Assembly: GCF_020711235.1 (NCBI RefSeq) | Contig: NZ_JAJFAV010000012.1 | Coordinates: forward strand, 124,001-188,000 | Reading direction: 5' to 3' | DNA from: Hymenobacter sp. 15J16-1T3B | GTDB taxonomy: Bacteria > Bacteroidota > Bacteroidia > Cytophagales > Hymenobacteraceae | DNA length: 64,000 nt | Part shown: positions 1 to 64,000 of the stretch, piece after piece | Layout: the number at the start of each line of letters is the position of its first letter | Position numbering within the stretch: the first letter of the stretch is position 1 | Translations under genes and position numbers: made by a program | The notes under the pieces: generated by a model | Told to the model about the DNA's origin: nothing | What the model saw: only the letters and a program-made list of their open reading frames with translations | The model's database searches: none

Positions 1-179
1 TCAAATACTTCGATTTCGTTGTGCTTGCGGGCATCGAGCACCCGGTCGCGGTAGGTGGCCAGGTAGCGGCCCAGGTGCACGTCGTAGGAGTTGGTGCCGA
101 GGCAGGCGCGGTCGTAGGGTTCGATTACGATGGTGCCGCGCTCCATCTCGGCCAGAATTTGCTCGTCGGTGAGAATCAT
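1..179 (-). CDS. dcd: dCTP deaminase, N-terminal part (runs off the window)
   Basis: The start codon is at 177-179 on the minus strand and the reading frame is open to the window edge, giving 59 residues. The N-terminus MILTDEQILAEMERG, followed by IVIEPYD and then LGTNSYDVHLG, matches the start of bacterial dCTP deaminase, where the conserved NSYD/N-x-R-L-G stretch forms part of the trimer active site. The enzyme converts dCTP to dUTP in pyrimidine deoxynucleotide synthesis. The catalytic glutamate region lies outside the window, so mono- and bifunctional (dUTP-forming versus dUMP-forming) members cannot be told apart. An A-rich stretch (TTTTTTC on the coding strand) sits just upstream of the start. 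Confidence 0.85.
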   Translation of the reverse strand, partial: MILTDEQILAEMERGTIVIEPYDRACLGTNSYDVHLGRYLATYRDRVLDARKHNEIEVF

Positions 180-234
180 TGAAAAAAGGTGAGGGCCGCC
201 ATACCGGCGGCCCGTGTTGGGTGCTTGTCGGAAA

Positions 235-1113
235 TTACGCCTCGTCGTCTTCGTAGCGGTCCTCGGGCAGCACGGCGGCGGGGCGGCGGGCGGGAGCTGG
301 GGCGTCTTCGTCCTCCAGCGGCTCGGGCTCGGCGGTGAGGCTGTTGAGCTGGGCGCGCATGCCCGGAATGACCGCTAGGCTCAGGTATAACAGCAGCGCG
401 AGCGACGCCACGGAGCAGAGCAGGGTGGTGTAGTCGAGCCAGTCGTGGCGCGCGGCGCCGTACTCGCCCAGGGGCCGGGCCCGGGCCACGGCGGGCTCTT
501 CGACGGGGGCATCGGCTTCGGCGGCGGGTGCAGCGTCTTCCAGCGGCTTGGTTAGGGGGGCTTCGGCGTCGGCGTCCACGTCGGCCGGGGGCACGTTGGC
601 GGCGTCCACGAGCAGCTCTTCGGGGGCAGGGTCTTCGCTGGCGTTAAACTGCGCGCTGGCCTGTTTGATGTACCGCTGCAGGCCGTGAATGAGGCCGGCC
701 CGTTCGTCGCGGGGCAGACCGCGGATGAAGAACTCGAAGTTGGAATCGATCAGGATGCCGTTGAGCTGCTTTTCAAATTCCACCAAGTCGGTGCGCCCTT
801 TGCCGAAGCGGTTCTTGAACCGCTCGGCCACGCCGTTGTAATTGTGAAACAGCGTCTTCAGGTCGTCGCGGCCGGGAAAGTCATCGAATTCGCGGCGGGC
901 TTTGGCCGTGCGCAGCGTCACCGGAAACTTGCGGCGGGTGAAGGCTTTGTCGTAGACGGCCTCCATGGTGCGGAAGTTCATCTCGTCGACGGCGCGGTCG
1001 TAGAGCTGTTTGTTTTGCGCGGCCGTTTTCTCGGTTTGGGCGCGCAGCCCCAACGGCACCACCAACAGCACAAGCAGCAAGCTCCAAAACCCCAAACGGT
1101 AGCGGTAAGGCAT
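235..1113 (-). CDS. Hypothetical secreted/membrane protein with one C-terminal transmembrane helix
   Basis: This 292-residue protein is not recognised. I start it at the ATG at 1113, not at the upstream end of the open frame, because a signal peptide (LGFWSLLLVLLVVPLGLRAQ) begins there and a TAnnTTTG promoter lies about 27 bases upstream. Residues 25-165 are charged and helical. An acidic Ala/Pro/Glu-rich linker follows, then a single hydrophobic helix (LLCSVASLALLLYLSLAV) near residue 240, and a short acidic tail. The layout suggests a periplasmic domain tethered to the inner membrane. The long N-terminal extension in the open frame is Pro/Arg-rich and looks non-coding. Confidence 0.6.
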   Translation of the reverse strand: MPYRYRLGFWSLLLVLLVVPLGLRAQTEKTAAQNKQLYDRAVDEMNFRTMEAVYDKAFTRRKFPVTLRTAKARREFDDFPGRDDLKTLFHNYNGVAERFKNRFGKGRTDLVEFEKQLNGILIDSNFEFFIRGLPRDERAGLIHGLQRYIKQASAQFNASEDPAPEELLVDAANVPPADVDADAEAPLTKPLEDAAPAAEADAPVEEPAVARARPLGEYGAARHDWLDYTTLLCSVASLALLLYLSLAVIPGMRAQLNSLTAEPEPLEDEDAPAPARRPAAVLPEDRYEDDEA

Positions 1114-1139
1114 AACGGGCAGACAAACGGTTTTCGGGG

Positions 1140-1147
1140 CAAAGATA
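1140..1147 (-). promoter_or_regulatory. Bacteroidota -7 promoter element (TATCTTTG)
   Basis: The minus strand reads TATCTTTG, a full match to the TAnnTTTG consensus of the Bacteroidota primary sigma factor. It lies 26 bases upstream of the ATG at 1113 and supports that start. Confidence 0.6.
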
Positions 1148-1304
1148 GCCGGCCGCACGGGTATGCAGCACGGGGGCAGGGCGCCAAAATGGCGCGGTAT
1201 TGGCGGAAAGCAACTTCTGGGGGCCGCCCGAGCTCCTATCCGTGATTTTCTTTCCCGCCCTGGCCGTCCGGCCAGGGCTATTTCATCCATTTTTTACTTT
1301 TTCT

Positions 1305-4300
1305 ATGCGGAATGTTTTACATCTCGTGCGGTGGGTATTTGTGTTGATAATCAGTTGCGTGGCGGGGCGCCGGGCGCAGGCGCAGGCCCCGAGCTGGCAA
1401 CTGGCCCTGCCGGTACGCGCCACCGTGGCGGCCGCCGTTACCGATGCGAACGGCAACGTGTACCTGACCGGGAGTTTTCGGGGAAGCGCGACGTTCGGCT
1501 CCATTGGGCTGTCGGCCAACAGCTCGAGCAACACCGATATGTTCGTGGCCAAATGGAGCCCGGCACTCGGTGCCTTCGCGTGGGCCGTGCGGGGCGGTGG
1601 CATGGGTGTCGACGCGGGCCAGGGCATTGCCGTGGGCGGGAGCAACGTGTACGTCAGCGGCAGCTTCCAGAGCTCCACGGCTACGTTTGGCAGCGTGGCC
1701 CTGACCAATGCCGATGCCAGCGCCGCCACCACCGACGTGTACGTGAGCAAGCTGAACGCCGAAACCGGTGCCTACCAGTGGGCGCAGCGCGCCGGCGGCC
1801 CGGGCAGCGACACGGCCCCGGGCCTGGTTGCGACGAGCAGCGGCCTGTACGTAGGCGGGGTGTTTGGCGGCACGACGGCCGCGTTTGGCGCGACCACGCT
1901 GAGCATCCGCTTTCCGGGCAGCACGGGCAGCGCCTACCTGGCCCGCCTGACCGATGCCGGCACCACGGCCGCTTTCGCCTGGGCGCTGGCGGGCGGGGCC
2001 ACCGGCACCACCGAGTTTGGGGGCCTGGCCGGCAGCGGCAACGCCTTGTACTTGGCCTACAACTTCACCGGCACCGCGGGCTTCAGCAACCTGACCGTTG
2101 CCAACACCGACGCCTCCGGGGCCAGCAGCGACCTGGCCCTGGTGAAAGTCAACGACGTGAGCGGCGGCCCGACCATCGGCTGGCTGAAGCAAGCGGGCGG
2201 CCCGGCCAACGACTACGTGACGGGCTTGGCCGCGAACGGGGCCAACGTGTACTTGACGGGCGGCCTGAGCAGCGCCACCGCCGCTTTCGACGGCCTTACC
2301 CTGAACCTGAGCAGCGGGCCGGTATACGTGGCCAAGCTCAGCGACGCGGGCACCAGCGGCGCCTTCGTCTGGAGCCAGCAGATCGGGGGCAGCGGCGCCT
2401 ACGCGGCGCCCTACCGGCTGGCGGTGCAGGACAACGGGGTGTACGTGGCCGGCGGCTTCACCGGGGCTACTATCAGCGCGGGCTCCACCACCCTCACCAA
2501 CACCCTCAGCACGACCACCGACGCGGTGGTGGCCAAGCTTACCGACGTGGGCAGCACCGGCGCTTTTGCCTGGGCCGTGCAGGCCGGGGGCAGCGGCAAC
2601 GAGCAGGTCAGCGCCGTGGCCGTCAGCCCGAACGGCTCGGCATACGTGGGCGGGAGCATGGGCGGCACAGCTAGCTTCGGGGGGCAAACCGTTAGCAGTA
2701 CGGATATCACCGGCGCCCCGGTAGCCAGCGGCGGCTTCGTCGCCTACCTGCCCAGCGCCGGGCCGGTGCTGAACTTGGTGGCGCCCAGCACCGCGCCGGT
2801 GGGGGGCACCATTGCCCTTTACGGCCGGCAGCTCACCGGGGCTACCAGCGTGACGTTCAGCGGCGGTGCCACGGTCAGCGCAGGCTTTACGGTAAATGCT
2901 GCGGGCACCCAGCTTAGCGGGGTGGTGGTACCGGCCGGGGCCCAGAGCGGGCCGGTGCTGGTGACGACGCCCAACGGCGTGAGCAACGGCGTGGTGTACA
3001 CCCTCGGCACGGCCAACCCGGCGCCGGCCTGGCAGGGCCTGGCCGCGGCCAGCACGGGCCCGCAGAGCACCGTGCGCTACGCAGTTACCGCCGCCAACGG
3101 CGACGTGCTCATCTCCGGCACGTTTGCCGGCAGCCTGACGCTGGGCAGTACCACGCTCACCAGCCAGGGCGCCCTCGATGTATTTGTGGCAAAGTGGAGC
3201 CCGGCCTCGGGCAGCTACGTATGGGCCGTCAGCGCCGGTAGTGCGCAGACCGACGCGCCGCTGGGCCTGGGCCTGAACGGCAGCAATATCTACGTGGCCG
3301 GCCAGGTGCAGGGCCCGACCATGACGCTGGGCAGTGTGACGCTCACCAACACCGAGTACGCAGGCTTTGTGACCAAGCTCGTCGACAACGGCAGCTCGGC
3401 CAGCTTTGTGTGGGCCGAGGCCGTGCGCGACGGCAGCTACGTCTTTCTGCAGGCGCTGGCCGTGAATGGCAACGACGTGTTCATTGGCGGCGACTACACC
3501 GGCGCGGCGCTGACGGTGGCCGGCGGCACCATCAGCGGCAACGCCAGCGAGGACGACGGCTTCGTGGTGAAGCTCACCGACAACGGCAACTCCGCCAGCT
3601 ACCGCTGGGGCCAGCGCATGGGCAACGCCCTGACCTCCACTACCGACAACTGGGCAAACGTATACGGCTTGGCCGTGCAGGGCAGCAACGTGTACCTGAC
3701 GGCCTTTTTCGTAGGCACCGTCGACTTTGGCAACCAGACCTTGAGCAGCGCGGGCGGCTACGACGTGGCCGTGGTGCGCCTCGCCGACGCGGGCAGCAGC
3801 AGCAGCTTCACGGCGGCGCTGCGGCTGGGTGGTGCAGGCAACGACGGCGCACTGTACCTCTCCGCGCGCGGCAACGCGCTCTACGCGTCGGGGCAGACGA
3901 GTAACCCCAGTTGGACGGGCGCCACGCCCAGCGGGACGGGCACCGGCTTCGTGGCCCGGGTCGACGACGCGGGTGCCGCGGGCCTACGCTTGGCTTGGGT
4001 GCAACTGGCCGGCATCACCGTGTTGCAGACCTTCCCCACCAACGCCGGGCTGTACGCCGCGGGCAGTTTCGGCCTGACGGGCACGTTCGGGGCCACTACC
4101 TACGTCAGCGCGGGCCATGCCGACGGCATGTTGCTGCGCCTGGAGGACCGCGGCAGCAGCGCCAGCATTGCCTGGGTGCAGACGGCCGGCGGGCCGGGCG
4201 CGGACGTGTTTTACAGCGTGGCGGTGAGCGGCACCAACGTATACGCGGCCGGCTACACTACTCCCGCATCGGCTTTCGGTAGCCTGGTCCTGACGGCCCC

Positions 4301-4604
4301 GGCTAGCGCGCAGGTGGCCGTGCTGGCCGCGCTGACCGACGTGGCCCTGCCCACCCAGGAACCGCGCACCGCCGCTACCGCCCTGGGGCTGTACCCCAAC
4401 CCGGCCCACGGCCGCGCTACGGTGAAGCTGCCGGCCAGCAGCCCGGCCGGTCCGCTGATGCTGCTCGACGGTATGGGCCGCGAAGTGCGGCGCGTGGCGC
4501 GCCCGGGCAGCGCGCCGGAGGTGGAGCTGGACCTGCGTGGTCTGGCCGCTGGCCTGTACGTGGTGCGCTGCGGCGGTCTTAGCCAGCGCCTGCTGGTCGA
4601 ATAA
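1305..4604 (+). CDS. T9SS type A sorting-domain protein with repeated beta-propeller-like SBBP units and an IPT/TIG domain
   Basis: A 1099-residue exported protein. The chosen ATG at 1305 begins a signal peptide ending near RRAQAQ; the longer frame from 1200 has a Pro-rich, unlikely leader. The body contains two runs of about 50-60-residue units (motifs such as NVYLTGSF, FVAKW, AWAVRAGG) typical of SBBP-type propeller repeats. An IPT/TIG Ig-like domain near residues 485-565 separates them. The last 80 residues carry the Por-secretion type A signal: LYPNPAHG, then a beta-rich stretch, GLYVVR and a terminal LLVE. Such proteins cross the outer membrane through T9SS and are usually linked to the cell-surface polysaccharide. 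The function of the repeats is unknown. A weak -7-like TACTTTTT ends two bases before the ATG. Confidence 0.85.
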   Translation: MRNVLHLVRWVFVLIISCVAGRRAQAQAPSWQLALPVRATVAAAVTDANGNVYLTGSFRGSATFGSIGLSANSSSNTDMFVAKWSPALGAFAWAVRGGGMGVDAGQGIAVGGSNVYVSGSFQSSTATFGSVALTNADASAATTDVYVSKLNAETGAYQWAQRAGGPGSDTAPGLVATSSGLYVGGVFGGTTAAFGATTLSIRFPGSTGSAYLARLTDAGTTAAFAWALAGGATGTTEFGGLAGSGNALYLAYNFTGTAGFSNLTVANTDASGASSDLALVKVNDVSGGPTIGWLKQAGGPANDYVTGLAANGANVYLTGGLSSATAAFDGLTLNLSSGPVYVAKLSDAGTSGAFVWSQQIGGSGAYAAPYRLAVQDNGVYVAGGFTGATISAGSTTLTNTLSTTTDAVVAKLTDVGSTGAFAWAVQAGGSGNEQVSAVAVSPNGSAYVGGSMGGTASFGGQTVSSTDITGAPVASGGFVAYLPSAGPVLNLVAPSTAPVGGTIALYGRQLTGATSVTFSGGATVSAGFTVNAAGTQLSGVVVPAGAQSGPVLVTTPNGVSNGVVYTLGTANPAPAWQGLAAASTGPQSTVRYAVTAANGDVLISGTFAGSLTLGSTTLTSQGALDVFVAKWSPASGSYVWAVSAGSAQTDAPLGLGLNGSNIYVAGQVQGPTMTLGSVTLTNTEYAGFVTKLVDNGSSASFVWAEAVRDGSYVFLQALAVNGNDVFIGGDYTGAALTVAGGTISGNASEDDGFVVKLTDNGNSASYRWGQRMGNALTSTTDNWANVYGLAVQGSNVYLTAFFVGTVDFGNQTLSSAGGYDVAVVRLADAGSSSSFTAALRLGGAGNDGALYLSARGNALYASGQTSNPSWTGATPSGTGTGFVARVDDAGAAGLRLAWVQLAGITVLQTFPTNAGLYAAGSFGLTGTFGATTYVSAGHADGMLLRLEDRGSSASIAWVQTAGGPGADVFYSVAVSGTNVYAAGYTTPASAFGSLVLTAPASAQVAVLAALTDVALPTQEPRTAATALGLYPNPAHGRATVKLPASSPAGPLMLLDGMGREVRRVARPGSAPEVELDLRGLAAGLYVVRCGGLSQRLLVE

Positions 4605-4630
4605 GCCTCAGGGCTAGTGCCTCAGCACAT

Positions 4631-4677
4631 CGGCCCCGGCCTGCGGCGCGCAGTATTTGCGCCGCGGGCCGGGGCCG
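4631..4677. terminator. GC-rich hairpin between convergent genes
   Basis: CGGCCCCGGC (4631-4640) pairs with 4668-4677 and GCGGCGC (4643-4649) with 4659-4665, forming one interrupted stem. It lies between the ends of the T9SS cargo gene and hemL and probably serves both as a transcript end. There is no long T-run. Confidence 0.5.
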
Positions 4678-4703
4678 AAATCGTTGCGACCAAGCCGCGG
4701 GGC

Positions 4704-6026
4704 TTACAGGCCATGCGCCTCGCGCATGGAAGCGCGGCAGGCGGTCAGGTACATGTCCACTAGGTCGTCCGTCACGGCGGTGCTCACGAACAGGGCCTCG
4801 AACTGCGACGGCGCCAGGTAAATGCCGCGGTGCAGCATGGCGCGGAAGTAGCGGCCGAAGGCTTCCAGGTCGGCGGTTTTGGCCGAGGCCAGGTCGGTGA
4901 CGGGCTGCGCGGTGAAGAACACGCTCCACATCGAGCCGACGCGGTTGACGGTGTAGTTCAGGCCCAGCTCGGCGGCAATCTGGCGGGTGCCGTCGGCCAG
5001 GGCGGCGCTGGTGTGCTCCAGTTGCTGGTACACCTCGGGGTGCTCGTTGAGGTAGCGCAGCTGAGCCAGGCCGGCGGCGGTGGCAATGGGGTTGCCGGAA
5101 AGCGTACCGGCCTGGTAGACCTTGCCGGCCGGCGCTACCTGGTCCATGATTTCCTTTTTGCCGCCGTAGGCGCCCACCGGCATGCCGCCGCCGATGATTT
5201 TACCCAGTGTGGTCATGTCCGGCTCGATGCCGTAGAGCTCCTGCGCGCCGCCGCGGGCGAGGCGGAAGCCGGTCATTACTTCGTCGAAGATGAACACGAT
5301 GCCGTGCTGGGTGCACAGCTCGCGCAAGCCTTGGAGGAAGCCTTCGGCGGGCGGCACCAGACCAATGTTGCCCACCACAGGCTCCAGGATAATGGCCGCA
5401 ATCTGGCCGGGGTTGGCTTCGATGGCGGCGGCCGTAGCGTCGAGGTTGTTGTAGGGCACCGTGAGCGTATCTTGGGCCACGCCTTCGGTCACGCCGGGCG
5501 AGTCGGGGGTGCCGAGAGTGAGGGCACCCGAGCCGGCGGCAATCAGGAAGGAGTCGCCGTGGCCGTGGTAGCAGCCTTCAAACTTCAGAATCTTGGGGCG
5601 GCCGGTGTAGCCGCGGGCCACGCGGATGGCCGACATGGTAGCCTCCGTGCCGGAGTTGACTAGGCGTACTTTCTCGATGCTGGGTACCATCTCGATGATG
5701 AGCTCGGCCATTTCCACCTCGCGGCGCGTGGGCGCCCCGAACGACAAGGACGAAGGCAGGGCCTGCGCCACGGCGTCGAGCACAATCTGCGGGGCGTGAC
5801 CGAGAATCATCGGACCCCAGCTGTTGATGAAATCCAGGTAGCGGTTGCCGTCGACGTCGGTAAGCCAGGCGCCCTGGGCCGACTGCATGAACACAGGATG
5901 GCCGCCCACGGCGCGGAAGGCGCGCACCGGCGAGTTGACGCCGCCCGGAATGAGGTCTTTGGCGCGGGTGAAAAGTTGGTCGCTGGTCGAGAGGTTGAGG
6001 TCGGTAGCGGGAGTAGCTTGTTGCAT
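4704..6026 (-). CDS. hemL: Glutamate-1-semialdehyde 2,1-aminomutase
   Basis: This 440-residue class III PLP enzyme converts glutamate-1-semialdehyde to 5-aminolevulinate, the last step of the C5 route to tetrapyrroles, in the cytoplasm. Recognisable stretches are [11 protein letters not shown] at the N-terminus, [32 protein letters not shown] and [16 protein letters not shown], where Lys276 is the PLP Schiff-base lysine. Length and N-terminus match the family. A perfect TACCTTTG promoter element lies 47 bases upstream on the coding strand. The gene stands alone; the next gene downstream is convergent. Confidence 0.96.
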
Positions 6027-6072
6027 AAGGGCCGAACAAGCGCCGGGGGAGGTTGGTGCCGGCAGCTGCGGG

Positions 6073-6080
6073 CAAAGGTA
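6073..6080 (-). promoter_or_regulatory. -7 promoter element (TACCTTTG) of hemL
   Basis: A perfect TAnnTTTG match on the minus strand, 47 bases upstream of the hemL ATG. Confidence 0.6.
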
Positions 6081-6199
6081 GACCGCAGCGGGTTATCTGG
6101 TGCTGGCTGCGGCCGGAGGCAATGCGTAGGTGCAGACCATTGATAAGAACCTGCTGACGGATGGTTGAATGCTACAGGCGGATGAGCAATGGCACCGTT

Positions 6200-6395
6200 G
6201 GCGTCCTTGCGAGCGAAGCGCGGCAATCCTTCCTCCAGCAATACCGCCGAATACCTACTGCCTAAAACCGGCCTCGCCCGAAACCGGCATCTGTGGTTTC
6301 GGGCGAGGCCGGTTGCGTTCTAATAATTTTTGGTTTCCGCCAATGTCCTCGTCGTGCCTCGGCAGGACCGATTGCCGCGCGTGGCTCGCGCCGAC
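6200..6395. repeat. Nested palindromic intergenic element, copy 1 of 3
   Basis: The 417-base gap between hemL and dgt holds no gene I can support and contains this element. The inner hairpin has 20-base perfect arms at 6266-6285 and 6295-6314 with the core CTCGCCCGAAACC. The outer arms include GCGCGGCAATC (6218-6228) and its complement GATTGCCGCGC (6370-6380), both inside CTTGCGAGCGAAGCGCGG-type sequence. The same plan, with a different inner arm, recurs at 23714-23894 and 35721-35928. Confidence 0.75.
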
Positions 6396-6443
6396 TGCTA
6401 GGTGAACGGTCGGCTCCGCCGCAAACACTTGCACTTACCCACT

Positions 6444-7844
6444 TCAGAAGCCCTTGGGCAGGTCAATGCCGCGAATGGTGCGGAAGAGGCTGAGCGCGTT
6501 CTGGTCGGTGAGGGCCCCGACGTAGTCGGTGAGCAGGATGATCTGCTCGTAGGCCGGCAGGTCGGCTTGGGGGCCGAGGGCGCGGTACTGGGCGGGCAGC
6601 AGGTCGAGCAGTTTGCGGGAGCGGGCGGAGGCCGAGGGGTCGAAGGCGGCGTGCAGGAAGGCATCGAGCAGGCCGGCCAGCACTTCGAAGCCGGCGGCTT
6701 CAATTTGCAGCACCGGGCGGCTGCGGTAGAGGTGCTGCACCGAAAGCTGCTGAATTTCCTGCAGGGCAGGCCAGCACTCCAGCTCCTGAATCAGGCAGTC
6801 GTCGTAGTCGCCGGTGAGCAGGTCGGGGGCATGACGGGCGAACACCTGGGCGGTTTCGGCCACCAGCTTGCCGATGAGGCGGGCGCGCAGGTAGCCCAGC
6901 TCCTCGCGCCAGTCGTGCCACTGCACGGTGCGGGGCCGGTCGGCCGGGTCGGCCAAGATGGCGCGCAGGCGCTGCAAGCCCTCCTCGGCCGGCAGCAAGC
7001 CCAACTTGAGCGCGTCCTCGAAGTCGATGATGCGGTAGCAAATGTCGTCGGCGGCTTCGACGAGGAAGGCCAGCGGGTGGCGGTGGTAGAAGCCGGGCGC
7101 TTCGGCTTTAGGTAGCAGGCCGAGGTCCTGCGCCACGTGCTGAAAACGGGCGGCTTCGGTCTGAAAGTGCCCGAATTTCTTTTCGCTGGCCCCGCCGGTT
7201 TGGGCCGTGGCCTCCACCTGCGACGGGCGCGGGTACTTGGTAAAGGCGCCGAGGGTGGCGTAGGTCAGCCCCAGGCCGGCCGTGCCGCTGCTGTGGGCGG
7301 CGTAGGTGTGAGTGAGCATCCGAAAGCCAGCCGCATTGCCACCGAAGTGCTGCAAATCGGCGCGCTGGGCGGCCGAGAGCGTGCGCACGAAGGGCTCGGC
7401 GGCCGGGCTGGTGAAGTAGGCGGCAATGGCGTCTTCGCCGGCGTGGCCGAAGGGCGGGTTGCCGATGTCGTGGGCCAGGCAGGCGGCCGCCACGATGTCG
7501 CCGCAGTCGGCGTCGAAAAAGGGCAGCTCTTCGGCCAGGGCCGCGTCGTGCTCCATAAGCAGGCGCCCGCCGAGGCGGCCCAGGGAGCGGCCCACGCACG
7601 CCGTTTCGAGGGAGTGCGTGAGGCGGGTGTGCACAAAGTCGGTTTCGGGCAGCGGCACGTTTTGGGCTTGGCGCTGCAGGCGGCGGAAGGCCGAGCTGAA
7701 CACCACCCGGTCGTAGTCCTGCACGAAGGCGCCGCGCACGGGGGCGGCGTTGGAAACGACGTGGAGCTGGGGCTGATCGGGGTAGCGGCGGCGCGAGAGC
7801 AGCCGCGGCCAGGACATGGGGGCGGGGGAGGTGGCGAGCTTCAT
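6444..7844 (-). CDS. dgt: Deoxyguanosinetriphosphate triphosphohydrolase (dGTPase)
   Basis: An HD-domain enzyme of 466 residues (457 if the ATG at 7817, beginning MSWPRLLSRRRY, is used; that N-terminus also fits the family). It hydrolyses dGTP to deoxyguanosine and triphosphate. Visible motifs are SSAFRRLQ.K/Q near residue 50, HTRLTHSLE with the first metal-binding His near residue 76, and ACLAHDIGNPPFGHAGE containing the HD pair His125-Asp126. DICYRIIDFED follows in the C-terminal half. The open frame continues upstream to 8024, but that part overlaps apparent repeat sequence and is unlikely to be translated. TATCTTG, a near match to the -7 element, lies just upstream of 7844. Confidence 0.93.
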   Translation of the reverse strand: MKLATSPAPMSWPRLLSRRRYPDQPQLHVVSNAAPVRGAFVQDYDRVVFSSAFRRLQRQAQNVPLPETDFVHTRLTHSLETACVGRSLGRLGGRLLMEHDAALAEELPFFDADCGDIVAAACLAHDIGNPPFGHAGEDAIAAYFTSPAAEPFVRTLSAAQRADLQHFGGNAAGFRMLTHTYAAHSSGTAGLGLTYATLGAFTKYPRPSQVEATAQTGGASEKKFGHFQTEAARFQHVAQDLGLLPKAEAPGFYHRHPLAFLVEAADDICYRIIDFEDALKLGLLPAEEGLQRLRAILADPADRPRTVQWHDWREELGYLRARLIGKLVAETAQVFARHAPDLLTGDYDDCLIQELECWPALQEIQQLSVQHLYRSRPVLQIEAAGFEVLAGLLDAFLHAAFDPSASARSRKLLDLLPAQYRALGPQADLPAYEQIILLTDYVGALTDQNALSLFRTIRGIDLPKGF

Positions 7845-7960
7845 GCGGCGGGCAAGATACGCAGGCAGATGGCGCCTCACCCATCCCTGTCCTCTTCTCC
7901 TTAAATAGACTTGAGCATGAAATTCAGCGGAGGCGGAATATTGACCAGCCCCTTTCCTCA

Positions 7961-7986
7961 GATCCTTGACTCCGCTCGAAATGACA
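7961..7986. repeat. Solo half of a dispersed palindromic repeat (GATCCTTGACTCCGCTCGAA-type)
   Basis: The reverse complement begins TGTCATTTCGAGCGGAGTC, a pattern I know from dispersed intergenic repeats in Bacteroidota genomes. Only one arm is visible here. The rest of the 240-base gap 7845-8084 shows nothing else I can support. Confidence 0.35.
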
Positions 7987-8084
7987 ACTGAAAGAGCCCT
8001 TGGAGAAGAGAAGGTGCTACGCAAGGCAGAGGCCAGAGGAAACAGATGTCTATTGTGCCTTCTGTCCGCCCATAGAGCAGTTGC

Positions 8085-8564
8085 CTACAATTCCCGCGTC
8101 AGCTCGAAGCGGGCGGGCAGTTGAAAGCGCGGCGGCTGACTAGCGTTGAGGCGCCCCGTCTCCAGCTGTTCGAGGCGCGTCCAGATTAGCACGTTGCGGT
8201 TGCCCGGATCGGGGCGCAGGGCGGCTTTGAGGTGGTTGTTGCCGGCTTGGTCCTGAAAAATCACGTGCTGTTCGCTGGTGGCCTGTACGAAGCCAAACGG
8301 AAAGCTGCCTTGGCGGGGGCGGGAGCAAGTTTCGTCGACCACCACGCCGCGGCGGCTGAAGCGGTAGCAACCCAGCAGCACCGGGTAAGGGCTGGGTTTG
8401 CCGTCGGGCAGCAGGTAGTTGTGCACTTCGCGCAGCTGAATGCGAAACACGGTGGAATCGGTGCGGTATTCCCAGGCGCCCACGTAGGGGTTGGGCGTTT
8501 GGGCGGGCGAGGCAGCGGCGAAGGGCAGCAGCCCGGCCCAGGCGAGGGTTAGAACGGCGAGCAT
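8085..8564 (-). CDS. Hypothetical secreted protein, lipocalin-like beta-rich
   Basis: A 159-residue protein with a signal peptide (LAVLTLAWAGLLPFAAASPAQ). The mature part opens PYVGAWEYRTDSTVFRIQL and has alternating hydrophobic strands and one likely disulfide pair (GCYRF and ETCSR). This resembles small secreted proteins that measure like lipocalin or DUF6705-type domains in Bacteroidota, but I do not recognise it with certainty. It stands alone between dgt and a DUF1361 gene, all on the minus strand. Confidence 0.6.
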   Translation of the reverse strand: MLAVLTLAWAGLLPFAAASPAQTPNPYVGAWEYRTDSTVFRIQLREVHNYLLPDGKPSPYPVLLGCYRFSRRGVVVDETCSRPRQGSFPFGFVQATSEQHVIFQDQAGNNHLKAALRPDPGNRNVLIWTRLEQLETGRLNASQPPRFQLPARFELTREL

Positions 8565-8628
8565 CTGAAATCGAGGCGAAGCGAATACCGGCAGCCGGTA
8601 GGATTCACACGGATTCCAGCCGGATTGG

Positions 8629-9318
8629 TTATTGTTCCGCCGTCACTTGCAGGCGCCCCAAGGCCCGCAGCGTGAGGTAGCCCAGCAGCAGAAACGCGCC
8701 GAACAGCACCGTTACGCCCCAGGCCCGCGGGTGGTGGGCCGGGTGCAGCAAGGTGCCGAGAATGTCGTAGGCGAGGCTGAAAGGGTTGGTCACGATGTCC
8801 CAGCTGTTCCAGCGCAGGAAGCGGCCCAGATATACGCCGTAGGAGCTGAGCACCAAGGCCACCGAGCTGAAGGCCCAGCCGGCTACCCAGCCCAGGCGCT
8901 CCTCCACGAAGCGCTGCATATCCAGCAGGGAGGCGTAGCCGAGCATAAGCCCGTTCCAGGCGGCGGTCAGCAGGAGCGTCAGGTCGTACCAGCGCGGCAC
9001 GCCGGGGTATTGGCCCAGGTGCAGCAAATCGGTGAGGATGTACGGGGCGTTGGGGAAGAACAGCAGCCAGAGCAGGCCCACCGGCAGCAGCCAGCGGCGG
9101 CGGGTATCCGGAGCCAGCAGGCTCAGCAGCAAGCTCAGGCCCATCGGAATAGCGGCCAGAAACAGGTTCCAGAGCAGAAAGACGAAGGTGATGTGGTGCG
9201 TCCAGAACACCCGAAACACGATAAGCACCGTGCTCATGGCCAGCGAGGCGCCCAGGATAAGCACGAGGCCGAAGCGCTGGCGCAACAGGGCCGAAGCCGT
9301 GGGGGATAGAGTAGCCAT
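8629..9318 (-). CDS. DUF1361 domain-containing integral membrane protein
   Basis: A 229-residue polytopic membrane protein. The ATG at 9318 is preferred because the upstream open frame (to 9552) is Arg-rich and unlike a coding leader. About seven hydrophobic helices are visible, and the conserved DUF1361 stretches are present: FFPNAPYILTDLLHL, VPRWYDLTLL, SYGVYLGRFLRWNSWD and a C-terminal GYLTLRALG. The family's function is unknown. The WNSWDI and FPNAPY motifs are characteristic enough for a firm family call. Confidence 0.85.
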   Translation of the reverse strand: MATLSPTASALLRQRFGLVLILGASLAMSTVLIVFRVFWTHHITFVFLLWNLFLAAIPMGLSLLLSLLAPDTRRRWLLPVGLLWLLFFPNAPYILTDLLHLGQYPGVPRWYDLTLLLTAAWNGLMLGYASLLDMQRFVEERLGWVAGWAFSSVALVLSSYGVYLGRFLRWNSWDIVTNPFSLAYDILGTLLHPAHHPRAWGVTVLFGAFLLLGYLTLRALGRLQVTAEQ

Positions 9319-9493
9319 AACGGTGATACGGGATTGGGCGAGGCAGCGTAACGCCGCTCCGCTGCGGAAAGTATGGCGACGAACAAAAACCACGCCCCCC
9401 AACTCGCCGCCGCTCTGTCGGGCGCCTGACCGCCGGCCCCTTCCAAAAAAGGAGAGGCTATTTCGCTTAGGATCTAGATTCAGTTGATACAGT

Positions 9494-9536
9494 AGTGCCC
9501 GCCGCTTGCGGTGATGGGGCGCAAACGGCGGGCACT
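9494..9536. terminator. Hairpin downstream of the TolC/HlyD genes
   Basis: AGTGCCCGCCG (9494-9504) pairs with CGGCGGGCACT (9526-9536), with an inner TTGCG/CGCAA stem. It lies 22 bases after the TolC-family stop codon. There is no clear T-tract. Confidence 0.5.
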
Positions 9537-9557
9537 GAAGGAAAGGAGGCAAGCCCG

Positions 9558-11111
9558 TTACTCGGCCGTGGGGGCGGCACCGGCGGCAAAGCGCAGGCCG
9601 GCTTGGGTTTGGGCGTACTTGGCTTGCAGCTCGGCCAGCTTGAGGCGGGCGGTGAGCAGGTAAGACTCGCGGGAATTGAGCAGAAATACGCTGCTTTCCC
9701 CGTTTTCAAAGCGGATTTGCTCCCCGTCGCGCAGGCGTTGGGAGTTTAGCACCACCTGCTCCTGGGCTTGCAGCTGCTGGGCCAGGGCCTGCTGGTCGTT
9801 GGCGGTAGTGCGCACGGCGGTGGCTACCTCGCGGCTGGCTTGGTCGAGGCCGAGGGTGGCTTCCTGGATTTTGAGGCGGTTGAGCTGCAGCTTGCTGCGC
9901 TCCTGGCGCAGCAGCAGCGGGTAGGCAAAGCTCACGCCCATCTTGTAGTTGTTCTGGTAGAGCGGGGCCGGGCCGTAGCCGGTTTCGGGATGGTAGGGGC
10001 GGCCGGTGAGCAGCACGTTGTAGTCGACCGAGAGCTTGGGCAGCAGCTTGTTTTGGTAAAGGCGGCGCTCCACGTCGAGGGCTTCGAGCTTGGCGCGGGT
10101 TTTCAGCAGCTCCGGGTGCTGCTGGCGGGCCTGCTCCACCAGCTGCTCCAGCGCGGCCGGGGCGGGCGTAGCGGTCCAGGCCGCGGCGGGCGGCAGCGGC
10201 TGGGGCAGTACCGTGACGGGCAGCTCGCGGGGGCGCAGCTCGGCGTCCCAGAGGTAGGTGCTGAGCACGAGGGTGGCGTTTTGCCACTCTACTTCGCCCT
10301 GCACCAGCTGGGCGCGGCGGTTTTGCAGCTCCGTGAGGGCCTCCACCGAGTCGATGGCGGCCAGGTCGCCGAGGCGCACCCGCTCGCGCACGGCGCGGTA
10401 GCGCACGTCGGCCAGCTCCAGGTTGCCGCGCATCAGCTGGCGGCGCTGGTGGGCCAGCGTCCAGTTCCAATAATCCTTGGTAGCGGCGAGCAGCAGCTTG
10501 TTGAGGGCGGCGCGGCGCTCGGCTTCGGCCAAGCCCTGCAGAGCCTGGGCCTGGCGCACGGCGGCGCGGCGCTCGTCGATAAGCAGGCCCTGGGCCAGGG
10601 GCAGGGACAGACCCACGTAGGTCAGGCCGGCGCCGGGCGTGGCGGTTTGCTCGCTCACGCGCGGGCCCACGTTGCGCTCATAGCCCAGCTTCACGTCGGG
10701 GCCGTACCAGGTGGGCACGCGCAGGGTGTTGTCCCAGAGGTTCCAGTAGTCCTTGCCGCCGAATTCCTTGCGGTAAAACTTGCTTTCGGCCATCGGGTCG
10801 AGCAGGCCGCGGGCCAGGCGCACTTCCTGGCGGGCGCGCTCGGGCTGCAGGGCGGCCTGCCGGGCCACCGGGTGGTTTTCGCCGACCATGGTCAGCAGGT
10901 CGGCCAGCGTGAAGGCTTCGTTTTGCGCGGGCGCCGCAGCAACCGGGGCCTGCGCCGGGAGGGAAGAGGATGCGCCGGCGGATTGGGCCGACGGGGCGAC
11001 TGAGGGATTGAGCGGGAGTTGGGCCGCGGCGGAGAAGGTATGCAGCCACAGGGCCAGCGCCGGCGCGGCAAAGCGGCGAAACGGCCGCGGCAGGCTTAGC
11101 GAGTGGGTCAT
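9558..11111 (-). CDS. TolC-family outer membrane efflux/secretion channel
   Basis: A 517-residue outer membrane protein with a signal peptide (ALALWLHTFSAAAQ), an Ala/Ser/Pro linker, and then two long alpha-helical TolC repeats rich in Ala, Leu, Arg and Gln. Examples are ALNKLLLAATKDYWNWTLAHQRR and the C-terminal LYLLTARLKLAELQAKYAQTQAGLRFAAG-like helix. It is the exit duct of a tripartite export system. Its ATG overlaps the HlyD stop by four bases (11108-11111), which implies translational coupling. It is the last gene of the ABC-HlyD-TolC unit. Confidence 0.85.
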   Translation of the reverse strand: MTHSLSLPRPFRRFAAPALALWLHTFSAAAQLPLNPSVAPSAQSAGASSSLPAQAPVAAAPAQNEAFTLADLLTMVGENHPVARQAALQPERARQEVRLARGLLDPMAESKFYRKEFGGKDYWNLWDNTLRVPTWYGPDVKLGYERNVGPRVSEQTATPGAGLTYVGLSLPLAQGLLIDERRAAVRQAQALQGLAEAERRAALNKLLLAATKDYWNWTLAHQRRQLMRGNLELADVRYRAVRERVRLGDLAAIDSVEALTELQNRRAQLVQGEVEWQNATLVLSTYLWDAELRPRELPVTVLPQPLPPAAAWTATPAPAALEQLVEQARQQHPELLKTRAKLEALDVERRLYQNKLLPKLSVDYNVLLTGRPYHPETGYGPAPLYQNNYKMGVSFAYPLLLRQERSKLQLNRLKIQEATLGLDQASREVATAVRTTANDQQALAQQLQAQEQVVLNSQRLRDGEQIRFENGESSVFLLNSRESYLLTARLKLAELQAKYAQTQAGLRFAAGAAPTAE

Positions 11112-12502
11112 AAGTCGGTTTCGTCGGAGGAGCTGTAGTCAGCTTTCTTGTCGGATTTGGCGTTGTCCTTGCCGCCTTTTTCGGCGCCGAGGTAGTTGGG
11201 CGGGAAGCCGTTGAGCTGGCGCCACAGCTCGTACCAGATGGGCACGTCGTTGAGCAGGGCCCAGCCGTACACGCCCGAGCCCACGCGCAGCGGCTGCGGC
11301 CAGGGCTCCTCGTCGGGGTCGGGCGTCACCAGAATGCGGTAGCGGCCCTGCGAGTCGAGGTTGTCGATGACGGCCACGCGCCCGGCGAAGGTGCCGAAGG
11401 AGGTCCCGGGCCAGCCGGAGAAGACCAGCGCGGGCCAGCCGTCGAACTGCAGGCGCACTTTGCGGCCCACCGAGAGCAGCGGAATGTCCATGGGCTGCAC
11501 GTACAGCTCGGCTGCCAGCTGGGGCTTGTTGGGCATCACCGTCACCAACGCCTCGCCCTCCTTGATGACCTCGCCGATACCGGCCTTGAGGGCGCGCACC
11601 ACGTAGCCGTCCTGCGGGGCCGTGATGCGGTAGAAGCCCGAGCGGATGCTCAGGTTGGCGTACTCGTTGCGCATCTTCGAAATCTGCCCCTCGGTGTCGA
11701 ACTGGTAAGCCAGCGTCGAGCGGCGGTCCGATTCCGACTTGGCCAGCTTATCCTGGTACTCGGCTTCCAAGGACGACAGCTCCAGGCGGGCGTTGATCAG
11801 CTCCTGACGCGAGGCGCCGAGCTTGTTTTCCACCGCCTGCCGCTTGGCCGTCGACTCCTGAAACTTCAGGCGGCGCTGCTCCAGCTCGGTCAGCGACTTG
11901 AGGCCTTGCTGGTAGAGCTTTTCCTGGCGCTCCAACTGCTGACGGGCAATGTCGAAGTCGTTGTTGGCGGCGCGCAGCTCGGCCTCGTCGCTGTTCACTT
12001 TCAGGCGCGTTTGCTCCACCTTGTTGCGGGCTTTGTCCAGGCTCACGCGCAGGGACGTGCGCAGGGCGGCCTGCTGGCTTTCCAGGGCGCGGCCCTTGGC
12101 CACGTTTTCGCGCAGGGAGGCCTGTTTGGCGTCTAGCTGCTCCTGGGTGCGGGTCAGCAGCTCCGGGTCGAAGTACTTGTCCTTGATTTCGGCAATGTCC
12201 ACCAGCGTGTCGCCCTTGCGCACGAGCTGACCTTCCTGCACCCGCCAGCGCTGAATGCGGCCGGCAATGGTGCTGGGCACGGTTTGGGGCCGGTCCTGGG
12301 GGCGCAGGGTGGTCAAGGAACCCGTGGAGCGGATGTTTTGCGTCCAGGGCAGAAAACCGGCCAGCAAAATCAGCAGGCCCAGCCCGCCGCACCAGCGGGC
12401 CAGCACCCGGCCGGTGCGCGGGGTCTGCACCTGCTCAAACGAGCGAAACTGAGCCGCCTCGGGGTGGTCGGCCGGTATGGGATGTTCGGCAAAAGGTGCC
12501 AT
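11108..12502 (-). CDS. HlyD-family membrane fusion (periplasmic adaptor) protein
   Basis: A 464-residue adaptor linking an inner-membrane ABC exporter to the TolC-like channel. One transmembrane helix (GGLGLLILLAGFLPW) lies near residue 45. It is followed by the first half of the lipoyl domain (IAGRIQRWRVQEGQLVRKGDTL), a long coiled coil from about residue 125 to 290, the second lipoyl half (ITAPQDGYVVRALKAGIGEVIKEGE) and a beta-barrel domain. The C-terminus is a Lys/Asp/Ser-rich tail. The protein is tightly coupled to the downstream TolC gene. The 102-base gap to the ABC gene contains repeated GTGAAYGAG-like words. Confidence 0.88.
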   Translation of the reverse strand: MAPFAEHPIPADHPEAAQFRSFEQVQTPRTGRVLARWCGGLGLLILLAGFLPWTQNIRSTGSLTTLRPQDRPQTVPSTIAGRIQRWRVQEGQLVRKGDTLVDIAEIKDKYFDPELLTRTQEQLDAKQASLRENVAKGRALESQQAALRTSLRVSLDKARNKVEQTRLKVNSDEAELRAANNDFDIARQQLERQEKLYQQGLKSLTELEQRRLKFQESTAKRQAVENKLGASRQELINARLELSSLEAEYQDKLAKSESDRRSTLAYQFDTEGQISKMRNEYANLSIRSGFYRITAPQDGYVVRALKAGIGEVIKEGEALVTVMPNKPQLAAELYVQPMDIPLLSVGRKVRLQFDGWPALVFSGWPGTSFGTFAGRVAVIDNLDSQGRYRILVTPDPDEEPWPQPLRVGSGVYGWALLNDVPIWYELWRQLNGFPPNYLGAEKGGKDNAKSDKKADYSSSDETDL

Positions 12503-12604
12503 TTCTAGTCAATCAGTGATTTGGTGAATGAGCGAACGAGTGAGGAGCCAGTGAACGAGGGCCGCGGGTGGGCTACTTCACGCGTTTACCGGGTCACTCA
12601 GTCG

Positions 12605-14341
12605 CTATTGCGCCAGCAGTTCGCGCAGCTCCGGCTGCTGCGACACGGATTCGTAGGGGCCATCGGCCACGAGCTGCCCGTTGCGCAGCAGGGCGGTGCG
12701 CGGGCACAGAGCCAGGGCGCGCGGGTCGTTGGCAGCCAGGATGAGCGTCCAGGGCTGCTCGGGGCTCACCAGGCGCTGCAGGATGCGCAGGCGTTCGGCC
12801 GGCTCCACGCCGGGCAGGAAGTGGTCGAGCAGCAACAGGCGGGGGCGGCGCACCAGGGCCCGGGCCAGCAGCAGCTTCTGGCGTACGTGGTCGGGCAGGG
12901 CCGTGCCGATGCCGATGGGCGTGGCCAAGCCCTGCGGGCGGGCGTACACGTCGTCGCGCAGGCCCACCAGCTCCAGGGCCCAGGTCACGTCCTGCGGGCT
13001 GACGTCGGGCTGGTCGAGGGTAAGGTTGTCGAGCAGGGTGCCCGAGAAAAGGTGCTGGTGGGAGAGGTTTTCGCCCAGCACGGCCGAGAGCGTGCCCGCC
13101 GCCAGGTCGCGCAGCGAAACGCCGTCGTAGGCCACCTGCCCGGTGTAGTCGTCGAGCAGGCCGGCCAGCACCCGCAGCAGGGAGGTTTTGCCGGAGCCGT
13201 CGTAGCCGGCCAGGCCCAGGTGCTCCCCGGGCTTGAGGTGCAGCGTGACGCCGGTGAGCACCGTGCGGCTGCCGCCGGGGTATTGGTAGCGCACGTCGCG
13301 CAGGGCCACGGCCAGGCCCTGATCCGAGGGCGGCAGGGCCAGGCCCGCGCCGTGCTGCTCGGGGGCCACCGGCAGATCGAGCACCGAGCCGATTTTGTCG
13401 AGCGAGGTCAGCGCGTCGTAGAACACGTCGAGCTTGATCAAGACCTTCTCCACCGCGTTGATGGTGAGGATGATGATGATTTCGGAGGCCACGAACTGCC
13501 CGATGTTGATTTGCTTCTCAATCAGCAGCCAGCAGCCGATGATGAGCAGCCCGGCCGTGACGAGCGTCTTGAACGCTACGAAGCCGAAGTATTGGGTGAG
13601 CAGCACCCGGAAGTGCCCGCGGCGGGCGCCCAGGTAGCCCTGCACCAGCTCGTCGGTGCGGCCGAGCACGAGGCGGTGGCGCGGGGCCAGGCGGAAGGTG
13701 TGCACCGTGCGGGCCACGTCTTCCAGCCAGGCCACCACCCGGTACTTGTATTTGGATTCGGTCAGGGAGGTTTCGAGCCCCCGCCGCCCCGTCACGCGCA
13801 GCAGCAGGGCCAGCGCGGCCACCAGCAGCAGGCCGAAGGCAATGAAGATGGGGTGATAGAAGGAGAGCAGCAGCAGCCCGAACAGGATCTGCAGCCCGGC
13901 GGCCGACACCTCCAGCAGCAGCGTGGCCAGGCCTTTTTGCAAGGTGGGCGTGTCGAGCAGGCGGTTCACCAGTTCCGGCAGGTACTGCCCATTCAGCGCC
14001 TCGGTGCGCACCCGCGGCAGGCGCACGGCAAAGCCGAAGGCCACCCGCGCGAACAGGCGCTGCTGAATAAACTCCACCAGGTACACCTGCATCACCTGCA
14101 GCGCGCCCACCAGCAGGGTGCCGAGCACAATGAAGCCGATGAGGACGATGAGCGAGGTGCTCACCGCCCCGCTGGAAATGAAGCCGATAACCGACTGCAC
14201 GCCCAGCGGCAAGGACAGGGCAATGAGGCCGGTGAGGGAAGCGTAAACGTAGAGGTAAATGATGTCGCGGCGCTCGGTGCCGAGCAGGCGCCAAAGACGC
14301 TGTATCGGGGTGAGGGCACCAGCAGCAGGGGTGTCGGCCAT
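12605..14341 (-). CDS. ABC exporter (fused membrane and ATPase domains) with degenerate ATPase motifs
   Basis: A 578-residue half-transporter: six membrane helices in residues 25-320, then a nucleotide-binding domain. It probably pairs with the adjacent HlyD and TolC proteins in a type I-like export system. Walker A is intact (GYDGSGKT, 379-386). The position of the catalytic glutamate after Walker B is His507 (RLLLLDH). The signature LSGGQ is replaced by LPDHV (482-486), still followed by RQKLLLARAL. The switch histidine is Asn538 (LILAANDP). No canonical Q-loop glutamine aligns. No C39 peptidase domain is present. ATP binding looks likely, but ordinary hydrolysis is doubtful unless a partner supplies it. 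Confidence 0.85.
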   Translation of the reverse strand: MADTPAAGALTPIQRLWRLLGTERRDIIYLYVYASLTGLIALSLPLGVQSVIGFISSGAVSTSLIVLIGFIVLGTLLVGALQVMQVYLVEFIQQRLFARVAFGFAVRLPRVRTEALNGQYLPELVNRLLDTPTLQKGLATLLLEVSAAGLQILFGLLLLSFYHPIFIAFGLLLVAALALLLRVTGRRGLETSLTESKYKYRVVAWLEDVARTVHTFRLAPRHRLVLGRTDELVQGYLGARRGHFRVLLTQYFGFVAFKTLVTAGLLIIGCWLLIEKQINIGQFVASEIIIILTINAVEKVLIKLDVFYDALTSLDKIGSVLDLPVAPEQHGAGLALPPSDQGLAVALRDVRYQYPGGSRTVLTGVTLHLKPGEHLGLAGYDGSGKTSLLRVLAGLLDDYTGQVAYDGVSLRDLAAGTLSAVLGENLSHQHLFSGTLLDNLTLDQPDVSPQDVTWALELVGLRDDVYARPQGLATPIGIGTALPDHVRQKLLLARALVRRPRLLLLDHFLPGVEPAERLRILQRLVSPEQPWTLILAANDPRALALCPRTALLRNGQLVADGPYESVSQQPELRELLAQ

Positions 14342-14550
14342 AGTTGCAACAGAGTGGGCAGATGGTAAGGGCGGCGCGGTGGGCTACCCTGGCAGGACCA
14401 CGCCCGCGTCGGGCGGAAAGGAAGAAGCGGCCAGGCGGCGCGCTTCATCTTTTCACACTCATTCTGCCACAAAGGGAATAGTGCAAGCTTAAGACCGCGT
14501 TAAAGCCAACTTAAATGTTGATTAAAAACGCAACCGGCCGGCGGGTGCCT

Positions 14551-15225
14551 TCAGCGGCGCAACGCGGCAAAAGCCAGGTGTTCCAGGTAGGGCAGAATGG
14601 TTTCGTCCGGGGCCGGCGCAAGAGCGTCGGTCAGCGAGGGCAGGTGCTGGGCAAAAAACAGCTGCTTGCGTGCCGCTTCGAGCAGGGTGCTGACCAAGGC
14701 GCGCGGGTAGGGGTAGTCGGGGTTGAGTTCCTGCACCACCTGCACGATGTCGGCGGCCAGGTGCTTGTACTCGCGGTAAAATCCCTCGCGGTTCACCGCG
14801 TCCACCTCCTTGGTCAGGTAGGTTTTGGAGGCCTCGGCCACCACGATGCGGTACAGGGCAGCTTCGTCGAGCTCGGTGGTGGCGGGCAGGTCGCGGTGGG
14901 CGTGGGTGATGACGCCCAGAATCAGGCGCAGGCGCTGGGCCGGGTCGGCCACGTTATGGGTGTGAAAGCTAATCTGGAAGCGCAGCCAGGCCCAGTGCCA
15001 CGACACGAGGTAGACCAGCAGGCGGTGCTTGTTTTCGAAGTAGCGGTACAGCGAGGCCTCGGTGGAGCCGATCTGCTGGGCCAGCTTCTTGAAGGTGAAC
15101 TGCTCGAAGCCCGTTTCGTCGATCAGGCGCACACTTTCGGCAATGATTTTACGGCCGAGGTCGGTTTCCTGCGGGTCGCGCAGGTACAGCTTCTCGTTTA
15201 GTTCGGGGCGAATGGTGCTTAGCAT
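14551..15225 (-). CDS. TetR/AcrR-family transcriptional regulator
   Basis: A 224-residue regulator. The frame is open far upstream, but the family N-terminus begins at the ATG at 15225. The helix-turn-helix lies in residues 25-65: IIAESVRLIDETGFEQFTF, then KKLAQQIGSTEASLYRYFENK, a classic TetR recognition-helix pattern. The C-terminal ligand domain shows no specific match. It lies directly upstream of the ABC-HlyD-TolC unit on the same strand, with a 209-base gap, and is the natural candidate repressor of that unit. The gap contains CAAC-TTAAAT-GTTG, a possible operator half-palindrome. Confidence 0.88.
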   Translation of the reverse strand: MLSTIRPELNEKLYLRDPQETDLGRKIIAESVRLIDETGFEQFTFKKLAQQIGSTEASLYRYFENKHRLLVYLVSWHWAWLRFQISFHTHNVADPAQRLRLILGVITHAHRDLPATTELDEAALYRIVVAEASKTYLTKEVDAVNREGFYREYKHLAADIVQVVQELNPDYPYPRALVSTLLEAARKQLFFAQHLPSLTDALAPAPDETILPYLEHLAFAALRR

Positions 15226-15252
15226 GCGAAAAAGGCGAATCGGGGAGGAACC

Positions 15253-15375
15253 GGGCGGCCGGTCCGGCCGCCCGCAGACGCAAGGTATACGAGGGGGCCG
15301 GCTCCGGGCGCTGCCTCCGGTTCTCGTTTGCTCCCGTTCGCGGACCGTTCGCCCCCGCCGCCCGGCGGCGGGGGC
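15253..15375. other. Two GC-rich hairpins after the isocitrate dehydrogenase gene
   Basis: GGGCGGCCGG (15253-15262) pairs with 15264-15273, and GCCCCCGCCG (15351-15360) pairs with 15366-15375. The second lies nine bases after the isocitrate dehydrogenase stop and may end that transcript. Neither is followed by a T-run. Confidence 0.4.
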
Positions 15376-15383
15376 GAAGGGGG

Positions 15384-16916
15384 CTACTCGCCCTGGCCCA
15401 GCGAGAAACCGCGTTGCCCGTCGAAGAGGTAGAGGTTCTCGGTCTTGACGATGTGCAGGCCGGCGGCGGTGAGCTGCAGCTGCAGCTGCAGCGCGTCGGC
15501 GAAGAACACGGGGTGGTAGCCGGCGCCGATGGTGGGCAGCTCCCCGGTGGCCACGAAGCGGCAACGCCAGTGGTCGGTGCAGTAGGTTTCGGGCTGGCCC
15601 TGGGGGTATACCTTCACCCCGCGGTTGGTAATGAGCTTGAGCTGCAGCGCGCCCTGGGCGGCGGCCAGCGCCTCGAGCTTGGCCCCGAGCTCGTCGGGCA
15701 TGCCCGCGTCCCAGCGCAAGAACACGTCGATGCCCACCAGTTCCTGCCGGGCTTGGGGGCGCGGCGTCGGGTGCGGGGCGGGGGCGTCGGTGGGCGCGGC
15801 CGGCACCTGCGCGGCGGCTAGCTCGCCGGGCTCCAGGCCGAGGCGGGCAATGATGGCGTCGGCGAAGGCGGCGGTGCTCACCCGCTCGCGGCTGTGGCCG
15901 GGGCGGAAAATGTCGGCCGGGTGCAGGCCGTCTTCCAAGGTGTGCAGCCAGGCATTCTGAATGTTGGCGGCCACCGCGTGCTGGCCCAGGTGCTGCAGCA
16001 TCAGCACGGCCGCCTGCAGCATGCCCGAGGGGTTGGCCACGCCCTGGCCGGCAATGTCGGGCGCAGAGCCGTGAATAGCTTCGAACATGGCGCTTTCGCG
16101 GCCGATGTTGGCCGAGCCCGCTAGGCCCACCGAGCCGGTCAGCTCGGCCACTACGTCGGAAATGATGTCGCCGTAGAGGTTCAGCGTCACCACCACGTCG
16201 TAGCGGGCGGGCTGGGTGGCCAGCCGCGCCGTCCCGATGTCGATGATTTGGTGCTCTTGCTCCATGTCGGGGTACTCGCGGCCGATTTCGTCGAACACGC
16301 GGTGAAACAGCCCGTCGGTGAGCTTCATGATGTTGTCCTTGGTCATGCACGTGACCTTGCGACGCCCGTGCCGGCGGGCGTACTCAAAGGCGTAGCGCAC
16401 GATTCGCTCGCAGCCGGTGCGGGTGATGAGCTTGAGGCACTGCACCACATCGGGCGTGTGCTGGTGCTCGATGCCGGCGTACAGGTCCTCCTCGTTTTCG
16501 CGAATGATGACCACGTCGAGCTTGGGGTGCAGCGTCGCCACGGCCGGGTGCAGGGAGCGGCAGGGACGCACGTTGGCGTACAGGCCCAGCGTCTTGCGCA
16601 AGGTCACGTTCAGCGACTTGTAGCCGCCGCCCTGGGGCGTGGTGATGGGGCCTTTGAGCAGCACCCGGGTGCGGTGCAGCGAATCCCAGGCCTCCGGGGC
16701 AATGCCGGCCGTGTGCCCGGCGCGGTACACCTGCTCGCCGACTTCGATAAACTCCGGCTGCACGGGCGCCCCGGCGGCTTCTAAGATGCGCAGCACCTGC
16801 GCCGTGATTTCCGGCCCGATGCCGTCGCCGGCGGCCACGGTAACGGGGATGAGCGTGGAGGAGGAAGAGCGGGGCTGCTGGCCCGTGGTGGATTGGGGAA
16901 CAAGGAGTTCAGCCAT
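15384..16916 (-). CDS. icd: NADP-dependent isocitrate dehydrogenase, long two-domain type
   Basis: A 510-residue enzyme converting isocitrate to 2-oxoglutarate in the TCA cycle. Residues 20-355 are the isocitrate/isopropylmalate dehydrogenase fold: VAAGDGIGPEI at the N-terminus, the substrate-binding region with NVTLRKTLGLYANVRP, IIRENEEDLYAGIEH, and YGDIISDVVAELTGSVGLAGSANIG. After a Pro/Ala linker, residues 395-510 form an extra C-terminal domain (GVKVYPQG, TYCTDHWRCRF, GAGYHPVFFADAL) as in the Thermus and Rickettsia-type enzymes of about 490 residues. Coenzyme preference is inferred from that subfamily, not read from the sequence. The gene stands alone. Confidence 0.9.
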   Translation of the reverse strand: MAELLVPQSTTGQQPRSSSSTLIPVTVAAGDGIGPEITAQVLRILEAAGAPVQPEFIEVGEQVYRAGHTAGIAPEAWDSLHRTRVLLKGPITTPQGGGYKSLNVTLRKTLGLYANVRPCRSLHPAVATLHPKLDVVIIRENEEDLYAGIEHQHTPDVVQCLKLITRTGCERIVRYAFEYARRHGRRKVTCMTKDNIMKLTDGLFHRVFDEIGREYPDMEQEHQIIDIGTARLATQPARYDVVVTLNLYGDIISDVVAELTGSVGLAGSANIGRESAMFEAIHGSAPDIAGQGVANPSGMLQAAVLMLQHLGQHAVAANIQNAWLHTLEDGLHPADIFRPGHSRERVSTAAFADAIIARLGLEPGELAAAQVPAAPTDAPAPHPTPRPQARQELVGIDVFLRWDAGMPDELGAKLEALAAAQGALQLKLITNRGVKVYPQGQPETYCTDHWRCRFVATGELPTIGAGYHPVFFADALQLQLQLTAAGLHIVKTENLYLFDGQRGFSLGQGE

Positions 16917-17018
16917 GTTTTTGGGGAATTGGGTTGCGCAAATGTATAAACGCTTTCTTGAATAATAGTTTTACTATCACAATTAAAAGTGAATAAACTC
17001 ACCTATTTCGACCCGGCT

Positions 17019-17046
17019 TTGGGCTGAGGCCAACTACGTACCTTTG
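17019..17046 (+). promoter_or_regulatory. Promoter (-33 TTG, -7 TACCTTTG)
   Basis: TACCTTTG at 17039-17046 is a perfect -7 element. TTG at 17019-17021 sits 17 bases upstream as a candidate -33. It leads to the ATG at 17103 with a leader of about 50 bases. Confidence 0.65.
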
Positions 17047-17102
17047 CCCTTCGGGCTTGCGTATGCGCTCCGAGCAGTTCTCCCGTTGACCTCTTTTCCC
17101 CT

Positions 17103-19103
17103 ATGCGGTCCTTTCTCGCGTGCTTTGTTGCGTTGTCGTTAGGGCAGGCCGCCCCGGGCTTTGCCCAGCAGCCTGTTCCGGCCAAATCCACTCCCGCTAA
17201 AGCTGCGCCCGCCAAACCCGCAGCCAAGCCCGGCGCTGCCGCGGTGCCCGCCGGCAAAACGCCCGCCGCGCCCGCTAAGCCCGGCGCAGCCACCCCAACC
17301 GCCAAACCGGCTGCGGGCACCGCCGCCAAACCCGCCGGTACTACAACGACTACCAAACCCGCCCCCGGCACCAGCCCCACGGCCAAGCCCGGCACCACGG
17401 CTGCGCCCGTCGCGGCCCCAGCCGCTGCCAAGCCCGCGCCCAAGCCGGCCCTGCCGCTGCCCGCCAACCTCGGCTCCCAGGACCCGAATACGCGCTACCG
17501 CAACGGCAAAACCCTCATCGACCAGGGCCGCTACGACTTGGCGCTGGAGGAGCTGCTGCCCCTGACCACGCCCGGAGCCAAGTTTGCCAAGGCCCCGGAA
17601 GCGGCCTACCTCTACGCCGTGGCCGCCAGCCGCGGCCGGCGCTGGGCCGAGGCCGAGCAGATGCTCAACCTGCTGCGCACCGAGTACCCGCAGTGGCCGG
17701 GCCTAAGCGAGGCGTATTTTCTGCAGGGCCAAGTGTCGTTCGAGCAGGGCGACACCGACAACGCCCTGCAGGTGCTGGGTCAGATTCCGCCGACCCAGCT
17801 GCGCGCCCAACGCACGGCCATGAAGGCCGCCTACTTGGCCCGGGTGCGCGACAAGGCCCTGTGGCAAAACTTGGTGCGCCGCTACCCGCAAGACACCACC
17901 TTGGCCCGCGCTTACGCCGAGCAGCTGGTGTTCGGCGGCCTCTACACCGACGCCGACCGCCCGCAGCTCGACCAACTGGTGCAGCAGTACGGCCTCGACC
18001 GCACGCGCTACACCCCGCGCCCCCGGCCCCAGAAGAAAAGCAGCTACAACGTGGCCGTGCTCCTGCCCTTCGAGTTCGACGACCCGAGCTGGGAAACGCG
18101 CCGCCGCCTGCAGTTCGTCACGGACCTCTACGCCGGCATGAAGCTGGCCCAGGATTCGTTGCAGCGCGAGGGGCACTTCGTAAACCTCTACGCCTACGAC
18201 ACCGGCGCCGACACCCTGCAGCTCAAGCAGCTGCTGCAACAGCCCGAGCTGGCCAGCATGGACCTCATCATCGGGCCGGTGTACAAGACCGGCGCCAAGA
18301 TTCTGGCCCGCTACGCCCAGCAAAACCAGATTGTGGCGGTAAACCCCTTGTCGCAGGACGGCTCGCTGGTGCAGGACAACGCCTGGTACTACCTCTACGA
18401 GCCGAGCACCGCCACGCAGGGCCGCGTGGCCGCCGAGTACGCCTACCGCACCTTTAATAATAGCCGCCCAGCGGTGGTGTTCTACGAAGACACCCGCGAC
18501 GACGCGGCCTTCGCCGAAGCCTATAAAAAGGCCTACGAAGCCCTGGGCGGCAAAGTATCGGCCCTGCGCCGCATCGACTCCGACAACGCCGAAAGCCTCA
18601 ACGCCGGCTTCGGCGGCCTCGATCTGAAAAGCGCCGGCCACCTCGTCGTGGCCTCCGACCACCGCAAGGCCGGGCCCTTCGCCCTCGGCGTGATGCAAAG
18701 TCAGGCGCTGACCATGCCGCTGATTACCTACGCCTCCTGGCAGGAAAACCCCAGCATCAGCCTGGGCCAGCTCGACCGCCGCGACATCCACTTCCTGCAG
18801 CCCAAGTACCTCGACCCGACCATGCCGGGCGTGCGCCGCTTCCGCCAGCTTTACACCCAGCAGCAGAACATTCCGCCTTCGGTGTTTGCCGCCTCGGGCT
18901 TCGAATTGCTCTACTACTTCGGCAGCCAGCTGCACCAAAACGGCCCCGCCTTCCAGCAGCCGCTGGCCAATTCTGGCCCAGTGTCGGCGCCGCTGTTCCA
19001 GGGTATCGGCTACCCTCAGCAGGCCCACGACAACCAGTACGTGCCCATTACTAAGCTGGAGCGCCTGGAAATCGAGGTGCAAAACCCGGTGGGCATCCGC
19101 TAG
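17103..19103 (+). CDS. TPR protein fused to an LpoA-like periplasmic-binding-protein domain
   Basis: A 666-residue exported protein. A signal peptide (LACFVALSLGQAAPGFAQ) is followed by about 95 residues of Lys/Pro/Ala/Thr low-complexity sequence, which would make an extended linker. Residues about 120-300 are TPR-like helices (GKTLIDQGRYDLALEELLPL, AYLYAVAASRGRRWAEAEQML). From about residue 315 it has a type I periplasmic-binding fold (YNVAVLLPFEFD, FVTDLYAGMKLAQDSL, LIIGPVYKTGAKILARYAQQNQIVAVNPLSQ). This order of domains resembles LpoA, the outer membrane activator of penicillin-binding proteins, but a ligand-binding role is also possible. A good promoter lies upstream. Confidence 0.8.
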   Translation: MRSFLACFVALSLGQAAPGFAQQPVPAKSTPAKAAPAKPAAKPGAAAVPAGKTPAAPAKPGAATPTAKPAAGTAAKPAGTTTTTKPAPGTSPTAKPGTTAAPVAAPAAAKPAPKPALPLPANLGSQDPNTRYRNGKTLIDQGRYDLALEELLPLTTPGAKFAKAPEAAYLYAVAASRGRRWAEAEQMLNLLRTEYPQWPGLSEAYFLQGQVSFEQGDTDNALQVLGQIPPTQLRAQRTAMKAAYLARVRDKALWQNLVRRYPQDTTLARAYAEQLVFGGLYTDADRPQLDQLVQQYGLDRTRYTPRPRPQKKSSYNVAVLLPFEFDDPSWETRRRLQFVTDLYAGMKLAQDSLQREGHFVNLYAYDTGADTLQLKQLLQQPELASMDLIIGPVYKTGAKILARYAQQNQIVAVNPLSQDGSLVQDNAWYYLYEPSTATQGRVAAEYAYRTFNNSRPAVVFYEDTRDDAAFAEAYKKAYEALGGKVSALRRIDSDNAESLNAGFGGLDLKSAGHLVVASDHRKAGPFALGVMQSQALTMPLITYASWQENPSISLGQLDRRDIHFLQPKYLDPTMPGVRRFRQLYTQQQNIPPSVFAASGFELLYYFGSQLHQNGPAFQQPLANSGPVSAPLFQGIGYPQQAHDNQYVPITKLERLEIEVQNPVGIR

Positions 19104-19300
19104 CCGTTGGCCGAGCCGCCGCAGGCAACTGTAGCGCCGCCGCCCGGCGTGAGTGGCCGTGGTGCACGTCGCTGCCTGCAACACGGAGCGCGGAGGTGGT
19201 ATTGCTAAGAAAAATAGTAGCTAAATGGTTTGGCTAATACTGCGGTTGCTCTATATTGTGGAGCCTTAGTGTATACCACAACTCCTTCACTCAAAAGGAA

Positions 19301-19726
19301 ATGCAAGAGCCTAACGACGCAGCACTACCCAATTCATTAACTGAGAAGTTACCGCCTAAGGTGACTGGGATTGGCGGGATTTTCTTTTTCTCAGCCAACC
19401 CTCAGGAAACCAGGCAGTGGTACGCCCAACACTTGGGGTTTGACGTGAACGAGTGGGGCAGCACCTTTGAATCCAGGAACCTGGAGCGCCCCGACGAAAT
19501 CAACTCCCTGCAGTGGAGCCCTTTCCAGCAAGGCAGTGACTATTTCGCGCCTTCCCAGAAAGAATTTATGATCAACTACCGCGTCCAGAACATCGAAGCA
19601 CTGGTGGGCCAGCTCCGGGCCAGCGGCGTCACCATCCTCGACAGCATCGAGAGCTTCGACTACGGCAAGTTCGTGCACATCATGGACGCCGATGGCAACA
19701 AAATCGAGCTGTGGGAGCCTAGCTAG
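19301..19726 (+). CDS. VOC-family (glyoxalase/bleomycin-resistance fold) protein
   Basis: A 141-residue protein. The ATG at 19301 is chosen over 19256 because an AAAAGGA sequence precedes it. The VOC fold is visible as GIGGIFFFSANPQETRQWYAQHLGF near the N-terminus and FVHIMDADGNKIELWEP at the end, where the last Glu is the usual metal ligand. Members include lyases, dioxygenases and binding proteins; nothing here identifies the substrate. Its base composition looks a little less GC-rich than its neighbours. A strong terminator follows. Confidence 0.85.
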   Translation: MQEPNDAALPNSLTEKLPPKVTGIGGIFFFSANPQETRQWYAQHLGFDVNEWGSTFESRNLERPDEINSLQWSPFQQGSDYFAPSQKEFMINYRVQNIEALVGQLRASGVTILDSIESFDYGKFVHIMDADGNKIELWEPS

Positions 19727-19832
19727 TTAGGAAGGCAGCAGTGGGGTTCTGCCGCCGGTGGGAAGGGTTGGAGCCTGCATCAGTTCAGTGGCGCATTAGT
19801 ATCCGTTGCCCAGTCTTGCTTCCTGAAAAGCA

Positions 19833-19861
19833 GCCCGCGCCTCACCAGCGCGGGCTTTTTT
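19833..19861 (+). terminator. Intrinsic terminator
   Basis: GCCCGCGC (19833-19840) pairs with GCGCGGGC (19848-19855), followed by six T. It lies about 107 bases after the VOC gene and before the TonB receptor promoter. Confidence 0.85.
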
Positions 19862-19891
19862 ATGAACTGTGGAAAAGGCAGGTTGCGGAGG

Positions 19892-19914
19892 TTGTTTAAA
19901 CTGTTTCTAAACAA
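19892..19914. promoter_or_regulatory. Candidate operator palindrome upstream of the TonB receptor
   Basis: TTGTTTA (19892-19898) and TAAACAA (19908-19914) are perfect 7-base inverted arms with a 9-base spacer. The palindrome ends three bases before the -33 element, a position suited to transcription control. It does not match the Escherichia coli Fur box. Confidence 0.5.
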
Positions 19915-19917
19915 GCC

Positions 19918-19948
19918 TTGGCCTGCGGTTAACTGGGGCGTACCTTTG
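19918..19948 (+). promoter_or_regulatory. Promoter of the TonB receptor gene (-33 TTG, -7 TACCTTTG)
   Basis: TTG at 19918-19920 and a perfect TACCTTTG at 19941-19948 are separated by 20 bases, the expected Bacteroidota spacing. The ATG follows at 19981. Confidence 0.7.
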
Positions 19949-19980
19949 CGCGACTTTTCGCAGAACCCAGATTGCCGCGC

Positions 19981-22365
19981 ATGCTTTTGATTTCTCACCA
20001 CCGCCTGTTGCTTACGCTGAGCGGGCTGCTGCTTTCCTTCTCCCTGCTGGCCCAAACCACCGGCACCATCCGCGGCACCGTGCGCGACGCCAAGGGCGGG
20101 CTCCTGCCCGGCGCCACCGTCCGCCTGCTGCAGACGACGGCCGCCTCCGCCGCGGGGGCCGACGGCTCCTACCAGTTGGAAAACGTGCCGGCGGGTAGCT
20201 ACACCCTGGAAGCGTCGTTTATCGGTAAGAAGGCCGGGCAGCAGCGCGTGGACGTAGCGGCCGGTGCCACTGCCACCGCGGACGTGCAGTTGCAGGCGGG
20301 GGAAGACGAAGGCCGCCAGCTCGCAGAAGTCATCGTGTCGGCCAGCCGGCGGGCCGAGCCCATCCGGGAAACGCCGGTGTCGGCCACCATTCTAAACGCG
20401 CGCGAGGTGCAGCTGCAGGCCGCGGCCACGCCCAACAACCTGGCCGCCGTGGTGGGCAACGCCGTGCCCGGCCTGGGCCTGACCACCAACCAGACCGGCA
20501 ACGTGGGCCAGACCCTGCGCGGGCGCAACGTGCTGGTGCTCATCGACGGCATCCCGCAGAGCACCCCGCTGCGCGCCGGCGGCCGCGACATCCGCAGCAT
20601 CGACGCGACGGTGATTGAGCGGGTGGAAGTCATCAAGGGTGCCACGGCCATTTTCGGCAACGGCGCCGACGGCGGCCTGATCAACTACATCACCAAGCGC
20701 CCGGTGACGGGCGTGAAGTTCGGCGGCCTGAGCACGGTGGGCGTTAATGGCAACATCGCCCACGCCAAGAATAGCGTGGGCTACCGCGCCACCCAGCAGT
20801 TTTACGGCAAGCCCGGGCGCTTCGACTACGTGGCCAGCGGCACCTTCGACCAGACCGGCGTGTACCGGGACGCCCGCGGCGCGGTCATTTCGCCGCGCTA
20901 CGGCCTGGGCGAGACCAAGACCTACAACGGCTTTGCCAAGCTGGGCTACGACCTCAACGACAAGAACCGCGTGGAGCTGATGTACAACTACTTCAGCTCG
21001 CGCCAGAACTCCGACTATCTCACCCTGAACGGCAAGTACGGCCAGTACCCGAGCATCGGGGTGAAGGGCGAGCGGCCGGGCGTGGACGAGGGCACCCGCC
21101 ACAACCACAACGCCTACCTGACTTACCGTGGCCGCGAGGTGCTGCCGCTGGCCACCAGCGTGGAGCTGACCGGCTACTGGCAGGATTTCCGCACCATATA
21201 CGACGCCGAGCCGAGCTTTTTTGAGAACGGCGGGCAGTCGGAAATCAACTCCGACAAGCAGGGCCTGCGCCTGAACCTGAACACCCCGCTGCTCACCCAG
21301 GACCGCTTCAGCGCCGAGCTGACCTACGGCCTGGACCTGCTCGGCGACGAAACCACCCAGAACCTGACCGACGGCCGCCTCTGGACGCCGCGCATGCAGA
21401 TGCAGAACCTGGCGCCCTACGCCCAGCTGCGCGCCACCTTGTTCGAGCATTTCGTGCTGAAGGGCGGCGCCCGGCGCGAAAACATCCGCGTGAAAGTGCC
21501 CGACTACACCACCATTCGCACGCTCAGCGGTACCACGTACGTGGGCGGGGTGGCCGTGCAGGGCGGCACGCTCAAGTACAACACCACTGTGTACAACGCC
21601 GGCCTGCGCTACGCCCGGTACAAGTGGCTGAACCCCTTCGTGAGCTACTCCGAGGGCTTTTCGCTCTACGAATTGGGCCGCACCCTGCGCACGGCCAAGG
21701 CCAATACCCTGTCTTTGCTCGAAACCGAACCCATCGTGGTGCGCAACTACGAGGCCGGCGCCAGCTCCGAGCTGGGTCCGCTGACCCTGAGCGGGGTGTA
21801 CTTCGTGAGCAAATCCGACCTCGGCGCCAACCTCGTCGACCAAGGCAACGGCATCTTGGTGCCGCAGCGCGCCCCCGAGCGGGTGTGGGGCTACGAGCTG
21901 ACGGCGGACCTCGTGGCTTTGAAAAACCTGACCGTAGGTGGCTCGTGGAGCTGGGTAGAGGGCCGCGCCACGCTCACCAGCACCGCCGGCGGGGTCGAAA
22001 CCAAGTCGAAGGTGTGGCTAAACGGCAACCGTATTGCCCCGCCCAAGGCCACGGCCTACCTGCGCTACCAGCCCTGGGAGGCGCTGTCGGTGGCCCTGAA
22101 CTACGTGTACTCCGGCACCCGCACGCGCTTCGTCTCGAACGCGGCCGGCGCCTACGCCTCGGGCGAGGGCCCGGTGCACAGCTTCGGCCTGCTGAACCTG
22201 ACCTCCTCGTACCGCTTCTCGTCCAAACTCAGCTTGACGCTGGGCGTGGAAAACGTGCTGAACAACACTTACTACGCCCCGCTGGCGCAGTTTACGGGCA
22301 CGGCCGCCAACTACACCCGTGGCAACGGCGCCCGGTTTAATCTCACCGCCGGCTACTCGTTCTAG
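19981..22365 (+). CDS. TonB-dependent outer membrane receptor with carboxypeptidase-like N-domain
   Basis: A 794-residue outer membrane transporter. The ATG at 19981 is preferred to the TTG at 19972 and starts a signal peptide (LLTLSGLLLSFSLLAQ). Residues 25-105 are a carboxypeptidase regulatory-like domain (GTIRGTVRDAKGGLLPGATV, YQLENVPAGSYTLEASFIGK). The plug spans about 115-225 (VLVLIDGIPQSTPL, IERVEVIKGATAIFGNGADGG). The rest is a beta-barrel ending in Phe (LTAGYSF). The gene is followed by a PepSY membrane protein, a pair typical of ferric siderophore uptake and reduction, so iron chelate import is the likely role (inference). Confidence 0.9.
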   Translation: MLLISHHRLLLTLSGLLLSFSLLAQTTGTIRGTVRDAKGGLLPGATVRLLQTTAASAAGADGSYQLENVPAGSYTLEASFIGKKAGQQRVDVAAGATATADVQLQAGEDEGRQLAEVIVSASRRAEPIRETPVSATILNAREVQLQAAATPNNLAAVVGNAVPGLGLTTNQTGNVGQTLRGRNVLVLIDGIPQSTPLRAGGRDIRSIDATVIERVEVIKGATAIFGNGADGGLINYITKRPVTGVKFGGLSTVGVNGNIAHAKNSVGYRATQQFYGKPGRFDYVASGTFDQTGVYRDARGAVISPRYGLGETKTYNGFAKLGYDLNDKNRVELMYNYFSSRQNSDYLTLNGKYGQYPSIGVKGERPGVDEGTRHNHNAYLTYRGREVLPLATSVELTGYWQDFRTIYDAEPSFFENGGQSEINSDKQGLRLNLNTPLLTQDRFSAELTYGLDLLGDETTQNLTDGRLWTPRMQMQNLAPYAQLRATLFEHFVLKGGARRENIRVKVPDYTTIRTLSGTTYVGGVAVQGGTLKYNTTVYNAGLRYARYKWLNPFVSYSEGFSLYELGRTLRTAKANTLSLLETEPIVVRNYEAGASSELGPLTLSGVYFVSKSDLGANLVDQGNGILVPQRAPERVWGYELTADLVALKNLTVGGSWSWVEGRATLTSTAGGVETKSKVWLNGNRIAPPKATAYLRYQPWEALSVALNYVYSGTRTRFVSNAAGAYASGEGPVHSFGLLNLTSSYRFSSKLSLTLGVENVLNNTYYAPLAQFTGTAANYTRGNGARFNLTAGYSF

Positions 22366-22468
22366 CCCGGGCCGCCAACGCCGGCACGCGCCGCGGCACT
22401 CCGCGTGACGGTCTTGTAACTTTTCCGCCGCTGCCTGACTCGGCTTGTTCCGCTTTCGCCCCGCGCCC

Positions 22469-23572
22469 ATGAACCTCAAGCGCCGCCTGTTTACGCTGCA
22501 TTCCTGGCTGGGCCTCTGCGGCGGCCTGGGCCTGCTGGTGATTTTCCTGACTGGCTCCCTAATGGTGTTTCGGGAGGAACTGAGTGAGCGGCTGCACCCC
22601 GAGCTGTTCCGGGTGGGCGTGGCCAAGGCGGACCCGGCCTACGACCTGCTCTACCGCCAGGCCCGCGCCGCCGAGCCCGCGGCGCAGTTCTACTCCTTCC
22701 GCCGCCTGCCGCAAGCCGCCGACGAGTCGCTGGAAATCCGCATCAACGAGCGGGGCGAAGCCGGCCGGCTGTTTGTCAATCCCTACGACGGCCGGGTGCT
22801 GGGCAAGCGGTTTGCTTCCTTCACCGACCAGCTCATCGTGCTGCACTCCACGTTCTTTCTCAAAGAGCTGGGCAAGCTGCTGTCGGTGTTCTGCGGCTTG
22901 GCCTTGCTGGGCTCGGTCGTGACGGGCTTCATCGTCTACCGCCGTCACCTGCTCGGCGCGCTGCTGTTTCGCACGGGCATCCGCTGGCAAAACTGGCGTA
23001 CCGCGTCCTCGGGTCTGCACCGGGTGCTGGGCTCCTGGGCCCTGGTGTTCAATCTGGTGCTGGCGGCCAGCGGCTTCTGGATGAGCTTCGACGCCTTCAA
23101 CCTGCAAAAGCTGCTGCAGGACGAGCGGGACAAAAAGGAAAAAGCCCTGCCCGAAGTGCAGGCCAACCTCGACGCGCTGATGGCCGCGGCGCAACGCCTG
23201 GAGCCCGGCTTGCAGGTCACCCGCATCAACTTTCCGCGCAAGCCCGACGCGCCGGTGGTGGTAATGGGCCGCGCGCAGGGCAGCAGCTGGCTGTGGGGCA
23301 GCGCGGCCAGCAAGTTTGAGTTCAGCAACGTGCCCGGCCCGCCGCAGCTGAAAAAAGCCTTCCGCGAGCGGGACCTGGGCCCGGCCCAGCGCCTCGACTT
23401 TGTCCTGCGCACCCTGCACTTCGGCCAGTACGGTGGCCTGGGCGTCAAAATCCTCTACTCGCTGCTGGCCCTGAGCAGCGCCGTGCTCAGCCTCACCGGC
23501 TACCTGCTCTGGTGGCGGCGCCGGCGCCACGCCGGGCGGCGCCTGGTCCGCAGCAGGAGGGTAGCAGCATAG
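22469..23572 (+). CDS. PepSY-associated transmembrane protein (putative ferric-siderophore reductase partner)
   Basis: A 367-residue inner membrane protein starting at the ATG at 22469. It opens MNLKRRLFTLHSWLGLCGGLGLL, the standard PepSY_TM first helix with its conserved His. It has further helices near residues 135, 185 and 335, and a large periplasmic loop between about 35 and 125 (FREELSERLHPELFRV, SLEIRINERGEAGRLFVNPYDG). It ends with LLWWRRRR. The family often works beside TonB receptors in iron acquisition. It lies 103 bases after the receptor gene and probably shares its transcript. Confidence 0.85.
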   Translation: MNLKRRLFTLHSWLGLCGGLGLLVIFLTGSLMVFREELSERLHPELFRVGVAKADPAYDLLYRQARAAEPAAQFYSFRRLPQAADESLEIRINERGEAGRLFVNPYDGRVLGKRFASFTDQLIVLHSTFFLKELGKLLSVFCGLALLGSVVTGFIVYRRHLLGALLFRTGIRWQNWRTASSGLHRVLGSWALVFNLVLAASGFWMSFDAFNLQKLLQDERDKKEKALPEVQANLDALMAAAQRLEPGLQVTRINFPRKPDAPVVVMGRAQGSSWLWGSAASKFEFSNVPGPPQLKKAFRERDLGPAQRLDFVLRTLHFGQYGGLGVKILYSLLALSSAVLSLTGYLLWWRRRRHAGRRLVRSRRVAA

Positions 23573-23713
23573 ATTAACAGTAGGAGAGACGCAAGCGGTC
23601 CAGCGGCGCCTGAACAAGTTAATTCCCTCTCCACGGCCCCGCGGAAATTCTGGTGCAGCGCAGCTAATTATGGAGTGATGCACCTAGAGAAGGAGCATAG
23701 CTTTTCTCCTGCA

Positions 23714-23894
23714 GTCATTGCGTGCAACGCGAAGCAATCTTTCCCCTCGCGGCACAAGGCGACAATACCCACAAACCCAAAACAGCACCGCCCGAAACTA
23801 CAGCCGGTAGTTTCGGGCGGTGCTGTTTTGGTTTTTACCAGTTATCGGGGCGGTGTTAGTAGAGGAAGGGTTGCCGCGCTTCGCTCACCATGAC
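23714..23894. repeat. Nested palindromic intergenic element, copy 2 of 3
   Basis: The gap 23573-23944 between convergent genes has no supported gene and holds this element. The inner hairpin has 24-base perfect arms (23777-23800 and 23808-23831) with the CGCCCGAAAC core. The outer arms are GTCATTGCGTGCAACGCGAA (from 23714) and the near-complement CCGCGCTTCGCTCACCATGA (from 23874). Confidence 0.8.
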
Positions 23895-23944
23895 GGTCAG
23901 TGAACCGCCGCGCTCCTTGCTCTCGCAACCCCGACTGCGGGGCC

Positions 23945-25477
23945 TTATTCCCATTCAATCGTCGCCGGCGGCTTCGAGGAAATGTCGTAGACCACGCGGT
24001 TGATGCCGCGCACCTGGTTGATGATGCGGTTCGACACGTCGGCCAGAAACTCGTAGGGCAGGTGGGCCCAGTCGGCCGTCATGCCGTCGACGCTGGTGAC
24101 GGCGCGCAGGGCCACCACTTGCTCGTAGGTCCGCTCGTCGCCCATCACGCCCACGCTGTGAATGGGCAGCAGGATGGCGCCGGCCTGCCACACCTTCTCG
24201 TAGAGGCCGGTCTGGTGCAGCGCGTCGATGAACACCGCATCGGCGGCTTGCAGCAGGCGCACTTTCTCGGGCGTGATGTCGCCCAGGATGCGGATGCCCA
24301 GGCCGGGGCCGGGGAAGGGGTGCCGGTGCAGGATGTGGTGCGGCAGCCCGAGGGTTTCGCCTACTTCGCGCACCTCGTCCTTGAAGAGCATGCGCAGCGG
24401 CTCCACCACCTTCAGGTTCATCTGCTCGGGCAGGCCGCCCACGTTGTGGTGGCTCTTGATGGTCACCGCCGGGCCCTTTACCGATACCGACTCGATGACG
24501 TCGGGGTAGATGGTGCCCTGAGCCAGCCACCGGGCGCCTTCCACTTTGTGCGCCTCGCGGTCGAACACCTCGATAAAGGTGCGGCCGATGGCCTTGCGCT
24601 TCTGCTCGGGGTCGGAGAGGCCCTTGAGCGCGGCGTAGAATTCCTCCGACGCGTCCACGCCCGTCACGTTCAGGCCCAGGCCTTGGTAGGAGTGGAGCAC
24701 GCTCTCAAACTCTTCCTTGCGCAGCAGCCCGTTGTTGACGAAAATGCCGTGCAGGCGCGGCCCAATAGCGCGGTGCAGCAGCAAGGCCGCCACCGACGAA
24801 TCGACGCCGCCCGAGAGGCCCAGAATCACCTGGTCGTCGGGCCCGATGGTGCGCTGCAGCGCGGCCACCGAGGAGTCCACGTAGTGCTCGGGCGTCCAGT
24901 CCTGGGCGCACTGGCAGATGTCGACCACGAAGTTGCGCAGCAGCTGCTTGCCCTGCGTCGAGTGGGTGACTTCGGGGTGAAACTGAATGCCGTAGGTGGG
25001 CTGCCCCTGAATGTGGTAAGCGGCCACGTCGACCTCCGGGGTGCTGGCAATGATGTCGTAGCCGGCCGGCAGGGTCTTAATCGTGTCGCCGTGCGACATC
25101 CACACCTGCGAGTCCAGGCTCAGGCCCTGCATCAGCGGGGAGCCTTGGTCGATGTGGTGCAGGCGGGCGCGGCCGTACTCGCGGATGGTGGCCGGCAGCA
25201 CCTCGCCGCCGCCCTGCTGGGCCAGCAGCTGGGCCCCGTAGCACACGCCGAGCACCGGCACGCGGCCCAGGTACTTGCTCAGGTCGGGGTTGGGTGCCTC
25301 CGGGTCGCGCACCGAGCACGGACTACCTGAAAGCACAACGCCCCGGATATCCTCAGTGAGGTCCGGGGCGTGCGTGAAGGGGTGGATTTCGCAGAACACG
25401 TTCAATTCGCGGATGCGCCGCGCAATCAGCTGTGTGTACTGCGACCCGAAATCAAGGATCAGAATCTGTTGAGGCAT
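23945..25477 (-). CDS. guaA: GMP synthase (glutamine-hydrolysing)
   Basis: A 510-residue enzyme converting XMP to GMP with glutamine as nitrogen donor. The class I glutaminase domain starts [21 protein letters not shown] and has the nucleophile Cys79 in [11 protein letters not shown] and the His/Glu pair in [10 protein letters not shown]. The PP-loop ATPase has [14 protein letters not shown]. The C-terminal dimerisation domain closes with the family's signature end PPATIEWE. The ATG at 25477 gives the canonical N-terminus. The -7 promoter element ends three bases before that ATG, so the mRNA is probably leaderless. The gene is convergent with the PepSY gene, with a palindromic element between. 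Confidence 0.97.
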
Positions 25478-25480
25478 GGG

Positions 25481-25512
25481 CAAAGGTAGGGCCGCAAACC
25501 CTTGCCATCCAA
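25481..25512 (-). promoter_or_regulatory. guaA promoter, abutting the start codon
   Basis: On the minus strand, TTG (25510-25512), 21 bases, then TACCTTTG (25481-25488), CCC and ATG. The usual start of transcription, a few bases after the -7 element, would fall at or beside the A of the ATG. Confidence 0.7.
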
Positions 25513-25699
25513 GTTCGGGGCGGCGGCGAGGCAAGCAAAGGCCGGCGTGGGCCGGCGGGGCAGGGGCGAAGTTGGATGCGAAAAAGACCCGGCTTGATTA
25601 TTCGGGCAAGGCGCCGAAAACGCGGAAATCGGCTTGCATTGAATAGGCGGAATTCGCTTTCTTACACCACGTTCCGAAATTCTGCCCTCCTCTTACCGC

Positions 25700-26488
25700 G
25701 TGCAAAAACTTTTACTTCTTCTCCTCCTGACGGCCGGCGCCGCCCAGGCCCAGTCACTCGATTTGTTGCCGCCCGGCGGAGCGGCCGTGCCCCCGCCGCC
25801 CCCGGCCGTAGCCCCCGCCCCGGCCGCGGGGCCCCGCCCGGCCTGGCAGGGCGGCCTGCTCATGGGCCACGATTTGTTTCGCGTCACCAACCAGCGCCCG
25901 GCCTTTTCGGTGGGCCAGTACCGCGTGGTACCCCGCATGACCACGCCTGCCCCCGGCTTCCGCATCGGGTTCTGGGCGCGCTACAATTTCGGTCCCGGCC
26001 GCCGCTGGCTGCTGCAGCCCGAGGCCTCGTACTCGCGCAGCCAAAGCTGGCACCGCGTCACCAACACCGCTGCCGCTGCCACCGCCCCCGGCACCCCGTC
26101 GGGTACCGACTTCAGCGCCATGTCGACCAGCCAGGACTGGCAGCGGCTCAACTTAGCCCTGCCCGTGGGCTACCGCCTCACCCCGCGCCTGCTGGTGCTC
26201 GGCGGCCCGGTGCTGGCCCGGCGCATTCCCACCGGCTACGAGCGGCTCGACCAAGGCTACGCGCTGCGTATCGTGGAAAGCATCAACCACAGCATGCGCC
26301 GCAACGGCCTGGCCTGGCAGGCCGGCGTGGGCTACGAGCTGGGCCGCGTGCTGCTCACCGCCCGCTACGAGCGCAGCCTGTTGCACGTGGCCCGCGACAT
26401 CGAGCTCGACGGGCAGCGCTACGCCTTCCGGCATTTCGCCAGCCAAGTCAGCTTCGGGGCAGCCCTGCGCGTGGCACCGCTGCGCTGA
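25700..26488 (+). CDS. Outer membrane beta-barrel protein (porin-like, function unknown)
   Basis: A 262-residue protein starting with GTG at 25700; a signal peptide follows directly (LLLLLLLTAGAAQAQS). A Pro/Ala linker leads into alternating beta strands: APGFRIGFWARYNFG, WLLQPEASYSRSQSW, LNLALPVGYRLTPRLLVLGGPVLARR and QAGVGYELGRVLLTARYERSL. This is the pattern of an 8-stranded OmpW/OmpA-like or porin-family barrel common in Bacteroidota. No substrate can be inferred. The gene stands alone, between guaA (divergent) and the SRP RNA. Confidence 0.75.
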   Translation: MQKLLLLLLLTAGAAQAQSLDLLPPGGAAVPPPPPAVAPAPAAGPRPAWQGGLLMGHDLFRVTNQRPAFSVGQYRVVPRMTTPAPGFRIGFWARYNFGPGRRWLLQPEASYSRSQSWHRVTNTAAAATAPGTPSGTDFSAMSTSQDWQRLNLALPVGYRLTPRLLVLGGPVLARRIPTGYERLDQGYALRIVESINHSMRRNGLAWQAGVGYELGRVLLTARYERSLLHVARDIELDGQRYAFRHFASQVSFGAALRVAPLR

Positions 26489-26587
26489 GCGCGGTTTTTT
26501 CGCGGCGCGGAGTGCTTCTAAACCAGCTCGTTTCGTGGGCTGGCAGCGCTTCCGACGCAGTTTTTTGCGGCAATTCGGCGCCGGAGC

Positions 26588-26619
26588 TTGTTTCGGGCCG
26601 AATTGCCGTTGTATCTTTG
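26588..26619 (+). promoter_or_regulatory. Promoter of the SRP RNA gene (-33 TTG, -7 TATCTTTG)
   Basis: TTG at 26588-26590 and TATCTTTG at 26612-26619 are 21 bases apart. Transcription should start near 26624, exactly where the RNA's closing stem begins. Confidence 0.75.
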
Positions 26620-26624
26620 CACCG

Positions 26625-26718
26625 GCGAATCAGTACGACCAGCTCCCGCTGAACTCCCCCAGGACCGGAAGGTAGCAAGGGCAGGCGGTTGTAGCGGTGC
26701 GATACTGGTTCGCTTTTT
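26625..26718 (+). ncRNA. ffs: Signal recognition particle RNA, small bacterial type (4.5S)
   Basis: The central motif CCAGGACCGGAAGGTAGCAA (near 26659-26678) is the conserved SRP-binding hairpin tip and internal loop that holds Ffh. The ends form a stem: GCGAATCAGTA (26625-26635) pairs with TACTGGTTCGC (26703-26713), with one G-U pair, and a T-run (26714 on) follows as terminator. The RNA joins Ffh to target membrane proteins to the translocon. The length of about 90 bases is typical of the small, Alu-less type. It lies in the 382-base gap between a porin-like gene and fsa; the rest of that gap shows nothing else. Confidence 0.92.
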
Positions 26719-26870
26719 TTTTGCCCCGCCAGCAGCAGTTGGCCTCGCCGTCCGCCGCCTATCGGGCGCGTTTTCGATGCGGCTGCGGCCACAAAATCCA
26801 CGCAGTCCGTCGAATCCGTCGAATCCGTGGTTAGTTTTGGGCCAGCATTTTCTTTTTAAGCGTTTCCCCG

Positions 26871-27527
26871 ATGAAGTTTTTCATTGACACCGCCAACCTG
26901 AAGGACATTCAGGAAGCCGTGGAGCTTGGTGTGCTCGACGGCGTAACCACCAACCCCTCGCTGATGGCCAAGGAAGGCATCGGCGGCGTGGACAACGTGA
27001 TGGCCCACTACAAGCGCATCTGCGAGCTGGTGGACGGCGACGTGTCGGCGGAGGTTATCGGCACCACCTACGAGGACATCATCCGCGAAGGCGAGGAGCT
27101 GGCCGAATTGCACCCCAACATCGTGGTGAAAGTGCCCATGATCCGCGACGGCGTGAAGGCCATCAAGTACTTCTCGGAGAAAGGCATCAAGACCAACTGC
27201 ACGCTGATTTTCTCGGCCGGGCAGGCCCTGCTGGCCGCCAAAGCCGGCGCTACCTACGTGTCGCCCTTCGTCGGCCGCCTCGACGACATCGGCCACGACG
27301 GCATTCAGCTCATCGAGCAGATCGTGCAGATTTTCGGCAATTACGGCTACCCCACGCAGGTACTGGCCGCCTCGCTGCGCCACGTGCCGCACCTGATTCA
27401 GTGCGCCGAAGTGGGCGCCGACGTGGTGACCTGCCCGCTCAACGTCATCACCGGCCTGCTCAACCACCCGCTGACCGACAAAGGCCTGGCCACCTTCCTG
27501 GCCGACCACAAGAAGGTCAACGGCTAA
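26871..27527 (+). CDS. fsa: Transaldolase-like fructose-6-phosphate aldolase
   Basis: A 218-residue short transaldolase, the length of the FSA/TalC subfamily. It opens [16 protein letters not shown] and contains [19 protein letters not shown] with the Schiff-base Lys87, [20 protein letters not shown] and SPFVGRLDD. These enzymes transfer dihydroxyacetone units (transaldolase) or cleave fructose-6-phosphate; sequence alone does not decide which here. Cytoplasmic, pentose phosphate pathway. Its stop codon is the first three bases of a dispersed repeat. Confidence 0.92.
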
Positions 27528-27628
27528 TGTGCCGATGCGGTAATGTGCCGACGTGCTAATCAAAAGGATGCTCCTTGTTGGCACATTCGCTAATTAGCAC
27601 ATCAGCACATTCCCCCACATTAGCACAT
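27525..27628. repeat. AATGTGC/GCACATT palindromic repeat cluster
   Basis: TAATGTGCCGA occurs at 27525-27535 and 27541-27551, and GTGCTAAT at 27553-27560. The inverted words TTGGCACATT (27578-27587), TTAGCACAT (27594-27602), AGCACATT (27604-27611) and ATTAGCACAT (27619-27628) follow. The cluster fills the whole gap after fsa and can fold back on itself. Confidence 0.7.
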
Positions 27629-27636
27629 GAACTAAG

Positions 27637-27840
27637 ATGTACATCATCAAAGTCAAAGGCAAGGCGAAGATTCCGGACTATATCCAGCTCCGCGACAGTG
27701 ACTTCGTGCTCATTGCCTACTTCCGCGCCGACCGCCCGCTGAAGGATTTGCACCGCTACGGGCTGGAGGGCAAGGAAGCCGAGCTGGCCGCCGTCATCGA
27801 GCAGCTCGAGTTCGGCAAGCTGCAGCCCTTGGCCATCTAA
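27637..27840 (+). CDS. Small conserved-looking protein of unknown function
   Basis: A 67-residue cytoplasmic protein (MYIIKVKGKAKIPDYIQLRD...). It has no signal peptide or membrane segment and a balanced composition with alternating strands and one helix (KEAELAAVIEQLEFGKL). The ATG at 27637 follows directly after a repeat cluster, and codon use resembles its neighbours, so I take it as real. Its role is unknown. It lies between fsa and ftsE on the same strand. Confidence 0.7.
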   Translation: MYIIKVKGKAKIPDYIQLRDSDFVLIAYFRADRPLKDLHRYGLEGKEAELAAVIEQLEFGKLQPLAI

Positions 27841-27857
27841 GCCGACTGGTTTTTCGG

Positions 27858-27898
27858 GTATCCTGGGTGTCGGGCCGTGCGCCGGGCGCCCAGGATAC
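27858..27898 (+). terminator. Hairpin before ftsE
   Basis: GTATCCTGGG (27858-27867) pairs perfectly with CCCAGGATAC (27889-27898), followed by TTATTTTA. It could terminate the upstream transcript. The A/T stretch after it also resembles a weak -7 element for ftsE. Confidence 0.55.
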
Positions 27899-27944
27899 TT
27901 ATTTTAGCGCCCAGCATCCCCGCCGTTTCGCCCGCAAGCCCCGC

Positions 27945-28652
27945 ATGGAAAACCCGCCCGTTATTGAGTTGCGCGATGCGCGCATCATGCAGGACTTTCA
28001 CACCGTGCTGCAAGGCGTGTCGCTGACCCTGGCCAAGGGCGAGTTTGCCTACCTGGTGGGGCGCACCGGCTCGGGCAAAACATCTTTGCTCAAGACGCTC
28101 TACGCCGATTTGACGCTGCCCGAAGGCATGGGCACGGTGGTGGGGTACCCCCTGCAGAAGCTGGCCGCGGCCAAGGTGCCCTACCTGCGCCGCAAGCTGG
28201 GCATCGTGTTTCAGGATTTTCAGCTGCTCTACGACCGGAGCGTGGCCCAGAACCTGCTGTTTGTGCTGCAGGCGACGGGCTGGCAGGACCGGGCCAAGAT
28301 GAAGCAGCGCGTGCAGGACGTGCTCATGCGCGTGGGGCTGAGCAGCGTGGGCACCAAGATGCCGCACCAGCTCTCGGGCGGCGAGCAGCAACGCGTGGTC
28401 ATTGCCCGCGCCCTGCTCAACGAGCCCGTGCTGCTGCTCGCCGACGAGCCCACCGGCAACCTCGACCCGGACGTGACAGACGGCATCATGCGCCTGTTCC
28501 TGGAAATCAACAACGCGGGCACGGCTGTGCTCATGGCCACCCACAACTACGACCTGATTCACCGCTACCCCAAGCGCGTGTTCCGCTGCGCCGACGGGAA
28601 AGTGGCGGTGATTGACGCCGAGGAATTGAAGGTGAAGAATTGGGAAGGGTAG
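27945..28652 (+). CDS. ftsE: Cell division ATP-binding protein FtsE
   Basis: A 235-residue ABC ATPase starting at the ATG at 27945; the frame extends upstream, but that part covers the hairpin. Walker A is GRTGSGKTS (39-47), the signature LSGGEQQRV and Walker B LLLADEPTGNLD. The Q-loop stretch LGIVFQDFQLLYDRSVAQNL is typical of FtsE, which with FtsX drives periplasmic cell-wall hydrolases at the septum. No ftsX is adjacent in this window, so a LolD/MacB-type partner cannot be excluded, but the sequence pattern favours FtsE. Confidence 0.88.
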   Translation: MENPPVIELRDARIMQDFHTVLQGVSLTLAKGEFAYLVGRTGSGKTSLLKTLYADLTLPEGMGTVVGYPLQKLAAAKVPYLRRKLGIVFQDFQLLYDRSVAQNLLFVLQATGWQDRAKMKQRVQDVLMRVGLSSVGTKMPHQLSGGEQQRVVIARALLNEPVLLLADEPTGNLDPDVTDGIMRLFLEINNAGTAVLMATHNYDLIHRYPKRVFRCADGKVAVIDAEELKVKNWEG

Positions 28653-28740
28653 GAGCTGCACCGCTAGTTACAAGCCGAAGGCAGCCGTTGGCCTGTCATG
28701 CCACCCGGCTGATTTCTAATTATTAATCCTCAAGTGTTAC

Positions 28741-29637
28741 TTGAAATCCGCGGGCCTTTCGGTACTGATTCCGTTGCATAACTGGCCCGTGGAAGGCTTG
28801 GTGCGCGCCCTGCTGGCTCAGCTGCCCGACTGGCCCGGCCCCGCCGAAATCCTGCTGCTCGACGACGGCTCGGCCCCGGAATTTCGGCAGCGTAACCGGC
28901 CGCTGGGCGCGCTGCCCGGGGTGCAGTACGACGAGCTGCCGCGCAACGTGGGCCGCGCCGCCATTCGCAACCAGCTGGTGGCCCGGGCGGAGTACCCCTG
29001 GCTGCTGCTGCTCGACAACGACTCCTCGCTGCCCGACGCGCAGTTTGTGGCCCGCTACGCGGCTGCCGCTGCCCAGGCGCCGGTGCTGGTGGGCGGCACC
29101 TGCTACCCCGCCGCCCCGCCCGCCGACGCCGCCCTGCGCCTGCGCTGGCACTACGGCCGGCAGCGGGAGCAGCGCCCGGCCGCGGTGCGGCAGCAGCAGC
29201 CCTACGCCCAGCTCACCATCAACAACCTGCTGATTCAAGCGGCGGTGTTTCGCCAATTCGGCCTCGACGAAGGGCTGACCCGCTACGGGCACGAGGATAC
29301 CAAGTTCGGCTGGGGCCTGCGCGACGCCCGCGTGCCGGTGCTGCACCTCGACAACCCCGTGCTGCACGACGGTCTGGAACCGGCCGATGCCTTCCTGCGC
29401 AAGTCGCGGGAGGCGGTGCGCAACCTGGCTTCCTTGTACCGCGCCGAAGGCCTCGGCACCGACACGCGGCTGTTGGCCACGGCGCTGCGGCTGCGCCGCC
29501 TGGGCATGGCCGGCACTGCCCGCCAAGCGTTGCGGGCCTTGGAGCCGCAGCTGCGGCGGCAGGTGCTCGGGCCGGCCCCCGGCCTGCGCGCCTTCGATCT
29601 GCTGAAGCTACTCTGGCTGCTGGCGGAGCTGCGCTAG
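28741..29637 (+). CDS. Family 2 glycosyltransferase
   Basis: A 298-residue GT-A fold enzyme. The only usable start is TTG at 28741; an in-frame stop lies 24 bases upstream. The N-terminus SVLIPLHNWPVEGLVRAL, then EILLLDDGSAP and LLLLDNDSSLPD (the DxD-like metal site near residue 90) are typical. RYGHEDTKFGWGLRDARVPVLHLDNPVLHDG is the acceptor-side signature of the group. It should transfer a sugar from a nucleotide donor to a glycan or lipid on the cytoplasmic face. It follows ftsE by 88 bases and is closed by a terminator. Confidence 0.88.
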   Translation: MKSAGLSVLIPLHNWPVEGLVRALLAQLPDWPGPAEILLLDDGSAPEFRQRNRPLGALPGVQYDELPRNVGRAAIRNQLVARAEYPWLLLLDNDSSLPDAQFVARYAAAAAQAPVLVGGTCYPAAPPADAALRLRWHYGRQREQRPAAVRQQQPYAQLTINNLLIQAAVFRQFGLDEGLTRYGHEDTKFGWGLRDARVPVLHLDNPVLHDGLEPADAFLRKSREAVRNLASLYRAEGLGTDTRLLATALRLRRLGMAGTARQALRALEPQLRRQVLGPAPGLRAFDLLKLLWLLAELR

Positions 29638-29680
29638 GGCGCGGCTGCTTCAGCGCTGGTGTATCGGCATCCCCCCAACA

Positions 29681-29709
29681 AAAAGCCCCGCCGATGGGGC
29701 GGGGCTTTT
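29681..29709. terminator. Bidirectional intrinsic terminator
   Basis: AAAAGCCCCGCC (29681-29692) pairs with GGCGGGGCTTTT (29698-29709). The A-run and T-run at its ends serve both convergent genes. Confidence 0.85.
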
Positions 29710-29753
29710 GCCAAATGCGGGAGTGAGCCGCAAACATGGTGAGGGCGGGCTGC

Positions 29754-30665
29754 TTAGTCGTTGTCGGTGTTTTTGACCTCCGACTTCACTTCCTTGTAGC
29801 CTTCCTTGGTTTTCTCGCCGACTTTCTTGGCGACGTGGCCGATGCCATGGCCCACGTCCTTGCCGGCTTCTTTCACGTCGTTAGCGGTGTTTGAGGCCGC
29901 CTGGCCGACTTTCGACCGTTCGTCGCGGGTTTCTACCTCGGCTTGTTGAGCTTCGCCCTTCACGTCGGCGGCGGCTTGCTCGGCGCGCACGGCCGTCTTG
30001 TTGGCCGATTTGATGCCGGCGTATTTCAGTTTCTCTTTCTGAATTTCCGCCAGATCCTTGGCCGGAATGTCGCCTTTCACCTTGTCGTAAGCTTCATCCA
30101 GGGCGCGCCATTCGGCATTCACGTAGCGCCAGTCTTCGATGTCGTACTTGTCGCCGTTCTGCTTGACGTTGTTGACAAACGACTCGTAGGTCTGGCGGGC
30201 ATTGGCAGCCGTAATCTGGGCGGCCGGGTTCATGGGCGTGTAGTACTTGCCGGGCTTGGTGGGCATGGCCGCGCTGCCCGAGGCGCCACCGGCGCTCATG
30301 CTGGCCGAATAGGCGGCGTTGCGCTTGTCATAGGCGGTGGTGTAACGCGTCTTGAGCTGCTCGTATTCCTGCTTGCGGGCCTCGTCCCAGTTGCTCATGT
30401 CGGCTTCGGCGGCGGCCACTTTGGCGTCGTATTCGTCCTTGAGCTGCTTGGTTTCTTCGTCCCATTCGGCCTGGGTTTTGTTGCCCACGGCGTCGGCGTT
30501 GGTTTCGGTGTTGGCCACGAAGGTTTTGAAGTCGTCGTAGGCTTGGTCAGTTTCGGCCGCGGCTTCCTGGCGGTCGGCGCGGTTGCAGCTGGCGGTGGTG
30601 AAAGCCATGCCGCCGCCGAGCAGCAGCAGGGCAAGGGCGTGGGTGGTCAGGGTCTTCTTAAGCAT
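29754..30665 (-). CDS. Hypothetical lipoprotein with helical, charged body
   Basis: A 303-residue protein starting at the ATG at 30665; the upstream extension of the frame is Pro/Arg-rich. The leader ALALLLLGGGMAFTTASC ends in a plausible lipobox cysteine at residue 27. The body is highly charged and helical (DEETKQLKDEYDAKVAAAEADMSNW). It ends in an amphipathic, Lys/Glu/Val-rich section (VKEAGKDVGHGIGHVAKKVGEKTKEG) resembling LEA or CsbD-type desiccation proteins. I do not recognise a named family. A stress-related envelope role is only a guess. Confidence 0.65.
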   Translation of the reverse strand: MLKKTLTTHALALLLLGGGMAFTTASCNRADRQEAAAETDQAYDDFKTFVANTETNADAVGNKTQAEWDEETKQLKDEYDAKVAAAEADMSNWDEARKQEYEQLKTRYTTAYDKRNAAYSASMSAGGASGSAAMPTKPGKYYTPMNPAAQITAANARQTYESFVNNVKQNGDKYDIEDWRYVNAEWRALDEAYDKVKGDIPAKDLAEIQKEKLKYAGIKSANKTAVRAEQAAADVKGEAQQAEVETRDERSKVGQAASNTANDVKEAGKDVGHGIGHVAKKVGEKTKEGYKEVKSEVKNTDND

Positions 30666-30825
30666 GGTCGTAGCTAGGTTACGGTGTGGGGAAGGATGCG
30701 CCCGCAGTTGCGGCGGCGGGCGTTTGGGCCGCATTAACGCAGCCGTTACATAGCAGGTTACGCATGGAAGCGGCGAAAGGATAAGCACGAGCGTACGGGC
30801 CGGCGGCCGCGCCGCGCGGGTCGGC

Positions 30826-30833
30826 TATCTTTA
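30826..30833 (+). promoter_or_regulatory. Likely -7 element (TATCTTTA)
   Basis: A seven-of-eight match to TAnnTTTG, 42 bases upstream of the GTG start of the aminotransferase gene. Confidence 0.45.
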
Positions 30834-30875
30834 GCGCCCCGCGCCGGGTGGCGCGGGTTTATCTGCTCCCCGGTT

Positions 30876-32042
30876 GTGACGCCTGCTTTGTTGCCCCTTG
30901 CCCCGCCCGCGCCCATTCGCCTTCTCGACCTGCCCGCCCAGCACGCCGCCATCCAAGCCGAACTCGATGCGGCCCTGCACCGCGTGCTGCAGGAAGGCGC
31001 CTTCATCCAAGGGCCCGACGTGCAGCTTTTCGCCGACGAGCTGGGCCAGTACCTCGGCGGGGCCCGCGTGGTGCCCTGCGCCAACGGCACCGACGCGCTG
31101 CAGCTGGCCCTGATGAGCCTGGGCCTGGCCCCCGGCGACGAAGTCATCGTGCCGGCGTTTACCTACGTGGCCACCGCCGAGGCCGCCGCCATCCTCGGCC
31201 TGCGCCCCGTGCCCGCCGACGTCGACCCGCGCACCTTCAACCTCGACCCGGCCGCCGCCGCGGCCGCCATCACGCCGCGCACCCGCGCCATGCTGTGCGT
31301 ACACCTCTACGGGCAGTGCGCCGACCTCACTGCCCTGCGCCAACTGGCCGATGCCCACGGCCTAGCTTTGATCGAAGACAACGCCCAGGCCATCGGGGCT
31401 ACCTGGCAGCTGCCCGACGGCACCGCGGCCTACGCCGGCACGGTGGGGGAGGTGGGCACCACCTCGTTTTTCCCTTCCAAGAACCTGGGCTGCCTGGGCG
31501 ACGGCGGCGCCCTGCTCACCCGCGACGAGGCCCGGGCCACCGTGCTGTACGAACTGGCCAACCACGGCCAAGCCCGCGGACGCAAGTACGTGCACCAGCG
31601 CCTGGGCCTCAACTCCCGCCTCGATACCCTGCAAGCCGCCCTGCTGCGGGTGAAGCTGACCCGGCTGGCCGAGTGGACCGCCGCCCGCCAGCGCGTGGCC
31701 GCCCAGTACGACGCCCTGCTGGCCGACGTGCCCGGCTTGCTAGTACCGCTGCGCCAGCCCGGCAGCACCCACGTGTTTCACCAGTACACCCTCACGCTCA
31801 ACTCGGAAGCCCGCCGTGACGCGCTGCAGCAGCACCTGCAGCGGCACGGCATTCCGTCGGTGGTGTACTACCCGGTGCCGGTGCACCGGCAGCCGGCCTA
31901 CGAGTACTTGGGCTACCAGGCTGGGCAGTTTTCGGTGGCCGAGCAGCTGTGCCGCACGGTGTTGTCGCTGCCCATTCACCCGGGGCTGACCGCTGCGCAG
32001 GTGGAGTACGTGGCCGCCGTGGTTCGAATGGAGAACTGGTAG
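30876..32042 (+). CDS. DegT/DnrJ/EryC1/StrS-family sugar aminotransferase
   Basis: A 388-residue PLP enzyme with a GTG start. Motifs: IRLLDLPAQHAAIQAELDAA, GAFIQGPDVQLFADELGQYLG, CANGTDALQLAL, IVPAFTYVATAEAA, ALIEDNAQAIGA and SFFPSKNLGCLGDGG, where Lys202 binds PLP. The pattern resembles WbpE-like enzymes that aminate a 3-keto-hexuronic acid nucleotide sugar. A Gfo/Idh oxidoreductase, the partner enzyme type in that pathway (WbpB/WlbA), lies 1.2 kb downstream on the same strand. The exact substrate is not shown by the sequence. Confidence 0.88.
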   Translation: MTPALLPLAPPAPIRLLDLPAQHAAIQAELDAALHRVLQEGAFIQGPDVQLFADELGQYLGGARVVPCANGTDALQLALMSLGLAPGDEVIVPAFTYVATAEAAAILGLRPVPADVDPRTFNLDPAAAAAAITPRTRAMLCVHLYGQCADLTALRQLADAHGLALIEDNAQAIGATWQLPDGTAAYAGTVGEVGTTSFFPSKNLGCLGDGGALLTRDEARATVLYELANHGQARGRKYVHQRLGLNSRLDTLQAALLRVKLTRLAEWTAARQRVAAQYDALLADVPGLLVPLRQPGSTHVFHQYTLTLNSEARRDALQQHLQRHGIPSVVYYPVPVHRQPAYEYLGYQAGQFSVAEQLCRTVLSLPIHPGLTAAQVEYVAAVVRMENW

Positions 32043-32163
32043 GAGGTGTGCGCACCCCGGACTAAGGGCAAGGGCTCTAGCTCCGCAATTCACCCCGCGC
32101 CGCGCGGCTGGCACCGTTTTTTCTAGGCGGCCGTACAAGCCACCATCGTTTTTTGCTCCGACC

Positions 32164-32997
32164 ATGACCCGTTTCCTTCTGACCCTAGCCGCCTCCGCCC
32201 TGGCCGTAGCCGGGCTGACGGCTGCGGCCGTGCACCAACCCGCTGCATCCGCCGTCCCCGCGCAGGGCTTCAATATCTTTTCCGTCGACCAAGACGTGGC
32301 CCTGGGCGCCCAGGTGGCGCACCAGACCGACTCCATGTACCAGGCCAAGGGCCAGCTGATGGCGCGCAGCAGCAACGCCCGCGCCTACCAGCTGCTCGAC
32401 GGCGTGGTGAAGCGCGTGCTCGACAACGGCAACCTGAAGTACCGCAGCAAGTTTCCCTGGGACGTGAAGCTCATCAAGGACGACCAGACGCAAAACGCCT
32501 TTGCCACGCCTGGCGGCCACATTTACGTCTTCACGGGCTTGGTGAAGTTCCTCGACAACGAAAGCCAGCTGGCTGGCGTGCTCGGCCACGAAATTGCCCA
32601 CGCCGACCGCCGCCACAGCACCCAGCTGCTGCAGCGCCAGTACGGAGTCGGCATTCTGGCCAGCATGATCTTGGGCAAAAACCAGGGCCTGACGGCGCAG
32701 ATTGCCAATGGTCTGGCCGGGCTGGGCTCCTTGAAGTTCAGCCGCACCTTCGAGCAGGAAGCCGACAAGTACTCCACCGTGTACCTCAACGGCACCCGCT
32801 ACTACGCCTGCGACGGCGCCGCCGGCTTCTTCATCAAGGCCGAAAAGCAGGGCAATGCCAACCCGCCGGAGTTCCTGAGTACCCACCCCAACCCCGGCTC
32901 CCGCATCCAGGCTATTCAGAACAACGCCCGCTCGTTGGGCTGCACCGGTCGCTCGGTGAACAACAGCAACTTCGAGGAGTTGAAGCGCCTGCTGTAG
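32164..32997 (+). CDS. M48-family zinc metalloprotease, secreted
   Basis: A 277-residue protein with a signal peptide (LTLAASALAVAGLTAAAV). The zinc-binding motif HEIAH is at residues 142-146 (GVLGHEIAHADRRH), with the third ligand Glu near residue 200 in FEQEADKYS. NAFATPGGHIYVFTGLVK precedes it, as in BepA/YfgC-type and LoiP-type periplasmic proteases that act in outer membrane quality control. It has no TPR region, so it is a short member. It is followed by a long hairpin. Confidence 0.92.
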   Translation: MTRFLLTLAASALAVAGLTAAAVHQPAASAVPAQGFNIFSVDQDVALGAQVAHQTDSMYQAKGQLMARSSNARAYQLLDGVVKRVLDNGNLKYRSKFPWDVKLIKDDQTQNAFATPGGHIYVFTGLVKFLDNESQLAGVLGHEIAHADRRHSTQLLQRQYGVGILASMILGKNQGLTAQIANGLAGLGSLKFSRTFEQEADKYSTVYLNGTRYYACDGAAGFFIKAEKQGNANPPEFLSTHPNPGSRIQAIQNNARSLGCTGRSVNNSNFEELKRLL

Positions 32998-33036
32998 TGG
33001 TGGCGCGCTTGGCGCCAGTCCCCAAGTTCGCACGTG

Positions 33037-33086
33037 CCAACAAGGCGCCGCCGCTCCCGGATAAGGGAGCGGCGGCGCCTTGTTGG
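33037..33086. terminator. Long perfect GC-rich hairpin after the M48 protease gene
   Basis: Arms of 22 bases at 33037-33058 and 33065-33086 pair perfectly around a 6-base loop (GGATAA). It starts 40 bases after the protease stop. There is no T-run, but the stem is strong enough to stop transcription or shield the 3-prime end. Confidence 0.65.
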
Positions 33087-33106
33087 GCAAATAGAAGCAG
33101 GTGGAC

Positions 33107-33197
33107 TGCAAGGTATTTTGCCAAGGGGAAAAAATACCTTGCAAGGGCCATCAGTGCTCTTGTAAGGTATTTATCAAGGAGCTACGAACACCTTACA
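33107..33197. repeat. Two adjacent related hairpins (TGCAAGGTATTTT family)
   Basis: TGCAAGGTATTTT (33107-33119) pairs with AAAATACCTTGCA (33131-33143). Then TGTAAGGT (33161-33168) pairs with ACCTTACA (33190-33197). All four arms are versions of one word, in alternating orientation. The pair lies in the leader region before the oxidoreductase gene. Confidence 0.6.
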
Positions 33198-33291
33198 GCT
33201 CGCCATGGCCCGGCCTATCGGGGTACGGGCTTCTAAAGCCACGAACGAAGCCTATCTGCCCGGATCCGGTGCTTTTTTCGGAGCTTGCGGC

Positions 33292-34338
33292 GTGCTCTCT
33301 CCCGATTCCAACTCTGCTGCCGCCGCGCCCGTCCGCTTCGTCATCTGCGGCGTGGGCCACATCGGCCGCCGCCATGCCGCGCTGGTGGCCCGCCACCCCG
33401 GCGCCACGCTCACAGCCCTCATCGACACCAACGAGGCGCTGCGCCCCGGCCTCGAAACCGAGTTTCCGGGCGTGCCCTTTTTTGCTTCGCTCGACGACTA
33501 CCTCGCCCAAGGCCCAGCGGCCGACGTGCTGACCGTGGCCACCCCCAATTACCTGCACGCCCCGCAGGCCATTCGCGGGTTGCGCGCGGGCCTGCACGCG
33601 GTGGTCGAAAAGCCCATTGCCCTGCGCAAGGCCGACGCCGAAGACCTCGTGCACACCGCCCTGCAAACCGGCCGGCTGGTGTTTGGGGTGATGCAGAACC
33701 GCTACTCACCGCCGGCAGCTTGGCTAAAGCAGGTGTACGACGAAGGCCGTCTGGGCCAGATTTACCTGGTGCAACTCAACTGCTTCTGGAACCGCGACGC
33801 CCGCTACTACCAGTCCGGCCGCTGGCACGGCACGCAGGCGCAGGACGGCGGCACGCTCTTCACCCAGTTCAGCCACTTCGTCGATTTGCTCTACTGGGTG
33901 TTCGGCGACATTACCAACATCACGGCTCGTTTCCGTGACTTCAACCACCAGCAACTCACCGAATTCGAGGACTCCGGCCTGGTCACCTTCGACCTCGTGC
34001 GCGGGGGCTCCGGCACCTTGCAGTACAGCACCGCCGTGTGGGACCGAAACCTGGAAAGCTCCCTGACGGTGGTGGCCGAGCACGGCAGCCTACGCCTCGG
34101 CGGCCAATACCTCGATAAAGTGGAGTACTGCCACGTAAAGGATTACGTGATGCCCACGCTGCCGCCCACCAACCCGGCCAACAACTACGGCGCCTACCAG
34201 GGCTCGGCCGCCAACCACGTGCAGGTTATCGAAAACGTGGTGGATACGGTGCAGAAGCGCGGGTTTGCCACCACCAACGCACTGGAGGGGCTGAAAGTGG
34301 TAGATATAATCGAGCGGATTTACGGCTTGAAGCTTTAG
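33292..34338 (+). CDS. Gfo/Idh/MocA-family sugar oxidoreductase
   Basis: A 348-residue NAD(P)-dependent oxidoreductase. I prefer the GTG at 33292, preceded by GGAG at eight bases, over the ATG at 33205, whose extra 29 residues cover leader sequence. The Rossmann fold starts VRFVICGVGHIGRRHAAL. VVEKPIAL contains the conserved EKP lysine, and GGTLFTQFSHFVDLLYWVFGD gives the catalytic His-Asp region. The C-terminal half is the family's open beta-sheet domain. It probably oxidises or reduces a nucleotide sugar together with the DegT aminotransferase upstream (inference). Confidence 0.87.
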   Translation: MLSPDSNSAAAAPVRFVICGVGHIGRRHAALVARHPGATLTALIDTNEALRPGLETEFPGVPFFASLDDYLAQGPAADVLTVATPNYLHAPQAIRGLRAGLHAVVEKPIALRKADAEDLVHTALQTGRLVFGVMQNRYSPPAAWLKQVYDEGRLGQIYLVQLNCFWNRDARYYQSGRWHGTQAQDGGTLFTQFSHFVDLLYWVFGDITNITARFRDFNHQQLTEFEDSGLVTFDLVRGGSGTLQYSTAVWDRNLESSLTVVAEHGSLRLGGQYLDKVEYCHVKDYVMPTLPPTNPANNYGAYQGSAANHVQVIENVVDTVQKRGFATTNALEGLKVVDIIERIYGLKL

Positions 34339-34349
34339 GTATAGAAACA

Positions 34350-34916
34350 ATGACTAAAGCTGATTTTGAAAATTATTGCCGCCGTGTTTTAATCGGTAGG
34401 AAAATTACTAAGGTGTTATATGGAGAAGTTAATTATGCCTTCTGTGAAGAGCTTCCGGATGAGCCAATCAGGTATTATCATACTGATTTTGAAGAGCTTC
34501 ATTCACTGGACTTTTCAATAGCATTTATGAATGAGGATAAACTCATCTATATCACGTGGGATGGTACATTCTACCAATATGGGCTATATCCTTTTGTGTT
34601 GGCCAAGACTGAGTACGAGGCGAAGAGAGAACAATGCTGGGACGTTACAGAAGAACCCATGTGGCAACCTTGCATTGGACATTCAATTGCCAATTTGGAA
34701 ATAGTTTGGGAGGATATATATGACGTGGGCCATACCGGACACAAACTTCATATTGCTATTTGTCCTTACGCATTTTGTCTCAAGCTTTCGAATGAAACGC
34801 AGGTGTTCGTTAGCGCGGCCGAGTTGAGGTCTGATGGTATAGAAGCGTATGGATTGGCGGATAATCTATTAGTCACGACCAATGAGCGTTTGGCTAAACA
34901 GATCAATATGATTTAG
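34350..34916 (+). CDS. AT-rich orphan gene, hypothetical protein
   Basis: A 188-residue cytoplasmic protein that I do not recognise. It starts 11 bases after the oxidoreductase stop. Its composition differs sharply from the GC-rich surroundings: only 21 of 60 bases are G or C in 34381-34440. It uses A/T-ending codons freely, so recent acquisition is likely. The protein has no signal or membrane segment. It is rich in Glu, Tyr and Trp, with LIYITWDGTFYQYGLYPF and LEIVWEDIYDVGHTGHKLHIAICPYAF. Single-gene acquisitions of this size are often immunity or accessory proteins, but nothing here shows that. Confidence 0.7.
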   Translation: MTKADFENYCRRVLIGRKITKVLYGEVNYAFCEELPDEPIRYYHTDFEELHSLDFSIAFMNEDKLIYITWDGTFYQYGLYPFVLAKTEYEAKREQCWDVTEEPMWQPCIGHSIANLEIVWEDIYDVGHTGHKLHIAICPYAFCLKLSNETQVFVSAAELRSDGIEAYGLADNLLVTTNERLAKQINMI

Positions 34917-34935
34917 ACCGCATTTGCTAATACCC

Positions 34936-35679
34936 ATGTACCTCACGGACAGTCAAGCTCATCAAGAGCTTCTCGCCTGGCAGCAAAAGATGCAGGCTGC
35001 GCCCGGGCCGCTCGACCGGCTCACCCGCACGGTGCAGACGCGGCTGAACGCCCTGCTGCCCGAAAAACTGCACCAGGCCATTACCGCCACCATCAAGCAG
35101 ATGGTGCGCGGGGTGCTCTTCGGCTCCACCCACCTCACGCGCCGCCCGCTGCTGACGGGCACCTTGGCCGAGCGGGAAGGTGTGGTGCGCCAGCGCATCC
35201 GCCGCTACCGGCACGTGGCGGTGGTGGAGGGGGCGGCTACCGGCGCGGCGGGCTTTTTCGTCGGACTTACGGACTTTCCCTTGCTGCTCGGCATCAAGCT
35301 CAAGCTACTCTTCGACGTGGCCGCCCTCTACGGCTACGACGTGCGCGACTACACCGAGCGCCTGTACCTGCTGCACGTGTTTCAGCTGGCCTTCAGCTCC
35401 CAGCACACCCGTAACGCCACCTACCAGCGCTTGGTCCATTGGAACGACTACCGCCAAGGCCTGCCGCCCGACGCCGCCGACTTCGACTGGCGCACCTTCC
35501 AGCAGGAGTACCGCGACTACATCGACCTGGCCAAGCTGGCGCAACTTGTGCCCTTTATCGGCGCTGCCGTGGGCGCCGTGGCTAACTACCGCTTGCTGGA
35601 GCAGCTCGGCGAAACAGCCATGAACTGCTACCGCATGCGGTACTTCGACGCGGAAGCCGGCGCACAACTCGGCGGATAA
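34936..35679 (+). CDS. EcsC-family protein
   Basis: A 247-residue protein starting at the ATG at 34936 (a TTG lies 12 bases upstream). The EcsC pattern is clear: GAATGAAGFFVGLTDFPLLLGIKLKLLFDVAALYGYD in the middle and LVPFIGAAVGAVANYRLLEQLGETAMNCYR near the end, both membrane-seeking amphipathic segments. Function is poorly known; Bacillus EcsC is linked to an ABC transporter and secretion. It stands between the AT-rich orphan gene and a palindromic element. Confidence 0.87.
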   Translation: MYLTDSQAHQELLAWQQKMQAAPGPLDRLTRTVQTRLNALLPEKLHQAITATIKQMVRGVLFGSTHLTRRPLLTGTLAEREGVVRQRIRRYRHVAVVEGAATGAAGFFVGLTDFPLLLGIKLKLLFDVAALYGYDVRDYTERLYLLHVFQLAFSSQHTRNATYQRLVHWNDYRQGLPPDAADFDWRTFQQEYRDYIDLAKLAQLVPFIGAAVGAVANYRLLEQLGETAMNCYRMRYFDAEAGAQLGG

Positions 35680-35720
35680 CGGGCCCGATAGCTCTGCTGC
35701 AAACAAGCGGCAGCCCTAGC

Positions 35721-35928
35721 CGTCATTGCGAGGAGGCGCGACGAAGTAATCTTTCCTTTAGCAGCACCGCCGACTCAACCCCCTGCCAACCGAAAACAGC
35801 CCCGCCCGAAACCTAGTGACTCTAGTTTCGGGCGGGGCTGTTTCCAACGGTTGCTTTTCGGCTTCCGCCAGCGGGGCCGTCGGGCCGCGAGAGAAAGGAT
35901 TGCGTCGCCCTTCGTCCTCGCAATGACT
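35721..35928. repeat. Nested palindromic intergenic element, copy 3 of 3
   Basis: The inner hairpin has 19-base perfect arms (35794-35812 and 35825-35843), again with CGCCCGAAAC. The outer arms are CGTCATTGCGAGGAGGCGCG (from 35721) and its near-complement ending CCTCGCAATGAC near 35928. It fills the gap between two convergent genes. Confidence 0.8.
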
Positions 35929-35942
35929 GCGAGGTGAGCCGC

Positions 35943-37490
35943 TTACCCCTTCACCTGCTTGCGAATCCACTCCAGAATCAGCAGCTGCAACTGGGGCGAC
36001 ACCACGGGCTGGGGCTGGCCGTTGATGAGGGGCCACTCTGCCATGGGCGCCTGCCAGCTATGGTTGAAGCCGTCGAGGCGGCGGGCCTGGGCGCGCTTGT
36101 TGTCTTTGAGGGCTTTTTCCAGCGCCGTCAGGTTGGCGGGCTGCAGCTGCTGGTCCTCCGAGCCGTGGAGCAGCAACAGGCTGCCGCGCAGCTGGGCGAG
36201 GTTGGCGGTGGGCACGTAGTCGAGGTAGGCGCGGTAGCCGGCCGCGGTCATGTCCGTCACGATGGCCTGGGCCTGCTCGGCGGGCAGATCGGGCTGCTGC
36301 TGGCGAAGCATGTTCAGCAGAATGGCCTGGGCCTGGCCCTGGTCGGCGGTGTGGCGCACGATTTCCATCATGGGGCGCTGGCGCTTGTAGCGCGCGTCAA
36401 GTTGCTTCTTGTCGGCGGCGCGCTGGCGCATCTGCTGCTGCCCCACGTAGGTATCGATCTGCGCCGAATTGGCCCCTTTGGCGCGCAGTTCGGCCACTTT
36501 TTCGCTGGTGGCCTGCTGCAGGCGGAAGCGGCGGCGCGTGGCGTTGTCCTGGGCCGTGTCGGCTTCGCCGGCTTTCAGAAAGCCCAGCATCGGGCGCTGG
36601 GCCATGACTTCGTACCCTGGCAGCCCGGTGCCTGCCAGCGTGACCACGTAGGCCGGGCCCAGGGGCTGCGCAGCGGCTTCCAGGGCCAGGTTGGCGCCGG
36701 TGCCCACCCCGATAATGCCCAACTGAGCAATGTCGATGCGGGGGCGGGTGCGCAGAAAGTTCAGGGCTACCTGCGTGTCCTTGAGCAGGTCGAGCGGGGT
36801 GGCGGTGCGCCAGTCGCCGCCCGATTGGCCCACGCCGCGGTCGTCGAGCCGGAGCACGGCCACCCCGTGGCGGGTGAGGTAGTCGGCCATGGCCCCGAAC
36901 AGCTTGTACTCGCCTTGCGTGGCGTCGCGGTCCTGGGGGCCGAGGTCGGAAACGAGCAACACGGCGGGAAATGGACCTTCGCCGGAGGGCACGGTGAGCG
37001 TGCCGGCCAGCCGGGTGTTGTCGTGGGCGCTGGTGAAGGACACCTCCTCCACGCGGTAGGGCGGCGGAAACTTGAATGCCGTCTTGGGCTGGGGCGGCAG
37101 CGGGGTAAACTGCAGCGTGAGGCCCACCGGCTGAAAGCCCTGCTGCCGCCACTGGCCCTGCAGCTGCTGCCCGTCGGCCGAGCGCAGGCACACGTAGCTG
37201 CAGCCTAGCTCCTGCGAGTCAAAGATGACGGTATCGGCCTTGAGGTCGACGGTGAGCAGGGCGCGGTTGATGCGCTGGGCCGGCACGCTGAGCACGGCAA
37301 AGCGGGTGCCGTTGGCCAGTTCCGTCACGGTGATGCTCAGCGGCAGCGAGCCGCCCGGCACCGGCAGCGGGCCTTTCCACTCGCCCTCCAGCGAGGTCTT
37401 CGCGGCGGGCAGCGTTTGAGCCGCGCCCAGCCGCGCCAGCAGTAAAAGGAGCAACAGCCAGACGAAGCCGCTGGCAAACAACTTATTCAT
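35943..37490 (-). CDS. Secreted alpha/beta-hydrolase-fold protein lacking the nucleophile serine
   Basis: A 515-residue exported protein with a signal peptide (VWLLLLLLLARLGAAQ). Residues 30-130 are a beta-rich N-domain (LEGEWKGPL, GQWRQQG); the hydrolase fold runs from about 145 to 515. In relatives the nucleophile elbow reads G-H-S-E-G, whereas here it is GVGTG (261-265), with Gly263 where Ser should be. The acid (HGSEDQQLQP) and the histidine (GFNHSW) remain, as does the GPQDRD motif. It may therefore be a non-catalytic binding protein. A -7-like element ends four bases before the ATG. Confidence 0.8.
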   Translation of the reverse strand: MNKLFASGFVWLLLLLLLARLGAAQTLPAAKTSLEGEWKGPLPVPGGSLPLSITVTELANGTRFAVLSVPAQRINRALLTVDLKADTVIFDSQELGCSYVCLRSADGQQLQGQWRQQGFQPVGLTLQFTPLPPQPKTAFKFPPPYRVEEVSFTSAHDNTRLAGTLTVPSGEGPFPAVLLVSDLGPQDRDATQGEYKLFGAMADYLTRHGVAVLRLDDRGVGQSGGDWRTATPLDLLKDTQVALNFLRTRPRIDIAQLGIIGVGTGANLALEAAAQPLGPAYVVTLAGTGLPGYEVMAQRPMLGFLKAGEADTAQDNATRRRFRLQQATSEKVAELRAKGANSAQIDTYVGQQQMRQRAADKKQLDARYKRQRPMMEIVRHTADQGQAQAILLNMLRQQQPDLPAEQAQAIVTDMTAAGYRAYLDYVPTANLAQLRGSLLLLHGSEDQQLQPANLTALEKALKDNKRAQARRLDGFNHSWQAPMAEWPLINGQPQPVVSPQLQLLILEWIRKQVKG

Positions 37491-37494
37491 TCTG

Positions 37495-37502
37495 TAAAGG
37501 TA
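37495..37502 (-). promoter_or_regulatory. -7-like element (TACCTTTA) next to a start codon
   Basis: A seven-of-eight match on the minus strand, four bases before the ATG at 37490. This suggests a leaderless or nearly leaderless mRNA. Confidence 0.4.
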
Positions 37503-37592
37503 GCTGCGCCCGCCGCCGGGCCGCCCGTCGGGCGACCAACAACGGGCGGGCGTCGCCGAAACCGAGCAAAGACTGGCCGAAACCCTCGGCCC

Positions 37593-38588
37593 CTAGGGCA
37601 CCAGAACCCCGTCGATGACGTGCACGATGCCGTTGGTGCACTGAATATCGGGAATGACCATCTTGGCTGGCGTGGCGTTGCTGGCCGCCTTCACCGTCAG
37701 CGTGCCGTCGACAAAAGGGCCGAAGGTGACGTCGCCCCCGCCGGCCGAGCCCGCGGTGGCGTTTTCGGGCAGCTCCGGGGTGAAGCGGGCGCCGGGCAGC
37801 GCGTGCTGCAGCAGCACCGCCGTCACCGTGTTCTTGGGCAGCTTGCGCACATCCGAGGGAATGTAGCCGCTGGGCGAACCCGGCTGCACGTTCAGCACCG
37901 TCAGCAGGTTGCGGAAGGCCTGGTCGGTGGGGGCAAAAACGGTGAACGGACCCGCGCTGGACAGGGTAGCGGCCAGGTCGGCGTAGAGCACCGCTTCCAC
38001 CAGAAACGTCAGCTCGGGCTTCACGAATACCTGCCCCTGGCTCATGGCCACGGCCGAGCCGACGATGTTGGCGTTGGTGGCCAGCAGCACTTTGTCCACC
38101 ACGTGCACCGTGCCGTTGGAGGCGCGCACGTCGGTGGCCAGGATGCGCGAGCCGTTGACGTAGGTGCTGCCGCCGCGGCTGATAAAGCGCCGGGTGACGC
38201 CCTGGAAGGCCGAGGGGGAAGGCGCGGTAGCGGGACGCAGGCTGCCGCCGGCCAGCGTGCCGCCGGTCACGTGGTAAAACAGCGTGTTGGTGAGGAAATC
38301 TTTGTTGAGCACCAGCAGGTCGGGGGCGCTGCGCAGGCCCAGGCGGGCAAAGGCGTCGTTGTTGGGTGCGAAAACCGTGTAGTTGCCCTGCGGGTCGTTG
38401 GGGTTGCGGTTCGAGAGGATGCCCACCACGCCGCCGCGCACGGCCGCGTCTTCAAGCACGCTGAAGTCGTCGTTGGCCACGGCAATGCCGGCAATCGACG
38501 GATTGGTCTCGGCGTTTTTGTTGCAGCCGGTTAGCAAAGCGGCGGATATTCCCAGAATGGGAAGAAAATGGCGTAGGGGTGTAAACAT
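37593..38588 (-). CDS. Two-domain fasciclin (FAS1) lipoprotein
   Basis: A 331-residue lipoprotein: the leader FLPILGISAALLTGC ends in a clear lipobox cysteine. Two FAS1 domains follow, each with the conserved YTVFAPNNDAFARL / FTVFAPTDQAFRNL strand and a closing H2 motif (NGTVHVVDKVLL and NGIVHVIDGVLVP). FAS1 domains mediate adhesion. In Bacteroidota they are usually anchored in the outer membrane and may face outward. The gene is divergent from a secreted beta-rich protein, sharing a 225-base promoter region. Confidence 0.93.
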   Translation of the reverse strand: MFTPLRHFLPILGISAALLTGCNKNAETNPSIAGIAVANDDFSVLEDAAVRGGVVGILSNRNPNDPQGNYTVFAPNNDAFARLGLRSAPDLLVLNKDFLTNTLFYHVTGGTLAGGSLRPATAPSPSAFQGVTRRFISRGGSTYVNGSRILATDVRASNGTVHVVDKVLLATNANIVGSAVAMSQGQVFVKPELTFLVEAVLYADLAATLSSAGPFTVFAPTDQAFRNLLTVLNVQPGSPSGYIPSDVRKLPKNTVTAVLLQHALPGARFTPELPENATAGSAGGGDVTFGPFVDGTLTVKAASNATPAKMVIPDIQCTNGIVHVIDGVLVP

Positions 38589-38813
38589 GGTAGAGGAGAG
38601 GCTTGAGAAGGATTTTCGGCGAAGCCGACTACAAACGGGCGACGTTGGGCGAGTGGATTTACCGGTTCGACAAATTTTTCTCCCGCTATGGGAATCCGAA
38701 AGTAATCTTGCCGCCGTAGCTAGCGCGCTTCAATTAGGCAAGCATCAGTCCTGGCCCTGCCAACGGCCCAACTTGCTCGCTGAAGCGTCCACCACTCTCT
38801 TCTTGCTCGTTTC

Positions 38814-39710
38814 ATGCAACACCCTTACCTCTCCACCTTTCTGGCCGGGGCAGCCCTGCTGTGCCTGAGCACGGCGGGCCAGGCGCAGAGTTTGATTACC
38901 GGCTTCATGGCCGGCAAAGGCCACGGCTCGGTGGTATTTACCGGCACGGCCGAACGCTACCGCAACGTGTTTCTGGTGCCCGAAAAGGTGGACGCCGTAC
39001 CGATTTACCGGGAAGTGCGCGTGTCCTCGGTCAGCTTGTTTGCCAACTACGGCATTTCCAACAAAGTCGAGGCCGTGGTGAGCTTGCCGTTCATCCAATC
39101 GTCGGGCCGGGCCAACAAGCAAGTGCTCGACTCGCTGGGCGCCGCCTACGTGAACACCCGCTCGGGGCTGCAGGATTTGTCGGCCTTTCTGAAGTTCAAG
39201 GTGCTCACCATGCCGGTGGGCAGCAGCCAGCTCGATTTGCTCGGGGCGGTGGGGGTGAGCACGCCCGCCAGTAGCTACCAGAGCAAGGCCGACCTGGGCT
39301 ACATCATTGCCATCGGCAACCGCGCCACCAAGTACACCACCGTGGGCGTGGCCCAGCTGCGCACGCCCTCGGGTGTGTTTGTGATGGGGCAGGCCGGCTA
39401 CAGCGTGCGCACCAACCCCGTGCCCGACGCCTTCGTGGCCGACGCCAAGGTGGGCTACGCGGGCCTGAAGCTCTACGCCGAAGCCTGGGCCTCGCTGCAG
39501 CAGTCGAGCAGCAAGGGCACCGATATTCTGCAGCCGGGCTTCACGGGCCTCTTCACCGCCACCCGCGTCAACTACACCCGCGTGGGCCTCAGCCTCTACA
39601 AACCGCTGAGTAAGGGCGTGGGCCTGGTGCTCGGGGCCAGCCAGTACCTGGCCGGCCGCAACGTGGGCCAATCCACCGGCGTATCGGCCGGCGTGTCGTA
39701 CAACTACTAG
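38814..39710 (+). CDS. Outer membrane beta-barrel protein of unknown function
   Basis: A 298-residue exported protein with a signal peptide (STFLAGAALLCLSTAGQAQS). Most of it is alternating beta strands: NVFLVPEKVDAVPIYREVRVSSVSLFANYGISNKVEAVVSLPF, then LDLLGAVGVSTPASSY and RVGLSLYKPLSKGVGLVLGAS. It ends in an aromatic residue (GVSYNY), as outer membrane barrels do. The NYGISNKVEA...LPF stretch recalls the MetA-pathway/transporter barrel family. It is divergent from the FAS1 lipoprotein, and a near -7 element (TAATCTTG, 38703-38710) lies in the shared region. Confidence 0.7.
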   Translation: MQHPYLSTFLAGAALLCLSTAGQAQSLITGFMAGKGHGSVVFTGTAERYRNVFLVPEKVDAVPIYREVRVSSVSLFANYGISNKVEAVVSLPFIQSSGRANKQVLDSLGAAYVNTRSGLQDLSAFLKFKVLTMPVGSSQLDLLGAVGVSTPASSYQSKADLGYIIAIGNRATKYTTVGVAQLRTPSGVFVMGQAGYSVRTNPVPDAFVADAKVGYAGLKLYAEAWASLQQSSSKGTDILQPGFTGLFTATRVNYTRVGLSLYKPLSKGVGLVLGASQYLAGRNVGQSTGVSAGVSYNY

Positions 39711-39745
39711 CCCCGCGCTTTTCTGCGCTGCGAAACCAGACTTAC

Positions 39746-39793
39746 GCCGCCCGGCGGAGCGGGCCCCTCGGGGCTGCGGCTCCGCCGGGCGGC
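39746..39793. terminator. Hairpin between convergent genes
   Basis: GCCGCCCGGCGGAGC (39746-39760) pairs perfectly with 39779-39793. It lies between the ends of a beta-barrel gene and a small secreted protein gene. Confidence 0.55.
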
Positions 39794-39808
39794 GGCCGTT
39801 TGGGGCGG

Positions 39809-40132
39809 TCAGGGCTTGACGAAAATGAGCGTCACCCAGCCGTCGGTGGCGTGGCCCGTGGCAAAGGAGCTTTGCAGTGCGTAACCCTCCTGGTAAAGCT
39901 GCTGAATCAGCTTTTGGTAGCCCGCGCTGGCTTTTTTCAGGGAGCCCGTGGTGTAGCCGTTTTCAAACTCGACCAGCTCTTCCTTGCGCCCGCTGCGCGC
40001 CACCGACACGATGATGCTGCCGAGCATTTCCAGCGAGCGGACCACGACTACGTCGGGCGGCAGGGCGCGGGCAGCGGGGGGCGTAACGGCCAGCGTGAGC
40101 AGGGAGGCGCCGAGGAGCAGAAGCTTTTTCAT
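39809..40132 (-). CDS. Small secreted protein of unknown function
   Basis: A 107-residue protein with a signal peptide (KKLLLLGASLLTLAVTPPAARA). The mature part (about 83 residues) has one amphipathic section (SLKKASAGYQKLIQQLYQEGYALQSSF) and ends in a beta strand (GWVTLIFVKP). I do not recognise a family. TATCTTGCC lies just upstream of its start, a variant of the -7 element also seen before dgt. Confidence 0.6.
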   Translation of the reverse strand: MKKLLLLGASLLTLAVTPPAARALPPDVVVVRSLEMLGSIIVSVARSGRKEELVEFENGYTTGSLKKASAGYQKLIQQLYQEGYALQSSFATGHATDGWVTLIFVKP

Positions 40133-40167
40133 GCCGGCAAGATAGGCGGGGCGCCGCGCCGCCGAGG

Positions 40168-40199
40168 TTGCAAGTACGGGCCCGCCGGGGCTACCTTTG
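40168..40199 (+). promoter_or_regulatory. Promoter of the SAM riboswitch transcript
   Basis: TTG (40168-40170) and TACCTTTG (40192-40199) are 21 bases apart. Transcription would start about 20 bases before the riboswitch. Confidence 0.75.
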
Positions 40200-40226
40200 C
40201 GGCATCAATTCTTTTGCTGAAGGATT

Positions 40227-40320
40227 GTTTTTATACAGAGGCGTGGAGAGACAGGCTCCGAGAAGCGCCGGCAACCCCGGGAAAATCCCGGACGGTGCCA
40301 AGTCCTGACCATATAAAAAC
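40227..40320 (+). promoter_or_regulatory. SAM riboswitch (S-box / SAM-I class)
   Basis: The closing stem P1 is perfect: GTTTTTATA (40227-40235) pairs with TATAAAAAC (40312-40320). Inside are the conserved class features: AGAGGCGTGGAGAGACAGGC, then CTCCGAGAAGCGCCGGCAACC with the invariant GGCAACC, a CCGGG-loop-CCCGG hairpin, GGTGCCAAGTCCTGACC and the return strand. It should bind S-adenosylmethionine and lower expression when methionine is plentiful. It is followed by a leader peptide and, 279 bases on, an amino acid permease. Together these occupy the 467-base gap 40133-40599. Confidence 0.9.
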
Positions 40321-40358
40321 AAGTTGCTGTGGGCTTTTTGCACCCCGTTTCTGCTTCG

Positions 40359-40424
40359 ATGGTTTCCCGCCTAGCCGCCGCTACCGGCCGCGCTGCCGCG
40401 GGCTGTTGTTGCTGTTGCCGCTAG
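40359..40424 (+). CDS. Polycysteine leader peptide between riboswitch and permease
   Basis: A 21-residue reading frame, MVSRLAAATGRAAAG followed by five Cys and Arg, then TAG. It starts 38 bases after the SAM riboswitch. Five consecutive Cys codons (TGT TGT TGC TGT TGC, 40404-40418) are very unlikely by chance. Bases 40371-40378 (CTAGCCGC) can pair with 40417-40424 (GCCGCTAG) at seven of eight positions, so ribosome stalling on the Cys codons would disrupt a hairpin. This suits cysteine-sensing attenuation (inference). A second run of four Cys codons occurs near 40488-40499 in another frame, without a clear start. Confidence 0.6.
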   Translation: MVSRLAAATGRAAAGCCCCCR

Positions 40425-40599
40425 CGCCGCGCGTTGCCTGAGCCGGCGCTGAAGCCGGCCGTATTCATTCGTTTCATTTTCTGCTGTTGCTGCCGCCCGT
40501 TGCGGGCGCGCCGCTGGTTTGGCGTCGCCCGTTCGGTGCGCCTAGCCGGCCGCAGGTCACATTTGCGCCGGCCGCTCTGGCCGGGGCTACCCTCGTTTC

Positions 40600-42084
40600 A
40601 TGCTCAAAAAATCCTTGGAGCTGCTGCGGCAAGAAGCCGCGGACAGCGGCTCGCACACGCTCAAGCGCAGCCTCGGCCCGCTCAATCTCATTGCCATCGG
40701 CGTCGGCGTCATCATCGGCGCGGGGCTGTTTTCGCTCACTGGCATTGCCGCCGCCAACCACACCGGCCCGGCCGTCACCCTGTCCTTTATCGTGGCCGCG
40801 GTGGGCTGCGCCTTCTCGGCCCTGTGCTACGCCGAGTTTGCCTCCATGGTGCCCGTGGCCGGCTCGGCCTACACCTACTCCTATGCCACCATGGGCGAGC
40901 TGTTTGCCTGGATTATCGGCTGGGACTTGGTGCTGGAATACTCCGTGGGCGCCGCCACGGTGGCCATCAGCTGGTCGCAATACCTGGTGAAATTCCTCTC
41001 GAAGTACGGCCTGCACCTGCCGCCGCAGCTGGTGATGTCGCCCTGGGAAACGGCCTCGCTGGCCGACGGAGGCGGCACGGTGCACGGCTGGCTGAACCTG
41101 CCGGCGGTGCTCGTGGTGCTGGCCATTACGGCCATCATCGTGCGCGGCACCCAGGGCTCGGCCTGGTTCAACGCCGTGGTGGTGGCCCTGAAGGTGTCGG
41201 TGGTACTGGTGTTCATCGCGCTGGGCTGGCAGTACATCAACCCGGCCAACTACCACCCCTACATCCCCGAAAACACCGGCACCTTCGGCGAATTTGGCTG
41301 GAGCGGCATTTTGCGCGGGGCCGGGGTGGTGTTCTTCGTGTTCATCGGCTTCGACATCGTGGCCACCATGGCGCAGGAGGCCAAAAACCCGCAGCGCAAC
41401 ATGCCCATCGGCATCATCGGCTCCCTGCTGGTGTGCACGGTCCTGTTTGTGGTGTTCGGCTACGTGATGACCGGGCTGGCCAACTTCACCGAGTTCAAGA
41501 ACAGCGCCGCGCCGGTAGCCATTGCCATCGAAAAAACGCCCTACGGCTGGCTGTCGACGGCCATCATCGGGGCTATTCTTATCGGCTACACGTCGGTGAT
41601 TCTGGTCGATTTGCTGGGCCAGAGCCGGGTATTCTTCTCCATGAGCCGAGACGGGCTGCTGCCGCGCGTCTTCTCGCAGGTGCACCCACGCTTCCAAACG
41701 CCGCACAAATCCAACCTGCTGCTGGGCGCCTTTATCAGCTTGTTCGCCGGGCTGGTGCCCATCAACGTGGTGGGCGAAATGTGCAGCATCGGCACGCTGC
41801 TGGCCTTCGTGATGGTGTGCGTGGGCGTGCTCATCATGCGCAAGCGGGAGCCCGACGCTCCGCGCGCGTTTCGCACGCCCTGGGTGCCGCTGGTGCCCAT
41901 TCTGGGCATCGTTACCTGCCTGGTAATGATGCTCAGCCTGCCCGGCGACACCTGGATTCGCCTGTTCGTGTGGCTGGCCATCGGCCTGGTGATTTACTTC
42001 GGCTACGGCAAAAAGCACAGCAAGCTGGGCCGGGGCGTGGCCGTGGCCCCGACGGTGGAGCCGGCGGGCAGCAAGGTAGCTTGA
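40600..42084 (+). CDS. APC-family amino acid permease, SAM-riboswitch controlled
   Basis: A 494-residue, about 12-helix inner membrane transporter. The N-terminal cytoplasmic part ends LKRSLGPLNLIAIGVGVIIGAGLF, the substrate-binding G-x-G helix of the CAT/YfnA branch of the APC superfamily. SALCYAEFASMVPVAGSAYTYSYATMGE and GFDIVATMAQEAKNPQRNMPIGI follow. The ATG at 40600 is the first sensible start. Because its leader carries a SAM riboswitch and a Cys-rich peptide, methionine, another sulfur amino acid or a related compound is the likely substrate; the family itself would otherwise suggest a broad cationic or neutral amino acid range. Confidence 0.9.
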   Translation: MLKKSLELLRQEAADSGSHTLKRSLGPLNLIAIGVGVIIGAGLFSLTGIAAANHTGPAVTLSFIVAAVGCAFSALCYAEFASMVPVAGSAYTYSYATMGELFAWIIGWDLVLEYSVGAATVAISWSQYLVKFLSKYGLHLPPQLVMSPWETASLADGGGTVHGWLNLPAVLVVLAITAIIVRGTQGSAWFNAVVVALKVSVVLVFIALGWQYINPANYHPYIPENTGTFGEFGWSGILRGAGVVFFVFIGFDIVATMAQEAKNPQRNMPIGIIGSLLVCTVLFVVFGYVMTGLANFTEFKNSAAPVAIAIEKTPYGWLSTAIIGAILIGYTSVILVDLLGQSRVFFSMSRDGLLPRVFSQVHPRFQTPHKSNLLLGAFISLFAGLVPINVVGEMCSIGTLLAFVMVCVGVLIMRKREPDAPRAFRTPWVPLVPILGIVTCLVMMLSLPGDTWIRLFVWLAIGLVIYFGYGKKHSKLGRGVAVAPTVEPAGSKVA

Positions 42085-42106
42085 GGCACCAGCACGGCGT
42101 GCTTTT

Positions 42107-42143
42107 CGACGCCACGGCCGCCGGGCCACGGCGTCGTTGTTTT
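42107..42143 (+). terminator. Intrinsic terminator of the permease gene
   Basis: CGACGCC (42107-42113) pairs with GGCGTCG (42130-42136), with an inner GGCC/GGCC stem, followed by TTGTTTT. Confidence 0.7.
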
Positions 42144-42185
42144 CGGCCCCGGCCTGGCTATTTTGCGGCGTATTAGCGTTGCGTA

Positions 42186-43088
42186 ATGGAGCCTATTTAT
42201 TCCGAAGCCGAAGCTTCCCCGGCGGAAACCGTGGCAGCCTTACTACCCGCGGCGGCTGTTGTGGCGCCGCCGGCTTATCCCACCTACGCCGAAAGCTGGG
42301 GCGTGCTGGGCTGGTACCTGCTTGCCCAGTTGCTGTCGGGGCTAGTGGCCGGCGGCCTGCTGCTGTGGCTGCCCAAAACCGCCCGCACCGGCCCGTCCAT
42401 GCTGATTGTGGAGCTGGCGCAGCTCGGGCTGGTGTTGTGGCTGGTGGCTCAGGCCGGCACGCGGGCGCAGCCTGTGCGTTGGCGCGGGCCGTCGGATGGG
42501 CCGGGGTTGTGGGCCGTGGTGGTGCCCACCACGTTTGGGGTTGCCCTGGCGGTGTCGGCGCTGCAGTGGCTGGAGTTGCCGCACTGGGGCGTGGATGCCG
42601 CCTTCGACAAGCTAATGCTCAACCCAGGCTTGGCGTTTGGGCTGATCTGCGTTGCGGCACCCGTCATTGAGGAATGGCTGTTTCGAGGGCTGCTGCTGCC
42701 GGGGCTGGCGCGCAACTACGGCTCCACGCGGGCCATTGTGCAGAGCAGCCTGCTGTTCGGCATCATTCACTTCAACCCCGCCCAAAGCCTGATGGCGTTT
42801 TGCCTGGGGCTGTTTCTGGGCTGGCTCTACATCCGCACCCAGTCGGTGCGGACCTGCGTGCTTGCGCACGCCACGGTAAACACGGCGGCCTGGGCGGGCA
42901 TGTACTTCGCCAAGCAACACTACGGGCAGGTTACGCCCCTGGCCCAGACTTCGGCCTGGGAACTGGCCTACATGGCCGGCGGCGCGCTGGTGGCCCTGGC
43001 CGGCATCTGGTACCTGGCCCGGCTGAGGGCGCCGGGGCAGGCCAACGCGGAGGAGCCCGCCGCTCCCGGGCCAGCTGTCGAGGCCTGA
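42186..43088 (+). CDS. CPBP-family intramembrane metalloprotease (Rce1/Abi-like)
   Basis: A 300-residue membrane protein with about eight helices. The diagnostic EExxxR motif is EEWLFR (Glu162-Glu163, Arg167). The second and third motifs are HFNP (in GIIHFNPAQSL) and the final His in LAHATVN. Bacterial members are glutamic-type intramembrane proteases of mostly unknown substrates; some give immunity to bacteriocins. The N-terminal 35 residues are an Ala/Glu/Pro-rich cytoplasmic tail. It stands alone, convergent with the flippase gene. Confidence 0.92.
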   Translation: MEPIYSEAEASPAETVAALLPAAAVVAPPAYPTYAESWGVLGWYLLAQLLSGLVAGGLLLWLPKTARTGPSMLIVELAQLGLVLWLVAQAGTRAQPVRWRGPSDGPGLWAVVVPTTFGVALAVSALQWLELPHWGVDAAFDKLMLNPGLAFGLICVAAPVIEEWLFRGLLLPGLARNYGSTRAIVQSSLLFGIIHFNPAQSLMAFCLGLFLGWLYIRTQSVRTCVLAHATVNTAAWAGMYFAKQHYGQVTPLAQTSAWELAYMAGGALVALAGIWYLARLRAPGQANAEEPAAPGPAVEA

Positions 43089-43131
43089 GCGGAAGTGCCA
43101 GGGCGTTTGCGTAGATGATAGCGCCCACACA

Positions 43132-43383
43132 TCGGCGTCCGGTGCCCAAGCGTGGAAGGCCAGCGTCCCGGCATCAGACGACTGAGGCCAAGCCCTAAGC
43201 ACGTGCGTCCGAGTGTTGGAGCACTGCCGCGAAGCTTTGGCGCACCGCGTCGGGGCCTTGGACGACCGTGTCCATGCTTTGGACGACTAAGGCGAAGGGT
43301 TGGCGCGTCGTGGCTAACCTTTGGACGCCCGCGACTTGGGTTTGGACGGATGAAACTTCGGTTTGAGCCGTTGTGTCCGGGGG
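43132..43383. repeat. Degenerate 21-bp tandem array between convergent genes
   Basis: TTGG occurs at 43216, 43237, 43258, 43279, 43300, 43321 and 43342, and TTGA at 43363: eight positions exactly 21 bases apart. Earlier units at 43132, 43153, 43174 and 43195 align with the same unit (for example 14 of 21 bases match between 43174 and 43279). The approximate unit is TTGGACGACnnnGnCnAAGCT, about 12 copies. The array fills nearly all of the 310-base gap 43089-43398. Any reading frame through it gives a seven-residue repeat; the plus frame, from a GTG at 43152, yields FGRPRxG-like units, but I see no promoter or start to support a gene. Confidence 0.75.
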
Positions 43384-43398
43384 GCTTTGGGCTTGAAA

Positions 43399-44874
43399 TC
43401 AGTGCAGCCGCTGACGAATTTTCTGCAGGGCCGCCTGCGCTTCGGGTACCGCCCGGGTGAGCAGCAGGCCAGCGGCGTACACCAGCGTCAGGGCGGCGGA
43501 GCGCAGCACCATTGTCACGAAGGGGGAGTGGACCGGCGGCACCAGCCAACCGGCCAGCGCGGTGGCGGCGGCCACGCCCAGAATCAGCGGAATGCGCCCG
43601 TCGAAGGGTTGCAGGCGGTAGGCGTGCCACACAAACCAGGTGCGGGCCACGTTGATGCTGGTCAGCGCCAGCAGAGCGGCCCAGGCGGCGCCCACCATGC
43701 CCAGCGGCGGAATCAGCAGCAGGTTTAGCCCCACGGTGCCCGCGGCCAGGGCCACGTTGAACACCAGATCGAAGCGGTAGCGCGGGGAGGTGACGACAAT
43801 GAGCCCGTTGACGCCGGTGATGCCGTCGAGCAGGCGGCCGGCCAGCAGTACCCACACGATGGTGGTGCCGGCGGCGTACTCGGGCTTCATCAAGGAGTAG
43901 ATGAAGTCCAGGTTCAGGCCGATGCCCAGGGCCAGGTAGCAGCCCAACACGGTGTTGAGGCGGGTGGTGCTGCGGTAAAACGCGGCCATGCGGGCCATAT
44001 CCTGCTCCTTCCAGTAGTCGGCCAGCAGCGGGAAGGCAATTTTGTAGAGCGAGCGGAACGGGATGGTGAGGGCCGTGCTGATGAAGAAAGCGGTGGTATA
44101 CACGCCCGCCGCCTTCAGGTTCACCTTCGAGCCCACCATCAAGGCGTCGATGGAGCTGATGACGGTGCCCGAAATATTGGAGAGCAGTGCAAAGGCGCCG
44201 AAGCTGAGCAGCTCCCGCACCGGCCGTACCTGCAGCGCCGCCCGGGTGGGCCGCAGGTGCAGCTCGCCGATGTAGGCCAGGTAGCCGGTCAGCAGCATGG
44301 TCAGCGCGCTGTTGACACCGATGTAGGCCAGCACGAACTGGTGAAACGTGAGGTAGCCCAGCCCAAAGGCCAAGGTGACGCCGGCAATGAGCACGCGCAG
44401 GAATACTTCCTGCAGAAACGAGGAAAACGCGGTGTGGTACAGGCCCTTCAGGTAGGCATCCTGCAGCGAATACAGCAGGGTGAACAAGGCCAGCAGCGCG
44501 CACCAGCCGTAGTAGGGCCCAAGCAGCGCCGCGTCGGCGTCGTAGGCTCGCAGAATCAGCGGCCGGCCCAGCCAGTAAGCCAGCGAAATGACGGCGAAGC
44601 CGAGCATGGGCAGCCCCAGCAGCAGCGGCAGAAAGCCCTGGTGGCCGGTTTCGCGGTTGCGGAAGTAAGGGAAAAACCGGATGCCCGCGCTGGCAAAGCC
44701 GAACGCGGCCAGCTGGGCGTAAATGGTGGCCAGGCTCAGCAGCACCCGCGTCAGGCCCACTTGGTCGGCGGCCAGAAAGCGCGGCATCAGCAGGGCCGTG
44801 TTGACGAAGCCCAGCCCCAGCCCGAAGTAGGAAATAACGGTATTGCGCAGCCCCTGGCGCTGAACGATGCCCAA
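43399..44874 (-). CDS. Wzx-type polysaccharide flippase (MOP/MATE-like)
   Basis: A 491-residue membrane protein with about 12-14 helices that should move lipid-linked glycan units across the inner membrane. A TTG start at 44874 is needed because the first helix begins at once (GLRNTVISYFGLGLGFVNTALLMPRFL). AADQVGLTRVLLSLATIYAQLAAFGFASAGIRFFPYF is typical of Wzx/RfbX-like proteins. The C-terminal three helices and a Gln-rich tail end the protein. It is the last gene of the leftward unit that begins with the SDR gene at 52360 and includes pseF to pseI. Confidence 0.88.
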   Translation of the reverse strand: MGIVQRQGLRNTVISYFGLGLGFVNTALLMPRFLAADQVGLTRVLLSLATIYAQLAAFGFASAGIRFFPYFRNRETGHQGFLPLLLGLPMLGFAVISLAYWLGRPLILRAYDADAALLGPYYGWCALLALFTLLYSLQDAYLKGLYHTAFSSFLQEVFLRVLIAGVTLAFGLGYLTFHQFVLAYIGVNSALTMLLTGYLAYIGELHLRPTRAALQVRPVRELLSFGAFALLSNISGTVISSIDALMVGSKVNLKAAGVYTTAFFISTALTIPFRSLYKIAFPLLADYWKEQDMARMAAFYRSTTRLNTVLGCYLALGIGLNLDFIYSLMKPEYAAGTTIVWVLLAGRLLDGITGVNGLIVVTSPRYRFDLVFNVALAAGTVGLNLLLIPPLGMVGAAWAALLALTSINVARTWFVWHAYRLQPFDGRIPLILGVAAATALAGWLVPPVHSPFVTMVLRSAALTLVYAAGLLLTRAVPEAQAALQKIRQRLH

Positions 44875-44883
44875 GTGGTAAAG

Positions 44884-44964
44884 GTGAAGTTGTGAACGTG
44901 TGAAGTTGTGAAAAGCGAATCGGAACGTAGGGCCGGCCCGGAACTGGCCATTTCACAACTTCAC
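44884..44964. repeat. GTGAAGTTGTGAA repeat cluster overlapping a gene end
   Basis: GTGAAGTTGTGAA occurs directly at 44884-44896 and 44900-44912. GTGAAGTTGTGAAA (44900-44913) pairs with TTTCACAACTTCAC (44951-44964). The second arm encodes the last residues and stop of the deacetylase gene. Confidence 0.65.
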
Positions 44965-46335
44965 CATCTCACAAATTGCCCGTCCCGTCAGAAACGCGGT
45001 TTGGCGGCTGCGAAGGTAGGCCATGATGCGGTGGAACTCCCGGGGGCCGTTCGTGGTGTTGGCCGGGTCGAAGTTTTCGTTGTGCCAGAGCAGGGTAAAC
45101 ACCCCGCCGAACCTTTCGATTTCTTGCAGCATGGGCTCGACGGCGGGCAGGATTTCGTCCGGGGCCAGTTGCAGGTAGCGCGGGTGGTGCAGGGTAGCGT
45201 CCATCAGGTTCAGCGGAAGTTCGAGGAAGCTATGGGGCGCCAGGCTTCGGAAGTTGAAGGGCTGAAACGGCAGGCAGTAGGAATGACGGAAGCCGAAGTG
45301 CTCGGCAAAGCCCAGGGTTGAGTCGTACAAAATGCCCAGGTCGTCCAGGTGCTCGGGCGTGATGCGGGGCTCCCACTGCAGGTAGTGAAACCGCAGCCCA
45401 AGTGCCGTCGGCTGCGTCGCCAGGTCCCGGCTCAGGGTGTCGGCTTCGGCCCAGAGCTGCTGCGAGTTGCGCCCGGAGCCGAGGCTGCCGTGCAAGCCGA
45501 TTTCCGAGGTGCTACCGAGCTGCCGAATGCGCGGAAGCAGCTGGTGAAACCGGTAGTCGGCGTTGGACGGGCCGTTTTCGGCGGAGCGGCCGTGGTTGAG
45601 AATAAAGAAAAACGTACTGGCGGCCCCGTAGCTGGCCACGGTCTGCTGCACCAGTTCCAGGTTGTCCCAGGCGTCGGGTCGGGCGAGGTGCCGCCAGAGC
45701 TGCCGGCCGAAACCAAGCCAGTCGCGGCGGCGCAGCGCCTGTTTGGCCGGTTCTTTCCAGGCGCTGTACAGGTTGTCGATGTCGTGGGTGACGAAGGTGG
45801 CGAAAGGCGTCCCATTCCAGTGGCGCGGGTGCAGCGGCCGGCCCGTTACGTGCTCCACGGCCGTGCGCAGCACGTCGAAGTAATAGTTGACCACCGGCAC
45901 CGCCACGAAGCCGTAGCGCTGCTGCACGCTGGCGGAGTAGGGGAAACGTCCGTGCTGGTCGCGCTCCTCCGAGAAATACTCCTGCCAGCCGCTGAGCAGG
46001 TAAAACGCCGCCGAAACTACGTCGACGTGGATTTCGGCCCGGCCCGGCGAGCGAGTCAGCAGCGGCCCGGCAGGGTTGGGGTCGAAAAAGAACGGCAGCT
46101 GCCGCCCTTGCCATTCGCGCCGGCTTGGTTCGGGCGGGTAAGGCTGGGCGCCCTCAAAAAAATCCGCGGCCCCGTCGGCAACCGTCACCAGCGGCTGCGC
46201 GTCGGCGTAGCCGATGCTCGGCAGCTCCTCGGCGGCGTACGCGGCGCGAAAATGCTGCAGCACGTAGGCCAGGCGCGTTGCGGCCGTCACCGGCGTGGCC
46301 GTAATGGGAATCAGCCGTTCGTGGGGCAAGCTCAT
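44953..46335 (-). CDS. Polysaccharide deacetylase-fold protein
   Basis: A 460-residue protein. The C-terminal half has the NodB-like TIM barrel: FATFVTHDIDNLYS, with the Asp pair of motif 1 near residue 178, then FFFILNHGR, STSEIGLHGS with a catalytic-site His, and ALGLRFHYLQW. A long N-terminal domain (residues 1-165) with DFFEGAQPYPP and SGWQEYFSEERDQHGRFP precedes it. Such two-domain proteins are common in Bacteroidota capsule and exopolysaccharide loci and may deacetylate or otherwise act on the glycan. No signal peptide is visible. Its last codons lie in a repeat arm. Confidence 0.82.
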   Translation of the reverse strand: MSLPHERLIPITATPVTAATRLAYVLQHFRAAYAAEELPSIGYADAQPLVTVADGAADFFEGAQPYPPEPSRREWQGRQLPFFFDPNPAGPLLTRSPGRAEIHVDVVSAAFYLLSGWQEYFSEERDQHGRFPYSASVQQRYGFVAVPVVNYYFDVLRTAVEHVTGRPLHPRHWNGTPFATFVTHDIDNLYSAWKEPAKQALRRRDWLGFGRQLWRHLARPDAWDNLELVQQTVASYGAASTFFFILNHGRSAENGPSNADYRFHQLLPRIRQLGSTSEIGLHGSLGSGRNSQQLWAEADTLSRDLATQPTALGLRFHYLQWEPRITPEHLDDLGILYDSTLGFAEHFGFRHSYCLPFQPFNFRSLAPHSFLELPLNLMDATLHHPRYLQLAPDEILPAVEPMLQEIERFGGVFTLLWHNENFDPANTTNGPREFHRIMAYLRSRQTAFLTGRAICEMVKL

Positions 46336-46344
46336 GTGCGCAAA

Positions 46345-47646
46345 TTACGCCCCGGCGGCCAGCCAGGCGTCTAGCTCCCGCAGGGCCAGCTGCTGGCTGC
46401 GGCCTTCGTCGGGCGTGCCGAGGGTGGCGCAGTAGTAGGCGGCGCGCCGGTAGTGGTCGGCGGGCTTGCGAGCGACGTAGCCGCGCAGCAAAGCACCTAG
46501 CTCATCCAGGGTAAACGCGCGGTCCACCAGCCCGCGGGCTGCGTAGCCGTAGTAGTCGTCGGCCACGCCGTGCTGGCCGAAGCGGTAGTACAGGCTCACC
46601 AGGTTCAGCAAGGTGGCTTCGAGGTGGGTCGACGTATCGGCCGCAATCAGCGCGTCGTGGCGCTGCAAAAACTCGAACACCGACTCCTGCCGCGCATCCG
46701 AAAACGAGAGCTGCGGAAAGCGCCGCCGCAGCTCCTCGAAGCGGCGCGGGTCGCTGGGGTGGGCGCGGTACGTGAACTGCAGCTCCGGAAACGACGTCAG
46801 CAGGTAGCTCACCGCCGCCTCGATGCCGGCCGTGTCGTCCAGGGTGTTGGTGGCCAGCGCCACGCGCTGCACCCGCGGCTGCTCGTTGCGCTGCTGCACA
46901 AAAGCGTCGGCCTTGGGCATGCCCACCAGCCGCGTCTCGCCGCGCACCGGGCCGCAGAGCCGGTACTTGTCCAGCGCGTCCTGGCCTTCAAGCAAACTCA
47001 AATCGAAGCCCAAAGGCGGGAAATTGGTGCTCACGCTGGCGTGCTGCACGTAGGCGGTGGGCACGCCCTCCGCCCGGCAGGCCAGCAGCAGGGCGCGGGC
47101 GTCGTCGTTGTGGTCGTTGGCGAAGACCACCGCCCGCGGCCGGTAGTGGCGCAGCGCCCGGCGGTACACCTCGTAGTAGCCGACGGCGTTGAAAATTAAG
47201 TCGAAAAACCGCCAGGCCCGCCGGCCTTCCGTGCGCTGCAGTCCCGCAAATACCAGCGGAAATTGCCAGTAGTAGAGCAGCTTGCGCCGCAGCGAGAGGC
47301 GGTTGACTTGCTGGTTGTAGCGCCCGATCTGCTTGGCTTGCCCCGCCAGCAGCACGGCATCGGTGCGGTGCTCTTTGATGAAGCGCAGCGAGTCGTAGTT
47401 GTTCTGGCTCACGACGTACAGCCACACCGCCCCGCGCAGCCGCTCCGGGTTGCGAATGGGCTGGAACACGTTGCCTACCAGCCGCACGGCCGCGTAGCCC
47501 AGTACTTTGGCGAGGCGCTTAAGCGGGTTGCCGGGCGAAATCGACTCCAGCGTGGCGGCCGGCAAGGAGCCGAACAACGGGGTGAAGCGCAGCTGCAGCA
47601 TATCCCGCAGCCGGCCCACGCGGGTGGTAGGCGGCCAAACGGGCAT
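46345..47646 (-). CDS. Putative glycosyltransferase (GT-B-like), candidate pseudaminic acid transferase
   Basis: A 433-residue cytoplasmic protein of no family I can name. The sequence has GT-B features: an N-domain with AVWLYVVSQNNYDSLRFI, the middle VVFANDHNDDARALLLACRAEGVPTAYVQHASVS, and a C-domain with LVGMPKADAF, FTYRAHPSDPRRFEEL and ALIAADTSTHLEATLL. YVQHASVS and RAHPSD recall CDP-glycerol/polysialyl-type transferases and UDP-GlcNAc 2-epimerase folds. Its ATG overlaps the pseI stop (TGATG), so it is co-translated with the CMP-Pse genes. A role in adding Pse to an acceptor is an inference from this position. Confidence 0.65.
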   Translation of the reverse strand: MPVWPPTTRVGRLRDMLQLRFTPLFGSLPAATLESISPGNPLKRLAKVLGYAAVRLVGNVFQPIRNPERLRGAVWLYVVSQNNYDSLRFIKEHRTDAVLLAGQAKQIGRYNQQVNRLSLRRKLLYYWQFPLVFAGLQRTEGRRAWRFFDLIFNAVGYYEVYRRALRHYRPRAVVFANDHNDDARALLLACRAEGVPTAYVQHASVSTNFPPLGFDLSLLEGQDALDKYRLCGPVRGETRLVGMPKADAFVQQRNEQPRVQRVALATNTLDDTAGIEAAVSYLLTSFPELQFTYRAHPSDPRRFEELRRRFPQLSFSDARQESVFEFLQRHDALIAADTSTHLEATLLNLVSLYYRFGQHGVADDYYGYAARGLVDRAFTLDELGALLRGYVARKPADHYRRAAYYCATLGTPDEGRSQQLALRELDAWLAAGA

Positions 47647-48689
47647 CAGAGGGCCTCCCAGGTGAGCGGGGTGCCTGCGCGCAGCGCGGTACGGGCGGTT
47701 TTGCCCATCACCTCGGCGTAGAAGCGCGGGGCCAGCCCGTCGCCGGGGCGCACCACGCGCAGGTTATCCGGGGTAAACGCCTCGCCGGCCTGGATGTCGC
47801 GGGCCACGTAGATGGAACGTTTGTAGAGCCGACTCTTTTCCTCGGCTCGCTGCACGCCGTATTGAATGTGGCCCAGCGCCTCCCAGGCGCGCTCGGTTTC
47901 AGTGACCAGCTGGGCTACTTCCTCGGGTTCCAGCGAAAAAGCCGAGTCCACGCCGCCGTCGGCGCGGCGCAGGGTTACGTGCTTTTCCACCACGCAGGCG
48001 CCCAGGGCCACGGCAGCCACGGCCGCGCCCACGCCCATGGTGTGGTCAGAGAGGCCCACCAGCGCGTCGGGGAAGAGCTGCTGCAGGTGCGGAATGGTGC
48101 GCAGGTTGGTGTTCTGGGGCGTGGCGGGGTAGGTGCTGGTGCACTTGAGCAGCGTCAGCTCCCGGCAGCCGCCGGCGCGCAGAATGTCCACGGCTTCGGC
48201 CACTTCGGCCAGCTTGCTGGCGCCGATGCTCATGATAACGGGCTTGCCGGTGCTGGCTACCTTGCGCAGCAGCGGCCAGTCGGTGTTTTCAAAGGACGCA
48301 ATTTTGTAGGCCGGCACGTCGAGCGACTCCAGGAAGTCCACGGCCGTTTCATCGAAGGGCGAACTGAAGGCTTCCATGCCGTGCTGGCGGGCGCGCTCAA
48401 ACAGGGCCTGGTGCCAGTCCCAGGGCGTATGGGCTTCTTCGTACAGCTCGTACAGCTCGCGGCCGTACCACAAGGACGAAGGATCGTCGATGCGGTGGGC
48501 GCCGCGCAGCGTCATCGTGTCGGCGGTGTAGGTTTGCAGCTTGATGGCGTGGGCACCGGCCGCCGCAACGGCGTCGACGATGGCCAGGCCGCGCTCCAGC
48601 GACTGGTTGTGGTTGCCGCTGAGCTCGGCAATAATAAAGGGGGCGTGACCGGGACCGACGAGGCGGGAGCCGATGCGTATTTCGGACAT
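47646..48689 (-). CDS. pseI: Pseudaminic acid synthase
   Basis: A 347-residue NeuB-family enzyme that condenses 2,4-diacetamido-2,4,6-trideoxy-L-altrose with phosphoenolpyruvate to give pseudaminic acid. The barrel begins PFIIAELSGNHNQSLERGL; other stretches are IKLQTYTADTMTL, EAFSSPFDETAVDFLESLDVPAYKIASFE, LLKCTSTYPA, VGLSDHTMG and CVVEKHVTL. The last 60 residues are a SAF (antifreeze-like) domain (SIYVARDIQAGEAFTPDNLRVVRPG). LWYGRELYELYEEAHTPW is typical of PseI rather than NeuB. It is followed without a gap by the putative transferase gene. Confidence 0.93.
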   Translation of the reverse strand: MSEIRIGSRLVGPGHAPFIIAELSGNHNQSLERGLAIVDAVAAAGAHAIKLQTYTADTMTLRGAHRIDDPSSLWYGRELYELYEEAHTPWDWHQALFERARQHGMEAFSSPFDETAVDFLESLDVPAYKIASFENTDWPLLRKVASTGKPVIMSIGASKLAEVAEAVDILRAGGCRELTLLKCTSTYPATPQNTNLRTIPHLQQLFPDALVGLSDHTMGVGAAVAAVALGACVVEKHVTLRRADGGVDSAFSLEPEEVAQLVTETERAWEALGHIQYGVQRAEEKSRLYKRSIYVARDIQAGEAFTPDNLRVVRPGDGLAPRFYAEVMGKTARTALRAGTPLTWEAL

Positions 48690-48720
48690 ACTACTACTGG
48701 ATGGCGCCGGGCGCCGAAGC

Positions 48721-49119
48721 TTACTGCGGGGCCAGGATAATGGCTTCCCCCGTTAACACCACAACCGCGTCTTGGTTCACGCACTCGGTGCGCAGGGTCA
48801 CCAAGTGGCGCTCCGGCTGCAGGCCGGTCACCGTCACCACGGCCGTGATGACGTCGCCGGCAAACACGGGCTTGAGAAATTTCAGCGTCTGGCTCACGTA
48901 GATGCTGCCGGGGCCGGGCAGTTCGTTGCCGATGACCGCGCTGATAAACGAGGCGTAGAGCATGCCGTGGCAGATGCGCCGCCCGAAGCGGGCCTGCCGG
49001 GCATATTCCTCGTCGAGGTGCAGGGGGTTCACGTCCAACGACAACCGGGCAAACGCCTGTACGTCCTCAAAGGTAATCGGCTGGGTAAGGCGGGCGCTGG
49101 CCCCAAGGGCTGGAAGCAT
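48721..49119 (-). CDS. MaoC-family (R)-enoyl-CoA hydratase-like protein
   Basis: A 132-residue single hot-dog domain. ITFEDVQAFARLSLDVNPLHLDEEYARQARFGRRICHGMLYAS contains the hydratase-2 motif with catalytic Asp and His (D-x-N-P-x-H). The family hydrates trans-2-enoyl-CoA to (R)-3-hydroxyacyl-CoA. Its place between pseH (12 bases away) and pseI (31 bases) inside the same unit is unusual. It may supply a 3-hydroxyacyl group for N-acylation of the nonulosonic acid (inference), since Pse with N-3-hydroxybutyryl groups is known in other bacteria. Confidence 0.88.
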   Translation of the reverse strand: MLPALGASARLTQPITFEDVQAFARLSLDVNPLHLDEEYARQARFGRRICHGMLYASFISAVIGNELPGPGSIYVSQTLKFLKPVFAGDVITAVVTVTGLQPERHLVTLRTECVNQDAVVVLTGEAIILAPQ

Positions 49120-49131
49120 GGCAGCGGGCGG

Positions 49132-49701
49132 TTAGGCAGGCGCGTCGGTGGAAGGGGCGGCGGTGCGGAACACGCGGCTGCGCATGGCCTCGCGCAACTG
49201 GGCCCACTCGCGCTGCAGCATGGCCAGGCCCACCACGTCTTTCGGCTTGCCGTCCTTCATGATATGCTCGCGGAAGTACGACTCGCGGCGGAAGCCGAAC
49301 TTCTCGTGCATGCTGATGACCTTGTCGTTGTCGACGAAGACTTCGCAGAGCAGCTTGTTCAACTTCAGGGTGTTGAATACGTAGTCGAGCACCGTGAATT
49401 CCACCTTACCGCCGATGCCGCTGCCACGCACGCCCTGCTCGGCAATGTAGAAGGCCCAGTAGCAGGTGCGGGCGGCGCGGTTGATGGCGTACAGGTTGGC
49501 CACGCCCACGTCCTTGCCGCCGCTGGTGATAATCCAGTATTCCTTGCTGGCGTCCTGGCTGATGCTCTGAAACCAGGCTTCCTGCTGCGCCGGCGTAATC
49601 GGCTCGGCGGTGTACATGTATTGGGCAACGCCTTCGGAGTTGCGCCAGGTGCGGACCATTTCGATGTCCTCGTAGCGCAGGGGACGGAGTATTTCTTCCA
49701 T
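49132..49701 (-). CDS. pseH: GNAT acetyltransferase of the pseudaminic acid pathway
   Basis: A 189-residue GNAT enzyme starting at the ATG at 49701. It N-acetylates UDP-4-amino-4,6-dideoxy-N-acetyl-L-altrosamine at C4. The N-terminus LRPLRYEDIEMVRTWRNSEGVAQYMYT with PITPAQQEAWFQSI is the usual PseH opening. VRGSGIGGKVEFTVLDYVFNTL is the acetyl-CoA loop (motif A), and VISMHEKFGFRRESYFREHI closes the fold. A TAATTTTG promoter element lies 31 bases upstream, so part of the unit may be transcribed separately. Confidence 0.88.
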   Translation of the reverse strand: MEEILRPLRYEDIEMVRTWRNSEGVAQYMYTAEPITPAQQEAWFQSISQDASKEYWIITSGGKDVGVANLYAINRAARTCYWAFYIAEQGVRGSGIGGKVEFTVLDYVFNTLKLNKLLCEVFVDNDKVISMHEKFGFRRESYFREHIMKDGKPKDVVGLAMLQREWAQLREAMRSRVFRTAAPSTDAPA

Positions 49702-49731
49702 AAGTAGGGACGGTGCGGGCAGCACCGGCGG

Positions 49732-49739
49732 CAAAATTA
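49732..49739 (-). promoter_or_regulatory. Possible internal promoter (TAATTTTG) before pseH
   Basis: A full TAnnTTTG match on the minus strand in the 114-base gap between pseG and pseH, 31 bases before the pseH ATG. No clear -33 element. Confidence 0.4.
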
Positions 49740-49815
49740 CACCGCTGCTGGGCTTTGCGGGAAAAATGATTCGGCCGATTTGGGCCGGGCTGGTGCCGAG
49801 TTGGCGTTGCGGCCC

Positions 49816-50832
49816 CTACGCCGGCCGCAGCCGCCGGAATTCCGCCTGCAATACCTCCGGCGTAAGCTGCGGCACATAGGGCTGACGCAGCGTGGTTTCG
49901 TGAAAACGCAGGCCCTGGCGCAGCAGCGGTTCGAAATCAGTCTGACGCAGCTGCCGGAAGTCGCCGACGGAAAAGGCCTGTTGGTGGCGGTGCACGAAGC
50001 CGGCCAGCACCTGCTGGTCGGGCACGTAGTAGCCGGTAATGGCGGCCTGGCCCAGCACCAGCGTTTCGAGTAGCACGGTGCTGGCCGGGCACACCACCAC
50101 GGCGTAGTCGGTGAGCAGCCGGACCATATCGGCGGCCGACAACTGCTGGTAGAACTGCACCTGCTTATCCGGCTGGGCGGCCGCCAGCGCGTGCAGGGCC
50201 GGGCCGTGCTGGTAGGCAGCTCCGGTTACCACGCCCACGGCGCGGACGGAATCGATGCGCAACAACGCCTGGAGCGTGGCATGGGTAAACTGCTGCGGAT
50301 CAGCGCCGCCGAAGCATACCAGCACCGAGTTGGCCTGGGGTACTGGCCAGGGCCGCTGGGCGGCTTCGCGGAACTCGCGCCGTACCATGGTAAAGCCCGG
50401 ACCCAGGCAGTAGCGGGTACCGGGGCGGGCTTTGTACAGGGCCGGCGTGGCTTCGGGGCCGTGGTTGATAATGAGGTCGGCCTCCATGCGGTAGGCGTGC
50501 AGGTCGTCGACGACCACCACCCGGCAGCCCACGGCCCGCACCGCCCGCTGGTAGTCCGTGTCGAAGGCCAGGCCGTCGAGCATGACCACGTCGGTGGGGC
50601 GCAGCTGCGCTAGCAATGCCGCCGCCGAGGCAGTGGGCAGGGGGCAGAGGGTGAAGCCGGCCGCCGTCACCAGAGCCCCTAGAGCCGGCAGCGGCTCGGC
50701 TACGGCCACCAGCACTTCGGCAAACTCATCGCGTACGATGTCGGCCACGGCCATGCTGCGCACCACGTGGCCCAGCCCGATGCGGGCGTTGCCGTCGGCG
50801 CGCACGACGAGGCGGGGGAGGGCGTTGCTCAT
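49816..50832 (-). CDS. pseG: UDP-2,4-diacetamido-2,4,6-trideoxy-beta-L-altropyranose hydrolase
   Basis: A 338-residue GT-B-fold hydrolase that removes UDP before the PseI reaction. LVVRADGNARIGLGHVVRSMAVADIV is the classic PseG N-terminus with the catalytic His in GLGH. VVVDDLHAYRMEADLIINHGPEA, LCFGGADPQQFTHATLQAL-like sequence (SVLVCFGGADP) and CPASTVLLETLVLGQ follow. Its start overlaps the cytidylyltransferase stop by four bases (50829-50832), which implies coupled translation. Confidence 0.93.
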   Translation of the reverse strand: MSNALPRLVVRADGNARIGLGHVVRSMAVADIVRDEFAEVLVAVAEPLPALGALVTAAGFTLCPLPTASAAALLAQLRPTDVVMLDGLAFDTDYQRAVRAVGCRVVVVDDLHAYRMEADLIINHGPEATPALYKARPGTRYCLGPGFTMVRREFREAAQRPWPVPQANSVLVCFGGADPQQFTHATLQALLRIDSVRAVGVVTGAAYQHGPALHALAAAQPDKQVQFYQQLSAADMVRLLTDYAVVVCPASTVLLETLVLGQAAITGYYVPDQQVLAGFVHRHQQAFSVGDFRQLRQTDFEPLLRQGLRFHETTLRQPYVPQLTPEVLQAEFRRLRPA

Positions 50833-51572
50833 ACCCGGACTTGCTCGTTCTGGTCGTTGATGTGCCGCAGCCAGGGGTGTTCGGCCAGCAGCTCGGCCAC
50901 GTCGGTTAGGCCGAAATCCGCGGGCAACCGGGTGTAGAGCAAATGCTGCAATGCGTAGTCACTGGGGTAGTCGAGGGTAAGGCGGCAGGCGGCCAGCGCG
51001 GGCGGCACCGCCAGCGGCAGCGTGTGCAGCCGAAACCGCTCGGGGTGGCGGCGCAGGTAGGGCGTCACGTGCTCCCGCTCGTCGGGCTGGCGGGCCTGGG
51101 CGTGGGCCGCGGCCAGCGCCGTCCGGCCCATAACCTCCAGATTCGTCCCCACCGGCAGCCCCGTGGTCAGGGTGTAGTCGGCGCCCGCGGCAAGATGGGC
51201 TTGCACGGCCGCGTCGATGTAATGCGGGTCGATGGCCGGGTTGTCGGCCGTGAGGCGCACCACCACGTCGAGCTGGTGGGCGGCGGCGGCTTCGGCGAAG
51301 CGGCGCAGCACGTCCTGCTCGTCGCCGCGAAACACTGGCCCGCCCAGCGCCTGCGCCGCGGCTGCCAGGGCGTCGTCGACGGGTTGGTCGGTGGTGGCTA
51401 CGACAACGGTATGCAGGCTGGCGGCGCGGCTGGCGCGGGCCAGCACGCGGGCCAGGACGGAGGTGCTGTCGTGCAGGGGCAACGGCAAGAGCACCTTGCC
51501 CGGCAAGCGCGTCGAGCCCAGGCGGGCCTGCACCAGCGCGCCCACCCGCAGGGGCGTTACCGAATGGTCCAT
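50829..51572 (-). CDS. pseF: SpsF-type cytidylyltransferase, probable CMP-pseudaminic acid synthetase
   Basis: A 247-residue nucleotidyltransferase starting at the ATG at 51572; the frame is open upstream to 51758 but that part lies inside the SDR gene. The N-terminus VGALVQARLGSTRLPGKVLLPL is the CTP-binding signature of the SpsF/NeuA group. VVVATTDQPVDDAL, VFRGDEQDVLRRFAEAA and VVRLTADNPAIDPHYID follow, and EREHVTPYLRRHPERF is typical of SpsF. It should activate Pse with CTP. It overlaps the SDR gene by 16 bases and pseG by four. The symbol is by role; the sequence subtype is SpsF, not Campylobacter PseF. Confidence 0.8.
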   Translation of the reverse strand: MDHSVTPLRVGALVQARLGSTRLPGKVLLPLPLHDSTSVLARVLARASRAASLHTVVVATTDQPVDDALAAAAQALGGPVFRGDEQDVLRRFAEAAAAHQLDVVVRLTADNPAIDPHYIDAAVQAHLAAGADYTLTTGLPVGTNLEVMGRTALAAAHAQARQPDEREHVTPYLRRHPERFRLHTLPLAVPPALAACRLTLDYPSDYALQHLLYTRLPADFGLTDVAELLAEHPWLRHINDQNEQVRV

Positions 51573-52360
51573 CCGCCGTCGACTATTAAGTTGTGGCCCG
51601 TTACAAAATCGGCGGCGCGGCTGCTCAAGTACACGAAGGCCCCTGCTAAGTCCTCGGGCCGACCGATGCGCCCGAGCGGAATCCGCCGCTCCAGTTCCCG
51701 AATAAACTCCGGGTGTTGCTGCACCGGCGCGCTCGGGAAAGCGCCGGGCGTCACGCAATTCACCTGGATGTGGTCGGCCGCCAGGTAGGAGGCGAAGTAC
51801 TTGGTGAGCTGAATCACGCCGGCCTTGGCCGCGCCGTAGTGGGGCGGGTTGGTAAACTGCGGCGTGGCTTCGTAGGCCGTAAAATCGGGGGCCACCACGC
51901 CGTACATGGACGCTACGTTGATGATTTTGCCGCCGCCCCGCTCGCGTAGGTAAGGCAGGATTTCACGGATGCAGCGGTAGGTGCTGCCCAGAGCGCCGTC
52001 GAGCGTGAAGGCAAACTCCTCGTCGGTTAGCGCCTCGGGCTGGTTGCCCTTGCCGTAGGTGGCGTTGTTGATGAGCACGCTCGGCAAGCCAAACTGCTCC
52101 CGCGCGGTGCGAAACGCCGCCTGCACGGACGCCGTGTCGGCCACATCCCCCTCTATTAAATGAATGCCCTCGGCCGCGGCATCAGCGCCAAATACGTCGG
52201 CAAACGTTTCGGGGCGGCGGCCGATGACCACCACCGTGGCGCCGTGGGCGGCCAGGCCCGCGGCCACGGCGCGCCCTAAGTGGCCGTAGCCGCCGGTGAG
52301 CAACACCACGTGGTCCTGTAACGAGAAAAGGGTAGTATAAGCAGCTGGCGAAGCAGGCAT
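51557..52360 (-). CDS. Short-chain dehydrogenase/reductase in the Pse cluster
   Basis: A 267-residue SDR. The NAD(P) site is LLTGGYGHLGRAVAAGL and the catalytic motif YGAAK (HYGAAKAGVIQLTKYFA), with NATYGKGN and NVASMYGVV in the usual places. It is the first gene of the long leftward unit and overlaps the cytidylyltransferase gene. SDRs of this type (often annotated PtmA or flagellin modification protein A) sit in legionaminic and pseudaminic acid clusters; their substrate is not settled. A 3-ketoacyl reductase role feeding the MaoC protein is a second possibility. Confidence 0.88.
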   Translation of the reverse strand: MPASPAAYTTLFSLQDHVVLLTGGYGHLGRAVAAGLAAHGATVVVIGRRPETFADVFGADAAAEGIHLIEGDVADTASVQAAFRTAREQFGLPSVLINNATYGKGNQPEALTDEEFAFTLDGALGSTYRCIREILPYLRERGGGKIINVASMYGVVAPDFTAYEATPQFTNPPHYGAAKAGVIQLTKYFASYLAADHIQVNCVTPGAFPSAPVQQHPEFIRELERRIPLGRIGRPEDLAGAFVYLSSRAADFVTGHNLIVDGGWTIR

Positions 52361-52468
52361 GGTGTACTCGGAAAACGAAAGCTGCGAACTTAGTCAGGTT
52401 TGGGGATTTGCGCCGACGGCAAGCAAGGCGGCCGGACGTTTTGTCCACGGTGGGCTAGCTACCGAATA

Positions 52469-52592
52469 ACGCTAAGTAGCACTAAATACCCGTTGCTGGC
52501 ATAGACTCTCAAAGCCTGAATAGGCTCAGGTGCCAGCGCAAAAAATGTTCGGGTCTATGCCGTTATTGTGCTATTTTAGGCACTTATCTTCG
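52469..52592. repeat. Imperfect intergenic palindrome with candidate promoter
   Basis: GGCATAGAC (52498-52506) pairs with GTCTATGCC (52553-52561). Outer TAGCAC/GTGCTA words extend the symmetry. TATCTTCG (52585-52592), seven of eight to the -7 consensus, follows and would serve the T9SS gene at 52643. The gap also separates divergent transcripts. Confidence 0.55.
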
Positions 52593-52642
52593 TTAAGAAA
52601 ACGGGTCATTCTCATCGATTATACTTTCTTTTCTGCGTGCTT

Positions 52643-55627
52643 ATGAAGCATTTTTTTACGCTGCTATTGGGCTTGAGCGTCAGTGCAGTCTACGGCCAAA
52701 GCCGGGAGCAAAATTGGTACTTTGGCGGCAACGCCGGCCTGCGGTTTAATGCGGCCCCCGCGGCCCCGACGGTGCTGTCGGATGGGCAGCTGTTCAGCTA
52801 CGAAGCCAGCGCCACCATGTCGGACGCCGGTGGCAACCTGCTGATGTACACCAACGCAGTAACCGTGTGGGACCGGACCCACACGCCCATGCCCGGCGGC
52901 CCGCTCGTCGGCGGCTACCAATCGGCTTCGCAAGGGGCCCTTATTCTGCCGGCCCCGGGTAGTACCAGCCAATACTACCTTTTCGTGGTGGATGCGGCCG
53001 AGAATGGATTTGCGGCCGGATTGCACTACTCCGTCGTCGACATGACGCTGCGTAACGGCTTGGGCGACCTGACGGCTACCAAAAACGTGGCCGTGCCCAC
53101 GCCCAGCCCCCAACTCACGGAAAAGCTCACGGCCGTGCGCCACGCCAACGGCCGCGACTATTGGGTACTGGTTCATGGCTGGCAGAACAACAGCTTCCAC
53201 GCCTACTTGCTGAGCCCGGCGGGGCTTTCGGCTACGCCGGTAACCACCACCATCGGCATCACGCACACCGGCGGCGTTGCAAACGGGGTCGGTTACATGA
53301 AGGCCTCGCCTAACGGGCAATTGCTAGGTGTAGCCATCCGCGACGCCGCGTTTGAGCTCTTCGACTTCAACAACAGCACCGGGCAGCTGTCCAACCTGCG
53401 CCGCCTCTACACCGCGTTTGGTGACCGGATCTACGGGGTGGCTTTCTCGCCCGACAACACCAAACTCTACACCACGGATCTGGTAAACGGGGTCTACCAA
53501 TTCGACCTTTCGGCCAGCACGATTTCGCGGCAATTTCTGGGGAGCACGCCGGGCCAGAGCGGGGCAGTGGCGTTGGCACCAGATGGGCGAATTTACGTAG
53601 CGGCCTACAACACGTCCCGGCTCTCGGCTATAACCAACCCCAACGGCGCCGGTGGTGCCAGTGGCTTTGTTAGCCAGTATGTTACGCTGAGTGGGACTTC
53701 CCAAATCGGCCTGCCCAACTTTCCCAACGCCTTCGCCGTGGTGGTAAATGAATGGACGGGGGCGGTGAGCACCACCTACACCGATGCGGCCAACTGGAGC
53801 GCGGGCTACGTACCCGGCGCCAGCGACGACGTGACCATTCCGGCCACGGCCGTGCGCATGCCCGTGCTCGGCGCGGCGGCGGCGGCGGCCAGCTTCACCG
53901 TGGCCAGTGGCGCCTCCATGACGGTGGCCCCGGGCGGCGACTTGACCCTGACCCGCACGCTGACCAACAACGGCACCTTTAGCGGCGACGGCAGCCTGCG
54001 CATGGGCGCCAGCGGCTCGACGCAGCTGCTGGGCAGCGGCCCGGTGCGCATCGGCAGCCTGACGGTGGGCGGCAGCCCGATTACCATCCCGCAGAACGTG
54101 GACGTGCAAACGCCATTGTCCATCACCCGGGTGCTCACGCTGGGCGGCAACCTCACCATGAGCGGCAGCGGCGCGCTGACGCTGGTGTCGGACGCCAGCG
54201 GCACGGCCATGGTGGTCAACCAGAGTGGCGTGGTCAGCGGCGCGGCTACCGTGCAGCGCTACCTCGACCCGAGCCTGAACCCGGGCCTGGGCTACCGCCA
54301 CCTTGCCGCTCCCGTGACCAACACCACGCTGAGCGACTTAGCTACGTCAGGGTTTGTGCCCGCTTTCAACTTGGCTTACAACACCAGCGCGCAGCCCGGC
54401 ACGGTTACGCCCTTTCCCACCGTGTATGGCTACGACCAGGGCCGCCTGACAACCAGCCCGGCCACCGGCACCTCTGCTTTCGACAAAGGGTGGTATTCAC
54501 CCGGTAGCAGCACCGACGCGATGGTGGCGGGACAAGGCTACACGGTAAATATGGCGGCTGGTCAAACCGTGGATTTTGTGGGGACGCTCGGCAACGGTAG
54601 TCTGACGGTTGGCGCGTTGGGCCGCGGGCCGCAAGCCGATGCGGGCTGGCAGCTGCTGGGCAACCCGTACCCGGCGCCCATCGACTTTACCCTGCTCAGC
54701 CGGTCGGGCCTCGACAACGCGGTGTACGTGTACAAGTCGAGTGGGCAGTACAGCGGCGCTTACGCCAGCTACGTCAACGGCGTGGCCACCAACGGCGGCA
54801 GCAACGTCTTGCCGCTGGGCCAGGCCTTCTTCGTGCGCACCGCGGCGGGGGCTACCGGCAGCATGTCCTTTACCAATGCCGCGCGCCTCACTTCCTACCA
54901 AAACCCGGCGCTGCAGCGCGGGCGGGAAAGCCGGCCGCTGCTGACTCTTACCCTAACCAATGCGGCCGGGCAACGGGATCAAGCCGTGGTGTATGCCCAA
55001 GCGGGGGCCACGGCGGGGTTCGATGCCGGCTTCGATGCTTACAAAATTGCCGCGGGCGGATTGCCTGCCTTGAGTGTGCCAGTAGGAGGGGAAGAGCTGG
55101 CCATCAGCGGGCTGCCGGCCCTGGGCGCCACAACCCAGGTGCTGCCCCTGACGGTAGTGGTGCCGACTTCCGGTACTTACGCGCTTACGGCCAGCGAGCT
55201 GCTGAACCTGCCGGCTGGGTGCCGCGTGAGCTTGTTGGACGGCCAAACCGGCATCAGCACGCTGCTCACGGGGCAAAACGCGTATTCGTTTAGTGCCGCC
55301 GCAGGCGCGCTCATCGGCCGTTTCTCGCTGCTCATCGAGCCGGCCCGGCCGACGGCTACGGCCAGCGCCCTGGCCCAGCAAGTGAGCGTGTACCCCAACC
55401 CGGCCCACGGGCAGCTGTGGCTGGCCTTGCCGGCCCGCTACACCCAGCAGACGGTGCGCGTGACGGTGCTCAACGCCCTGGGCCAGGCCGTGCTGACGCA
55501 GACCTTGCCCGCCGGCCGCCCCGCCGCCACGGCCCTGACGCTGCCGACTAACCTCGCCCAAGGCGTGTACTCGGTGCGCTTGCAGCTGCCCGACGCGGTA
55601 GTCGACAAGCGCGTGGTCCTCGAATAG
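52643..55627 (+). CDS. T9SS type A sorting-domain surface protein
   Basis: A 994-residue exported protein starting at the ATG at 52643 (a GTG lies six bases upstream). The signal peptide is FFTLLLGLSVSAVYGQ. Residues 20-365 are a propeller-like domain beginning REQNWYFGGNAGLRFN, with AVRHANGRDYWVLVHG and APDGRIYVAAYNTSRLS. From about 370 a WTGAVSTTYTDAANWSAGYVPGASDDVTIP segment starts a beta-helix-like region. The C-terminal 75 residues are the type A sorting domain (VSVYPNPAHGQLWL ... QGVYSVRLQLPD ... RVVLE). It is divergent from the SDR gene within the Pse island and is a paralogue of the protein encoded at 57880. Confidence 0.88.
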   Translation: MKHFFTLLLGLSVSAVYGQSREQNWYFGGNAGLRFNAAPAAPTVLSDGQLFSYEASATMSDAGGNLLMYTNAVTVWDRTHTPMPGGPLVGGYQSASQGALILPAPGSTSQYYLFVVDAAENGFAAGLHYSVVDMTLRNGLGDLTATKNVAVPTPSPQLTEKLTAVRHANGRDYWVLVHGWQNNSFHAYLLSPAGLSATPVTTTIGITHTGGVANGVGYMKASPNGQLLGVAIRDAAFELFDFNNSTGQLSNLRRLYTAFGDRIYGVAFSPDNTKLYTTDLVNGVYQFDLSASTISRQFLGSTPGQSGAVALAPDGRIYVAAYNTSRLSAITNPNGAGGASGFVSQYVTLSGTSQIGLPNFPNAFAVVVNEWTGAVSTTYTDAANWSAGYVPGASDDVTIPATAVRMPVLGAAAAAASFTVASGASMTVAPGGDLTLTRTLTNNGTFSGDGSLRMGASGSTQLLGSGPVRIGSLTVGGSPITIPQNVDVQTPLSITRVLTLGGNLTMSGSGALTLVSDASGTAMVVNQSGVVSGAATVQRYLDPSLNPGLGYRHLAAPVTNTTLSDLATSGFVPAFNLAYNTSAQPGTVTPFPTVYGYDQGRLTTSPATGTSAFDKGWYSPGSSTDAMVAGQGYTVNMAAGQTVDFVGTLGNGSLTVGALGRGPQADAGWQLLGNPYPAPIDFTLLSRSGLDNAVYVYKSSGQYSGAYASYVNGVATNGGSNVLPLGQAFFVRTAAGATGSMSFTNAARLTSYQNPALQRGRESRPLLTLTLTNAAGQRDQAVVYAQAGATAGFDAGFDAYKIAAGGLPALSVPVGGEELAISGLPALGATTQVLPLTVVVPTSGTYALTASELLNLPAGCRVSLLDGQTGISTLLTGQNAYSFSAAAGALIGRFSLLIEPARPTATASALAQQVSVYPNPAHGQLWLALPARYTQQTVRVTVLNALGQAVLTQTLPAGRPAATALTLPTNLAQGVYSVRLQLPDAVVDKRVVLE

Positions 55628-55638
55628 CCGAGAACTGC

Positions 55639-55694
55639 CCTACAACGCCCACGGCCGGCCCTTCCACGGAAGGGCCGGCCGTGGGCGTTGTAGG
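55639..55694. terminator. 27-base perfect palindrome between convergent genes
   Basis: Arms at 55639-55665 and 55668-55694 pair at all 27 positions around two bases (AC). It starts 11 bases after the T9SS stop and ends 19 bases before the aldo/keto reductase stop, so it probably terminates both. Confidence 0.75.
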
Positions 55695-55713
55695 ACCTGC
55701 CCGCTGGGGCGTC

Positions 55714-56604
55714 TCAGCTGAGTTTGGGCCAGCGGTAGGGCAGCAGCAGCTCTTCCGCCGTTTCGCGCAGCTCGGCCAGAGCCGGGCGCAGTGCCTCAAA
55801 TCCTGCCAGGTAGTCCTCCGCCGCCACATTGGCCCGCAGGTTGTCGGCCGAGTCCACCCCGATGACGACCCGGGCCACGCCGGGCGCCGTGGCCGCGAAG
55901 AGCAGCAGCGCAGCTTCCAGCGGGATGCCGGCGGCCGCACTTACCTCGCGCATGCGGGTGAGCTTCGGACGCAGGGCCTCGAAATACGCGGGCAGCGCGT
56001 CGAGGGGGCGCAGCAGCAGGCCCTGCAGAAACGCCGAGCGCACGTGCACCTCCACGCCGCGCGCCGCCAGCACCGGCAGCAGCGGGGCGAAGCGCTGGTC
56101 GAGCACGTTGAAGGGCACTTGCACCATGTCGAAGTCCCAGCCGCGGCGGTCGAGCAGCCACTGGGCCTGCCAGGGGTGGTAAAGCGAAATGCCGATGCGC
56201 GTGGTCAGGCCGGCGGCGCGGCTGTCTTGCAAGGCCTGCCAGGCCGCGGGCTGTTGCTGCAGCGCCTGAAAATCGTGGAACAACACGCCGTATACCCGCG
56301 GCTGCTGCAGCCGGTCCAGGCTGGCTTGCACGGCGGCCCGCACCACGGCCGGCGCGGCGGCGGCCACTTTGGTCACGACGCCGAAGGAGCCCGGGTGCGG
56401 GCCCAGCCACTGGCCCAAGCGCGCCTCACTGTCGCCGTAGGCCGCGGCCGTGTCGAGCAGGGACAGGCCGGCGGCTTGGGCGGCGGCCAGCACCGCCGCC
56501 ACGCTGGCGTCGTCGGGGCGGCCCAGGGTGTTGTTGATGCCGTAGGCCAGGCCAAACTGCGCGGTGCCCAGGGCCAGCTTTTGCCGGAACTCCACCGCCG
56601 TCAT
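55714..56604 (-). CDS. Aldo/keto reductase in the Pse cluster
   Basis: A 296-residue (alpha/beta)8 NADPH-dependent oxidoreductase. LALGTAQFGLAYGINN at the N-terminus, LLDTAAAYGDSEARLGQWLG with the catalytic Asp and Tyr, and RIGISLYHPWQAQWLL are visible. AKRs of this branch occur beside SpsF-type cytidylyltransferases in glycan clusters; the substrate is unknown. Its ATG overlaps the pseC stop (56601-56604), so it is co-translated with pseC, which ties it to the pathway. Confidence 0.88.
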   Translation of the reverse strand: MTAVEFRQKLALGTAQFGLAYGINNTLGRPDDASVAAVLAAAQAAGLSLLDTAAAYGDSEARLGQWLGPHPGSFGVVTKVAAAAPAVVRAAVQASLDRLQQPRVYGVLFHDFQALQQQPAAWQALQDSRAAGLTTRIGISLYHPWQAQWLLDRRGWDFDMVQVPFNVLDQRFAPLLPVLAARGVEVHVRSAFLQGLLLRPLDALPAYFEALRPKLTRMREVSAAAGIPLEAALLLFAATAPGVARVVIGVDSADNLRANVAAEDYLAGFEALRPALAELRETAEELLLPYRWPKLS

Positions 56605-57773
56605 CGGGCCAGGAATTCGCGCACGCAGTCGATAACGTACTGCTGCTCCGCGTCGGTGAGACTGGGAAACATGGGCAGGCTCAGGCAGCGGGCGTAGTAG
56701 GCCTCGGCCGCCGGGAAGTCCCCGGCTTGCCAGCCCAGCTGCTGGTAGTAGGGCATGGTGTGCACCGGGATGTAGTGCACTTGAGCAAAAATCTGCTTGC
56801 TGCGCAAAAAATCGTAGAGCCCGCGGCGGTCCGGCACCTGGATGACGTAGAGGTGGTAGGCGTGGCCGGCGGCCCCGGCCAGCGGCGTCACGTCGGCCAG
56901 CTCGGCAAAAGCAGCGTCGTACTGCCGGGCCAGCTGGCGGCGGCGGGCCAGCCCTTCGTCGGCGCGCTCCAGCTGGGTAAGGCCCAGGGCGCAGAGCATA
57001 TCGGGCATGCGGTAGTTGTAGCCCAACTCCTGCATTTCGTAGTACCAGCCGCCCTCGTCGGGGTGCTGCAAACGGCCCGGGTCGCGGGTGATGCCGTGGG
57101 TGCGCAACAGCAGCAGCTGCTCGTACAGGTCGCGGCGGTTGGTCGTAATCATGCCGCCTTCGCCGGTGGCAATGTGCTTGACGGGGTGGAAGGAAAAGAT
57201 GGCCAAATCGGCCAGCTGCCCGTTGCCGCAGCGCTGCTCCTGGCCCTGGCTATCGGTGAAGAAGCCGCCGGGCGCGTGGCAGGCGTCCTCGATTAGCCAG
57301 AGCCCGAACTCGTCGGCCAACCGCCGGGCTTCCTCCAGGTCGACGGGCAGGCCGGCGAAATCCACCGGAATCAGGCCGTGAAAGTACCCTTTGGGGTGGC
57401 TTTCGAGCAGGCGGCGCACGGCCCGCAGGTCGATGAGGGCCGTTTCGGGGTCGATGTCGGCGAAGTACACCTCGCCGCCGCAGTAGCGCACGCAGTTGGC
57501 CGAGGCGGCGAAGGTGATGGGCGTGGTGATGACGCGCTGACCGGGCTGCACGCCCAAAGCGAGGGCGCACAGGTGCAGAGCGGCCGTGCCGTTGCTCACC
57601 GCCACCGCGTACTCCACCCCGATATACTCGGCAAAGCGCCGCTCAAACTCGGCTACCTGCGGGCCCTGGGTCAGAAAGTCAGAGTGCAGGGTGCTGATGA
57701 CGGCCTGCACGTCGGCGTCGGTGATATGCTGGCGGCCGTAGGGGATGGGTCGAGAGGGCGTGAAAGCGGACAT
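56601..57773 (-). CDS. pseC: UDP-4-amino-4,6-dideoxy-N-acetyl-beta-L-altrosamine transaminase
   Basis: A 390-residue DegT-family PLP aminotransferase, second step of the Pse pathway. The ATG at 57773 is chosen because the canonical PseC opening IPYGRQHITDADVQAVISTLHSDFLTQGPQVAEFE-like sequence follows; the frame continues upstream through the promoter. AVAVSNGTAALHLCALALG, TPITFAASANCVRYCGG, WLIEDACHAPGG and FSFHPVKHIATGEGG, with PLP Lys199, are visible. It ends four bases into the aldo/keto reductase gene. A TACTTTTG promoter element and a palindrome lie just upstream. Confidence 0.93.
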   Translation of the reverse strand: MSAFTPSRPIPYGRQHITDADVQAVISTLHSDFLTQGPQVAEFERRFAEYIGVEYAVAVSNGTAALHLCALALGVQPGQRVITTPITFAASANCVRYCGGEVYFADIDPETALIDLRAVRRLLESHPKGYFHGLIPVDFAGLPVDLEEARRLADEFGLWLIEDACHAPGGFFTDSQGQEQRCGNGQLADLAIFSFHPVKHIATGEGGMITTNRRDLYEQLLLLRTHGITRDPGRLQHPDEGGWYYEMQELGYNYRMPDMLCALGLTQLERADEGLARRRQLARQYDAAFAELADVTPLAGAAGHAYHLYVIQVPDRRGLYDFLRSKQIFAQVHYIPVHTMPYYQQLGWQAGDFPAAEAYYARCLSLPMFPSLTDAEQQYVIDCVREFLAR

Positions 57774-57781
57774 AGTAAGGT

Positions 57782-57810
57782 CAAAAGTACGCGCCAACTG
57801 GTTTTGGCGC
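57782..57810 (-). promoter_or_regulatory. pseC promoter with candidate operator palindrome
   Basis: The minus strand has TACTTTTG at 57782-57789, eight bases before the pseC ATG. GCGCCAA (57791-57797) and TTGGCGC (57804-57810) are perfect inverted arms in the space between -7 and -33, a typical repressor site. TATATTGG (57825-57832) may be the -7 element of the divergent T9SS gene. Confidence 0.5.
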
Positions 57811-57879
57811 GGGCGCAGGCGCGGATATATTGGCAAAATCGGATCGGTTACCCACAGTCCACGCCAATTGCTATTCTCT

Positions 57880-59886
57880 ATGACGCGACTTCTGCCTTGC
57901 TTGTGGGTTGTATGGCTGACCCTCGGCAGTTGGGGGCTGGCCCGCCCCGCCCAGGCCCAGCGCGCGTATTTCAACTGGTACTTCGGCAAAGGAGCGGGCC
58001 TTACGTTCAATAGCAGTCCGCCGGCGGTGTTGCCGCCGGGCCCCACGTTGTATTACCACAGCAGCAGCGTGTCGGACAGCGCCGGCCGGCTGCAGTTCAT
58101 TGCCGAAGGCAACACCATCTACAACCGGCAGATGCAGGTGATGGAGGGCGGGCAACTGGGCGGGCCGAGCATTTTCGGCTACGAGGTCATGGCCGTGCCG
58201 CAGCCGGACCGGCCCGGGCGCTACTACGTGTTTGTGCCCCGGAATTGGTTTATCCCCAGCCCCTCCCTGCAAAACGTGCCCCCCAACCTGACGTATTACA
58301 TCGTGGACATGCGCCGGCAGGGAGGCCTGGGCGAGGTGGTGGGGCGCGACAGCCTGGTGCTGCTGCCCACCGGGCCCATGCCCTGGGGCACCGACGGCGG
58401 CTACGTGAGGACCGATGTTGCCGCCGTGCGGCACGCCAACGGCCGGGACCTGTGGCTGATCGTCAAGAACGACCTGCAGCAATACGTGAGCGTGCTGCTC
58501 GACCGCCGCGGCCTGCACAGCCGGCCGGTGGTGACACCCAACCCCAGCGGCCGCCGGCTGCTGACGTTGACTCCTACAGGCGCGCTGCTCAAGGCCTCGA
58601 CCGACGGCCGCACGCTGGCGTTCAGTAGCTTCAGCCTGCTGACCAATGGGCGGGGCGGCCCGACCGGCCAGCGCATGTTTTACATCGAAATTGCCCGGTT
58701 CGACGCGCAATCCGGGCGCATCAGCAGCGCCTACATCATTCCCGATTCCGTGCGCTACCCCGTCAAGCCGGCCTTGTGGCACAACGGCTGCGGCGGCCTG
58801 GAACTCTCGCCCGACGGCAGCCGCCTCTACGTCGACACGCTGCTGAGCCGCCACATCTGGCAGTACGACCTCACGGCCGGGGCGCCAGCGGCCGTGGCGG
58901 CCTCGCACGCCGTGGTAGCCGAGCCACTCAGCGGATTCAAGGGCCTGTCCGGGGCCTTCGGCAACAACTTGCAGCTGGGCCCCGACGGCCGCATCTACCA
59001 CGTCACGGTGTCCTCGCCGTGGGTGTCGCGCTTCGAAACGCCTAATGCGCTGGGCCGCAACGCCGCTTTCCGCGACTCCGTGCGCTTGTTTGCTGCCGGC
59101 ACCCTGTCGTGGTCGGGGTTGCCGAAAGCGCCCAACGACCTGGGCCTGCCGCCGGTGGTGGTCGGCGGGGCCGGCACCATCCGGGCCGCCAGCATCTGCG
59201 CCGGCGAAGTGGTGCAGTTCAGCTCCTCACTTAGTCCGTTTGTGACGGCCCTGGCCTACGCCTGGGACTTTGGCGACCCGGCGTCCGGGCCGCTGAACAC
59301 CGCCTCCGGCCAGGCGCCCGCGCACCGGTACGCGCAGCCCGGCACCTACACCGTGACCTTGCGCCTCGCGGCGGCCGGCGGGCAGCAGTACACCACCACG
59401 CAACAAGTAAGCGTGGCGCCCCGCCCTGCGGTCAGCCTCGGGGCCGATGTGGCCCTGTGCACCGGCGAAACCCTGGTGCTGCGCCCCGCGCCCCAGCCCC
59501 CGGGCAGCACCTACCGCTGGCAGGACGGCAGCACCGCCCCGCAATTCACGGCCACGGAAGCCGGCCGTTATTCGCTCACCGTCACCAACGCGGCCGGCTG
59601 CGCGGCGTCCGCCGGTATCACCGTTACCGCCGCCGACTGTCCCGACATTCCGAACGTCATTACCCCCAACGGCGACGAGCAGAACGACTTTTTCGTGCTG
59701 AAAGGGCTGAACGCCCCGGCCTGGGGCTGCCGCGTCTTCTCGCGCTGGGGCCGGCTGGTGTTCGAAGCGGCTGCGTACCAGAACGACTGGAACGGCACCG
59801 GCCAGCCCGCCGGCGTGTACTACTACGAGCTAACCAACCGCCGGACCGGGCAGCGCCGCAGCGGCTGGGTGGAGGTGGTGCGCTGA
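57880..59886 (+). CDS. T9SS type B (gliding-motility-type C-terminal domain) surface protein with PKD domain
   Basis: A 668-residue exported protein starting at the ATG at 57880; the frame extends upstream over the promoter. The signal peptide is LPCLWVVWLTLGSWGLARPAQAQ. Residues 28-425 resemble the N-domain of the T9SS protein at 52643 (FNWYFGKGAGLTFNS, AVRHANGRDLWLIV, GPDGRIYHVTV). A PKD domain (AYAWDFGDPASG ... GTYTVTLRLA) lies near 460-525, followed by an Ig-like domain. The last 85 residues are the type B sorting domain: PNVITPNGDEQNDFFVL, then RWGRLVFE, NDWNGTGQPAGVYYYEL. It is divergent from pseC. Confidence 0.9.
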   Translation: MTRLLPCLWVVWLTLGSWGLARPAQAQRAYFNWYFGKGAGLTFNSSPPAVLPPGPTLYYHSSSVSDSAGRLQFIAEGNTIYNRQMQVMEGGQLGGPSIFGYEVMAVPQPDRPGRYYVFVPRNWFIPSPSLQNVPPNLTYYIVDMRRQGGLGEVVGRDSLVLLPTGPMPWGTDGGYVRTDVAAVRHANGRDLWLIVKNDLQQYVSVLLDRRGLHSRPVVTPNPSGRRLLTLTPTGALLKASTDGRTLAFSSFSLLTNGRGGPTGQRMFYIEIARFDAQSGRISSAYIIPDSVRYPVKPALWHNGCGGLELSPDGSRLYVDTLLSRHIWQYDLTAGAPAAVAASHAVVAEPLSGFKGLSGAFGNNLQLGPDGRIYHVTVSSPWVSRFETPNALGRNAAFRDSVRLFAAGTLSWSGLPKAPNDLGLPPVVVGGAGTIRAASICAGEVVQFSSSLSPFVTALAYAWDFGDPASGPLNTASGQAPAHRYAQPGTYTVTLRLAAAGGQQYTTTQQVSVAPRPAVSLGADVALCTGETLVLRPAPQPPGSTYRWQDGSTAPQFTATEAGRYSLTVTNAAGCAASAGITVTAADCPDIPNVITPNGDEQNDFFVLKGLNAPAWGCRVFSRWGRLVFEAAAYQNDWNGTGQPAGVYYYELTNRRTGQRRSGWVEVVR

Positions 59887-59905
59887 CGGCCCGGCTGAAC
59901 GCAAA

Positions 59906-59936
59906 CAAGCCCGGCTGCGCGTCACAGCCGGGCTTG
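59906..59936. terminator. Hairpin terminator between convergent genes
   Basis: CAAGCCCGGCTG (59906-59917) pairs perfectly with CAGCCGGGCTTG (59925-59936). It lies between the T9SS type B gene and pseB. Confidence 0.7.
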
Positions 59937-59959
59937 GGGAGCTTTGCGAAAAGCGGGGC

Positions 59960-61200
<1,241 letters not shown>

Positions 61201-61203
<3 letters not shown>

Positions 61204-63072
61204 ACAGAAGTACAAAATCCGTTTCCAGCCCCCGTCAAGCTCATCATCTGGGACTTGGACGACACGTTCTGGCGCGGCACGCTCTCGGAAGGCGAGGTGG
61301 AAGCCCTGGCCGACAACGTCGAGCTGGTGCGCGCCACCGCCGCCCGGGGCATCATTCACACCGTCGTCAGCAAAAATGACCTGGCGCCGGCCGAAGCCAA
61401 GCTCGCGGAGCTGGGCGTGCGCGACCTGTTCGTGTTTTTGCGGGTGAGCTGGCAGCCCAAGGGCCCGATCATCAAGCAGTTGCTGGAGGATATGCAGCTG
61501 CGCGCCCCCAACGCGCTGTTTCTCGACGACAACCCCATCAACCGGGCCGAGGCCCTGCACTACAACCCCCAGCTGCAGGTGGCCGACCCCGCCGACCTGC
61601 CCCGCTTGGCGCCGCAACTGCTGGCCTTCGGCAAGCCCGACCCCTCGTACGCCCGCCTGGAGCAGTACCGCCTGCTGGAGCGCCAGCAACAGGCCCGCGC
61701 CGATTACCAGGGCGACAACCTGGCCTTTCTGCGCGACGCCCAGGTGCGCGTGGAGCTGCGCGAGGGCAAAGAGGCCGTGTGGCCCGACTTCAACCGCATC
61801 GAGGAGCTGATCAACCGCTCCAACCAGCTGAACTATACCAAGAAACGGGTGGTGCTGCAGGAGCTGGAAGCCCGGCTGGGGGCCACGCGCCTACGCTGGG
61901 GCACCGTGCGCGTGCGGGACCGGTTCGGTGACTACGGCATGGTCGGTGTGTACGCCCTGAACACCTTTACCAATGAGCTGGAGCAGTTCACCTTCAGCTG
62001 CCGCATCTTGCACCTGGGCGTGGAGCAGTGGACCTACGCCCACCTGGGCTTTCCCCGGCTGGACGTGCAGGGCGACGTGGCTACGCCGCTCAACCAGACG
62101 GATCAGCCCGACTGGATAACGCTGGAATCCACCGCCGAAGCCGGGCAGGACCTCGCCGCCGCTACCGCGCTGACGCCGGGTGCCGACAAGGGACGCCTGC
62201 GCATTCTGCTCAAGGGCGGCTGCGACCTGGGTCAGCTCACGCCCTACCTGCAGACCTACCAGGTCGACGTGACGGAGGATTTCAACTACGTCAACGACCA
62301 CCAAGTGCCGGTGCACACCGAGCACACCGAGCTGCTACGCCTGAGCCAGTCCTTGCCGCCCGCCGAGCAGCACCGGCTGGCTGATGCGCTGCCGTTTCTG
62401 GACCGCGAGGCCTTTCAGCCCCGGCTCTGGCAGCCCGGCCCCGGCTACGACGCCGTGGTGTACAGCCCCTTGATGGACTACACCCAGGACCTGTACCGCG
62501 AAAAAGCCACCGGCATCCTCGTGCCCTTCGGCGGCTACCAGGACCTGACGCAAGTCGACCCCGCCGCGCAGGCCCAGCGCTACGCCCAGCGCAAGTTTCG
62601 CGGCATGGACGAGGCCTGGCTGCGCCGCTTCCGCGAGGAGTTCAGCTACGCCGGCCCGCTCACGCCCGAGCGGTTCCAGGAGAACCTACAGTGGCTGCGC
62701 GAGCAGCTGCCGGCCGCGGTGCCGCTCGTCTTGCTCACCGGCGCGGAAGTGGAAGTGCCCGGCTCGCCCGAGCCCGGCGCCGTGCTGCGCCACCAGCAGA
62801 TGAACGCCGCCCTGCTCGACTTCGCCGCCCGCACGCCCAACGTGCTGGTGGTGGACGTACGCGAGGTGGTGCGCACCCGCGCCGACGTGACCAACAACCT
62901 GCGCCACTACCAACGCCCGCTCTACAAGGCCTTGGCCGACAAATTGGCCGCCGAACTGGCGCAGTGGCAGGGCCGACAGCTCAGCCGCTCCACCGTTGGG
63001 CAGCTGCGCGCCGCCCTGCTCGATGCCCTGCCCCGGCCCGTGCGCAAGGTGTGGGACCGGCTCACGCAGTAG
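61201..63072 (+). CDS. FkbH-like HAD-IIIC family protein
   Basis: A 623-residue protein. The ATG at 61201 is preferred to the TTG at 61192. The HAD phosphatase motif is IIWDLDDTFWRGTLSEG with Asp18 and Asp20. VVSKNDLAPAEAKLAELGV, FVFLRVSWQPKGPIIKQLLEDM and ALFLDDNPINRAEA complete the HAD core. Residues about 190-300 match the FkbH middle domain (RIEELINRSNQLNYTKKRV, GDYGMVGVYAL). The C-terminal part (LVLLTGAEVEVP, NVLVVDVREVV) looks like an SGNH-hydrolase fold. FkbH proteins load three-carbon glyceryl units onto carrier proteins in polyketide routes; relatives in glycan clusters are of unclear role. Confidence 0.85.
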
Positions 63073-63165
63073 CGCGGGCCAGCTACGCCCTTCGCGTATT
63101 CCAGATGATTGTCGCGAAAAGAGGTCGTTCTGCACAAGCAAAGCAGAACGGCCCGCGCCAGCCGT

Positions 63166-64000
63166 TTACTTCCGAATGAGCTCCACCAAGCGCTGCGTGA
63201 GGCCGCGGCGGGAGTAACGGGCGCTGCTGAAGGCAGGCAGGTCCTGGTTGGGGCTTTGCTGCCAGGCGGCCACCAGCTGATCGAGGTAGGCGCGCATAGC
63301 TTCTCGGTCTTCGTAGCTAAAGTTCTGGCCGGCGTGGGTTTCCTCCAGGATGTGGGCCGCGTCGGAGCCGGTGGGGCCGATGCAGATGACGGGCTTATTG
63401 GCCGCCAGGTACTCGAACACCTTGCCGGGCAAAATGCCGCGGTTGTGCGGCACGTCGGGAATGCCGAGCAGCAGCACGGTGGCGCGCAGCATGTAGCCCA
63501 CGGCCGCGTCGTGGGGCACGAATTCCACCAGCTCGGTGCGCTCCGTCAGGCCCGCCTCGGCCAACTGCTGCGCTACTTCCTTGGCCACGCGCCCCACGAA
63601 GCGCAGGCGCAGCGGCACCTGCGGGTGCCGCGCGGCGCAGGCCGCTACCTCTTCCAGAAAGGGCCCAACGTGGTACTGCCCGGTGATGGTGCCCACGTAG
63701 GTCAGCAGCAGCGCATCAGGGGGTGGGAGGGAAGGCAGCTGAAAATCGGCTTCGTCGTAGCCGTTGGGCAGCACCGCAAACTTATCCGAATGCAGCCCGG
63801 TGCCCTTGCCCTGCAGCAGCCGACCGGTGTCGGGGCTGGTGGTGATGACCACGTCGGCCGCTTCCAGGACCTGCCGCTCGTAGCGTTGATCCAGCCAGCG
63901 GGCCACGGCGGTGCGCATCAAGGTCTGGGTGTAGTAGATGTCGGTCCACGGGTCGCGCAGGTCGGCCAGCCAGCGCCAGCCGTAGCGCTTTTTCAGGGCC
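63166..64000 (-). CDS. Family 4 glycosyltransferase, C-terminal part (start outside the window)
   Basis: The frame is open to the window edge (278 residues visible). WLADLRDPWTDIYYTQ, then VITTSPDTGRLLQG, FAVLPNGYDEADF, LTYVGTITGQYHVGPFLE and HNRGILPGKVFEYLAANKPVICIGPTGSDA are the GT4 (GT-B) signatures, the last including the donor-binding Glu. It should transfer a sugar during surface glycan assembly. It is convergent with the FkbH-like gene. Confidence 0.88.
   Translation of the reverse strand, partial: ALKKRYGWRWLADLRDPWTDIYYTQTLMRTAVARWLDQRYERQVLEAADVVITTSPDTGRLLQGKGTGLHSDKFAVLPNGYDEADFQLPSLPPPDALLLTYVGTITGQYHVGPFLEEVAACAARHPQVPLRLRFVGRVAKEVAQQLAEAGLTERTELVEFVPHDAAVGYMLRATVLLLGIPDVPHNRGILPGKVFEYLAANKPVICIGPTGSDAAHILEETHAGQNFSYEDREAMRAYLDQLVAAWQQSPNQDLPAFSSARYSRRGLTQRLVELIRK

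Follow-up and report, generated by a model that had tools for sequence, protein, structure and literature searches.

We analysed a 64-kb stretch of the genome of Hymenobacter sp. 15J16-1T3B (hereafter the window, whose positions are used throughout), in which a SAM-I riboswitch and a short predicted reading frame ending in cysteine codons lie ahead of an amino acid permease gene. The features of the locus, all on the forward strand, are as follows.

40168..40199, +: putative Bacteroidota-type promoter, read from the sequence (TTG at 40168-40170, TACCTTTG at 40192-40199, 21 nt between)
40227..40235, +: 5′ strand of P1, GTTTTTATA (9/9 pairs with 40312-40320)
40228..40319, +: SAM-I (S-box) riboswitch aptamer (RF00162, 76.5 bits, E 3.4e-16, gathering score 44.4)
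40312..40320, +: 3′ strand of P1, TATAAAAAC, A-rich, immediately 5′ of the leader start; proposed initiation region, which would be masked when P1 forms
40329..40424, +: predicted reading frame of the leader peptide (31 codons from a GTG start, VGFLHPVSASMVSRLAAATGRAAAGCCCCCR and then the stop)
40404..40418, +: five Cys codons (TGT TGT TGC TGT TGC), followed by CGC (Arg) and TAG
40425..40599, +: spacer of 175 nt between the leader stop and the permease start
40442..40459, +: weak terminator-like site (6-pair GC hairpin, then CGTATTCATT, where five of eight bases are T)
40482..40493, +: a further four consecutive Cys codons, in the same frame as the first run and 3′ of its stop
40600..42084, +: APC-family amino acid permease, 494 aa (PF13520, E 1.1e-57)

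The covariance-model match and the closed P1 identify 40228-40319 as a SAM-I riboswitch, for which SAM binding and switching are predicted. The riboswitch, its P1 of nine perfect base pairs, the putative promoter upstream and the APC permease downstream had all been named in a first-pass annotation of this DNA, and each was borne out. The promoter was read from the sequence by assigning TTG and TACCTTTG to what we take to be the Bacteroidota consensus, and TACCTTTG also lies upstream of the riboswitch at other loci of the genus (L003, L006 and L012); a sigma-70 scan, using a model that does not include the Bacteroidota type, returned 0 promoter sites. The top NCBIfam match of the permease was BcaP, under that family's cut-off. 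A search of the organism's own genome found four SAM riboswitches, located ahead of the permease, cysH, metY and metH, and a Cys frame follows three of the four, with predicted peptides VGFLHPVSASMVSRLAAATGRAAAGCCCCCR (permease), VNFDFTPRAMMAGPAAPQLASYGFDNGCCCCMPMRRACC (cysH) and MSHYPL...ALMCCCCCW (metY); no Cys frame was found downstream of the metH riboswitch. Poly-Cys runs were also sought in this genome with TGYTGYTGYTGYTRR, a pattern blind to runs that precede other codons. This gave 49 matches, most of them followed by TGG. Thirty were examined, four of which end in a real stop (three lacking a start codon and one, L312, a short frame on a contig stretch without a listed riboswitch), and 7 of the other 19 matches end in a stop.

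The first-pass annotation had proposed that the SAM riboswitch and a polycysteine leader act in series, and had named absence of the frame from relatives as what would refute this. Searches at genus, family, order and class level yielded 199 riboswitch loci, at which we scored frames of 12-75 codons that start between -4 and +21 nt of the riboswitch end, counting Cys in the final 15 codons. All places returned by the genus search were examined, as were all 110 matches of the order search, all class matches except one below the cut-off, and the loci returned by the family search plus three. A phylum sample, drawn among the matches listed, comprised 30 loci (one already in the set) and 40 chosen manually, the majority in genomes that have at least two riboswitches; owing to this sampling, fractions at family and phylum level should not be taken as estimates. 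Two main riboswitch types were distinguished by the 3′ strand of P1, TATAA and GATAAG. Among the 199 loci, L194 was too short to enter the P1-class count. Separately, L366 was left out as clipped.

Leaders proved to be concentrated behind one of these types. A frame with at least three Cys codons follows 74/101 TATAA-type riboswitches, against 2.1 expected from dinucleotide shuffles, and a frame with at least four follows 69/101, against 0.45 expected. The corresponding counts for the GATAAG type are 2/79, both with scattered Cys ahead of metH, and 0/79; other P1 types reached at least three Cys in 5/18 cases. The two metH loci (L020 and L186) were treated as chance passes and dropped by hand from everything except the 2/79 class count and an 81-locus count of start positions given below. 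Without them the set holds 79 leaders from 43 genomes, 21 genera and 11 families, so that the Cys frame does recur in relatives, and at a fixed distance. The 27/101 TATAA-type loci with fewer than three Cys, which include nine metY loci (families f5, f11, f15, f19 and f61), were kept in the denominators. Additional metY leaders were found at L287 and L296 (class search) and at L395 and L397 (phylum search, family f61); the other metY riboswitches examined among the phylum matches listed, mostly from other classes, have GATAA/GATGA-type or other P1 stems and no leader.

Comparison within the genus also moved the start of the frame. The first-pass annotation had drawn 21 codons from an ATG at 40359, which is present only in this genome among the eight permease leaders of the genus and was rejected as the start; an in-frame GTG lies 9 nt past the Rfam match in 8/8 of these leaders (8 genomes), at 40329 in the window. 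Because the GTG is found in all eight and the ATG in one, the permease leader is, as judged from the alignment, best drawn as 40329-40424, and of the earlier frame it is the end (five Cys, Arg and stop) that stands. The Cys filter is passed by 81 loci, L020 and L186 included, and in 76 of them the leader starts 7-12 nt past the Rfam match. A Shine-Dalgarno (SD)-like core precedes only 3/79 leaders.

That the run is read as codons is indicated by its frame. In a test that did not presuppose the frame, in which a (TGY)4+ run was required 30-230 nt downstream together with a start between +5 and +14, the reading frames of start and run agreed, with no intervening stop, at 50/50 TATAA-type loci, where one third would be expected (p = 1.4e-24). 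L189 also has the run, with its start at -3, outside the interval of the test. The last Cys codon directly adjoins the stop in 54/79 leaders and is one codon away in 19/79, and the stop may be TAA (34), TAG (23) or TGA (22). Cys codons near the stop are 288 TGT and 133 TGC, and the first four are spelled in ten different codings over the 79 leaders. Within the genus the TGT:TGC ratio is 106:46 in leaders as against 20:129 in the downstream genes, which favour TGC. Methionine is roughly tenfold enriched near the run, accounting for 63/605 residues other than Cys in the final 15 codons compared with 16/1485 earlier in the frame (62 nonredundant leaders), and occurs within the last 15 codons of 36/62. 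Trp and Arg are likewise commoner near the run. The codons for Trp and Arg are one mutation from Cys codons and ATG is not, so the enrichment of Met is not accounted for by decay of the run.

The remainder of the frame appears to be under little constraint. In 12 close pairs, substitutions outside the Cys codons fall on codon positions 1, 2 and 3 in the numbers 58, 58 and 72 (p = 0.35), 7/9 indels in the frame are not multiples of 3, and only 3/13 changed Cys codons are synonymous. Coding is thus supported by the frame and the run rather than by ordinary purifying selection, and outside the Cys codons the leader seems to evolve like non-coding DNA. The N-terminal part looks free, with start, frame, run and stop apparently retained, which should be the pattern of a regulatory leader and not of a working small protein.

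The presence of a leader depends strongly on the downstream gene. We classed 285 loci by tblastn for gene specificity, with gene names for which some representatives alone have NCBIfam or Pfam support; the metB-like, metX, NhaC-like and reductase pieces tried did not reach an NCBIfam cut-off, and the names hom, metZ, nifS, M14 and patatin are our assumption, recognised from such sequences. Leaders precede APC permeases at 10/10 loci, ATP-grasp genes at 11/11, cysH at 11/14 and metY at 41/85, and 32 of the 44 metY loci that lack one have a GAT(A/G)A-type P1. They were further found at 5/8 SusC-type (TonB) receptors, 1/4 metZ-like and 1/3 nifS-like genes, and singly before sulfite/nitrite reductase-like, NhaC-like and M14-like genes. 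No leader was found at metH (0/92, two having been set to zero by hand), metB-like (0/17), metX (0/15), hom (0/4), patatin-like (0/2) or unclassified genes (0/17). Most leader-bearing genes sit at points of sulfur entry, namely sulfate reduction and sulfide incorporation, or look like transporters. Cystathionine gamma-synthases draw their sulfur from cysteine, and if the metB-like genes encode such enzymes a signal of cysteine shortage would be unexpected there.

At cysH and permease genes, leaders were found together with the riboswitch. An order-wide protein search with cysH gave 30 loci, of which four have a Cys leader, all four being riboswitch loci; two more (L330 and L340) are riboswitch loci with weak Cys runs. 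Among cysH-family genes without a riboswitch the count was 0/24, ten of these being distant matches (31-37% identity) and perhaps other members of the family. Permease loci of H. jeollabukensis (L023), Hymenobacter sp. YC55, H. ginkgonis, H. psychrotolerans and H. nitidus have both the riboswitch core motif and the leader, and the H. terricola and H. armeniacus permease genes have neither a leader nor a riboswitch core within 520 nt, as judged by a motif search and not by covariance.

These observations bear on two readings of the Cys run other than a regulatory leader. The peptide could be a functional small Cys-rich protein, with a metal or redox role, that is made from the same mRNA by chance, and its favourable points are that C-terminal Cys clusters could bind metal and that the detected peptides are 16-72 aa long. 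We consider this very unlikely, given that all but the Cys run diverges without codon-position bias, that the five leaders tried gave no Pfam match at E 0.1, and that the leader is absent at the 24 cysH-family genes without a riboswitch and, as far as a motif search of 520 nt shows, at the H. terricola and H. armeniacus permease, where a riboswitch core is likewise missing. A yet smaller probability attaches to the run being a nucleotide element, in which UGY repeats pair with or bind something and do not serve as codons. Such repeats are able to pair nearby, predicted folds of cysH leaders do pair the run with adjacent upstream bases, and the scarcity of synonymous changes in close pairs would be expected of such an element; against it stand the 50/50 frame result, the ten codings of four Cys, and the fact that the run adjoins a stop of any of the three kinds.

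The expression platform should lie inside the spacer, 40425-40599 in the window. Classical intrinsic attenuation, in which the position of the ribosome would decide whether the spacer folds into an antiterminator or a U-tailed terminator, draws some encouragement from the 6-pair GC hairpin with five T in eight bases at 40442-40459 and from an enrichment of structure 20-80 nt past the stop (local peak, mean z -0.86, SE 0.16). Taken over all leaders it is nonetheless improbable: terminator-like sites occur in 7/79 spacers against 13.1 expected in shuffles, or 4/79 against 10.6 in a fixed window, so the intrinsic terminator was rejected as a general platform; the hairpins behind the stop are, by eye, mostly without a U tract; and RNAalifold found almost no consensus in the eight permease leaders (-2.4 kcal/mol). 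The scan that gave the candidate at 40442-40459 returned 2 terminator-like sites, against 0.9 (sd 0.9) in shuffles. For the genus, a consensus fold was also sought with RNAalifold in each of the metY, cysH and permease groups and was set aside, since the GC-rich sequences gave large folds that had little or no covariation score.

A structural proposal of the first-pass annotation fell away at this point. The pairing of 40371-40378 with 40417-40424, put forward as the element by which ribosome position would decide the fold, makes 7/8 pairs, and the bases are not conserved among the eight permease leaders; and an excess of folding behind the riboswitch was not detected, the 281 nt that follow it (40320-40600) being no better than shuffles (z = +1.04). 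What is left of the earlier scheme is its core, a SAM riboswitch and a Cys leader in series, which has strong comparative support; its start codon and its end-pairing hairpin were not supported.

Rho-dependent termination was considered on the basis of base composition. Over the 79 loci C/(C+G) is 0.648 in the leader, 0.609 in the spacer, 0.514 in the gene and 0.537 in leaderless UTRs, the spacer value being approximate because longest-frame gene starts are wrong for some loci (certainly L001 and L022); the leader exceeds the gene in 78/79. In fixed windows covering the first 90 nt past the stop of the 79 loci the value is 0.583, compared with 0.539 behind leaderless riboswitches (p = 0.001). 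The spacer of the window shows hardly any C bias (0.521 versus 0.513 in the permease). A rho gene is present. A bias of C over G would suit Rho, and low G alone may mean merely weak structure. We regard premature termination of the Rho type as a tentative assignment, with a chance somewhat short of even, and another structure-based device as possible at lower probability; a stem sensitive to the ribosome is conceivable because structure rises 20-80 nt past the stop, mostly as hairpins without a U tract. Direct translational coupling would seem to call for shorter spacers than the 175 nt of this locus or the 99-455 nt at metY (35 loci measured).

Taken together, the data suggest that genes of sulfur assimilation and transport read two sulfur signals in succession. 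Our preferred reading, to which we give a probability of roughly 0.7, is a two-input sulfur regulator in which the riboswitch would gate translation of the leader and stalling at its Cys codons would then set expression of the gene; translation of the leader, stalling, and the response to SAM and cysteine are here deduced from geometry and codon content. With SAM bound, P1 would hold the A-rich stretch before the leader start and leader translation would be blocked; with SAM low, this stretch would be free and the leader translated. If Cys-tRNA (possibly also Met-tRNA) were short, the ribosome would stall in the Cys run beside the stop, and the gene would stay expressed, either because Rho-dependent early termination is prevented or because the stem behind the stop is refolded. 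A ribosome that finishes the leader, or one that never starts it, would leave the transcript to be ended early, so that the gene would be fully on only when SAM and cysteine are both low. Because the start lies so near P1, what the riboswitch controls is most likely the leader's own translation; and since roughly 7-12 nt separate the end of the A-rich 3′ strand of P1 from the start and an SD-like core is found in 3/79 leaders only, pairing in P1 would be the simplest means by which SAM blocks the leader.

The two sensors might alternatively work in parallel, with the riboswitch acting on the gene by itself, through termination for instance, and the leader exerting a separate effect. The aptamer is complete and could use another platform, which keeps such an arrangement in view; we nevertheless hold it to be unlikely, as the leader start is fixed at 7-12 nt from the riboswitch end and the type of P1 tracks the presence of the leader. 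Returning to the gated leader, we extend it, at slightly better than even odds, to a composite device widespread among the Bacteroidia, in which the direct output of the SAM riboswitch would be translation of a Cys/Met leader, and not the gene, through a P1 that contains an SD-free initiation region. Expression of the gene would then be an AND of two shortages, of SAM and of charged Cys (and Met) tRNA, and the device would be kept at sulfur entry (sulfate reduction, direct sulfhydrylation, transporters) and not at metH, metX, metB-like genes or hom. Were this correct, it would constitute a natural two-input RNA logic gate sensing two products of one pathway, with a peptide as the riboswitch's first output and with control of translation by a riboswitch in the absence of a Shine-Dalgarno sequence. 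A single riboswitch class would be split into two platforms within one genome, and the device would predict which genes each organism handles as sulfur entry.

No description of a SAM riboswitch combined with a Cys leader was found in a search of the open-access literature, outside which subscription papers mostly fall. Canestrari et al. 2020, known to us through citation, reportedly deals with Cys leader peptides. The present frames have what marks a Cys leader-peptide attenuator, namely a short frame with a run of the regulatory codon near its stop, conserved in relatives. A trp-type attenuator has in addition an intrinsic terminator behind the leader, which these loci lack as a group (7/79 against 13.1 expected, with the one weak candidate in the window), and tna-like Rho attenuation has a C-rich, G-poor loading region that becomes accessible if the leader goes untranslated, for which the figures here are 0.583 behind the stop over 79 loci and 0.521 in the window spacer.

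Among described systems the closest are the Cys leader peptides of the cys operons of Mycobacterium and Propionibacterium and of cbs in Bifidobacterium; according to the sections of that report available to us, they have no conserved terminator and Rho was proposed, weakly, by its authors (PMC1262725). These share with the Bacteroidota frames their shortness, the Cys run near the stop, the association with sulfur genes and the lack of a general terminator, and differ in that those sections mention no riboswitch (PMC1262725), while here the frame lies behind a SAM aptamer and is enriched in Met near the run. Mycobacterial polycysteine frames are moreover leaderless, according to the title of a cited paper, in contrast to the Bacteroidota start, which as judged from sequence lies past an aptamer of 92 nt. 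A second parallel is offered by SAM-I riboswitches that directly sequester the ribosome-binding site (RBS), in which, in the portion of the survey by Barrick and Breaker that we drew on, the 3′ half of P1 includes the RBS (PMC2258182). In both cases P1 overlaps the translation-initiation region, a proposed one at the present loci; unlike in those riboswitches, the frame proposed to be gated here is a leader, mostly SD-free, and the gene lies at a distance of 175 nt (window) or 99-455 nt (metY) beyond it.

Joint control by a riboswitch and translation of an upstream frame has a precedent in the B12 riboswitches with uORFs of M. tuberculosis metE and ppe2, where the excerpted account attributes coupling at ppe2 to a stop/start overlap (PMC11260477). 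The likeness lies in the two elements together setting gene expression, as is proposed here; the ligand differs, and no run of amino acid codons is named for the B12 uORFs in that excerpt (PMC11260477). No overlap of the ppe2 type occurs here, the distances being 175 nt in the window and 99-455 nt at metY. Ribosome-mediated attenuation has been proposed for uORFC-8-2, which precedes cysS in Rhodobacterales and has two tandem Cys codons (PMC8632094); unlike the Bacteroidota leaders it has an intrinsic terminator, a different gene and, in the text available to us, no described riboswitch. Within the Bacteroidota, partial accounts of a flavobacterium and of Bacteroides report leader-peptide attenuation at amino-acid operons, and also short frames within long 5′ UTRs (PMC9723704, PMC7366714). 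Each part of the device is thus known separately from other systems, and it is the combination of riboswitch and leader that, to judge from these comparisons, appears to be new.

The Cys leader, a short frame ending in a run of Cys codons, was present in 11/11 riboswitch loci preceding an uncharacterised RimK-like ATP-grasp gene, counting riboswitch-bearing copies only (L024, L028, L029, L034, L042, L062, L133, L140, L150, L173 and L199). The leader's occurrence at every one of these loci hints that the ATP-grasp gene takes part in the metabolism of sulfur or thiols.

Seven metY riboswitches of the TATAA type (L071, L079, L124, L143, L144, L149 and L161), from families f5, f11 and f19, were followed by a frame without a Cys run, with the ATG retained 7-10 nt past the riboswitch. 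Either the run has been lost from these frames, or they may sense a different signal.

Two further RNA features were recorded, the first being a back-to-back pair of SAM riboswitches separated by ~310 nt, seen in a single genome (G008):

575715-575821 (-), G008 contig 17, SAM riboswitch
576135-576241 (+), G008 contig 17, SAM riboswitch
26616-26719 (+), window, Bacteroidales small SRP RNA (78.9 bits)

At one SusC-type receptor locus (L197), a single riboswitch is followed by two complete Cys leaders in tandem:

about 7-99 nt past the riboswitch end, leader 1, MQPQ...QACCCC
about 193-318 nt past the riboswitch end, leader 2, MNHSLP...CTRMCCC

Additional Cys codons were also found beyond the leader stop, in phase with the leader that the stop ends, both in the window and at L077, where a run of four lies immediately 3′ of the stop:

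40482-40493, window, second run of four Cys codons

The extra run in the window and at L077 is perhaps the remnant of a duplicated leader.
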